DNA of 39,986 bases, taken from assembly GCF_019747315.1 (NCBI RefSeq), contig NZ_JAIEQY010000402.1:1-39986 (forward strand). Reading direction: 5' to 3'. The position numbers were made by a program, and so were the translations under genes. Within the stretch, counting starts at the first letter, position 1. Every line of letters begins with the position of its first letter. The notes beneath the pieces are model-generated. The model did not search any database, was not told the DNA's origin, and saw only the letters and a list, made by a program, of their open reading frames with translations. The DNA is from Roseococcus sp. (lineage in GTDB: Bacteria; Pseudomonadota; Alphaproteobacteria; Acetobacterales; Acetobacteraceae). This document shows, piece after piece, positions 1 through 39,986 of this stretch.

Positions 1-696
1 CGCTTCCTCTCGCTCGACCTCAACTACGGCAATGACGTCGATTCCCGCACCTATCGCTACCTGCTGGAGAGCGGGATGACGCCGGAGGAGTACAGCTTCT
101 TCCTGACCGGCAACCTCCGCCGCCACTGCATCATGGGCACCGACTACTACCAGACCAACGAGCACCGCGTCTGGGCCGATGGAACCACCCGCGGCGCGGG
201 CGATGTCTTTGGCTACTCCGAAATCACGCGCCAGTATTACGACCGCTTCCGCCTGCCCGTGATGCACACCGAGACGAATTTCACCGAGGGGCCGACGGGG
301 GAGGAGGCGGTCTATTGGCTCTGGAAGGAGTGGGCCAATGTGCTGCGCCTGCGCAATGCCGGCATCCCGATGGTGGGCTTCACCTGGTATTCGCTGACGG
401 ACCAGGTGGATTGGGACACCACGCTGCGCGAGAATAACGGGCGGGTGAACCCGCTCGGCCTCTATGACCTCGATCGCAATCCGCGCGCGGTGGGCCATGC
501 CTACAAGACCCTCGTCGCCAATTGGCGCCGCCTTCTGCCCTCCCGCAGCGTGTGCCTGACCTTGCCCATTTTCCTTCCGAGCGAGCAGGAAAGCGAGGTG
601 GTGCGCTGCCGGCAGGATTTTGCCCGCGAGTTGCGGCGCAGCACCACCCGCGCCGAGCCGGCCTATGCGCGCAAGGCCCGCCCCGATGTCGCTTGA
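1..696 (+). CDS. Glycoside hydrolase family 1-like protein (C-terminal part; gene begins upstream of window)
   Basis: Frame 1 is open from base 1; translation RFLSLDLNYGNDVDSRTYRYLLESG...GTDYYQTNEHRVW...MHTETNF...GFTWYSLTDQVDWDTTLRENNGRVNPLGLYDLDRNPR resembles the C-terminal part of GH1/beta-glucosidase-like proteins; stop at 694-696. Confidence 0.7.
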   Translation, partial: RFLSLDLNYGNDVDSRTYRYLLESGMTPEEYSFFLTGNLRRHCIMGTDYYQTNEHRVWADGTTRGAGDVFGYSEITRQYYDRFRLPVMHTETNFTEGPTGEEAVYWLWKEWANVLRLRNAGIPMVGFTWYSLTDQVDWDTTLRENNGRVNPLGLYDLDRNPRAVGHAYKTLVANWRRLLPSRSVCLTLPIFLPSEQESEVVRCRQDFARELRRSTTRAEPAYARKARPDVA

Positions 697-1423
697 GGGG
701 AAGGTCGCCATCGTCACCGGCGCGGGCGGCGGCATCGGCCTCGCCACCGCGATCCGGCTGGGGCGCGAGGGCGCTTCGGTGGTGCTGGCCCTGCGCCGAC
801 TGGAGGGGGCGGAGGCGCATCTGGCCGCGGTGCGCGCGGGTGGCGCGCCGGAGGCATTGGCCCTCGAATGCGATGTCTCGGACGAGGCGGCGGTGGCGGC
901 CTGCTGCGAGGCGACGATGCGGCGCTTCGGGCGGCTCGACATCATCGTGAACAATGCGGGGCTGATGAATTTCCGTCCGCTGGCCGAACTCACGGGCGCG
1001 GATTGGCTGGCGGTGCTGGGCGTGGACCTACTGGGTGCGGCCTTCTTTACGGGCGAGGCGCTGCGCCGGATGGGGCGCGGCGGCGCCATCGTGAACATCG
1101 CCAGCGTGCATGCGGTGGAGACCACGGCCGATGTGGCACCCTATGCGGCGGCCAAGGCCGGCATGCTTTCGCTGACGCGCTCCGCCGCCATCGAGGGCAG
1201 GCCGCTCGGCATCCGCGCCAACGCCATCCTGCCCGGCGCGGTGGAGACGAAGATGCTGCGCGACAATCCCAATGTCGCCTCGGGCGCCGAGGCGCTGGAC
1301 GCCGCCGATATCGGCCGCCCGGAGGATGTCGCGGCGGCGGTGGCCTTCCTGGCCTCCGAGGATGCGGCCTTCGTGACGGGGGCGACGCTCGCCGTGGATG
1401 GGGGGCGCCTCGCGCGGCTTTGA
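686..1423 (+). CDS. SDR family oxidoreductase
   Basis: MSLEGKVAIVTGAGGGIGLATAIRLG (Rossmann TGxxxGIG), NNAG, YAAAKAG active-site motif; start at 686 overlaps the upstream stop. Confidence 0.9.
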   Translation: MSLEGKVAIVTGAGGGIGLATAIRLGREGASVVLALRRLEGAEAHLAAVRAGGAPEALALECDVSDEAAVAACCEATMRRFGRLDIIVNNAGLMNFRPLAELTGADWLAVLGVDLLGAAFFTGEALRRMGRGGAIVNIASVHAVETTADVAPYAAAKAGMLSLTRSAAIEGRPLGIRANAILPGAVETKMLRDNPNVASGAEALDAADIGRPEDVAAAVAFLASEDAAFVTGATLAVDGGRLARL

Positions 1424-1492
1424 GCAGGCCCGCGCAGCTTCGGCGCGCCCGTCGCGTTGGCAATCCAGGCCACAGCAAGCGGGGCGCCACCC

Positions 1493-2446
1493 ATGCCGAA
1501 GCAGCATCCGGACCGCGGATGGTCCGTGGAGGATATCCCGACCCAGGCGGGCCGCGTCGCGCTGGTGACGGGGGGCAGCGGCGGCCTCGGTGCCCAGGTG
1601 GCGCTGGGCCTGTTGCGCGCGGGTGCCCGTGTCATGCTGGCGGCGCGAGACGCCGAGCAGGGCGAGAAGGCCGCGGCGGCGATGCGTGCTGCGGTGCCGG
1701 GCGCCGCCGTCGAATACCAGCCGCTGGATCTGGCGAGCCTCGCCAGCGTCGCGGCTTGCGCGCAGAGCGTCGCGGCCCGCGCGCCGGCCGTGGATCTGCT
1801 GGTGAACAATGCAGGCGTGATGGCGCTGCCCGAGCGGCGTGAAACCCAGGATGGCTTCGAGATGCAATGGGGCGTCAACCATCTGGGCCATGTCGCGCTG
1901 ACGGCCCGGCTGCTGCCGCTGCTGCGCCGGGGCCATGCGGCGCGCGTGGTCTGGGTCAGCAGCCTGGCGCATCGGCTCGGGCGGTTGAATTTCGCCGATC
2001 TCCAGGCGCGGCGCGGCTACCATCCCTGGCGCGCCTATGCGCAATCGAAGCTCGCGGTGCTGGCCTTCGCGCTGGAGTTCGAGCGCCGCGCGCGAGCGGG
2101 TGGCTGGGGTGTCTCGGGGCTGGCGGCGCATCCCGGCTGGGCGCTGACAAATCTCTACGCCAATGGGCCACTGGCCGGACGCGCGCCAGGCTTCCTGGTC
2201 CGGCTGATGCGGCGGGGGACGCGGCTGCTCTCCCATTCGGCCGAAGTGGGGGCGCTGCCGATTCTCTATGCGGCGACGGCGCCGGATGCGCAGGGCGGCA
2301 GCTTCATCGGCCGGTCCTGGCTGTCGGAGCTGCGCGGGCCGCCCGGCCCGGCGAAGGCCGCTCCGGCCGCGCTCGACCGCCGCCTGGCTTGCCGGCTTTG
2401 GCAGGTCTCGCAGGCGATGGCGGGCTGCGGTTTTCCCAAGTCATGA
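1493..2446 (+). CDS. SDR family oxidoreductase (retinol dehydrogenase/WWOX-like)
   Basis: VALVTGGSGGLGAQVALGLLRAGARVMLAAR, LVNNAGVMALPERRETQDGFEMQWGVNHLGHVALTARLLPLL, YAQSKLA. Confidence 0.88.
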   Translation: MPKQHPDRGWSVEDIPTQAGRVALVTGGSGGLGAQVALGLLRAGARVMLAARDAEQGEKAAAAMRAAVPGAAVEYQPLDLASLASVAACAQSVAARAPAVDLLVNNAGVMALPERRETQDGFEMQWGVNHLGHVALTARLLPLLRRGHAARVVWVSSLAHRLGRLNFADLQARRGYHPWRAYAQSKLAVLAFALEFERRARAGGWGVSGLAAHPGWALTNLYANGPLAGRAPGFLVRLMRRGTRLLSHSAEVGALPILYAATAPDAQGGSFIGRSWLSELRGPPGPAKAAPAALDRRLACRLWQVSQAMAGCGFPKS

Positions 2447-2560
2447 AGCATCGGCGCAGGTGGGAAGAACGGCAGGGAAGGGCAACCAATGCCGGCCCAT
2501 CCGGTTGAAGGGGCACCCGTTGAAGGGGCACGGGCCAGGACGCCAGCGAGGAGACGTCAT

Positions 2561-2950
2561 ATGCGTGTCATTCCCACCCGCATCCATGCGGTGCTCGACT
2601 ACGTGGTCGGCCTGGTGCTGATCTTCGCGCCCATGGTCCTGGGCTTCGCCGATGGCGGCCCGGCGCAGTTTGTGCCGCAGATGCTTGGCGTGGCGGCCAT
2701 TGGCCTGGCACTGGTCACGGATTACGAGCTTGGCTTGTTGCGCCTTATTCCCATGCAGGTTCATCTGGCGCTGGATTTCGCCAGCGGCCTGCTGTTGCTG
2801 GCCTCGCCCTGGCTGTTCGGCTTCGCGGGTTTGGTCGCATGGCCGCATGTGCTCTTCGGCCTGCTCGAGGTCGGCGTGGTCCTGCTGTCGGGCACCACGC
2901 CCACGGCCCGCCCCGCCGCCTACCAGCCGCGCGATTCAAGGCCCGGCTGA
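2561..2950 (+). CDS. Small integral membrane protein, SPW-repeat-like
   Basis: Hydrophobic helices with repeated pattern (RIHAVLDYVVGLVLIFAPMVLGF ... QVHLALDFASGLLLLASPWLFGF); ATG at 2561 preceded by GAGGAG-like RBS. Confidence 0.7.
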   Translation: MRVIPTRIHAVLDYVVGLVLIFAPMVLGFADGGPAQFVPQMLGVAAIGLALVTDYELGLLRLIPMQVHLALDFASGLLLLASPWLFGFAGLVAWPHVLFGLLEVGVVLLSGTTPTARPAAYQPRDSRPG

Positions 2951-2960
2951 TCTCGCCCGC

Positions 2961-3650
2961 TCAGCCCGCCAGCGCCGCCAGTTCGGCGCGGATTTCCTCC
3001 ATGCCGGCGCCCGTCTCGCTGCTCGTCGTCAGGACCAGGGGGTGGCCGGCCGGGTGCTTGCGCGCCAGGGCCTGCACCTCCGCCTGTCGCGCCTGGAGCT
3101 GGGCCGGCTTCACGTCATCGCTCTTGGTGAGGACGATCTGGAAGGCCACGGCGGCCTTGTCCAGCAGGTCCATCACGGCGGTGTCGGAGGGCTTGGTCTC
3201 GATGCGGCTGTCCATCAGCAGGAGGACGCGGCGGAGGTTCGGGCGGCCGCGCAGGTAGTCGAACATCAGGCCCTGCCAATCCTCCTTCACCAGCTTGGAG
3301 GCCTTGGCATAGCCGTAGCCCGGCATGTCCACGAGCGTCATCCGGCCTTCATCCAGCGTGAAGAAATTGAGCTGCTTGGTGCGGCCCGGCGTGACGGAGA
3401 CGCGGGCCAGCGCCTTCTGCCCGGTCAGCGCATTCATCAGCGAGGACTTGCCGACATTCGAGCGCCCGGCCAGCGCCACCTCGATACCATCGGGCGGGGG
3501 CAGGTGGTCCAGCCCCTGTGCGGCGGTGAAGAAGGTGCAGGGGCGGGCGAAGAGCAGGCGGCCCGCCTCGATCAGGGCGGCGCGCTCCGCTTCGTCGCGC
3601 GCCTCGATCAGCCCACCGGAAGGAAGGGCGGGCCGGTCGGGTCCGCTCAT
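2961..3650 (-). CDS. yihA: Ribosome biogenesis GTP-binding protein YihA/YsxC (EngB)
   Basis: EVALAGRSNVGKSSLMNALTG (Walker A), VDMPGYGYAKASK, LTKSDDVK; follows yidC with ATGA overlap at 3647-3650. Confidence 0.95.
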   Translation of the reverse strand: MSGPDRPALPSGGLIEARDEAERAALIEAGRLLFARPCTFFTAAQGLDHLPPPDGIEVALAGRSNVGKSSLMNALTGQKALARVSVTPGRTKQLNFFTLDEGRMTLVDMPGYGYAKASKLVKEDWQGLMFDYLRGRPNLRRVLLLMDSRIETKPSDTAVMDLLDKAAVAFQIVLTKSDDVKPAQLQARQAEVQALARKHPAGHPLVLTTSSETGAGMEEIRAELAALAG

Positions 3651-5440
3651 TTCTTCACGGCGACCGCGCCGCCCCCGGTCCCACCCTGGCTGGGCGGCTT
3701 GGCCGCCTCGCGCTTCGCATCGAGTCGCATGATATACCATTGCTGGCCGATGGAGAGCAGGTTGTTCCAGGTCCAGTAGATGACCAGGCCGGCCGGGAAG
3801 CTCGCCAGCATGAAGGTGAAGATCACCGGCATCCACTGGAAGATCTTCTGCTGGATCGGATCGGGCGGCTGCGGGTTCAGCTTCTGCTGGAAGTACATGG
3901 TCAGGCCCATGGCGATGGCCCAGGCCGGCAGATGCAGGAAGGCGGGCGGATCGAAGGGGATCAGCCCGAAGAGGTTGAAGAAGTTCGTGGGATCGGGCGC
4001 CGAAAGGTCGAGGATCCAGCCGAAGAAGGGCGCGTGGCGCATCTCGATGGTGACGAAGAGCACCTTGTAGAGCGCGAAGAAGACCGGAATCTGGATCAGG
4101 ATTGGCAGGCAGCCCGAGGCCGGGTTGATCTTCTCGCTCTTGTACAGGCCCATCATCTCGGCCTGCATCTTCTGCGGCTCTTCCTTATAGCGCTCCCGGA
4201 TCTCGGTCATTTTCGGCGCGAGCAGGCGCATCCGGCTCATGCTCTTGTAGGCCTTGTTCGCCAGCGGGAAGAAGGCGATCTTGAGGCCGAGCGTGAAGAG
4301 CAGGATGGCGATGCCCATGTTGCCGGTGAGCACGAAGAGCCAGTCCAGCCCGTAGAAGAAGGGCTTGGTGATGAAGTAGAACCAGCCGAAATCAATCGCC
4401 TTGTCGAAATCCTGGATGCGCAGGCGCGTCGCGTAGTCATCCAGCAGGCGGACTTCCTTGGCGCCGGCAAACAGGCGGGTGGCCAACGTATCGGTGGCGC
4501 CGGCGGCGATGGTGACGGGGGCGGGCGGCGCCACATCCACCTGCCAGCGATCGATCGGGCCATCCTGGATGTGCCGGAAGGCCGAGCGCAGGCGCGTGCC
4601 GTCATCGGCGCGGGTCAGCGCCGTCAGCCAGTATTTGTCGGACAGGCCGGCCCAGCCCTCGGCCGCCTCATTGTCCCAGGCGGAACCCTGCGCGCGGCGG
4701 GGCCCGGTCTGTTCCTTCTTGCCGTCGGTGTAGGTGATCTCGGTCAGGCGGCCATCCTGCACGGCGATGAAGCCCTCATGCAGGATGAAGAAGCCGGCGA
4801 CCTGCGGCGTGCGCTCGCGGCGGATACGGGCCCAGGGGAGGAGTTGCACGGGCTCGGCGCTGGTGTTCCGCACGCGCTGCTGCATGTGGAACATGTAGTT
4901 GGCATCGAGGGTCAGCACCGCCTCGAAGACCTGGCCCTGGCCATTCTCCCAGCTGAAGGTGACGGGCGTCGTCGCAGTCAGCGGCCCGCCGGTCACGGTC
5001 CAGTCGGTATCGTTGTCGGGTACGCGGGTGCGGCTATCGGCCGAGGTCCAGCCCCATTGGGCGAAATACCCTTCCGGCCGGCCGCGCGGGGCCAGCAGGG
5101 TCACCAGCGGCGAGTTGCGGTCGATCGTCTCGCGGTAATCCTTGAGGATCAGCGATTCCAGCATCAGGCCGCGGGCGGAGATGCGGCCCTGGACGCGCGG
5201 GTTTTCGACGGCAACCATCTGCGCCGGCGTGCCGGGCGTGGCTGTCACGGCGGTCGCGCTGGCGCCGGGTGCCGTGACCGCGCCGGGTGCCGTGGGCGTG
5301 GCCGGCAGCGGCACCTCGGCCGTGCTGGCCGGCCCCGTGGCCACCACCGGCGCGGGCGCCTGGGAGCGGTTATAGACCTCGAAGGTCAGCAGGATGCCGA
5401 TGGAAAGGGCGATCGCGGCGAGGAGGCGCTTCTGGTCCAT
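3647..5440 (-). CDS. yidC: Membrane protein insertase YidC
   Basis: MDQKRLLAAIALSIGILLTFEVY N-terminus; conserved C-terminal 60KD_IMP region (NKAYKSMSRMRLLAPKMTEIRERYKEEPQKMQAEMMGLYKSEKINPASGCLPILIQIPVFFALYKVLF). Confidence 0.97.
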   Translation of the reverse strand: MDQKRLLAAIALSIGILLTFEVYNRSQAPAPVVATGPASTAEVPLPATPTAPGAVTAPGASATAVTATPGTPAQMVAVENPRVQGRISARGLMLESLILKDYRETIDRNSPLVTLLAPRGRPEGYFAQWGWTSADSRTRVPDNDTDWTVTGGPLTATTPVTFSWENGQGQVFEAVLTLDANYMFHMQQRVRNTSAEPVQLLPWARIRRERTPQVAGFFILHEGFIAVQDGRLTEITYTDGKKEQTGPRRAQGSAWDNEAAEGWAGLSDKYWLTALTRADDGTRLRSAFRHIQDGPIDRWQVDVAPPAPVTIAAGATDTLATRLFAGAKEVRLLDDYATRLRIQDFDKAIDFGWFYFITKPFFYGLDWLFVLTGNMGIAILLFTLGLKIAFFPLANKAYKSMSRMRLLAPKMTEIRERYKEEPQKMQAEMMGLYKSEKINPASGCLPILIQIPVFFALYKVLFVTIEMRHAPFFGWILDLSAPDPTNFFNLFGLIPFDPPAFLHLPAWAIAMGLTMYFQQKLNPQPPDPIQQKIFQWMPVIFTFMLASFPAGLVIYWTWNNLLSIGQQWYIMRLDAKREAAKPPSQGGTGGGAVAVKK

Positions 5441-5449
5441 GGGTCTCGA

Positions 5450-5731
5450 TCAGGTCTCTGGGCTGGTCTGGCCGCGGGCGGCCAGCCTGTTCAGGGCCAG
5501 GCTGTTAGGGGATTGTGGAACCGGGTCATAGCCACCCGGATGCCAGGGGTTGCAGCGCAGGATGCGCCGGGCGGAGAGGGTGCTGCCGCGCAACGCGCCA
5601 TGCTCGGACAGCGCCTCCACGGCGAAGCTGGAGCAGCTGGGGTAGAAGCGGCAATTGCAGCCCAGGATGGGCCGCAGCGTCCATTGATAGGCGATGACCG
5701 CGCCCTTGAGCAGTGCGGTGCCGGGATTCAT
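5450..5731 (-). CDS. yidD: Membrane protein insertion efficiency factor YidD
   Basis: AYQWTLRPILGCNCRFYPSCSSFAVEALSEHGALRGSTLSARRILRCNPWHPGGYDPVP; located between rnpA and yidC. Confidence 0.95.
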   Translation of the reverse strand: MNPGTALLKGAVIAYQWTLRPILGCNCRFYPSCSSFAVEALSEHGALRGSTLSARRILRCNPWHPGGYDPVPQSPNSLALNRLAARGQTSPET

Positions 5732-6090
5732 GCGCCAGAGGACTGGGGCTGGGCGGCGGGGCGCGGGACGCCCGCCTTGCGCATCGCCGATTCGAAATCG
5801 GCCAGCAAGGCAGGGAAGGGGCAGCTCCCGGTGCCGTCGCGGGCGATCAGCACGAGGTCAAAGCCGGGCGCCGGGGCTGCGGCCAAGTGCAGGCGCGCGG
5901 CAGCTCGCAGCCGGCGCTTGGCGCGGTTGCGGGCCACGGCATTGCCGATCTTCTTGGTGGCGGTAAAGCCGAGCCGCGTTTCGCTGTCATTCCGGGGCAG
6001 GGCCTGGAGGACGAGCATGTCCCGCGCGGCCTTGCGGCCCGCCTTGGCGGCGCGAACGAATTCCGCGCGGCGCTTGAGGCGACCGAGCAT
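5728..6090 (-). CDS. rnpA: Ribonuclease P protein component
   Basis: MLGRLKRRAEFVRAAKAGRKAARDMLVLQALPR...RLGFTATKKIGNAVARNRAKRRLRAA signature; ATGA overlap with yidD. Confidence 0.95.
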   Translation of the reverse strand: MLGRLKRRAEFVRAAKAGRKAARDMLVLQALPRNDSETRLGFTATKKIGNAVARNRAKRRLRAAARLHLAAAPAPGFDLVLIARDGTGSCPFPALLADFESAMRKAGVPRPAAQPQSSGA

Positions 6091-6126
6091 GGCTGGCCCT
6101 CCCTGTCGCGACGCGCGGCGGAAAAA

Positions 6127-6261
6127 TCAGGCGGAGAGCTTGGCGCGGCCCTTGGAGCGGCGATTGGCCAGCACCTTGCGGCCACCCACGGTGGCGAGGC
6201 GGGCGCGGAAACCGTGCCGGCGCTTCCGGACGAGCTTGGAGGGCTGATAGGTGCGCTTCAC
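6127..6261 (-). CDS. rpmH: 50S ribosomal protein L34 (GTG start)
   Basis: Own translation of the minus strand: (M)[43 protein letters not shown], 44 aa; GTG start at 6261, TGA at 6127-6129; absent from the supplied ORF track because it is short. Confidence 0.97.
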
Positions 6262-6479
6262 GGCAGGCTCCTGAGAATCATGAGTCAAAAAGAATGAGCC
6301 GGCGCTGGAAAGGCCAGCCCGGCGGTGCCGCTGTATAGGGAGGTGCGGCGTGGCGCGTCAACCTTGCGGCAGCGCGGTGAAGCGGCTGCCACACGCGCCC
6401 CGGCGCCGGATCAAGCTACGGCCTTGCATTTTGGGGAGGCGAGGCGCCAGGCTCCTCTCAAAGACTGGGAGGAAGAAGC

Positions 6480-7463
6480 ATGACCCACCTGACCCGCCGC
6501 CACCTGCTGGCCGCAAGTGCCGGCCTTGCCGCGCCCGCGGCCGCCCAGCCGAATCCGGCCGCGAACTGGCCAGAGAAGGCCTGGCGCGTGCTGGTGGGCG
6601 GCGCACCCGGCGGCGCCAGCGACATCTTCATGCGCATCCTGGAGCCCAGCCTGCGCGAGAGCCTGAGCCATGGCTTCTGGCTGGATAATCGCCCCGGCGC
6701 CGGTGGCATGCTGGCGGCCGAGATCGCAGCCCAGGCGCCGGCCGATGGCTACAATTTCCTCGTCAACCACATCGCGAGCAACGGGATCGGGCCGCATCTG
6801 CACAGGCGGGCAGGGTTCGAGCCGAACCGCGACCTGACGGGTGTCGCACGGATCGCCTCCATGCCGAATTGCCTGATCACCTTGCCCTCGCGCGGGTTCC
6901 GCTCGGTGGCCGATCTGGTGGCCTTCCTGCGCGCCAATCCGCGCGCGGGCACCTTTGGTTCGGCCGGGGTAGGGACTTCCTCGCATCTGAGCGGGGTGAT
7001 GTTCGGGCAGAGGATTGGCGTGGAACTGACGCATATCCCCTATCGCAGCACGGCGCCCAACATGCAGGCGGTGCTGGGGGGCGAGATCCTGTTTGCCATT
7101 GATAATGCGCCGGCCTCGGCCCAGCAGGTGCGGGCGGGGCTGCTGACGGCGCTGGCGGTGAGTTCGGCCACGCGCTGGTCGCAATTCCCCGAATTGCCGA
7201 CCATGCAGGAAGCGGGCATCGCGGATTTTGACGTCGCCTCCTGGTATGGGCTGGTGGCACCGACGGCCACGGCCCGCCCGGTGGTGGAGAAGCTGAGCGC
7301 CGCCATCCTGCGCGCCCTGGCGGACCCCGCCATCATCCGCCGGCTGCATGAATTCGGCGCCGATCCCTGGCCGCTTGGCCCTGCCGAGTACAATGCCTTC
7401 ATGCGCGCCGAGGAAGCGAAATGGGGCCCGATCGTCCGCGCCGCAGGGGCCACGGCGAATTGA
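6480..7463 (+). CDS. Bug/TctC-family tripartite tricarboxylate transporter substrate-binding protein
   Basis: Twin-arginine-like signal (MTHLTRRHLLAASAGLAAPAAAQ), WRVLVGGAPGGASDIFMRIL..., ENRPGAGG-like NRPGAGGMLAAE, HIPYRSTAPNMQAVLGGEI. Confidence 0.92.
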   Translation: MTHLTRRHLLAASAGLAAPAAAQPNPAANWPEKAWRVLVGGAPGGASDIFMRILEPSLRESLSHGFWLDNRPGAGGMLAAEIAAQAPADGYNFLVNHIASNGIGPHLHRRAGFEPNRDLTGVARIASMPNCLITLPSRGFRSVADLVAFLRANPRAGTFGSAGVGTSSHLSGVMFGQRIGVELTHIPYRSTAPNMQAVLGGEILFAIDNAPASAQQVRAGLLTALAVSSATRWSQFPELPTMQEAGIADFDVASWYGLVAPTATARPVVEKLSAAILRALADPAIIRRLHEFGADPWPLGPAEYNAFMRAEEAKWGPIVRAAGATAN

Positions 7464-7535
7464 GGCGCATCACCAGCTTGTTGCGGCGGCGAAGCCGGGC
7501 CTAGCATGGCGGCGTTCCCCTGGAGCGACCGCGTC

Positions 7536-8498
7536 ATGAGCCTCAAGCGCCGCCATCTCCTGCTTGGCAGCCTCGCCACCCCGGCCCTGGCCCAAAGCGA
7601 GGAGGCCTGGCCCGCGCGCCCCATCCGCTGCATCGTGCCCTTCCCGGCGGGTGGCGGCACCGATATCGCGGCGCGCCTGGCCACGCGGCGCCTCTCGGAG
7701 GCGCTGGGCCAGCCTATCGTCATCGAGAACCGGCCGGGTGCCGGCGGGACCATCGGCAGCGCCGCTGTGGCCCGCGCGGCGCCGGATGGCTACACCCTCG
7801 GCATCGCCACCACGAGCACGCATCCCGTGGCGACGGTGCTGCAGCGGGACGTGCCCTATGATCCCGTCACCTCCTTCACCGCCATCACCCTGCTGGGCAC
7901 CACGCCCTATGTGCTGGTGGCGGGGCGGGCGGTCACGGCGCGCAACCTGTCCGAGTTCCTGGCGGATGCGCGGGCGCGGCCGGGGCAGGTGAGCTATGCC
8001 TCGGTGGGCGTGACCACACTGGGCTATCTGCTGACGCGCCAGTTCGAACTGCTGACGGGCGTCTCGATGCATCACGTCCCCTATCGCGGTTCCTCGCAGG
8101 TTTATCCCGACCTGCTGAACGGCACGGTGGGCGCGCTGCTGGACAATCCACCGGCCTCCTCGGCCATGGTGCGGGATGGGCAGCTCAAGGCCTTTGGCGT
8201 GACGCAGCGCTCCAATTTGCTGCCCGATGTGCCGACGTTTGAGAGCCTGGGCGTGGCCGGCTTCGACGCCGTGTTCTGGTACGGGATGGTGGCGCCCGCC
8301 GGCCTGCCGCCCGCCATCGCGAGCCGCATCCAGCAGGCACTGGCCGCGCATTTCCTGACCGATGCAGGCCGGGCCGAGATGCGCGCCTCCGACATCGAGC
8401 CCGTGATGTCGCGCCCGGCCGAGTTCGCCGCGACCATCGCCGCTGATTCCGTACGCTGGCGCGCGCTGGCCCAGCGCCTCGACATCCGCCCCGAATAG
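7536..8498 (+). CDS. Bug/TctC-family tripartite tricarboxylate transporter substrate-binding protein
   Basis: MSLKRRHLLLGSLATPALAQ signal, RPIRCIVPFPAGGGTDIAAR, VIENRPGAGGTIGS, HHVPYRGSSQVYPDLLNG. Confidence 0.93.
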   Translation: MSLKRRHLLLGSLATPALAQSEEAWPARPIRCIVPFPAGGGTDIAARLATRRLSEALGQPIVIENRPGAGGTIGSAAVARAAPDGYTLGIATTSTHPVATVLQRDVPYDPVTSFTAITLLGTTPYVLVAGRAVTARNLSEFLADARARPGQVSYASVGVTTLGYLLTRQFELLTGVSMHHVPYRGSSQVYPDLLNGTVGALLDNPPASSAMVRDGQLKAFGVTQRSNLLPDVPTFESLGVAGFDAVFWYGMVAPAGLPPAIASRIQQALAAHFLTDAGRAEMRASDIEPVMSRPAEFAATIAADSVRWRALAQRLDIRPE

Positions 8499-8509
8499 GA
8501 GACACCGCC

Positions 8510-9262
8510 ATGGACGGCATCACCCCGCAATACCGTGTGAACGAGCTGACGCCCGATCCGCGTGTCAGCTTCGACCCGAAGGTCAGCGGCGACTACGTGA
8601 AATACGCGCATCGCCTGGCCGCGCGGGGGCTCGTGAACAGCAGCGTGGGTGGCATGGTGATCCGCGTGCCGCATGAGGATTACGAGCAGGGCATCTGCTA
8701 CGCGAAGCCGCAAGGTGTCAGCCTGGAGGAGGTGGAGGTCGAGGACCTCGTCATCACCGATATCCCGTATGGCCGCATCCTGGCGGGCGAGCGCGCCACC
8801 ACCGTCGGCCACCAGATGAATCGCGAAATCCTGCGCCTGCGCCCCGATGTGAATTGCGTGATCCATCTGCATCACGACGAGACCATCGCCTTCCTGGCAG
8901 CGGGGTATGAGGAGTTCCGCTCCTTCAGCCTGACCTACGGTTTCCTGATGCAGAAGCCCGCGCATTACCTGCCGGCCAGCATCAACGTCGAGGAGGATGT
9001 GGCGCCGATCAAGACCTTCATCCAGGACACCAACTGCATCATCATGCGCCGCCACGGCTTCACCGTGCTGGGCCGCACGCTGTCGGAGGCCTATCACCGC
9101 ACCTGCGTGCTGGTGAGCGAGGTGAAGCGCAACATCATCGTCGAGACGCTGTGTTCGCTGAACGGCAAGACGCCGGAATACATCTCGGATGAGGATCTGG
9201 CGAAGATGGGCAGCCATGGCGACAAGGTGATGTACCCCGAGCTCATCAAGCGTCAGGGCTGA
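8510..9262 (+). CDS. Class II aldolase/adducin family protein
   Basis: AHRLAARGLVNSSVGGMVIRVP, CVIHLHHDETIAFLAAG (metal-binding HxH), IMRRHGFTVLGRTLSEAYHRT. Confidence 0.88.
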   Translation: MDGITPQYRVNELTPDPRVSFDPKVSGDYVKYAHRLAARGLVNSSVGGMVIRVPHEDYEQGICYAKPQGVSLEEVEVEDLVITDIPYGRILAGERATTVGHQMNREILRLRPDVNCVIHLHHDETIAFLAAGYEEFRSFSLTYGFLMQKPAHYLPASINVEEDVAPIKTFIQDTNCIIMRRHGFTVLGRTLSEAYHRTCVLVSEVKRNIIVETLCSLNGKTPEYISDEDLAKMGSHGDKVMYPELIKRQG

Positions 9263-9267
9263 GGGGC

Positions 9268-11310
9268 GTGGGTTCCCGCGTCGGCGTTGATATCGGCGGG
9301 ACCTTCATCGATTTCTGCGTCTGGGACGAGGCAACGCAGGAGATCACCAGCCTCAAGGTGCTGACCACGCCCGAGACGCCCGGCGCCGAATTGCTGCGCG
9401 GCCTGGACCTGCTGGAGGAGCGGCATGGGGTGCGGCCGGCGGAGATCACGCGCTTCGTGCATGGCACCACGGTCGGCATCAACACCGTCATCCAGCGCAA
9501 GGGTGCCAGGCTGGGGCTGATCACCACCGAGCGCTTCGAGGATGTGGTGGAACTCGCCCGGCTTCGCATGCCGGAGGCCTATTCGCTGTTCTCCCGCCGC
9601 GGCGCGCCGCTGGTTTCGCGCGATTGCGTCTTCGGTGTGCGGGAGCGCGTGCTCTCCGATGGCAGCGTGGAACAGGCGCTGGACGAGGCATCGGTGCTGG
9701 CGGCCATTGCCAAGCTGCGCGCCAAGGGGGTCGAGGGCGTGGTGGTGGCCCTCCTCAACGCCTATCGCAACCCTGGTCACGAGGCCGCCGTGGTGGCGCT
9801 GGTGGAGCGCCACGCGCCGGAGCTTTTCGTCTTTCGCTCCAGCGAAGTCTGGCCCGTGATCCGCGAGTATGAGCGGACGACGACGGCGCTGATCAACGGC
9901 TATGTCCACCCCAAGATCCGCGACTATCTGGACCGCCTGATCGGTGGCCTGGCCGAGCGCGGCGTGACCGCGCAGCCGCTGGTCACGAAATCCAATGGCG
10001 GGATCATGGCGGCCGAACTCGGCAAGCGCGCCTGTGTGGGCATGGTGCTTTCCGGCACGGCCTCGGGCGTCATGGGCGCCGCCTTCGTGGCGCGCGAGGC
10101 GGGGGTGATGAACGCCATCACGCTGGATATCGGCGGCACCAGCGCGGATGTGGCGCTGATCATCGGCGGCCAGCCGCAATTTGGGCTGGGCGAGAAGATC
10201 GGTGATCTGCCGCTCTACATTCCCTCCGTCGCCGTCTCCTCCATTGGCGATGGTGGGGGCTCCATCGCCCGGGTGGATGGGTTTGGCGTGCTGAAGGTGG
10301 GGCCTGAGAGTGCCGGCTCCTCGCCCGGGCCGGCCTGCTACGGGCGGGGTGGCACGCACGCCACCATCACGGATGCCTTCGCCGTCTGCGGCTTTCTCGG
10401 CCAGCATGACCTGGCCTATGGCGCCTTCCGCCCGGATGTGGCGCTGGCGCGTGCGGTGATTGGTGAACTCGCGGCGCGCATGGGCCTGGGCGTCGAGCAG
10501 ACGGCGGAGGCGATCATCCGCATCGCCATCTCCGGCATGTTCGCCGAGGTGAACAAGATGGTCGCGCGCTATGGCATTGATCCCCGCGATTTCGCGCTGC
10601 TGACCTTCGGCGGCGCGGGGCCGATGCTGGGCTGCTTCCTCGCGCGCGAACTGGGCATGCGGCGCGTCCTGATCCCCGCGCGGCCGGGCGTGGTCAGCGC
10701 GCTGGGTGGCCTCGTCGCCGATGTGAAGAACGACTTCATCCGCACCCTCTTCATCACCGCCGAGCCCGGCGATGCGGCGGCGCTGCGCGCGGCGGGGCAG
10801 GGGCTTTCCGTCCAGGCCCTTCACTGGCTGCGGGAGGAGCAGGGCTTCACGGATGAGGCCGCGCCCGCCTGGTTCGCGGATATGCGCTATCGCGGGCAGT
10901 CCTATGAGATTGAGGTGCCGCTGGATCCCGCCTGGATCGAGGCCGCCGCCATGGCGGATATCGCCGAGGCGTTCCACCGCGCGCATGAGGGCATCTATGA
11001 TTTCTGCGACCGCGCGGCGCCGGCGCAGATCGTGAATTTGCGCCTGGTCATGTCCGGCCCTTCGCCCAAGCCCGTGCTGCGCCGCCTGCCGGGGGCCGCG
11101 CCCGGAGCGCCGCCCGTGGCGCGGCATTTGCGCTGCTTTTTCGATGGCGGCTGGCACGAGGTGCCGTTGTACCAGCGTGAGGCGCTGGGCTTCGGCCATC
11201 GCCTCGCCGGCCCTTGCGTGGTGGCGCAGGAGGACACGACCAGCTGCATCCCGCCCGGCTTCGCGGCCGAGGTGGACGCACAGGGCAACATCATCCTGGA
11301 GGCCGTGTGA
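9268..11310 (+). CDS. Hydantoinase/oxoprolinase family protein, subunit A (HyuA-like)
   Basis: GTG start; GSRVGVDIGGTFIDFCVWDE, RFVHGTTVGINTVIQRKGARLGLITTERFEDVVELAR, MVLSGTASGVMGA, ITLDIGGTSADVALI, FGGAGPMLG. Confidence 0.95.
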   Translation: MGSRVGVDIGGTFIDFCVWDEATQEITSLKVLTTPETPGAELLRGLDLLEERHGVRPAEITRFVHGTTVGINTVIQRKGARLGLITTERFEDVVELARLRMPEAYSLFSRRGAPLVSRDCVFGVRERVLSDGSVEQALDEASVLAAIAKLRAKGVEGVVVALLNAYRNPGHEAAVVALVERHAPELFVFRSSEVWPVIREYERTTTALINGYVHPKIRDYLDRLIGGLAERGVTAQPLVTKSNGGIMAAELGKRACVGMVLSGTASGVMGAAFVAREAGVMNAITLDIGGTSADVALIIGGQPQFGLGEKIGDLPLYIPSVAVSSIGDGGGSIARVDGFGVLKVGPESAGSSPGPACYGRGGTHATITDAFAVCGFLGQHDLAYGAFRPDVALARAVIGELAARMGLGVEQTAEAIIRIAISGMFAEVNKMVARYGIDPRDFALLTFGGAGPMLGCFLARELGMRRVLIPARPGVVSALGGLVADVKNDFIRTLFITAEPGDAAALRAAGQGLSVQALHWLREEQGFTDEAAPAWFADMRYRGQSYEIEVPLDPAWIEAAAMADIAEAFHRAHEGIYDFCDRAAPAQIVNLRLVMSGPSPKPVLRRLPGAAPGAPPVARHLRCFFDGGWHEVPLYQREALGFGHRLAGPCVVAQEDTTSCIPPGFAAEVDAQGNIILEAV

Positions 11311-13280
11311 TGGACAAGGTCACGCTGGAGATCCTCGCCAACCACACCCGCGCCGCGGCCGAGAACATGGCCTATACCCTCTACCGCACCGCGCATTCGA
11401 CCTTCGTCAAGGAGACGGAGGATTTCACCATCCAGATCCTCGACCGTGCCGGCCGCACCGTGGCCGTGCCGCTCGATCTCGGCGCCACCTGGTATCCGGG
11501 CCTGGATTACGGCGCGGCGATTGCGATGGTCGAGGATTACCGGCCGGGCGATGTCGCCTTCACCAATGATCCCTATTCCGGCTTTCTCTCCACCCATGCG
11601 CCCGACCTGCACATGTGGAAGCCCATCTTCCATGAGGGCGAGCTGCTTTGCTGGGTGTCCGGCCATATCCACAACACCGACATGGGCGGCGCCGTGCCGG
11701 CCAGCCTCTCGCGCGCGCTGACGGAAATCCATCAGGAGGGCATCCGCTTCCGGCCGTCGAAGATCTACCGCGAGGGCGTGCTGAACACGGAATTGGTGGA
11801 CGTCATGCTCACCAATGTCCGCAAGCCCGAGCAGAATCTCGGCGACCTCAAGGCCTTTGTCGGCGCGCTGAACACCGGCGAGCGCAAGGTGCGTGAGATG
11901 ATCGCCAAATTCGGCGCGGACACCCTGCGCGAAGGCTTCGGCGCGCTGCTCGACTACGCCGAGCACCAGGCGCGCGACATCCTGAAATCCATCCCCGATG
12001 GCGAGTATTTCTTCGCCGATTTCGCGGATGAGGATGGGCCGGAAGGCTATCCCGCGCGCCTGGCCGTCACGCTGAAGATCCAGGGCGATGCCGCCATCCT
12101 GGATTTCACTGGCACGGACCCGCAGCTCACCTCCTCGCTGAACGTGCCCACGGGCGGCAATCCGCGGCACACGCTGATGCTCGTGGGGGTGTATTATGTG
12201 CTCTACACGCTCAATCCGGGGCTGCTGCTGAACCAGGGGCTGACGCGGCCCTTCACCTGCATCCTCCCCGAAGGGACGATGGTGAACCCCAGCTTCCCGG
12301 CCGCCGTCGGCATGCGCAGCCTGAGTTGCGCGCGGCTGCGCAGCTTGGTCTTCGGCGTCTTTGGCCTCGCCATGCCCGAGCGCATGCCGGCCGCGCCCGC
12401 CGGTTCCAGCTCCATCGTCAACGTCATGACGCATGATGACCGCACGGGCGAGGCGATCATCGCCGCCGTGAATCCCGTGGTGGGCGGCGGCGGCGGCATG
12501 CCGCATGGCGATGGCACGGATGGCTCGGGCGCGGATGCCGCCTATCTGAAGAACACGCCGATCGAGATCACCGAGGCGGAGGTGCCCATCCGCTTCCGCT
12601 GCTATGGCCTCGCTTCCGGGACGGGCGGCCCGGGCCGCTGGCGCGGCGGCATGGCGACGCAGATGGAGTTCCAGGTCTTCACCCCCAACACGCGCATCAC
12701 CGCGCGCAACCGCGATCGCTGCCGCTTCCAGGCCTGGGGCATCCTGGGCGGCAAGGCGGGCCGCGCCTCGGAGATGATGGTCAATCCGGGCCAGCCGCAT
12801 CAGCGCCTGCTGAACAACATCGACACCTTCGCCGCCGGCCCGGGCGACATCATCCGCATCACCTCACCCGGCGGCGGCGGCCGGGGCGACCCGCTGGACC
12901 GCGAGCCCGAGCGCGTGCTGCGCGATGTGGTCTGCGCCTATATCACCGAGGAAGCGGCCGAACGCGACTATGCCGTGGTGATCCACGAAGGCGCCCTGGA
13001 CGAAGCCGCCACCGAGGCCCTGCGCGCCACCCGCCGCAGCAACACGCCCCACCCGCATTTCCACTTCGGCGCCGAGCGCGAGGGCTTCGAGCGCGTCTGG
13101 ACGCCCGCGGCCTATGACGCGATGACGGAGATCCTGGCCCGCCTGCCCATCCACTGGCGCTACTTCGCCAAGCGAAAGCTGATGGAGGCGATCACGCAGG
13201 AGGGCAGCGGCGCGGCGGAAATCAACGCCGCCTGGGCCGCCATCCGCGCGGGGCTGCCACAGCTCAGCCGTCAGATGTAG
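11310..13280 (+). CDS. Hydantoinase B/oxoprolinase family protein (HyuB-like)
   Basis: MDKVTLEILANHTRAAAENMAYTLYRTAHSTFVKETEDFTIQILDRAGR..., FTNDPYSGFLSTHAPDLHMWKPIF, SPGGGGRGDPLDREPERVLRDV; start overlaps hyuA-like stop (TGATG). Confidence 0.95.
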   Translation: MDKVTLEILANHTRAAAENMAYTLYRTAHSTFVKETEDFTIQILDRAGRTVAVPLDLGATWYPGLDYGAAIAMVEDYRPGDVAFTNDPYSGFLSTHAPDLHMWKPIFHEGELLCWVSGHIHNTDMGGAVPASLSRALTEIHQEGIRFRPSKIYREGVLNTELVDVMLTNVRKPEQNLGDLKAFVGALNTGERKVREMIAKFGADTLREGFGALLDYAEHQARDILKSIPDGEYFFADFADEDGPEGYPARLAVTLKIQGDAAILDFTGTDPQLTSSLNVPTGGNPRHTLMLVGVYYVLYTLNPGLLLNQGLTRPFTCILPEGTMVNPSFPAAVGMRSLSCARLRSLVFGVFGLAMPERMPAAPAGSSSIVNVMTHDDRTGEAIIAAVNPVVGGGGGMPHGDGTDGSGADAAYLKNTPIEITEAEVPIRFRCYGLASGTGGPGRWRGGMATQMEFQVFTPNTRITARNRDRCRFQAWGILGGKAGRASEMMVNPGQPHQRLLNNIDTFAAGPGDIIRITSPGGGGRGDPLDREPERVLRDVVCAYITEEAAERDYAVVIHEGALDEAATEALRATRRSNTPHPHFHFGAEREGFERVWTPAAYDAMTEILARLPIHWRYFAKRKLMEAITQEGSGAAEINAAWAAIRAGLPQLSRQM

Positions 13281-14407
13281 CCAGGCCCCTCGATGGCGGG
13301 GTGCTTGATGAGGAACTCCTCATTCACCTCCACGCCAATGCCTGGCGCCTCGTTCGGCCGCACCGTGCCATCGGGATGGATGCGCCAGGGCAGGCTGCAC
13401 AACTCGTCGCGGAACTTGTTGGCGCGGCTGATGTCGGCCTCGAAATAGCCCGGGTTATCAATCGCGCAGAGCAGGTGGATCGAGGCCGCCTGATTGATTC
13501 CGGTCATCGAGGAATGCGGGTGGAAGGGGATCTTGAAGGCGCTGCCCATGGCGGCGATGCGCAGGCATTCGGTGACGCCGCCCGCCTTGGACAGATCGCC
13601 CTGCCAGATGCGGATCACCCCATCCTCCAGCACGCGGGAGAATTCATAGCGGGTGAAGTGGTTCTCGCCCGCGGCCAGCGGCGTGCGGCCATAGCCCGCG
13701 GCCTGCTTGTAGCTGGCGTGGTCATGCGCCGGGAAAGGCTCCTCCAGCCAGCCGATGTTCAGCTCATCCATCACGGGCATGACGCGGCGCACATCCTCGA
13801 TGGTATAGCCGATATTGGCGTCGGTCAGGATGTCCACATCGTCGCCGAAGGCGTTGCGGACGGCCTGCATGCGCTCGATATCGGCGCGGGGATTGTCGCC
13901 CACGCGCAGCTTCAGCGCCTTGTAGCCGGCCTCCATGTGGGGGGCGGCCTCGTCGATCAGTTGCGCCGGCGGCTGGTAGCCCAGCGCCACGCCGCCGGCA
14001 TAGGCGGGGATCGGCTTGGAACGGCCGCCCAGCAGCTTGTAGAGCGGCCAGCCGCAGGCCTTCCCGCGAATATCCCACAGCGCCATGTCGATGCCGCTCA
14101 TGGCGAGCGAGGTGCCCGCCCCCATCCCGTGCGAGGCGAGCTGGTACTGGTAGATCCGCGCCCAGATGCCCACCACGTCGCTCGCATCCATGCCCATGAT
14201 GAGGGATTTCAGCGTGGTCTCGATCAGCCGCGCCACGGCGGTATGGGCGCGGCCGTGATGGGATTCGCCCCAGCCCACGATGCCGTCCTCGGTCGTCACC
14301 TTCACCATCACGGCGTCGCGCTTCACGGCCTGGCCGATGCCCAGGCGCGGGCCGCCCGGCGGCAGGGCGAAGCTGGTGGGATAGGCCTTGATGTCCACGA
14401 TCTTCAT
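13271..14407 (-). CDS. Mandelate racemase/muconate lactonizing enzyme family (enolase superfamily)
   Basis: MKIVDIKAYPTSFALPPGG..., MSGIDMALWDIRGKACGWPLYKLLGG, LKLRVGDNPRADIERMQAVRNAFGDDVDILTDANIGYTIEDV, WLEEPFPAHD, GENHFTRYEF. Confidence 0.93.
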   Translation of the reverse strand: MKIVDIKAYPTSFALPPGGPRLGIGQAVKRDAVMVKVTTEDGIVGWGESHHGRAHTAVARLIETTLKSLIMGMDASDVVGIWARIYQYQLASHGMGAGTSLAMSGIDMALWDIRGKACGWPLYKLLGGRSKPIPAYAGGVALGYQPPAQLIDEAAPHMEAGYKALKLRVGDNPRADIERMQAVRNAFGDDVDILTDANIGYTIEDVRRVMPVMDELNIGWLEEPFPAHDHASYKQAAGYGRTPLAAGENHFTRYEFSRVLEDGVIRIWQGDLSKAGGVTECLRIAAMGSAFKIPFHPHSSMTGINQAASIHLLCAIDNPGYFEADISRANKFRDELCSLPWRIHPDGTVRPNEAPGIGVEVNEEFLIKHPAIEGPGYI

Positions 14408-14499
14408 GGGCGTTTTCCTCCGTGTTTGGCGGCAGGGTGCTGCCTTGCGCGGGGGCTGGCAAGCGGGCCAGTATCGCGGCGCAGCAAGAGGCGAGAATC

Positions 14500-14709
14500 A
14501 TGGCCGAACCGAAGCTTGTGCTTCCCACGATGGACGCGATCACGCGCTGGCAGGGTGTGGCTGTCCCCAACGCCGCAGCCCGCCATGGCCTGGCCGATTT
14601 CGAGGCGCTGATCGCCGATCTCGAGAAGCTGCGCGGCGAGATGCGCTTCGAGGAGGAGCCCGCGGGCTTCGAAGCCGCCCTGCGCGATTGCCGGGATCCC
14701 GAAGCGTGA
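14500..14709 (+). CDS. Small protein (69 aa) translationally coupled to a downstream amidase; possible AtzG/GatC-like partner
   Basis: MAEPKLVLPTMDAITRWQGVAVPNAAARHGLADFEALIADLEKLRGEMRFEEEPAGFEAALRDCRDPEA; stop overlaps the amidase GTG start. Confidence 0.6.
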   Translation: MAEPKLVLPTMDAITRWQGVAVPNAAARHGLADFEALIADLEKLRGEMRFEEEPAGFEAALRDCRDPEA

Positions 14710-16121
14710 GCCCCGACGCGCTCTCCGAACTCTCGATGACCGAGGCGGCCGACGCCTTCGCCCGCGGCGAGGTCACGGCGAAATCCCTGGTGGAGGCGAC
14801 GCTGCATCGCCTCGGCCAGCACGAGCCCAAGGTGAACAGCCTGATCCGGCTGGACCGTGACGAAGCTCTTCTTGCCGCCCATGCGGCCGACAAGGCGCGC
14901 GCGGCCGGTCGCCCGCTCGGCCCGCTGGCCGGCGTGCCGATGCTCCACAAGGACATGTATTACCGCCAGGGCAAGGTCAGCACCTGCGGCAGCCGCATCC
15001 GGCGCGACTTCGTGCCGCCCGTGACCGCCACTGTGCTGCATCGGCTGGATGCGGCGGGCGCGATCGATTGCGGCACGCTGAACATGGCCGAATTTGCGCA
15101 GAACCCCACGGGCCACAACGCGCATTTCGGCGATGTGATGAACCCTTGGAACCCCGCGCATTGCACCGGCGGCTCCTCCTCCGGCTCGGGCGCCGCCGTG
15201 GCCGCGCGCTTCGTGACGGCGGCGCTGGGCTCGGACACCGGCGGTTCGATCCGGCTGCCGGCGGCGATGTGCGGTGTCACGGGCCTCAAGCCCACCCAGA
15301 CGCGCGTGCCGCGCACGGGTGTGATGCCGCTCTCCTTCTCGGCCGACAATGTGGGGCCGCTCTGCCGCACGGCGCGGGATGCGGCGAGGTTCCTCAGCGT
15401 CATCGCGGGCCCTTGCGCGGGTGATCCGACCAGCGCGCGCGAGGCCGTGCCCGATTATGAGGCCGCGCTGACCGGCAATCTCCGCGGCATGCGCATGGCG
15501 GTGATCGAGCCCTGGTTCTTCGACGATATCGAGGCGCCGGTGGTGGCCGCCTTCGAGGCGGCGATCCGCACGCTGCAAGGCCTGGGCGTGCGGACCGAAA
15601 TGGTCAGCCCTGCCTCGATGCACGCCATCACGACCTATACGGGCCTGGTCTCGCGCGTGGAGGGAGCGACCATCCATGCGAACTGGATGCGCGAATGCCC
15701 TGGCGACTACGCGACTCATCTTTCGGCGCGGATTTATGGCGGCTATGCGATCCCTGGGACCGCCTATCTGGAGGCACTCTCGCGCCGCGGGGCGCTGCTG
15801 CGCCGCTTCTGCGCGGAAGCGCTGACGGGCTACGACGCGGTGCTGACGCCCGCGCTGCGCAGCCGCGTGCCGACGCGTGCCGAGACCGACATCGACACCG
15901 ACCCCGCGAACTGGGCGCGATTCATGGCACTTTCGGCCAATACGCGGCCCTTCAATTACCTGGGGCTGCCCACCATCAGCGTGCCGGCGGGCTTCGATGA
16001 TCGCGGGCTGCCGGTGGGGTTGCAGATCGCGACGCGGCCCTTTGGCGAGGCGCGGCTGCTGCGCATCGCCGATGCCTTCCAGCGCGAGACGGATTGGCAC
16101 AAGCGCAACCCGCTGCCGTGA
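14706..16121 (+). CDS. Amidase signature family protein (GatA/AtzE-like)
   Basis: GTG start; LAGVPMLHKDMYY, CTGGSSSGSGAAVAARFVTAALGSDTGGSIRLPAAMCGVTGLKPT amidase signature (Ser-cisSer-Lys). Confidence 0.93.
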   Translation: MSPDALSELSMTEAADAFARGEVTAKSLVEATLHRLGQHEPKVNSLIRLDRDEALLAAHAADKARAAGRPLGPLAGVPMLHKDMYYRQGKVSTCGSRIRRDFVPPVTATVLHRLDAAGAIDCGTLNMAEFAQNPTGHNAHFGDVMNPWNPAHCTGGSSSGSGAAVAARFVTAALGSDTGGSIRLPAAMCGVTGLKPTQTRVPRTGVMPLSFSADNVGPLCRTARDAARFLSVIAGPCAGDPTSAREAVPDYEAALTGNLRGMRMAVIEPWFFDDIEAPVVAAFEAAIRTLQGLGVRTEMVSPASMHAITTYTGLVSRVEGATIHANWMRECPGDYATHLSARIYGGYAIPGTAYLEALSRRGALLRRFCAEALTGYDAVLTPALRSRVPTRAETDIDTDPANWARFMALSANTRPFNYLGLPTISVPAGFDDRGLPVGLQIATRPFGEARLLRIADAFQRETDWHKRNPLP

Positions 16122-16828
16122 GCGTCCTTGGCATAGGGCTGATGTGCAAGCCGCCCATCCCGGGCGTCAGCAAGACGCGGCTGGCCGCCGTGCTGGGGGC
16201 GGGGCGCGCGGCGGCACTGGCCGGCGCCTTCCTGGCCGATAGCGCGGCGTTGGCCCGGCAACTCGCGACGCGCGAGCACGCGGCGCTGACTGGCTTCTAC
16301 ACGCCGGCCGATGCCGGCGCGGCGATGGCGGCGCTGCTGCCCGGCTGGGCGCTGGCGCCACAAGGCGAGGGCGATCTCGGCGCGCGGATGGGGCATGCGG
16401 TCGGGCATCTGTTTGCGGCTGGTGCGGGGCGGATGCTGCTGCTGGGCACCGATGCGCCCACATTGCCGCCCACGCTGCTGGAATTGCTGCTGGCGGCGCT
16501 GCGCGATGGCGCGGACGCCGCGCTGATCCCCGCGCTGGATGGCGGCTATTGCGCCATCGCCTTCGCGCGCCCACTGCCCGCGCTGCTCACGGACATGCCC
16601 TGGAGCACGCCCGCCCTGCTGGAGGCGACGCGCGCGCGCGCGGCCGCGGAAGCGCTGCGGCTGGATGTGCTGCAAGCCTGGCATGATGTGGATGAGGCCG
16701 CGGATCTGGACCTGCTGCGCCTCACGCTGGATGGCGCGGCGCCGACGGGCTGCTCCCCGTTGCCAAGCTTCCGGGCCAGTGGCACCCGCACAGTGCTCGG
16801 TTCATGTGCCGAAGGTGCAGGAAACTGA
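16118..16828 (+). CDS. DUF2064 / TIGR04282-type GT-A-fold glycosyltransferase-like protein
   Basis: GTG start; MCKPPIPGVSKTRLAAVLG, LLLGTDAPTLPPTLLELLLAALRDGADAALIPALDGGYCAIAF, DMPWSTPALLEAT, WHDVDEAADLDLL. Confidence 0.85.
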   Translation: MSVLGIGLMCKPPIPGVSKTRLAAVLGAGRAAALAGAFLADSAALARQLATREHAALTGFYTPADAGAAMAALLPGWALAPQGEGDLGARMGHAVGHLFAAGAGRMLLLGTDAPTLPPTLLELLLAALRDGADAALIPALDGGYCAIAFARPLPALLTDMPWSTPALLEATRARAAAEALRLDVLQAWHDVDEAADLDLLRLTLDGAAPTGCSPLPSFRASGTRTVLGSCAEGAGN

Positions 16829-16847
16829 GTTTCATGCCGGGGTGTTT

Positions 16848-16863
16848 GAGGGGCTGGCCCCTC
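16848..16863. terminator. Short GC-rich hairpin between convergent genes
   Basis: GAGGGGC-TG-GCCCCTC (7-bp perfect stem) in the 45-bp gap between convergent CDS 16118-16828 and 16874-18235. Confidence 0.4.
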
Positions 16864-16873
16864 GATCTTCCTC

Positions 16874-18235
16874 TCAAAGCGCCGACAGCATCCACCGCGC
16901 CATCGCCGTCACCCGCGCATCCGCATGCGCCTGGCCGATGAGTTGCGCGCCGAAGGGCATCCCTTCCACCGCCATCACCGGCAGGCTCACGCAGGGCACG
17001 CCCAGCGCCGATGTTGCGGCATTGGCCGCGATGTCGCCGGTCGGGCGCGGATTCTGGGTGTCGTCCGGGTCCCAGAGGGGAGCGATGCCGGGCGCGGCGG
17101 GCGCGATCAGCGCATCCACAACGGGCGCGAGGCGCGCCATGGCCGCGCGCATCTCCTCCCGCATGGCCAGGGCCGCACGGTAATCCTCGGCGGTGATGGC
17201 CTCGGAGGCGCGCAACCGGGCAATGGCGCGGGGGCTGAGGCCGCCCGGGTGATTGGCCTCCAGGTTCAGGAGAGCCCAGCGATTCTCGAAGCCGACGATC
17301 ACGCCGGTGATGGCCTTGCCCTGGGCCGCAATGCGCTCCAGCGCGGCCAGCGCCGGGTGATCGGTCAGCACGGGGATGCCGAGGGCTCGGATGCGTTCCA
17401 GCAGCGCTTCGAAGGCCTCGCGCTCGGCCGGGCGCAGCATGGACCAGGCTTCGGTCTTCAGCAGGCCCAGCGTCTGCGGGCGGACGGGGTGCGGCGGCGC
17501 ATCGGGGCCCATCAGGCCCAGCGTGCCGGGATCACCCCCCGCGCGCTTGGCGATCTCAATGGCGACTTGCCACATATCCTCGATGCTGTTGGCGTGGACG
17601 CCGGCGGTGCTCTGGCTGGAGCCCTGGCGCTCGCCGCGATGAATGCCGCCCTGCGTGGGCTTCAGCGCGACATTCCCGCAGAAGGCGGCGGGGCGGATGA
17701 TGGAACCGCCCACCTGCGTGCCGATGGCGGCCGGCACCATGCCCGCGGCGACGGCAGCGGCCGAGCCGGAAGAAGAGCCGCCCGGCGTGCGGCCATGGTC
17801 CCAGGGGTTCTTGGTCGGGCCGGGCTCGCTCTGGCCGAGCTCGGTGGTGACGGTCTTGCCCAGGATGATGGCGCCGGCCTGCTTCAGCGCCTGGATCATC
17901 GCGGAATCGCGGCGGGGGAAATTCCCGGCATAGGCGGCGCAGCCCATCTGCGTCGGGAAGTCGCGCGTCTCGACCAGGTCCTTGATGCCGATGGGCATGC
18001 CATCAATCGGCGAGAGCGGCGCGCCGGCGGCCCAGCGGGCGGTGCTGTCATCGGCGTGCTGGCGCGCGAAGTCGGGATCGAAGACGACGAAGGCGCGCAG
18101 CTCCTCCTCCTTCGCGGCGATGGTGCCGAGGCAGCGCTCCAGATAGGCGCTGGGCGTGTCATTCCCGGCGCGGAATCCGGCCACGGCGCCGTGCCAGGTG
18201 AGGCCCGCGAAGGTCCTGGGGTGGTAGCTGGGCAT
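16874..18235 (-). CDS. Amidase signature family protein
   Basis: IDGMPIGIKDLVETRDFPTQMG, GGSSSGSAAAVAAGMVPAAIGTQVGGSIIRPAAFCGNVALKPTQG. Confidence 0.92.
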   Translation of the reverse strand: MPSYHPRTFAGLTWHGAVAGFRAGNDTPSAYLERCLGTIAAKEEELRAFVVFDPDFARQHADDSTARWAAGAPLSPIDGMPIGIKDLVETRDFPTQMGCAAYAGNFPRRDSAMIQALKQAGAIILGKTVTTELGQSEPGPTKNPWDHGRTPGGSSSGSAAAVAAGMVPAAIGTQVGGSIIRPAAFCGNVALKPTQGGIHRGERQGSSQSTAGVHANSIEDMWQVAIEIAKRAGGDPGTLGLMGPDAPPHPVRPQTLGLLKTEAWSMLRPAEREAFEALLERIRALGIPVLTDHPALAALERIAAQGKAITGVIVGFENRWALLNLEANHPGGLSPRAIARLRASEAITAEDYRAALAMREEMRAAMARLAPVVDALIAPAAPGIAPLWDPDDTQNPRPTGDIAANAATSALGVPCVSLPVMAVEGMPFGAQLIGQAHADARVTAMARWMLSAL

Positions 18236-19957
18236 TCAGTGGATCTCCGGCTCAGGGGTGGCTTCGCCGCGCTCCAGGAAGTCGAGGTCGCAGCCGGTAT
18301 CGGCCTGGCCGACGCTGCGCTGATACAGCGCCGTCCAGCCGCGTTGCTGGGGCGCCACGCGCGGTGTCCAGGTGGCGCGGCGGGCGGCGAGTTCGGCCTC
18401 GTCCACGAGGAGGTCGATGCGCCGCGCCGCGACGTCGAGCGAGATCATGTCGCCGTCGCGCACCAAAGCGAGCGGGCCGCCCAGCGCCGCCTCGGGCGCA
18501 ACGTGCAGCACGCAGGTGCCGTAGCTGGTGCCCGACATGCGGGCGTCGGAGACGCGCACCATGTCCCGCACGCCTTGCGCCAGCAGCTTCTTCGGGATGG
18601 GCATCATGCCCCATTCCGGGAAGCCCGGCCCGCCCTGGGGCCCGGCCTGGCGCAGCACGAGGACGCTGTCGGCCGTCACGTTCAGGTTCGGGTCGTCCAG
18701 GCGCGCATCGAGGTCGTTGTAATCCTCAAAGACCACCGCGGGGCCGGTGTGGCGCAGCTTCTCGGGGCTGGCCGCGCTGTGCTTGATGACGGCGCCATCG
18801 GGCGCCAGCGAACCGCGCAGGATCGCGACACCGCCTTCGGGGTAGAAGGGATTGTCGAGGCCGCGGATCACGTCGCGATCATAGACCTCCGCCCCTTCGA
18901 TCTGCGCGCCTAGCGTGCCGTTCACGGTGACCGCATCGAGCGCCAGGTGCGGCGCCAGCGTGGCGAGGAACCCACGGCTGCCGCCCGCATAGAAGAAATC
19001 CTCCATCAGGTGCGTGTCGCCATTGGGCCGCAGGTTGGCGATGAGCGGCACGCGCGCGCTGATGGCGTCGAAGCGCTCCAGATCCATCGCGATGCCCGCA
19101 CGCCGCGCCATGGCGATGAGATGCGGAATGGCGTTGGTCGAACCACCGAAGGCCATGGTGGCTGCCACTGCGTTGTCGAGGCTGCGTTGGTCCAGCAGCT
19201 TCGTGATGGTCAGGTCCTCCCACACCATGCCCACGATGCGCGACCCTGCCGCCGCCGCCATGCGCGGGTGCGCGGAATCCACCGCCGGAATGCTGGCCGC
19301 CCCCGGCAGCGTCAGGCCCATGGCCTCGGCCGCGATGGCCATGGTGCTGGCCGTGCCCGCCGTCATGCAGGTGCCCGCGGAGCGGCTGAGGCCGGCCTCC
19401 ATCTCGTTCCAGTCGGCTTGCGTAATGTTGCCGGCGCGCAGCTCGGAATAATACTTCCAGACATCGCTGCCGGAGCCGAGCTTCTTGCCGCGCCAATTGC
19501 CGCGCAGCATCGGCCCGGCCGGGATGTAGATGGCCGGGATCCCCATGCTGATGGCGCCCATGATCAGCGCGGGGCCCGTCTTGTCGCAGCCGCCCATGAG
19601 CACGAGGCCATCGAGCGGGAGGCTCCGCGCGATCTCCTCGGTCTCCATCGCCAGGAAGTTGCGGTAGAGCATGGTGGAGGGCTTCTGGAACACCTCCGGC
19701 AGCGCCATGGCCGGAATTTCCATCGGCACGCCGCCGGCCTGCCAGACGCCGCGCTTCACATCCTGCGCGCGCTCGCGGAAATGACCGTGGCAATGCATCA
19801 GGTCGGACCAGGTGTTGATGATCCCGATGATCGGCTTGCCGCGGAATTCCGGCTGCCCGAAGCCCAGTTGCATCAGGCGCGAGCGGTGATTCGCGCTGCG
19901 CATGGTCTCGACCCCGAACCAGCGATGGCTGCGGAGATCCTCGGGCTTGAGCGACAT
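18236..19957 (-). CDS. IlvD/Edd family dehydratase (dihydroxy-acid or sugar-acid dehydratase)
   Basis: IGIINTWSDLMHCHGHFRERAQDVKRGVWQAGG, LVLMGGCDKTGPALIMGA (Fe-S Cys motif), AGTCMTAGTASTMAIAAEAMGLTLPG, ARMSGTSYGTCVLHVAPEAALGGPLALVRDGD. Confidence 0.93.
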   Translation of the reverse strand: MSLKPEDLRSHRWFGVETMRSANHRSRLMQLGFGQPEFRGKPIIGIINTWSDLMHCHGHFRERAQDVKRGVWQAGGVPMEIPAMALPEVFQKPSTMLYRNFLAMETEEIARSLPLDGLVLMGGCDKTGPALIMGAISMGIPAIYIPAGPMLRGNWRGKKLGSGSDVWKYYSELRAGNITQADWNEMEAGLSRSAGTCMTAGTASTMAIAAEAMGLTLPGAASIPAVDSAHPRMAAAAGSRIVGMVWEDLTITKLLDQRSLDNAVAATMAFGGSTNAIPHLIAMARRAGIAMDLERFDAISARVPLIANLRPNGDTHLMEDFFYAGGSRGFLATLAPHLALDAVTVNGTLGAQIEGAEVYDRDVIRGLDNPFYPEGGVAILRGSLAPDGAVIKHSAASPEKLRHTGPAVVFEDYNDLDARLDDPNLNVTADSVLVLRQAGPQGGPGFPEWGMMPIPKKLLAQGVRDMVRVSDARMSGTSYGTCVLHVAPEAALGGPLALVRDGDMISLDVAARRIDLLVDEAELAARRATWTPRVAPQQRGWTALYQRSVGQADTGCDLDFLERGEATPEPEIH

Positions 19958-20715
19958 CAGCGCGGCGCCATGCGGAGCGCGCCGTCGAGGCGGATCGTCT
20001 CGCCGTTCAGATAAGCGTTCTCCACAATGGTCATGGCGAGCTTCGCGTATTCATCCGGATTGCCGAGGCGATGCGGGTTCGGCACGCCGGCGGCGAGCGA
20101 GGCCTTCACTGCATCCGGCAGGCGCTGGAGCATGGGCGTGTCGAAAATCCCCGGCGCAATGGTGCAGACGCGGATGCCCTTGCTGGCCAAATCCCGCGCC
20201 GCCACCACCGTCATGCCGATGACGCCCGCCTTGGAGGAGGCATAGGGGATCTGGCCGATCTGCCCCTCGATCCCTGCGATGGAGGCGGTGAGGATGCAGA
20301 CGCCACGCTCGCCCTCCACGGCGTCTGTCTTCGCCATGGCGGCGGCGGCCAGGCGCAGCGCGTTGAAGCTGCCGGTCAGGTTCACGCGGATGATGGCCTC
20401 GTAATGGGCGAGGCTGCCGGGCGTGCCGTCCTTCTCCAGGATGCGCAGCGCACCGCCTCGGCCCGCGCAATGCACCAGCACGCGCACCGGGCCCATCGCC
20501 TCGGCGGCAGCGACGGCGGCGGTCATGCTTGCCTCATCCGCGACATCGGCGACGGCGAAGCCACCGCCCAGCTCGGCGGCCACGGCAGCGCCGGGCGAGG
20601 TGGCGAGGTCCACGATCATCACCTTGGCGCCGGCCGCCGCAAGGCGCTTCGCGCTGGCCAGCCCGAGGCCCGAGGCCCCACCCGTCACGATCGCGACGGC
20701 CCCTTTGACATCCAT
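19957..20715 (-). CDS. SDR family oxidoreductase (3-hydroxyacyl-CoA dehydrogenase type 2-like)
   Basis: MDVKGAVAIVTGGASGLGLASAKRLAAAGAKVMIVDL, CILTASIAGIEGQIGQIPYASSKAGVIGMTVVAARDLASKGIRVCTIAPGIFDTPML. Confidence 0.9.
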   Translation of the reverse strand: MDVKGAVAIVTGGASGLGLASAKRLAAAGAKVMIVDLATSPGAAVAAELGGGFAVADVADEASMTAAVAAAEAMGPVRVLVHCAGRGGALRILEKDGTPGSLAHYEAIIRVNLTGSFNALRLAAAAMAKTDAVEGERGVCILTASIAGIEGQIGQIPYASSKAGVIGMTVVAARDLASKGIRVCTIAPGIFDTPMLQRLPDAVKASLAAGVPNPHRLGNPDEYAKLAMTIVENAYLNGETIRLDGALRMAPR

Positions 20716-20818
20716 GTGCTTTCTCCCTGAGTTCGTGGCCGCAGCGCACCATGCGAGGCGCATTGACGCAACCCATCCGGACGCGGAAGTTTGCGACAAC
20801 AAGGATAGGGAAACGCCG

Positions 20819-22333
20819 ATGCCGCTGTTGGCCCAGAATGCCGCGCGCTGGCCCGAGAAGCTCTGCGCGATCTTCCCGGATACGGACGAATCGCTGAGCT
20901 TCGGCGCGCTCGATGCGGGGGCGAACCAGGTGGCGCATGGGCTCATCGCCCTGGGTCTGGAGCCGGGCGAGGGCGTGGCGCTGCTGCTCGAAAACAGCCC
21001 GGACTTCCTGCTGCTGACCTATGGCGCCAAGCGCGCTGGGCTGATGGTGACGCCGCTCTCCATCCATCTGCGGCCGAATGAGGTGGCGCATGTGCTGCGC
21101 GATTCCGGGGCGCGGCTGCTGGTGGCCTCGGCCGGGCTTGCGCCCCTGGTTCAGGCGCTGGACCTGCGCGAAGTGCCGCATCGCTTCTCATCCGGCGGCG
21201 CCATCCCGGGCTTCACGCCGCTCTCGGCCCTCATGGAAGGGCAGGGGACTGGCTGGCCCGCTGGCGAGCGGCCCTTGGGGCGGGAGTTCCTTTATTCCTC
21301 CGGCACCACGGGGCTACCCAAGGGCATCCGCCGGCCCCTGATCCCCTTCGCGGGCAGGTTCAAGCCCGAATTCGACATGAGCTGGAAGGCGTTCTACGGC
21401 TTCGACGAAACCAGCGTGTACCTCTCGCCCGCCCCGCTCTATCACGCGGCCCCCAACCGCTATGTGCAGCGGACCATGGACCACGGCGGCACGGCCGTGA
21501 TCCTGCGGAAATTCGACGCCGAGCGCTGCCTTTCCATGATCGAGCAGCACCGCATCACCCACAGCCAATGGGTGCCCACCATGTTCGTGCGCCTGCTGGC
21601 TTTGCCCGAGGAGGCGCGCACGCGCTACGACCTCTCCTCGCACCGCAGCGCCATCCACGCGGCCGCACCCTGCCCGGTGCCGGTCAAGCGCGCGATGATC
21701 CAATGGTGGGGCCCGATCATCCGCGAGTATTACGCGGGCAGCGAGGGCATCGGCGTGGTCTTCATCGACAGCGAGACCTGGCTGCAAAAGCCCGGCAGCG
21801 TCGGCCGCCCCGCCTATGGCCGCGTGCATATCCTGGACGAGGAAGGTGCGCCGCTGCCGCCGGGCGAGACCGGTCGCATCTGGTTCGAGGGTGGCGCCAA
21901 ATTCGCCTACCACAATGACCCCGCGAAGACCGCCGCCGCCTATAATGACCAGGGCTGGGCCACCCTGCATGACCTCGGCTGGCTGGACCGGGAGGGCTTC
22001 CTTTTCCTCTCCGACCGGCGCGCCGACCTGATCCTCTCCGGCGGCGTGAACATCTATCCCGCCGAGATCGAAGCGGTGTTGATGACGCATTCGCGCGTGA
22101 ACGAGGTGGCTGTGATCGGCGTGAAGGATGAGGAGTTCGGCGAACGCCCGCGCGCCCTCGTGGTACCGCGGGGCGGCGAGGGGGATGACGTGCTGGTGGA
22201 GGAGCTGATCGCGCTGTGCCGTCGCGAGCTGGCCGGGCCCAAGGTGCCGCGGGCGGTGGAATTCCTGGAGGAATTGCCGCGCAGCGAGGCGGGGAAGCTG
22301 CTGCGACGCGTGTTGAAGGAGAGGTACCTGTAG
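20819..22333 (+). CDS. AMP-dependent acyl-CoA synthetase/ligase
   Basis: LYSSGTTGLPKGIRRPL AMP-binding motif, REYYAGSEGIG, GWATLHDLGWLDREGFLFLSDRRADLILSGGVNIYPAEIEAVL, SEAGKLLRRVLK. Confidence 0.93.
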   Translation: MPLLAQNAARWPEKLCAIFPDTDESLSFGALDAGANQVAHGLIALGLEPGEGVALLLENSPDFLLLTYGAKRAGLMVTPLSIHLRPNEVAHVLRDSGARLLVASAGLAPLVQALDLREVPHRFSSGGAIPGFTPLSALMEGQGTGWPAGERPLGREFLYSSGTTGLPKGIRRPLIPFAGRFKPEFDMSWKAFYGFDETSVYLSPAPLYHAAPNRYVQRTMDHGGTAVILRKFDAERCLSMIEQHRITHSQWVPTMFVRLLALPEEARTRYDLSSHRSAIHAAAPCPVPVKRAMIQWWGPIIREYYAGSEGIGVVFIDSETWLQKPGSVGRPAYGRVHILDEEGAPLPPGETGRIWFEGGAKFAYHNDPAKTAAAYNDQGWATLHDLGWLDREGFLFLSDRRADLILSGGVNIYPAEIEAVLMTHSRVNEVAVIGVKDEEFGERPRALVVPRGGEGDDVLVEELIALCRRELAGPKVPRAVEFLEELPRSEAGKLLRRVLKERYL

Positions 22334-22342
22334 ACGCCAAAC

Positions 22343-22400
22343 AAAAGGGTGTGGGGCCCCAAACTCAGGAAATGGCGCCCCAGCCGCCGGAGGCCCTTTT
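22343..22400. terminator. Candidate bidirectional terminator between convergent genes
   Basis: AAAAGGG (22343-22349) pairs with CCCTTTT (22394-22400) and encloses the palindrome GGGGCCCC; lies exactly between two convergent CDS. Confidence 0.4.
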
Positions 22401-23288
22401 CTACCCTATTCTTTTCGCCTTATCCTCATCATTCCTGGCCTTGATCCGCGCCCTTGCCTCGGCCCATTCGGCATCGCCCCAGGCGGTGTAGTCATTGTAG
22501 TTGCCGGCACCATTGGCCAGCCAGTTCCCGCCATCCAGCGCCACCGTCTGCCCGCTGATCCAGCCCGCGCCATCCGAGAGCAGGAAGGCCGCGAGGTTGC
22601 CGATATCCTCCGGGCTGCCGCCCTTGCGCATCGGGTTGCGTGCGGCCGCCTTGCCAACCGGGTCCTCGGCGCCGGGGCGGATGCGCGCCAGCATCCCCTC
22701 GGTCGGGATCAGGCCGGGCGCGATGCCGTTGAGCCGGATGCCGTAGCGGCCCCATTCCAGCGCGAGGGACTTCGTCATCGCATCCACGCCCGCCTTGCTC
22801 ATGGCCGACGGCACGACGAAGGGCGCGCCCGTCCAGACCCAGGTGACGGTGATGGAGACAACCGCACCCGGCACCCCCACCGCGATCCAGCGCTTGCCCA
22901 GCGCCTGCGTCACATGGAAGGTGCCGTTGAACACGATCTCCGAGACGGCGCGGAAGCCGCGCGGCGAGAGATCCTCGGTGCGGCTGATGAAGTTGCCGGC
23001 CGCGTTGTTGATGAGGTGCGTGGGGCCCAGGCCCGCGTCGAAGCTCGCCTGGATGGCAGCCTCCACGGCGTCGGCGTCCTTGATGTCCACCGCCTGGCAG
23101 CGGGCCTGGCCCGGGTGTTCCGCGTTCATCGCGGCCACCGCCTCCTCCAGCACCGAAGCGCGACGGCCCCAGATCTCGACGGAGGCGCCGAGCGCCAGCA
23201 GATGCTCGGCCATCATCCGGCCGAGCCCGCTGCCGCCGCCGGTGATGAGCACGCGCTTCCCCGCAAACAGGTCCGCCGCGAAGATCAC
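22401..23288 (-). CDS. SDR family oxidoreductase (2,4-dienoyl-CoA reductase-like)
   Basis: AGKRVLITGGGSGLGRMMAEHLLALGASVEIWGRR, HLINNAAGNFISRTEDLSPRGFRAV, SAMSKAGVDAMTKSLALEWGRYGIRLNGIAPG. Confidence 0.92.
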   Translation of the reverse strand: MIFAADLFAGKRVLITGGGSGLGRMMAEHLLALGASVEIWGRRASVLEEAVAAMNAEHPGQARCQAVDIKDADAVEAAIQASFDAGLGPTHLINNAAGNFISRTEDLSPRGFRAVSEIVFNGTFHVTQALGKRWIAVGVPGAVVSITVTWVWTGAPFVVPSAMSKAGVDAMTKSLALEWGRYGIRLNGIAPGLIPTEGMLARIRPGAEDPVGKAAARNPMRKGGSPEDIGNLAAFLLSDGAGWISGQTVALDGGNWLANGAGNYNDYTAWGDAEWAEARARIKARNDEDKAKRIG

Positions 23289-24259
23289 AGGCCGAGGCCC
23301 AGGCGCTTCACGCGGGCTTCCTCGTAATCGGCCGTGGTCTGGATGAAGCGGGCATAATCGGCGCTGTTGAGATATTCGAGCGGCATGTCGAGCCGCTCCA
23401 GCGTCGCGACATGCGCCGGGTCGTGCAGGGCCACGCGGAAGCCGTCATGCAGGCGGCGGACGATTTCGGGGTCCATGCCCAGCGGGCCGACAATGCCATA
23501 GGGCGAGGTCACGACCATGTCCTGGTAGCCGAGCTCCAGCAGCGTCGGCACGTTGGGCAGCTTGGGTGAGCGGTTGCGCGGCCAGACGTTCAGCGCACGC
23601 AACTGCCCGTCCTGGATCAGCTGCAGCACGCCCGAGCCGGTGCCGGAGGCGTCAATGTGGCCGCCGATCAGGGCGGGCACGGCGTCCCCCTCGCCGCGGA
23701 ATGGAACATGCAGGACCTCGACCCGCTCGCGCGCCGCGAGTTCAATCAGCGTGAGGTGCGGCGTGCCATTGGCGCCGGTGTTGCCGATCTTCACCTCGCC
23801 CGGCCGGCGGCGCGCATCGGCGACGAGGTCGGCCCAGGACTGGTAGGGGCTCGCGGCCCGCACGCAGACCATGAAGAGATAGCCGGTGACATGGATGATG
23901 GGCGTGAAATCGGTGCGCGGGTTGAAGGCCATGCGCTGCATGAAGGGCAGGCGGATGGCGGGCAGGGCGAATTGCGCCAGCGTGTAGCCATCCGGCCGCG
24001 CGTTGCGCATGTTGGCCGCCGGCAGGGTGCCGCCGCCACCGGGCCGGTTCTCGATGATGACCTGCTGGCCCATGGCGCGCGTCGCGGCTTCGGCGAAGCT
24101 GCGCATCTGCACATCGGTGGCTCCGCCGGCGGGGAAGCTGATCTGGATGGTGATGGGGCGGTTGGGGAAGGCCTGGGCGCGGGCGGCGCCCGGCAGTAGG
24201 GCGGGCGTGGCCAGGGCAGGCAGGGCACATGCGCTGGCCAGCAGGCTGCGGCGATTCAT
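23285..24259 (-). CDS. Bug/TctC-family tripartite tricarboxylate transporter substrate-binding protein
   Basis: MNRRSLLASACALPALATPALLPGAARAQ signal, NRPITIQISFPAGGATDVQMRSFAEAATRAMGQQVIIENRPGGGGTLPAANM, LHVPFRGEGDAVPALIGGHID; ATGA overlap with upstream-strand SDR. Confidence 0.92.
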   Translation of the reverse strand: MNRRSLLASACALPALATPALLPGAARAQAFPNRPITIQISFPAGGATDVQMRSFAEAATRAMGQQVIIENRPGGGGTLPAANMRNARPDGYTLAQFALPAIRLPFMQRMAFNPRTDFTPIIHVTGYLFMVCVRAASPYQSWADLVADARRRPGEVKIGNTGANGTPHLTLIELAARERVEVLHVPFRGEGDAVPALIGGHIDASGTGSGVLQLIQDGQLRALNVWPRNRSPKLPNVPTLLELGYQDMVVTSPYGIVGPLGMDPEIVRRLHDGFRVALHDPAHVATLERLDMPLEYLNSADYARFIQTTADYEEARVKRLGLGL

Positions 24260-24499
24260 TGTGGCGTCTCCCGGAGGTTTCTTATGTGACATGCGATTCA
24301 TCGCGCATTTCGTGGGGGGATGCCAGGGCGAAGCCGCGCAGCGCCAGGCTTACCCCTGCAGAATTCATGCCGGATGATCGTTTGGGGGCGTGCCTGACGC
24401 CGCGCCGCCAAGGGCGCATGGCAGCCCCGCGCGGGATGTAGCTGAAACTCGGCAGGGGGCCACGCCAAATCCTGGCGGCAATTGGAGGGTTTCGAGCCT

Positions 24500-25825
24500 A
24501 TGGCGCAACGTCAACTGCATCTGGGGGCCTTCATGCGCCCCGTCGTGATCCACACCGGCGGCTGGCGCTATCCCGGCGCCTGGCCGGAGGCGAATTTCAG
24601 CTTCCCGCAGCTCAGACAGCTCATCCAGAAGCTGGAGGAAGGCAAGTTCGACGCCTTCTTCATGGCCGACCACCTGGCGCTGCTGAACATGCCCATCGAG
24701 GCGCTGCGGCGCTCCCACACGGTGACGAGCTTCGACCCGCTGACCCTATTGCCCGCCCTGGCCGCCGTGACCGAGCGCATCGGGCTGATCGCAACCGCCA
24801 GCACCACCTATAACGACCCCTACCACGTGGCGCGGAAATTCGCCTCGCTGGACCATATCTCCAATGGCCGCGCGGGTTGGAACCTCGTCACCACCGCCAA
24901 CCCCGATGCCGCGCAGAATTTCGGCCAGGACGCACACATGGCGCATGGCGAGCGCTACAAGCGCGCGCGCGAATTCTACGATGTGGTGACCGGCCTCTGG
25001 GACAGCTTCGCCGATGACGCCTTCATCCGCGATGCCGAGAGCGGGATCTTCTGGGATCCCGCGCGGATGCATGTGCTGAACCATATGGGCGCGGAGCTCT
25101 CGGTGCGCGGCCCGCTGAACGTGGCACGGCCGGTGCAGGGCTGGCCCGTCATCGTGCAGGCCGGCGCTTCCGATGCGGGGCGGCAGATCGCGGCCGAGAC
25201 GGCGGAGATGGTCTTCGCCGCCGGCGGCCCCATCGCCGAGGCGCGCGCCTTCTACGCCGATGTGAAGTCCCGCGCGGCGGCGTTGGGCCGCAACCCGGAT
25301 CATTTGAAGATCCTGCCCGGCGCCCTGGTCGTCGTCGGCGACACCATGGAGGAGGCGCGCGCCAAGCGCGCCCTGCTGGACAGCCTGGTGCATGACGAAA
25401 GCGCGCTTGGCGCGCTGTCCATCGCGCTGGGCGTGGATGCCCGCGCCTTCGACCCCGACGGCCCGCTGCCCGAAATCCCGGAGACCGAGGCGAGCAAGTC
25501 CGGCCGCGAGCGTGCCATCAACCTGGCCCGGCGCGAGAATCTGACCGTGCGCCAATTGGCGCAGCGGCTGGGCGGCTACGGCGGGGCGGCGATCGTCGGC
25601 ACGCCCGCCAGCATCGCTGATGAGATGCAGGAGTGGCTGGAGACGCGCGCCTGCGACGGCTTCAACATCATGTTCCCCTATGTCCCTGGCGGCCTCGTGG
25701 ATTTCGTCGAGCAGGTGGTGCCCGAATTGCAGCGGCGCGGGCTGTTCCGCAGGGAATACGAGGGCACGACGCTGCGCGAGCATCTGGGCCTGCCGCGCCC
25801 GCCCAACCGCTTCTTTCCCGAATAG
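24500..25825 (+). CDS. NtaA/DmoA-family FMN-dependent monooxygenase (bacterial luciferase-like)
   Basis: QLHLGAFMRPVVIHTGGWRYPGAWPEANFSFPQLRQLIQKLEEGKFDAFFMADHLALL, ERIGLIATASTTYNDPYHVARKFASLDHISNGRAGWNLVTTANPDAAQNFG. Confidence 0.92.
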   Translation: MAQRQLHLGAFMRPVVIHTGGWRYPGAWPEANFSFPQLRQLIQKLEEGKFDAFFMADHLALLNMPIEALRRSHTVTSFDPLTLLPALAAVTERIGLIATASTTYNDPYHVARKFASLDHISNGRAGWNLVTTANPDAAQNFGQDAHMAHGERYKRAREFYDVVTGLWDSFADDAFIRDAESGIFWDPARMHVLNHMGAELSVRGPLNVARPVQGWPVIVQAGASDAGRQIAAETAEMVFAAGGPIAEARAFYADVKSRAAALGRNPDHLKILPGALVVVGDTMEEARAKRALLDSLVHDESALGALSIALGVDARAFDPDGPLPEIPETEASKSGRERAINLARRENLTVRQLAQRLGGYGGAAIVGTPASIADEMQEWLETRACDGFNIMFPYVPGGLVDFVEQVVPELQRRGLFRREYEGTTLREHLGLPRPPNRFFPE

Positions 25826-27052
25826 CTATTCGGCCGGCGCGACCCCCTTCGGCGCGGCCCAGAGCTCCGGCCGCAGCTCCTCCGGCCGGTTCGGGAACCA
25901 CATCGCGCAGGCCAGCGTGACGGAGGCGACACCCGCCAGCACCACCATGGCGAGTGCCATGTCGCCCGTCGCCTCGTGCAGGAAGCCGATCAGCGGCGAG
26001 GCCAGCGCGGCGCCCAGGAAGCCCACGGTGAAGCGGATGGAATAGAGCTTGGCCCGCAGCGGCGGCGCCACATAGCGCGCCGTCATCGTCTCATTCACCG
26101 TCACCTGGCCGAAGATGGCGGCGGCGACCATGGCCGAGACCGGCAGCACCGCCCAGCCATCGAGGAAGGAGAGCGCCAGGAGCCCCGGCACCTGCACAAA
26201 GGCGAGCGGCATGAAGACCGATTTCAGCGTCTTGCGGTCGATCAGCTGGCCGACCGTGTATTGCGTGACGCCGCCGCAGATGGTGGCGAGGAAGGCAAGC
26301 AGCCCCACCACCGGCAGCAGGTCCGGATTATTGGCCAGGCGCTCCTGCATCAGCTTGGGCAGCAGCAGCGTATAGGCGTTGAAGACCAGGCCCGAGACGG
26401 TGGCGATCATCAGCAGGGAGATCACGGCGCGGCGCACCACATCGGCCGGGATGACCGGGAAGGGGCGTGTCTGCACGCCGGCCTGTTTCGCATCGAAGGG
26501 CGGCTCGCGCAGGTAGAGCAGGCCGACCGCCATGCAGATCAGTCCCGGAACCACGAAGGCATAGCGCCAGCCGAATTGCGCGGCGAGGAAGGCCGTCACG
26601 ACGGGCGCCAGCGCCACGCCCAGATTGCCGAAGACGCCGTTGATGCCCATGGCCCGGCCCACGCGGTCGCCGCCCGCCTCCGCGATGATGGCGGTGCCGA
26701 TCGGGTGATAGATGGCGGAAAACGCGCCCATCATGGCGAGCGCCATGGCCAGCCCCCAGGGGCCCGCGACCAACCCGGCCAGCGCCATGCCGGCCCCCGA
26801 GCCCAGGAAGAAGGCGCCCATCATGGCCTTGCGGCCGAAGCGGTCGGCCAGCCAGCCCATGGGCAGCGCGCCCAGGCCGTAGAGGACGAACATAGCCGTG
26901 CCGAGCGCCAGGATCGGTCCGTATTCCGTCCCGAAGCCCGCCTCATCCTGCTGCACCATGGCCAGCACGGCGGTGGCCAGCACCAGCAGCCCGTAATGCG
27001 TGAAACTATGCGCGGCATTGATGAAGCAGACCTGGCGCGTGGCGGGGGACAT
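25826..27052 (-). CDS. MFS transporter
   Basis: ~12 hydrophobic segments, GLGALPMGWLADRFGRKAMMGAFFLGSGAGMALAGL cytoplasmic-loop motif (GxLaDrxGrk). Confidence 0.9.
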   Translation of the reverse strand: MSPATRQVCFINAAHSFTHYGLLVLATAVLAMVQQDEAGFGTEYGPILALGTAMFVLYGLGALPMGWLADRFGRKAMMGAFFLGSGAGMALAGLVAGPWGLAMALAMMGAFSAIYHPIGTAIIAEAGGDRVGRAMGINGVFGNLGVALAPVVTAFLAAQFGWRYAFVVPGLICMAVGLLYLREPPFDAKQAGVQTRPFPVIPADVVRRAVISLLMIATVSGLVFNAYTLLLPKLMQERLANNPDLLPVVGLLAFLATICGGVTQYTVGQLIDRKTLKSVFMPLAFVQVPGLLALSFLDGWAVLPVSAMVAAAIFGQVTVNETMTARYVAPPLRAKLYSIRFTVGFLGAALASPLIGFLHEATGDMALAMVVLAGVASVTLACAMWFPNRPEELRPELWAAPKGVAPAE

Positions 27053-27057
27053 CGGCG

Positions 27058-27077
27058 TTTCCTTTTCAGGTTGGAAA
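27058..27077. promoter_or_regulatory. Weak dyad in divergent MFS/AraC intergenic region
   Basis: TTTCC-N10-GGAAA within the 61-bp gap between divergent CDS; only 5-bp arms. Confidence 0.2.
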
Positions 27078-27113
27078 GCCTAGCCTGTCGGTTCATCAAC
27101 GTCAGGACGATCC

Positions 27114-27887
27114 ATGTCGCTGATCGGCCAAAACCTTCGTACCATCGCCCATGAGCAGGTGGACCGCCCGCTGGCCGGCTTCGCCCGCGACTATGCCGAG
27201 GGCGAGGCGACCGGCTGGCACGGCCATGCCCGCGCGCAATTGCTCTACGCCACCCAGGGCGTGATGCACGTGGCAACACCCGGCGCGCATTTCGTGGTGC
27301 CGCCCGGCCGCGCCCTTTGGGTGCCGGCGGGCCTCAGCCACGAGGTCCGCACTGAGGGGCGCGTGGCCATGCGCGCCCTCTTCTTCCGCGCCGATGCGGC
27401 CGGGGTGGGGGAGGCGGGGCCGGCCGTCCTCGGCGTCACCCCCTTGCTGCGCGAATTGATCCTCGCCGCCTGCGCGGAGCCCCTGGAATGGGACGAGGCC
27501 GGGCGCGGCGGCCACCTGGCCGCGTTGATCGCCGAGGAGGTGGCCCGCGCGCCGCGCCTGCCCTTCGGCGTGCCTGCCCTGCGTGACCCCCGCCTGCGCC
27601 GCCTGGCCGAGGCACTGGCCGCATCCCCCGCCAGCGATCTCAGCCTGGAGGAATGGGCGGCCCAATGCGGCGCCAGCGGTCGCACCCTGGCCCGCCTGTT
27701 TCAGGCCGAGACCGGCATGGGCTTCGCCCGCTGGCGGCAGATCCTGCGCCTCACCGAGGCGGCCGCGCTCCTCGCCCAGGGCGCCACGCCGGCCCGCGCC
27801 GCCGCCGCCGTGGGCTATGCCAGCGCGCCCGCCTTCGGCGCGGCGTTCCGCGCCGCCTATGGCATCACGCCCGGTGAGGCGCGCTGA
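27114..27887 (+). CDS. AraC family transcriptional regulator with N-terminal cupin-like domain
   Basis: GWHGHARAQLLYATQGVMHVATPGAHFVVPPGRALWVPAGLSHEV and C-terminal HTH CGASGRTLARLFQAETGMGFARWRQILRLTEAAALLAQGATPARAAAAVGYASAPAFGAAFRAAYGITPGE. Confidence 0.93.
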   Translation: MSLIGQNLRTIAHEQVDRPLAGFARDYAEGEATGWHGHARAQLLYATQGVMHVATPGAHFVVPPGRALWVPAGLSHEVRTEGRVAMRALFFRADAAGVGEAGPAVLGVTPLLRELILAACAEPLEWDEAGRGGHLAALIAEEVARAPRLPFGVPALRDPRLRRLAEALAASPASDLSLEEWAAQCGASGRTLARLFQAETGMGFARWRQILRLTEAAALLAQGATPARAAAAVGYASAPAFGAAFRAAYGITPGEAR

Positions 27888-28871
27888 TCAGATGCCGAAG
27901 AAGCCCCGCGCCGTCCCGCTCTCGATGGCGGCGATTTCCTCGGCCGGGATGCCGGCCGCCGCCAGCGTGGCGCGCGGCGTCTCCTCGCCCATGTCGAAGG
28001 GGTAGTCGCTGCCCAGCATGATGCGGCCCGGGCCCACCAGCTCGAACAGCATCCGCAGCAGCCGTGGCTCGAAGACCACCGTGTCGTACCAGAGGCGGTT
28101 CAGATAGGCCGAGGGCGCCTCGGCCGTCAGGCGATGGATTTCCGGGCGGCGCTTCCAGGCATGGTCCAGCCGGCCGATCAGGAAGGGCAGGAAGCCGCCG
28201 CCATGCACGATCTTCACCCGCAGCCCCGGATGCCGGTCCAGCACGCCGCCCAGGATCAGGTGATTGGCGGCGATCACCTCCTCCAGCGGATTGCCGACCG
28301 TATTGCCCATGAAGAAGGCGCCGAGCCGCGCGCCATCGGAAAAGCCCAGCGGATGCAGCACCAGCACCGCGCCCAGCTTCGCCAGCCGGGCATAGAGCGG
28401 GTCCAGCGCGGGGTCGGAGAGCTCCATCGCCCCCGCCCGCGTGTCGATCTGGAAGCCGCGCAGGCCGAGGCTCTCCACCGCATGCGTGGCCTCCGCGACG
28501 GCCAGATCCGGCGCCGTCAGCGGCAGCGTGCCGAGGCCGGTGAACTCGGCCGGGTTCGCCGCCGCGATGGCGGCCACATGCTCGTTCTGCAGGCGGGAGA
28601 GGCGGGCGAGCAGCTCCGGCTCGGCCCAGTAATGCTGCTGGCCGGGGGCCGGCAGCACCACCTGGTGGGTCACGCCCATCGCCATCATGTCGGCCCGGCG
28701 CGTGCCGAGATCGTTGAACCGGGGCATGAGGACTGGCCCCTGCGCACGATCGGTCTCCGCACTCTCCGGCGCCATGAAGCGCTGATAAGGGATCTGGCCG
28801 AGTTCGGGCCGCCCGGCGACCAGGGCGTTCACGCCGGGGCAAAGCGTGTGGGTGTGGGCGTCGATGATCAT
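27888..28871 (-). CDS. Amidohydrolase family protein (metal-dependent hydrolase, ACMSD-like)
   Basis: MIIDAHTHTLCPG (HxH), VHGGGFLPFLIGRLDHAW, RIMLGSDYPFDMGEETP. Confidence 0.9.
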   Translation of the reverse strand: MIIDAHTHTLCPGVNALVAGRPELGQIPYQRFMAPESAETDRAQGPVLMPRFNDLGTRRADMMAMGVTHQVVLPAPGQQHYWAEPELLARLSRLQNEHVAAIAAANPAEFTGLGTLPLTAPDLAVAEATHAVESLGLRGFQIDTRAGAMELSDPALDPLYARLAKLGAVLVLHPLGFSDGARLGAFFMGNTVGNPLEEVIAANHLILGGVLDRHPGLRVKIVHGGGFLPFLIGRLDHAWKRRPEIHRLTAEAPSAYLNRLWYDTVVFEPRLLRMLFELVGPGRIMLGSDYPFDMGEETPRATLAAAGIPAEEIAAIESGTARGFFGI

Positions 28872-29042
28872 GGCGGGGTCCTGCTGCTTGCGCCGCCATT
28901 GCGCCAGCGGCCGGGCCGAAATGACAAGGGGCAGGGGGGAGGCGGTGCGGCGCTTTGACCCGGTGGCCCGGAATGCTAAGGGAACACGGGCTTGGCTCGG
29001 CGAATCGCGCCGCGGGCCGGGCATAGCGAGGGATCGGGAGAG

Positions 29043-30170
29043 ATGAAGTTCAGCGTCGAGCGCGCCATCCTGCTCAAGGCCCTTGGGCACACGCAATCCG
29101 TGGTCGAGCGCAGGAACACCATTCCCATCCTCGCGAACATCCTGCTCGACGCCAAGGAAGGCACGCTGCGCCTGACCGCGACCGACATGGAAATCGCCAT
29201 CGTCGAGGAAGTGCCCGGCGTGCAGGTGACGCGCCCCGGCCGCACCACGGCGCCGGCGCAGACCCTCTATGAAATCGTCCGCAAGCTGCCAGATGGCGCC
29301 ACGGTCGAGCTCGACCACAAGGGCGGCGACGCCCCGCTCGCGCTGCGCGCCGGCCGCTTCAGCACCAGCCTGCCGGTGCTGCCCGTGGAAGACTTCCCCT
29401 CGATGACCGAGGGCGCGCTGCCGCACCAGTTCAAGCTGGAAGCGGCCAAGCTGCGCGGCATGATCGCCCGCACGCGCTTCGCCATCAGCACCGAGGAAAC
29501 CCGCTACTACCTCAACGGCATCTACCTGCACGTGGCCGAGGATGCCTCCGGCAAGAAGCTGCGCGCCGCCGCGACCGACGGCCACCGCCTGGCCCGCGTC
29601 GAGACCGACGTGCCCGATGGCGCGGCCGCCATGCCGGGCGTCATCATCCCGCGCAAGACGGTGAACGAGCTCAACAAGCTCGCCGAGGAAACGCGCGACG
29701 AGATCGAGTTCCGCCTCTCCGACACCAAGATCAGCTTCCGCGTCGGCACCGTCACCCTCACCAGCAAGCTGATTGACGGCACCTTCCCGGATTACGAGCG
29801 CGTGATCCCGCGCAACAATGACAAGATCATGGAGGTCGGCACCCAGGCCTTCGCCCAGGCCGTGGGCCGCGTCGCCGCCATCTCCTCCGAGCGTTCGCGC
29901 CCGGTGAAGCTCAGCATCTCCAGCGACAACCTGCTGCTGACGGCCTCCTCGGCCGAACAGGGCGAGGCGCGGGAAGAACTGGACGAAGGCCTGGTCACCT
30001 ACGGCTCCTCGCCCATCGAGATCGGCTTCCAGGCGCGCTACCTGAACGACATCACCGAACAGGTGGGCGAGACGCTGCGCTTCAAATTCTCGGATGGCAG
30101 TGCCCCCACCGTGGTGCAGGACGCCGCCGATGACGACGCGCTCTACGTCCTCATGCCGATGCGGGTCTGA
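29043..30170 (+). CDS. dnaN: DNA polymerase III subunit beta (sliding clamp)
   Basis: MKFSVERAILLKALGHTQSVVERRNTIPILANILLDAKEGTLRLTATDMEIAIVEEVP ... YVLMPMRV C-terminus. Confidence 0.97.
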   Translation: MKFSVERAILLKALGHTQSVVERRNTIPILANILLDAKEGTLRLTATDMEIAIVEEVPGVQVTRPGRTTAPAQTLYEIVRKLPDGATVELDHKGGDAPLALRAGRFSTSLPVLPVEDFPSMTEGALPHQFKLEAAKLRGMIARTRFAISTEETRYYLNGIYLHVAEDASGKKLRAAATDGHRLARVETDVPDGAAAMPGVIIPRKTVNELNKLAEETRDEIEFRLSDTKISFRVGTVTLTSKLIDGTFPDYERVIPRNNDKIMEVGTQAFAQAVGRVAAISSERSRPVKLSISSDNLLLTASSAEQGEAREELDEGLVTYGSSPIEIGFQARYLNDITEQVGETLRFKFSDGSAPTVVQDAADDDALYVLMPMRV

Positions 30171-30196
30171 CGGGGCAGGCCTCGGCCCGGGAAGCC

Positions 30197-30392
30197 GGGG
30201 GGCTTTGCCCCCCGAACCCCCCACCAAAGGCCGATAGGCCTCTGGACACCAGCTATGGGGATTGGGGAGAGGGGCATGCGACCACCGCCGCGCCAGAGCC
30301 CCCTTCGTGCCCCTCTCCCCAATCCCTACAACTCCTGGGTTCAAAGGGCCTCTCGGCCCTTTGCGGGGAGCGCGAGGGGCAGCGCCCCTCGC
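30197..30392. repeat. Cluster of GC-rich palindromes between dnaN and recF
   Basis: Hairpins GGGGGGC-TTT-GCCCCCC (30197-30213), AGGCC-GATA-GGCCT (30228-30241), 19-bp perfect inverted repeat GGGATTGGGGAGAGGGGCA (30258-30276)/TGCCCCTCTCCCCAATCCC (30308-30326), AAAGGGCC-TCTC-GGCCCTTT (30343-30362), GCGAGGGGC-AGC-GCCCCTCGC (30372-30392). Confidence 0.85.
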
Positions 30393-30405
30393 TGCCGGCC
30401 GTGAC

Positions 30406-31539
30406 ATGCTCCGCCTGACCCGCCTCCGCCTGACGCGGTATCGCTCCTACGCAACGGCGGAGTTGCGCTTTGGCGCGCCGATGGTGGTGTTCACCGGCCC
30501 CAATGGTGCGGGCAAGACCAATCTTCTGGAGGCGATCAGCCTGCTCGGCCCCGGGCGTGGCCTGCGCGGCGCGCGGATCAGCGAGGTGGCGGCCGGCGGT
30601 GCCGCGCCCTGGAGCGTCTCCGGCCATTTCGATGATGGGCTGGGCGGGTTCGAGATCGGCACAGGCAGCCTGGAGGAGGGGAGTGCCGAGCGCCGCGCCT
30701 TCCGGCTGGACGGCGCGAAGATCAGGGCCCAGGCGGAATTGGCCGAGCGCGTGGCGGCGGTCTGGATCACGCCGCAGATGGACCGGCTGTTCCAGGAGAG
30801 CGCCGGCGGGCGGCGCCGCTTCCTGGACCGCCTGGCGATGGCGTTGGAGCCGCATCTGGCGCGCGAGGCGACGGCCTATGAATCCGCCATGGCGGGGCGG
30901 AACCGCCTGCTCCAGAAGGGCCGGGCAGAGGCCGCCTGGCTGGCCGGGCTGGAGGATGCGATGGCAAGGCATGGCATTGCCATCGCGGCCTCGCGCAGGG
31001 CACTGGTGGCACGGTTGAACGCCGCCATGGAGGGTAACCGGCCCGGTGCCTTCCCGGCCGCCATCCTGGCCCTGCAATGCCCCGCCGCCGCCCTGCTCGA
31101 GGAGATGCCCGCCCTGGCCGCCGAGGACGCCCTGCGCGCCTCCTGGGCCACCTCCCGCGGGCGGGATGCGGCGGCGGGGGCCACGCTGAGTGGCCCGCAC
31201 CGGGCGGACCTGCTGTTCACCCATGCGGCCAAGGCCATGCCGGCCGGGCTTTGCTCGACGGGCGAGCAGAAGGCCCTGCTGATCTCGACCGTGCTGGCCC
31301 ATGCCGGGCTGATCGCGGCGGCAAGGGGCTTCGCGCCGCTGCTGCTGCTGGATGAGGTGGCCGCCCATCTGGACGAGGCGCGGCGCCGGGCGCTGTTCGA
31401 GGCGCTGGCGGCACTGCCCGCCCAGAGCTTCCTGACCGGCACCGATGCCGAAGTTTTCGCCCCGCTTTCGGGCCATGCCGAGCACTGGCAAATCACCCCT
31501 GGCGAGGCGCATCCGGCACCCCTCGCCCTGGGCGCGTAA
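30406..31539 (+). CDS. recF: DNA replication/repair protein RecF
   Basis: MLRLTRLRLTRYRSYATAELRFGAPMVVFTGPNGAGKTNLLEAISLLGPGRGLR (Walker A), LSGPHRADLLF, STGEQKALLIS, LLLLDEVAAHLDEARR; between dnaN and gyrB. Confidence 0.96.
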   Translation: MLRLTRLRLTRYRSYATAELRFGAPMVVFTGPNGAGKTNLLEAISLLGPGRGLRGARISEVAAGGAAPWSVSGHFDDGLGGFEIGTGSLEEGSAERRAFRLDGAKIRAQAELAERVAAVWITPQMDRLFQESAGGRRRFLDRLAMALEPHLAREATAYESAMAGRNRLLQKGRAEAAWLAGLEDAMARHGIAIAASRRALVARLNAAMEGNRPGAFPAAILALQCPAAALLEEMPALAAEDALRASWATSRGRDAAAGATLSGPHRADLLFTHAAKAMPAGLCSTGEQKALLISTVLAHAGLIAAARGFAPLLLLDEVAAHLDEARRRALFEALAALPAQSFLTGTDAEVFAPLSGHAEHWQITPGEAHPAPLALGA

Positions 31540-34031
<2,492 letters not shown>

Positions 34032-34032
<1 letters not shown>

Positions 34033-35342
34033 TGAGCGCCCCTGATTCCCGAATTGCCGCGCTTCGGCGCGTGATTGCCGATCTCGGCTCCAAGCTTGAG
34101 CTCGACCTTGCGGTCCGGCTTTGGGATGGCGAGGCGGTGCCGCTGGGCTCCCGCTGGAGTGGCGATCTGGCGCTCGCCATCAACGATCCGTCCGCCATCA
34201 CGCGCTTGTTGCGCCGGCCCAGCACGCCGACGCTGTTCGACCTGATGGCCGAGGGGAAGATTGACCTGGAAGGCGGCAGCCTGCTGGCCTTTGCTGATCG
34301 CATTGGCACGCGGCGAACGCGCGGCCTGCTGAAGCAAATCAACAAGTTTGCTGCTGCGCGCGCGCTGCTGCCCTTCCTGTTCGGTCCCGGCAAGCCGAAC
34401 CCGAGCCATTCCTATGCGGGCGCGCAGACCGCGCGCTTCGAGGCGGGGCGGGACGACACGGCACTGATTCAGTTCCACTACGATCTCTCGAACGAGTTCT
34501 ACGCGCTCTTTCTCGACCCCGAGATGGTCTATACCTGCGCCTACTTTCCGAATGGCAATGACAGCCTTGCCGAGGCACAGCAAGCCAAGCTCCACATGAT
34601 CTGCCGCAAGCTGCGGCTGCAGCCGGGCGACCGCATGCTGGATATCGGCTGCGGCTGGGGCGGACTGGTCTGTCACGCGGCGCAGCATTACGGCGCCAAG
34701 GCGCATGGCGTGACGCTGAGCCAGGCGCAGTATGATTTCGCGGTGGCCAAGGTGAAGCGCCTTGGCCTCGAGGATCGTGTCACCATCGACCTGCGCGATT
34801 TCCGCAGCCTCGAGGGCATGGAGTTCGACAAGATCGCCTCCATCGGGATGTATGAGGCGATCGGCCTCGACAACCGCGAGGGCTATTTCCGCCAAATCCG
34901 CAATCTGCTGCGGCCGCGGGGCATTTACCTGCACCACGCCATCGCCCGCCCGATGAAGAAGAACGAACGGGAGTTCCGCAAGAAGCGTCCGGAATTCGCG
35001 GCACTGGTGAACTACATCTTCCCGGGCGGCGAGCTGGACCATATCGGCGGCAGCACGGATTCGATGGAGCGCAACGGCTTCGAGATCCACGACACCGAGA
35101 ACTGGCGCGAGCATTACGGCCGCACCTGCCGCCTCTGGACCGATCGGCTCTATGCCAACCGCGCCCTGGCCGAGGCCGAGGTGGGAGCTGCGAAGACGCG
35201 CATCTGGCTGCTCTATCTGGCCGGCTGCGCCATTGCCTTCGAGCGCGGGACGGTCTGCATCTTCCAGACCGTGGGCACCAAGCGCACGCGCGGGCCCTCC
35301 GGCCTGCCGCTGACGCGCGCGGACCTCTATCCCGCGGCCTGA
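34032..35342 (+). CDS. Cyclopropane-fatty-acyl-phospholipid synthase family protein
   Basis: IQFHYDLSNEFYALFLDPEMVYTCAYF, RMLDIGCGWGGLVCHAAQHYGAKAHGVTLSQAQYDFA SAM motif, SIGMYEAIGLDNREGYF; ATG overlaps gyrB stop. Confidence 0.94.
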
Positions 35343-35403
35343 GGCCGGCGCTTCACCTTGTCTTAAGCCGGGCGCGTTAAGCGTAGGGACCCCTAAAAAA
35401 AGG

Positions 35404-35757
35404 ATGGTCACCTTGAAGACGTTGAAGTTGGCCGTGGCCCTGGTCACGAGCTTGTCCATCGCGCCGCTTGCTTCGACACAGGCCGAGCGCAGCCCGGTTT
35501 TCGGGAGCGCAACCGTCGAGGCGCTGTCCCTGGAAGCGTCGCGCGACATCATGGCCCGCGGCTTCTGGGCAGATTACCATGGCAATTTGGCGATATCCTT
35601 CGCGTATACCGCGTATATCTACGCCTTCTATGCCAGATATTACGCTGGTTCAAATACTGCGAATGAGAGGGCGTGGTATGAAGTGGCCATGAGCCAAGCC
35701 TACTGGGCTTATATCAACGCGTGGTACGCCATGATCTATTCGGCGGCTGGCGTGTAA
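35404..35757 (+). CDS. Small secreted Tyr/Trp-rich protein with internal 32-residue repeat; candidate exported substrate
   Basis: Signal peptide (LKLAVALVTSLSIAPLASTQA) followed by aromatic-rich sequence with two copies of AYxAYIxA[FW]YAxxY (AYTAYIYAFYARYY and AYWAYINAWYAMIY). Alternative TTG start at 35413 better spaced from AAAAAAAGGA. Confidence 0.75.
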   Translation: MVTLKTLKLAVALVTSLSIAPLASTQAERSPVFGSATVEALSLEASRDIMARGFWADYHGNLAISFAYTAYIYAFYARYYAGSNTANERAWYEVAMSQAYWAYINAWYAMIYSAAGV

Positions 35758-35765
35758 CTCCTGTC

Positions 35766-36938
35766 ATGGCCAGCAACAGACAAAATGTCTGGAACCGATC
35801 TCTGCCTGGCCTGGGGCGGGTGTTCCCCGTTCCTGCCGCATCAGCCCTAATCCTCGCGGTGCTCGGCGCCCCCGCTCCGGCGGCGGCGCAACCGCCGCCC
35901 GCTGGTCCGGCCGAGGCCCAGCAGGCACATTTGCTCGAACGCATTCGCCTGCTGGAGCGCCGCCTGGCGCAGCTGGAACGTACCACTCCGCCGCCGCGCC
36001 CAAGCCGCGCCGCGCCGGTGACACCCACGCCGCCACCCCAGCCCGCCCGCGCCGAACCGCCCTCTCCAACACCGCCCCCGCCCGCAGAACGGGCCCGCGA
36101 CCCGCAGGATCAGGAAATCCCGCAGGAGGCCTTCGTCTTCCGGGACCAGGCCGTCACCCTCCGCCCCGGCCGGGCCGAGGCCTCGCTCGACCTCGCCTAC
36201 CTCCGGGACCGCCGAACCGTCTCCTCCGACCGCAGCGCCTCCGCGATCCTGACGGGCCGAATCGGCGTGATGGACGGGGTGGAGGCCTCCATCGCCATTC
36301 CCTTCTTCCAGTCGACCCGTACCTTCGAACGCTCGGCCAGCAGCATCATGGACCGCGAGATCCGCGGCATCGGCGATGTCACGGCCCAGGTGAACATGCT
36401 GGGCTGGGGGGAGCGCCCCTCCTGGCCCGGCGCCGTCTTCACCGCCGCCGTCGTCACCCCGACCGGACCTTCCCCCTTCGTCAACCCGGTGCGCGGCCTC
36501 AACGCCGAGCAGATCCCGGTCGACATCACCCAACTCATCAGCACACGGGGTGTCTGGGCGCTGCGCGGCGGGGTGCAGTTCTTCAAGACGGTTGATCCCA
36601 TCGTGCTTTTCGGGGGCGTCTCCTATGAATACGCCTTCCCGCTCGAGCAGGGCGGCATCACCTTCCGGCCGGGCTGGCGCGTCAACTACAATGCCGGCTT
36701 CAGCTTTGCGCTGAGCGATCGCTCCACCCTCGGCTTCACCTTCATCGGGAACTACACCGCGGCGCTCAAGGCCGACGCCTTCACCTATCGCACCACGGCG
36801 AGCGAGGCGGCCGTGCTGCGCATCTCCCTCGTGCAGCGGCTGGGCGCGAGTCTCTGGATGGAGCCCGCCTTGGCCTTTGGCCTCGTCTCCGACAGCCCCA
36901 ACGTCCAGCTGGGCCTCGGCCTCCGATACAGGTTCTGA
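35766..36938 (+). CDS. Predicted outer-membrane beta-barrel protein with N-terminal coiled coil and Pro-rich linker
   Basis: Signal sequence ending APAAAQ; heptad stretch AEAQQAHLLERIRLLERRLAQLER; long Pro-rich linker; C-terminal alternating amphipathic strands ending in aromatic YRF, typical of OM barrels. Confidence 0.75.
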   Translation: MASNRQNVWNRSLPGLGRVFPVPAASALILAVLGAPAPAAAQPPPAGPAEAQQAHLLERIRLLERRLAQLERTTPPPRPSRAAPVTPTPPPQPARAEPPSPTPPPPAERARDPQDQEIPQEAFVFRDQAVTLRPGRAEASLDLAYLRDRRTVSSDRSASAILTGRIGVMDGVEASIAIPFFQSTRTFERSASSIMDREIRGIGDVTAQVNMLGWGERPSWPGAVFTAAVVTPTGPSPFVNPVRGLNAEQIPVDITQLISTRGVWALRGGVQFFKTVDPIVLFGGVSYEYAFPLEQGGITFRPGWRVNYNAGFSFALSDRSTLGFTFIGNYTAALKADAFTYRTTASEAAVLRISLVQRLGASLWMEPALAFGLVSDSPNVQLGLGLRYRF

Positions 36939-36941
36939 ACC

Positions 36942-37598
36942 ATGCCCCTGATCCGCCGAACCCTCCTCCTCATGCTCCCGGCCACACCGGCCCTCGCGGC
37001 CGAGCCCGTGATGCGCCGCCCGCAATCCTGGCAGCAGCGCCGCTTCGCCAATGTCGTCCGCCAGGTCCTGGAATTCTCCTGCGGCAGTGCCTCGCTCGCT
37101 ACGCTGCTCACCTTCTACCAGGGCCGCCCCACCACCGAGTTCGAGATCATCACCCTGCTGCGCCAGCGCTACCCCGGCGAGGAGGCCTGGCGGACCAAGC
37201 AATCCCAGGGCTTCTCCTTCGAGGACATCATCTTCGCGGCCGACCGGCTGGGCTTCGCCGCCCAGGCCGCCCGCATCGAGGTGCCGCAACTGCCGCAGAT
37301 CGCCGGCCCCGTCATCGTCCATCTGGACAAGGGCGCCTGGCAGCATTTCTCCGTCCTCCGCGCCTCGCGCGAGGGCTTCCACTACCTGGCCGATCCCATC
37401 CAGGGCCAGGTCACCATGCTCGATGGGGAGTTCCGCCGCGAATTCACCGGCGCCGTCCTGGCCGTCTGGCGGCGGGGGCAGGGGCTGCCGGACCGCTCCC
37501 CCCTGCAGGCCGTGCGGGACGGTGTCTCCGTGGAGCGCACGGTGTCGCGGGCCATCCAGACCGCGCTGCCGCCCGGCGGCATGCCGATCCCCTTCTAG
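36942..37598 (+). CDS. C39-like cysteine peptidase, secreted/periplasmic
   Basis: Signal peptide MPLIRRTLLLMLPATPALA; VVRQVLEFSCGSASLATLLTFY (catalytic Cys, TGC at 37080-37082), GAWQHFSVLRASREGFHYLADPIQG (His and Asp motifs), matching the C39 Cys-His-Asp arrangement. Confidence 0.85.
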   Translation: MPLIRRTLLLMLPATPALAAEPVMRRPQSWQQRRFANVVRQVLEFSCGSASLATLLTFYQGRPTTEFEIITLLRQRYPGEEAWRTKQSQGFSFEDIIFAADRLGFAAQAARIEVPQLPQIAGPVIVHLDKGAWQHFSVLRASREGFHYLADPIQGQVTMLDGEFRREFTGAVLAVWRRGQGLPDRSPLQAVRDGVSVERTVSRAIQTALPPGGMPIPF

Positions 37599-38174
37599 AT
37601 GCACCGCACCCTCATCGGCCTCGCGCTGCTCGCCGCGGGGCCCGCCTGGGCCGACCCGCGCTGCGCCCACCTGGGCCAGGCGGCCTACAGCGCCACGCGC
37701 CTCACCTCCACCGATGGTGCGCCCGCCACCGCCAGCCGCGTGATGCTCCACGGCCCCCGCCAACGCCTGGAAGCCCCCGGCCCGGGTGAGGGCCGCCTCG
37801 TCACCCTCATCACGCCGGAGCTGCAGGCCATCTTCCTGACCACCGCGCAGCCCGCTGTCGCGCTCCGCATGCCCACGCCCCCGCCGCTGCCCGAGGCCAC
37901 GGAGCGCCGCCAGCGGGAGGAACGCGGCCGCGCCGGCATCACCCTCATCACGGAACTCCGGGGTGCCAGCGGCCAGTGGCATATGGTGGAGCGCAGCCTC
38001 TGCCGCCGCGACGGCGTGCTGCTGGAAGCCTGGCAATGGCAGCCCGGCCCGCGCGGAGCCCGCATCATCGAGACCCGCCAGAGTGACATCCGCACGCTCC
38101 GGCCGGACGCCACCCTGTTTCGCCTGCCCGACGGATTCAGACTGATGGACCCGCCACCCTCTGTGCGGCCGTAG
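37599..38174 (+). CDS. Secreted protein of unknown function, last gene of the C39/OMP cluster
   Basis: Signal peptide MHRTLIGLALLAAGPAWA, starts immediately after the C39 stop; C-terminal TLFRLPDGFRLMDPPP resembles periplasmic LolA/DUF4412-type proteins only weakly. Confidence 0.65.
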   Translation: MHRTLIGLALLAAGPAWADPRCAHLGQAAYSATRLTSTDGAPATASRVMLHGPRQRLEAPGPGEGRLVTLITPELQAIFLTTAQPAVALRMPTPPPLPEATERRQREERGRAGITLITELRGASGQWHMVERSLCRRDGVLLEAWQWQPGPRGARIIETRQSDIRTLRPDATLFRLPDGFRLMDPPPSVRP

Positions 38175-38209
38175 CGCCGGTCCAGGGACCTGCGCTCCGG
38201 CCTGCGGGC

Positions 38210-39193
38210 TCAATCCGCGAACTGCCCGGCCGCCTGGATGACCGGGCGCCACCGCGCCACATCGGCCGTCCAGAAGGCCCGGTGCGCGGCCGGCGTCGCC
38301 TTCGCCTGGGGCACCGGCTCGGTGCCCAGATCCGCGAAGCGCCGCACCAGCCCCGGATCCCGCAGCGCCGTCTGCAGCGCGCCGGATAGCCGGGCCACCA
38401 GCTCCGGATTCGTGCCGCGCGGCGCGTAGAGCCCGTGCCACACGCTCACCTCGAAGCCGGGCATCCCCGCCTCGATCGCCGTGGGCACGTCCGGCAAGGA
38501 AGCCACGCGGCTATTCGTCGTCACCGCGAAGGCCTTGATGGTGCCGGCCCGGATGTGCTCGGTCGTGTTCGTCGTCTGGTCGCACATCAGGTCCACCGTG
38601 CCGGCCACCAGATCATTCATCGCCGGGCCCGTGCCGCGGTAGGGCACCGTCGTCAGGGGCACGTTCATCGCCTGCTGGAACAACAGCCCGCAGAGGTGCG
38701 AAGCCGCCCCCACGCCCGCATTGGCCAGGTTGATCTTGTCCCGGTCCCGCCGCACCAGCGCCACCAGCTCGGCCAGGTTGTTGGCCGCGATGTTCCGCTT
38801 CGCCACGATCGTCATGGGGACTTCGGTGATCATGCCCACCGTCTCGAACCCGTTGATCGGGTCGTAGGCCAGCCGGCGATACAGCGTCGGGATCGTGCTC
38901 ATGCCGATGTGGTGGACCAGCAGCGTGTAGCCATCCGGCCGCGCCGCCGCGGTGCGCTGCGCGCCGAGCGTGCCGCCCGCCCCGCCCACATTCTCGATCA
39001 CGACGGAGGTGTTGAGGTCCCGCCCCATCGCCTCGCCCAGCAGGCGGGCCACGGTGTCGGTCGGGCCGCCGGCCGCGAAGGGCACGATGATGGTGATCGG
39101 TCGGCTCGGATAGGCCTGGGCCGAGGCCAGGGCCGGGGCGGCCAGGCCAGCGGCCACAAGGGCCGGGAGCTGACGCCGGGTCAAACGGGGCAT
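38210..39193 (-). CDS. Bug/TctC-family tripartite tricarboxylate transporter substrate-binding protein
   Basis: MPRLTRRQLPALVAAGLAAPALASAQAYPSRPITIIVPFAAGGPTDTVARLLGEAMGRDLNTSVVIENVGGAGGTLGAQRTAAARPDGYTLL, TVPYRGTGPAMNDLVAGTVDLMCDQ. Confidence 0.94.
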   Translation of the reverse strand: MPRLTRRQLPALVAAGLAAPALASAQAYPSRPITIIVPFAAGGPTDTVARLLGEAMGRDLNTSVVIENVGGAGGTLGAQRTAAARPDGYTLLVHHIGMSTIPTLYRRLAYDPINGFETVGMITEVPMTIVAKRNIAANNLAELVALVRRDRDKINLANAGVGAASHLCGLLFQQAMNVPLTTVPYRGTGPAMNDLVAGTVDLMCDQTTNTTEHIRAGTIKAFAVTTNSRVASLPDVPTAIEAGMPGFEVSVWHGLYAPRGTNPELVARLSGALQTALRDPGLVRRFADLGTEPVPQAKATPAAHRAFWTADVARWRPVIQAAGQFAD

Positions 39194-39333
39194 GCGATCC
39201 TCCTGAAGGATTTCTTGACGGTCATGTGACGTGGCCGCTTCATCGTCATCTTTCGCGTCATTTGCAATCGCAAACCGACTGGCCCCCCGGCTTGGGATTG
39301 TCTATCCGCCATGCATGAAACGCAGCCCCCGCC

Positions 39334-39986
39334 ATGACCGCTGAGGAATTGCTGCACCGTGGCATCGCCCGCCATCGCGAGGGGCGCCTGGCGGAGGCCG
39401 TCAGCCTCTACCGCCGCGCCCTGCGCCTGGCCCCCGGAAACCCCGACGCCGAGAACCTGCTGGGCGTCGCCGCCCGCCAGCAGGGGGACCTGCCCGCCGC
39501 CCTCAACCACGCCGCCCGCGCCGTGGCCGCCATCCCGGACTCGCCCCTCTTCCTCGCCAACCAGGGCGCCGCCCTGGCCGAGGCCGGCCGCCTGGCCGAG
39601 GCCATCGCCGCCCTCAGCCGTGCCGTCACCCTCAACCCCGCCGACGCCGTGAGCCTTCGCAACCTGGGCCAGGCGCTGACCGCCGCCGGCCAGCCCCAGG
39701 CGGCCCTGACCCCCCTGCAAGCCGCCACCCGCCTGACGCCCGAGGCGCCCGAGCCCTGGCTCGCCCTTGCCCATGCCGCCCATGCGGCCCAGGACCCCGC
39801 CCTGGCCCGGGATGCCGCCGCCCGCGTGCGCGGCCCGCTGGCGGAACAGGCGCGCTTCCTCCTCGCCGCCCTCGGCGCCGCGCCGGTGCCGGACCGCGCC
39901 CCCGCCGCCTATGTGCGGGACCTCTTCGACGCCTTCGCCCCCCGCTTCGACGCCGAGCTGGAAGGGGCGCTGGGCTACCGCACCCC
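39334..39986 (+). CDS. TPR-repeat protein, N-terminal part (probably TPR plus methyltransferase; runs off the window)
   Basis: Own translation: MTAEELLHRGIARHREGRLAEAVSLYRRALRLAPGNPDAENLLGVAARQQGDLPAALNHAARAVAAIPDSPLFLANQGAALAEAGRLAEAIAALSRAVTLNPADAVSLRNLGQAL..., then AAYVRDLFDAFAPRFDAELEGALGYRT, a junction typical of TPR-methyltransferases; no stop before the window end. Confidence 0.8.
   Translation, partial: MTAEELLHRGIARHREGRLAEAVSLYRRALRLAPGNPDAENLLGVAARQQGDLPAALNHAARAVAAIPDSPLFLANQGAALAEAGRLAEAIAALSRAVTLNPADAVSLRNLGQALTAAGQPQAALTPLQAATRLTPEAPEPWLALAHAAHAAQDPALARDAAARVRGPLAEQARFLLAALGAAPVPDRAPAAYVRDLFDAFAPRFDAELEGALGYRT

Follow-up and report, generated by a model that had tools for sequence, protein, structure and literature searches.

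What four tightly packed genes in Roseococcus sp. accomplish together, when their products are a small aromatic protein, an outer-membrane barrel, a C39 peptidase and a further secreted protein, is the question raised by a locus in the window analysed here (the whole stretch of DNA, 39,986 nucleotides). The original prediction likened the locus to the fap operon of Pseudomonas, on the grounds that it combines a barrel, a C39 peptidase and a small substrate. In some Roseococcus-type bacteria, this four-gene operon appears to make, trim and export a small tyrosine-rich protein across the outer membrane, with relatives of the two machines by which Pseudomonas exports its biofilm amyloid. The genes are called here the small or cargo gene, F (barrel), D (peptidase) and u (Table 1). 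ORF coordinates confirm four plus-strand genes within 35404-38174, separated by gaps of 8, 3 and 0 bp, and the export signals predicted at the N-termini of all four products were likewise found.

Table 1. Features of the four-gene cluster, in window coordinates
Feature	Position	Strand	Remarks
Conserved element GCTTCACCTTGTCTTAA	35350-35366	+	Between cfa and the small gene; -35-like CTTGTC
Small cargo gene	35404-35757	+	117 aa as called; companions F and D in every occurrence
Cargo signal peptide	35404-35484	+	Residues 1-27, predicted end STQA27; hydrophobic N-terminus, called by eye
Cargo pro-segment ERSPVFGSATVEALSLEASRDIMARG	35485-35562	+	Residues 28-53; most conserved stretch of the protein
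Proposed mature cargo	35563-35754	+	64 residues, predicted helical hairpin
F gene (FapF-type barrel)	35766-36938	+	390 aa
F coiled coil	35907-35984	+	Short, N-terminal
F barrel	about 36129-36935	+	
D gene (periplasmic C39 peptidase)	36942-37598	+	218 aa
D catalytic Cys47	37080-37082	+	
D catalytic His135	37344-37346	+	
D catalytic Asp151	37392-37394	+	
u gene (secreted protein)	37599-38174	+	191 aa

Conservation and start of the operon

The order small gene-F-D-u is kept in all seven species of the genus survey that have this D, which argues against a chance cluster. D is present in 7 of the 21 genus genomes; an eighth match (G279) was rejected as a 747-aa frame with the size of a C39-ABC transporter. 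In six species the cluster lies in the interval between cfa and tctC, while in L068 it is located elsewhere and neither neighbour is present. As kinship partly explains co-occurrence within one genus, this second site constitutes the more telling case. A clean empty site, sought in genus members lacking the cluster, was not found, because those that keep cfa have no adjoining tctC.

Searches of the genus, the family, a class sample and plasmids revealed no case of the small gene without F and D, and in the sample of the small-gene search the nine genus genomes without the small gene also lack the true D. Conservation of the small gene beside the barrel-peptidase pair had been set beforehand as a test, together with a co-occurrence survey across the Acetobacteraceae: as far as searched, the gene is confined to the genus and always adjoins the pair. 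Since it occurs only with F and D, in a constant order, the objection that the association might not be conserved in relatives fails. No homologue of the small protein was detected outside the genus in 398 family genomes, the class sample or plasmids; a weak match in G344 proved spurious, its frame running antisense to longer ORFs. F and D are each single-copy in the genome. Between species, the small gene has a dN/dS of 0.15-0.28, D and F have 0.12-0.24, and u has 0.27-0.40; this overall range (0.12-0.40) indicates that the four ORFs are real genes under purifying selection. Two long minus-strand ORFs of the window (35847-38441, 864 aa; 30253-33909, 1218 aa) lie opposite real genes and seem to be mirror frames that arise from high-GC coding sequence.

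Translation of the small gene probably begins at TTG 35413 instead of ATG 35404, which would shorten its product to 114 aa. The sequence AAGGA (35400-35404) overlaps the ATG and stands 8 nt before the TTG; in relatives the latter codon is TTG, GTG or ATG, and the upstream ATG is replaced by ACG in L033 and L066. The preference for TTG is thus based on Shine-Dalgarno spacing and on the relatives with ACG at the upstream position. The element that precedes the gene contains a 16-base core, CTTCACCTTGTCTTAA, which is identical in all six species with the cfa/tctC site and matches once in the window even at 3 mismatches (0 expected). No consensus sigma-70 promoter was called. The element looks like the operon promoter and may have a regulatory role.

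The barrel and the peptidase

F matches the NCBIfam FapF profile at 1.3e-17 (63.7 bits, equivalog cut-off 700) and the FapF crystal structures at 1.1e-13 (PDB profile), the FapF match being good over the C-terminal half only. D matches the NCBIfam FapD profile at 9.1e-24 (84 bits, equivalog cut-off 330) and Pfam C39 at 2.1e-17. Because these scores fall well short of the equivalog cut-offs, F and D count as homologues of FapF and FapD but not as fap equivalogs. The profile searches of the four proteins proposed earlier therefore lead from F to FapF and from D to FapD, leave the cargo and u without a family match, and uphold the suggested fap logic by homology. Co-localised fapD and fapF homologues are known in five additional phyla (PMC6173800). 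The Fil system of Acinetobacter resembles the cluster in its pair of a C39 protein (FilB) and a barrel (the transporter FilC), whose NCBIfam models match D at 3.9e-17 and F at 3.3e-08; however, these matches are weaker than those to FapD and FapF, and no other Fil component was seen.

The PTG motif of F (residues 232-234) is conserved, and no C39 leader is visible within the F of the window. The AF2 model contains a helix (residues 48-73) and strands, with a mean pLDDT of only 41.7 and a barrel that is not confident. The predicted architecture of coiled coil and barrel is thus favoured by FapF homology and weakly by the model, whose confidence is too low for the proposed fold comparison; the identity of F consequently relies on sequence homology.

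FapF-like barrels and uptake porins belong to one superfamily, a point against the export reading, and F could be a COG4313/Phenol_MetA uptake porin placed in its neighbourhood by a genus-specific accident. Porins of this type are the presumed ancestors of FapF (PMC6173800), and F matches Pfam PF13557 weakly (E = 0.015, 15.8 bits, under the gathering cut-off of 22). The far better score with the FapF profile led to rejection of a known uptake porin, which the original prediction had named as a possible refutation. Moreover, F-type barrels are constantly paired with C39 genes: of the 34 stand-alone periplasmic C39 genes in Acetobacteraceae and further Alphaproteobacteria, 31 have such a barrel no more than about 4 kb away, and two of the three exceptions are at or near contig ends. 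With the four genes still together at a second genomic site, the porin explanation is highly improbable, and an export barrel remains the preferred assignment.

In D, Gln41, Cys47, His135 and Asp151 are invariant in 11 diverse members, and the FapD match combined with the retained Cys47, His135 and Asp151 disposes of the earlier concern that the C39-like protein might be an unrelated enzyme. A C39-ABC transporter of type 1 secretion was also considered and rejected: D consists of 218 aa, contains C39 only and has its own export signal. Two further C39 matches (L085 and L087, from G569 and G665) contain one in-frame TGA; shorter open frames of 184 and 197 aa span the domain, and the match probably runs past the stop. 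One Acetobacteraceae locus (L049:1165-2631) carries a tandem pair of FapD-like C39 genes.

The cargo and a leader motif beside FapD-like genes

The cargo represents a new protein family, restricted to the genus as far as searched; Pfam and NCBIfam gave zero matches, and PDB sequence and fold searches returned nothing significant. Ala27, at the predicted end of the signal peptide, is invariant across the aligned species, and the consensus that follows is AERSPVFGxATIEAISxEAaRDITARG. The proposed mature part comprises exactly 64 residues with zero indels in all seven species, is 30-41% Tyr/Trp/Phe and has a near-neutral charge (1-2 Lys/Arg, 2-3 Asp/Glu). A secreted hairpin of this length and aromatic content would be an unusual material protein. 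Residues 62-80 and 94-112 form a two-fold repeat with an offset of 32 (alignment-level p = 0.001), composed of two units of 16-19 residues each. The AF2 model, a hint built from four aligned sequences only, places helices at residues 54-79 and 86-115 (pLDDT about 75-83), the first beginning directly after Ala-Arg-Gly 51-53. Repeat and modelled hairpin agree with the aromatic, helical-looking repeat substrate described originally.

How such a cargo might be recognized by D is suggested by other loci. The substrate of FapD is recorded as undetermined (PMC5557850, PMC6173800); FapC secretion requires its catalytic Cys (PMC5557850), and a later review lists FapE and FapF as suspected substrates (PMC12822426). 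Secreted proteins beside other D genes contain a double-glycine-type motif after the signal peptide, roughly [LIV][ST]xx[EQ][LM]xx[IVLM]x[GA][GR] (L034-L049, L101-L118, L138, and L139), for example LSDNELGELRGG (L105), LTDGQMDRVTAG (L049), LSDAEMSEIVARG (L113), and LSDAELADQGARG (L046). Motif-bearing neighbours include L105:6719-7495, L113:6058-6501, and L138:5462-5950. A leader PSSM was trained on Acetobacteraceae alone and tested on held-out families, in which the motif is 14-fold commoner at distances of up to 1 kb from D than beyond (p = 1e-7); the choice of the training motifs by eye is a weakness, to which the held-out test is a partial answer. A leader-like frame occurs within 2 kb of D at 17 of 18 loci.

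The motif is also found in barrels. In Cupriavidus metallidurans it is present in both genes that flank fapD and also after the coiled coil of the FapF-like protein, and the F of Polymorphobacter carries a leader-like motif as well. Among the FapF-like proteins, it occurs between coiled coil and barrel in several (L102:4984-6384, L110:10085-11500, L138:7907-9379, and L139:7276-8640; e.g., LSDDELGEARGG and LEDQVLGTQRARG), as if FapD severed a periplasmic domain from the pore. Its occurrence in FapD neighbours and in the FapF linker agrees with published mass spectrometry data that point to possible processing of FapE and of the FapF linker (PMC5557850). The motif is a candidate answer to the FapD substrate question; it supplies a concrete candidate cleavage site and makes the FapD target testable.

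In the cargo, the best PSSM window of the alignment is ISxEAaRDITARG (residues 41-53), which has a column-permutation p of 0.0025 and shares the register of the motif beside other D genes. It reaches about 4 bits, whereas no genuine leader scores below 7, and the Acetobacteraceae-only matrix gives it about 0 to 4; it departs from the leaders in Ser/Ala instead of Leu/Met at position 6 and in ARG in place of GG. Residues 41-53 could plausibly represent a degenerate C39 leader and a candidate site of cleavage by D.

Relation to fap and nap, and a proposed mechanism

The cluster works like the FapF/FapD half of the fap operon. It shares with Pseudomonas fapABCDEF (PMC5557850) a coiled-coil FapF-type barrel with a PTG motif and a periplasmic FapD-type C39 peptidase with intact Cys, His and Asp, whereas its gene order is cargo-F-D-u between cfa and tctC, and its cargo is Tyr/Ala-rich with a two-fold repeat, without the GN/NQ repeats of fap subunits. 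Pfam and NCBIfam revealed no counterparts of FapA, FapB, FapC or FapE in the operon, the cargo and u being unmatched; the predicted absence of FapA, FapB and FapE is thus borne out, and the cluster is not a fap operon.

The presence of both machines nevertheless raises the alternative of a true functional amyloid (Fap) system with a Tyr-rich cross-beta subunit in place of FapB/FapC. For the AYxAYIxAxYA-type aromatic repeats, packing into beta strands is conceivable in principle, and the aromatic periodicity of the cargo has two maxima, near 85 and near 155 degrees. Besides the missing Fap components, however, the cargo is fixed at 64 residues with a constant repeat number, differs from the Gly/Asn-rich cargoes of neighbouring families and is modelled as a helical hairpin, which makes a true Fap amyloid distinctly unlikely. 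The amyloid or fibre idea of the original prediction found no support, as FapB/FapC repeats are absent, cargo length is fixed and the AF2 model is helical; this part of the earlier reading is mildly disfavoured. Fap-like loci of other Acetobacteraceae and Alphaproteobacteria (L034-L049 and L101-L118) also combine a D-F pair with a cargo bearing a C39-leader motif after the signal peptide, but these cargoes are Gly/Asn/Gln/Ser/Thr-rich, often accompanied by a sigma-54-type regulator, and none resembles the Roseococcus small protein. Near one D-F pair, three secreted proteins consist almost wholly of GNGNGN repeats behind a leader-like motif (L048:5190-7160).

Direct searches of Pfam and the family library with u gave zero matches, and a profile of seven u homologues retrieves scattered relatives, including one paralogue in the same genome that matches DUF4412 (PF14371) at 2.3e-05, above the cut-off. 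The secreted periplasmic protein u is thus probably a divergent relative of DUF4412-like proteins. No u relatives were found in the other Fap-like loci examined.

Among published systems, the nap island of Neisseria comes closer in plan than fap; it encodes the C39 peptidase napP, the FapF homologue napF and the peptides napABC (PMC11798529). Both loci are compact and unite a stand-alone C39 peptidase, a FapF-type barrel and a small helical leader-bearing peptide, although the leader of the Roseococcus cargo is a weak match. This union suggests that the cargo might be a peptide with a bacteriocin-like or autolytic function, on the pattern of Neisseria nap or Caulobacter Cdz, and u its periplasmic immunity protein; u, a secreted protein, lies directly behind the machinery genes, and in a collection of 72,556 plasmid records D is matched best by a C39 gene of Neisseria gonorrhoeae (38%). 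Nap peptides, however, are cationic, 16-36 aa long and have a classical GG site, whereas the single Roseococcus cargo is 64 aa, near-neutral, Tyr-rich, with an ARG site and without a glycine zipper. The nap island further contains regulator, immunity-like and holin-like genes that the Roseococcus operon lacks, having a putative DUF4412-like partner, and u appears to group with widespread DUF4412-like periplasmic proteins located away from such clusters. A bacteriocin role is therefore unlikely.

The evidence is best accommodated by a compact export-and-maturation module, with Sec-type entry, trimming by D, exit of the aromatic cargo through F and u as an accessory, and this reading is considered probable. 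The small protein would cross the inner membrane by general secretion, using its own signal peptide, and D would cut off the conserved pro-segment ending at ARG (residues 51-53) in the periplasm. The 64-residue aromatic hairpin protein would then leave through F, presumably a trimer gated by the short coiled coil and linker; we infer the outward direction of this transport. An accessory or chaperone function in the periplasm is likely for u. The product would most likely be a surface-associated or secreted self-assembling peptide of the biofilm or envelope.

A broader generalization, in which FapF/FapD machines form a general route, FapD trims C39-type leaders and sometimes the FapF linker, and Roseococcus adds a new non-amyloid hairpin cargo, is tentative and somewhat doubtful. 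Should the cargo prove helical rather than amyloid, the export role of FapF-type barrels would be wider than amyloid biology implies. Having a single candidate cargo and a single candidate cut site, the operon offers a far simpler test bed than fapABCDEF. A possible extra component of Fap-like loci is a secreted protein of ~210 aa common to two of them from other families (L109:5599-6225 and L110:9410-10042).
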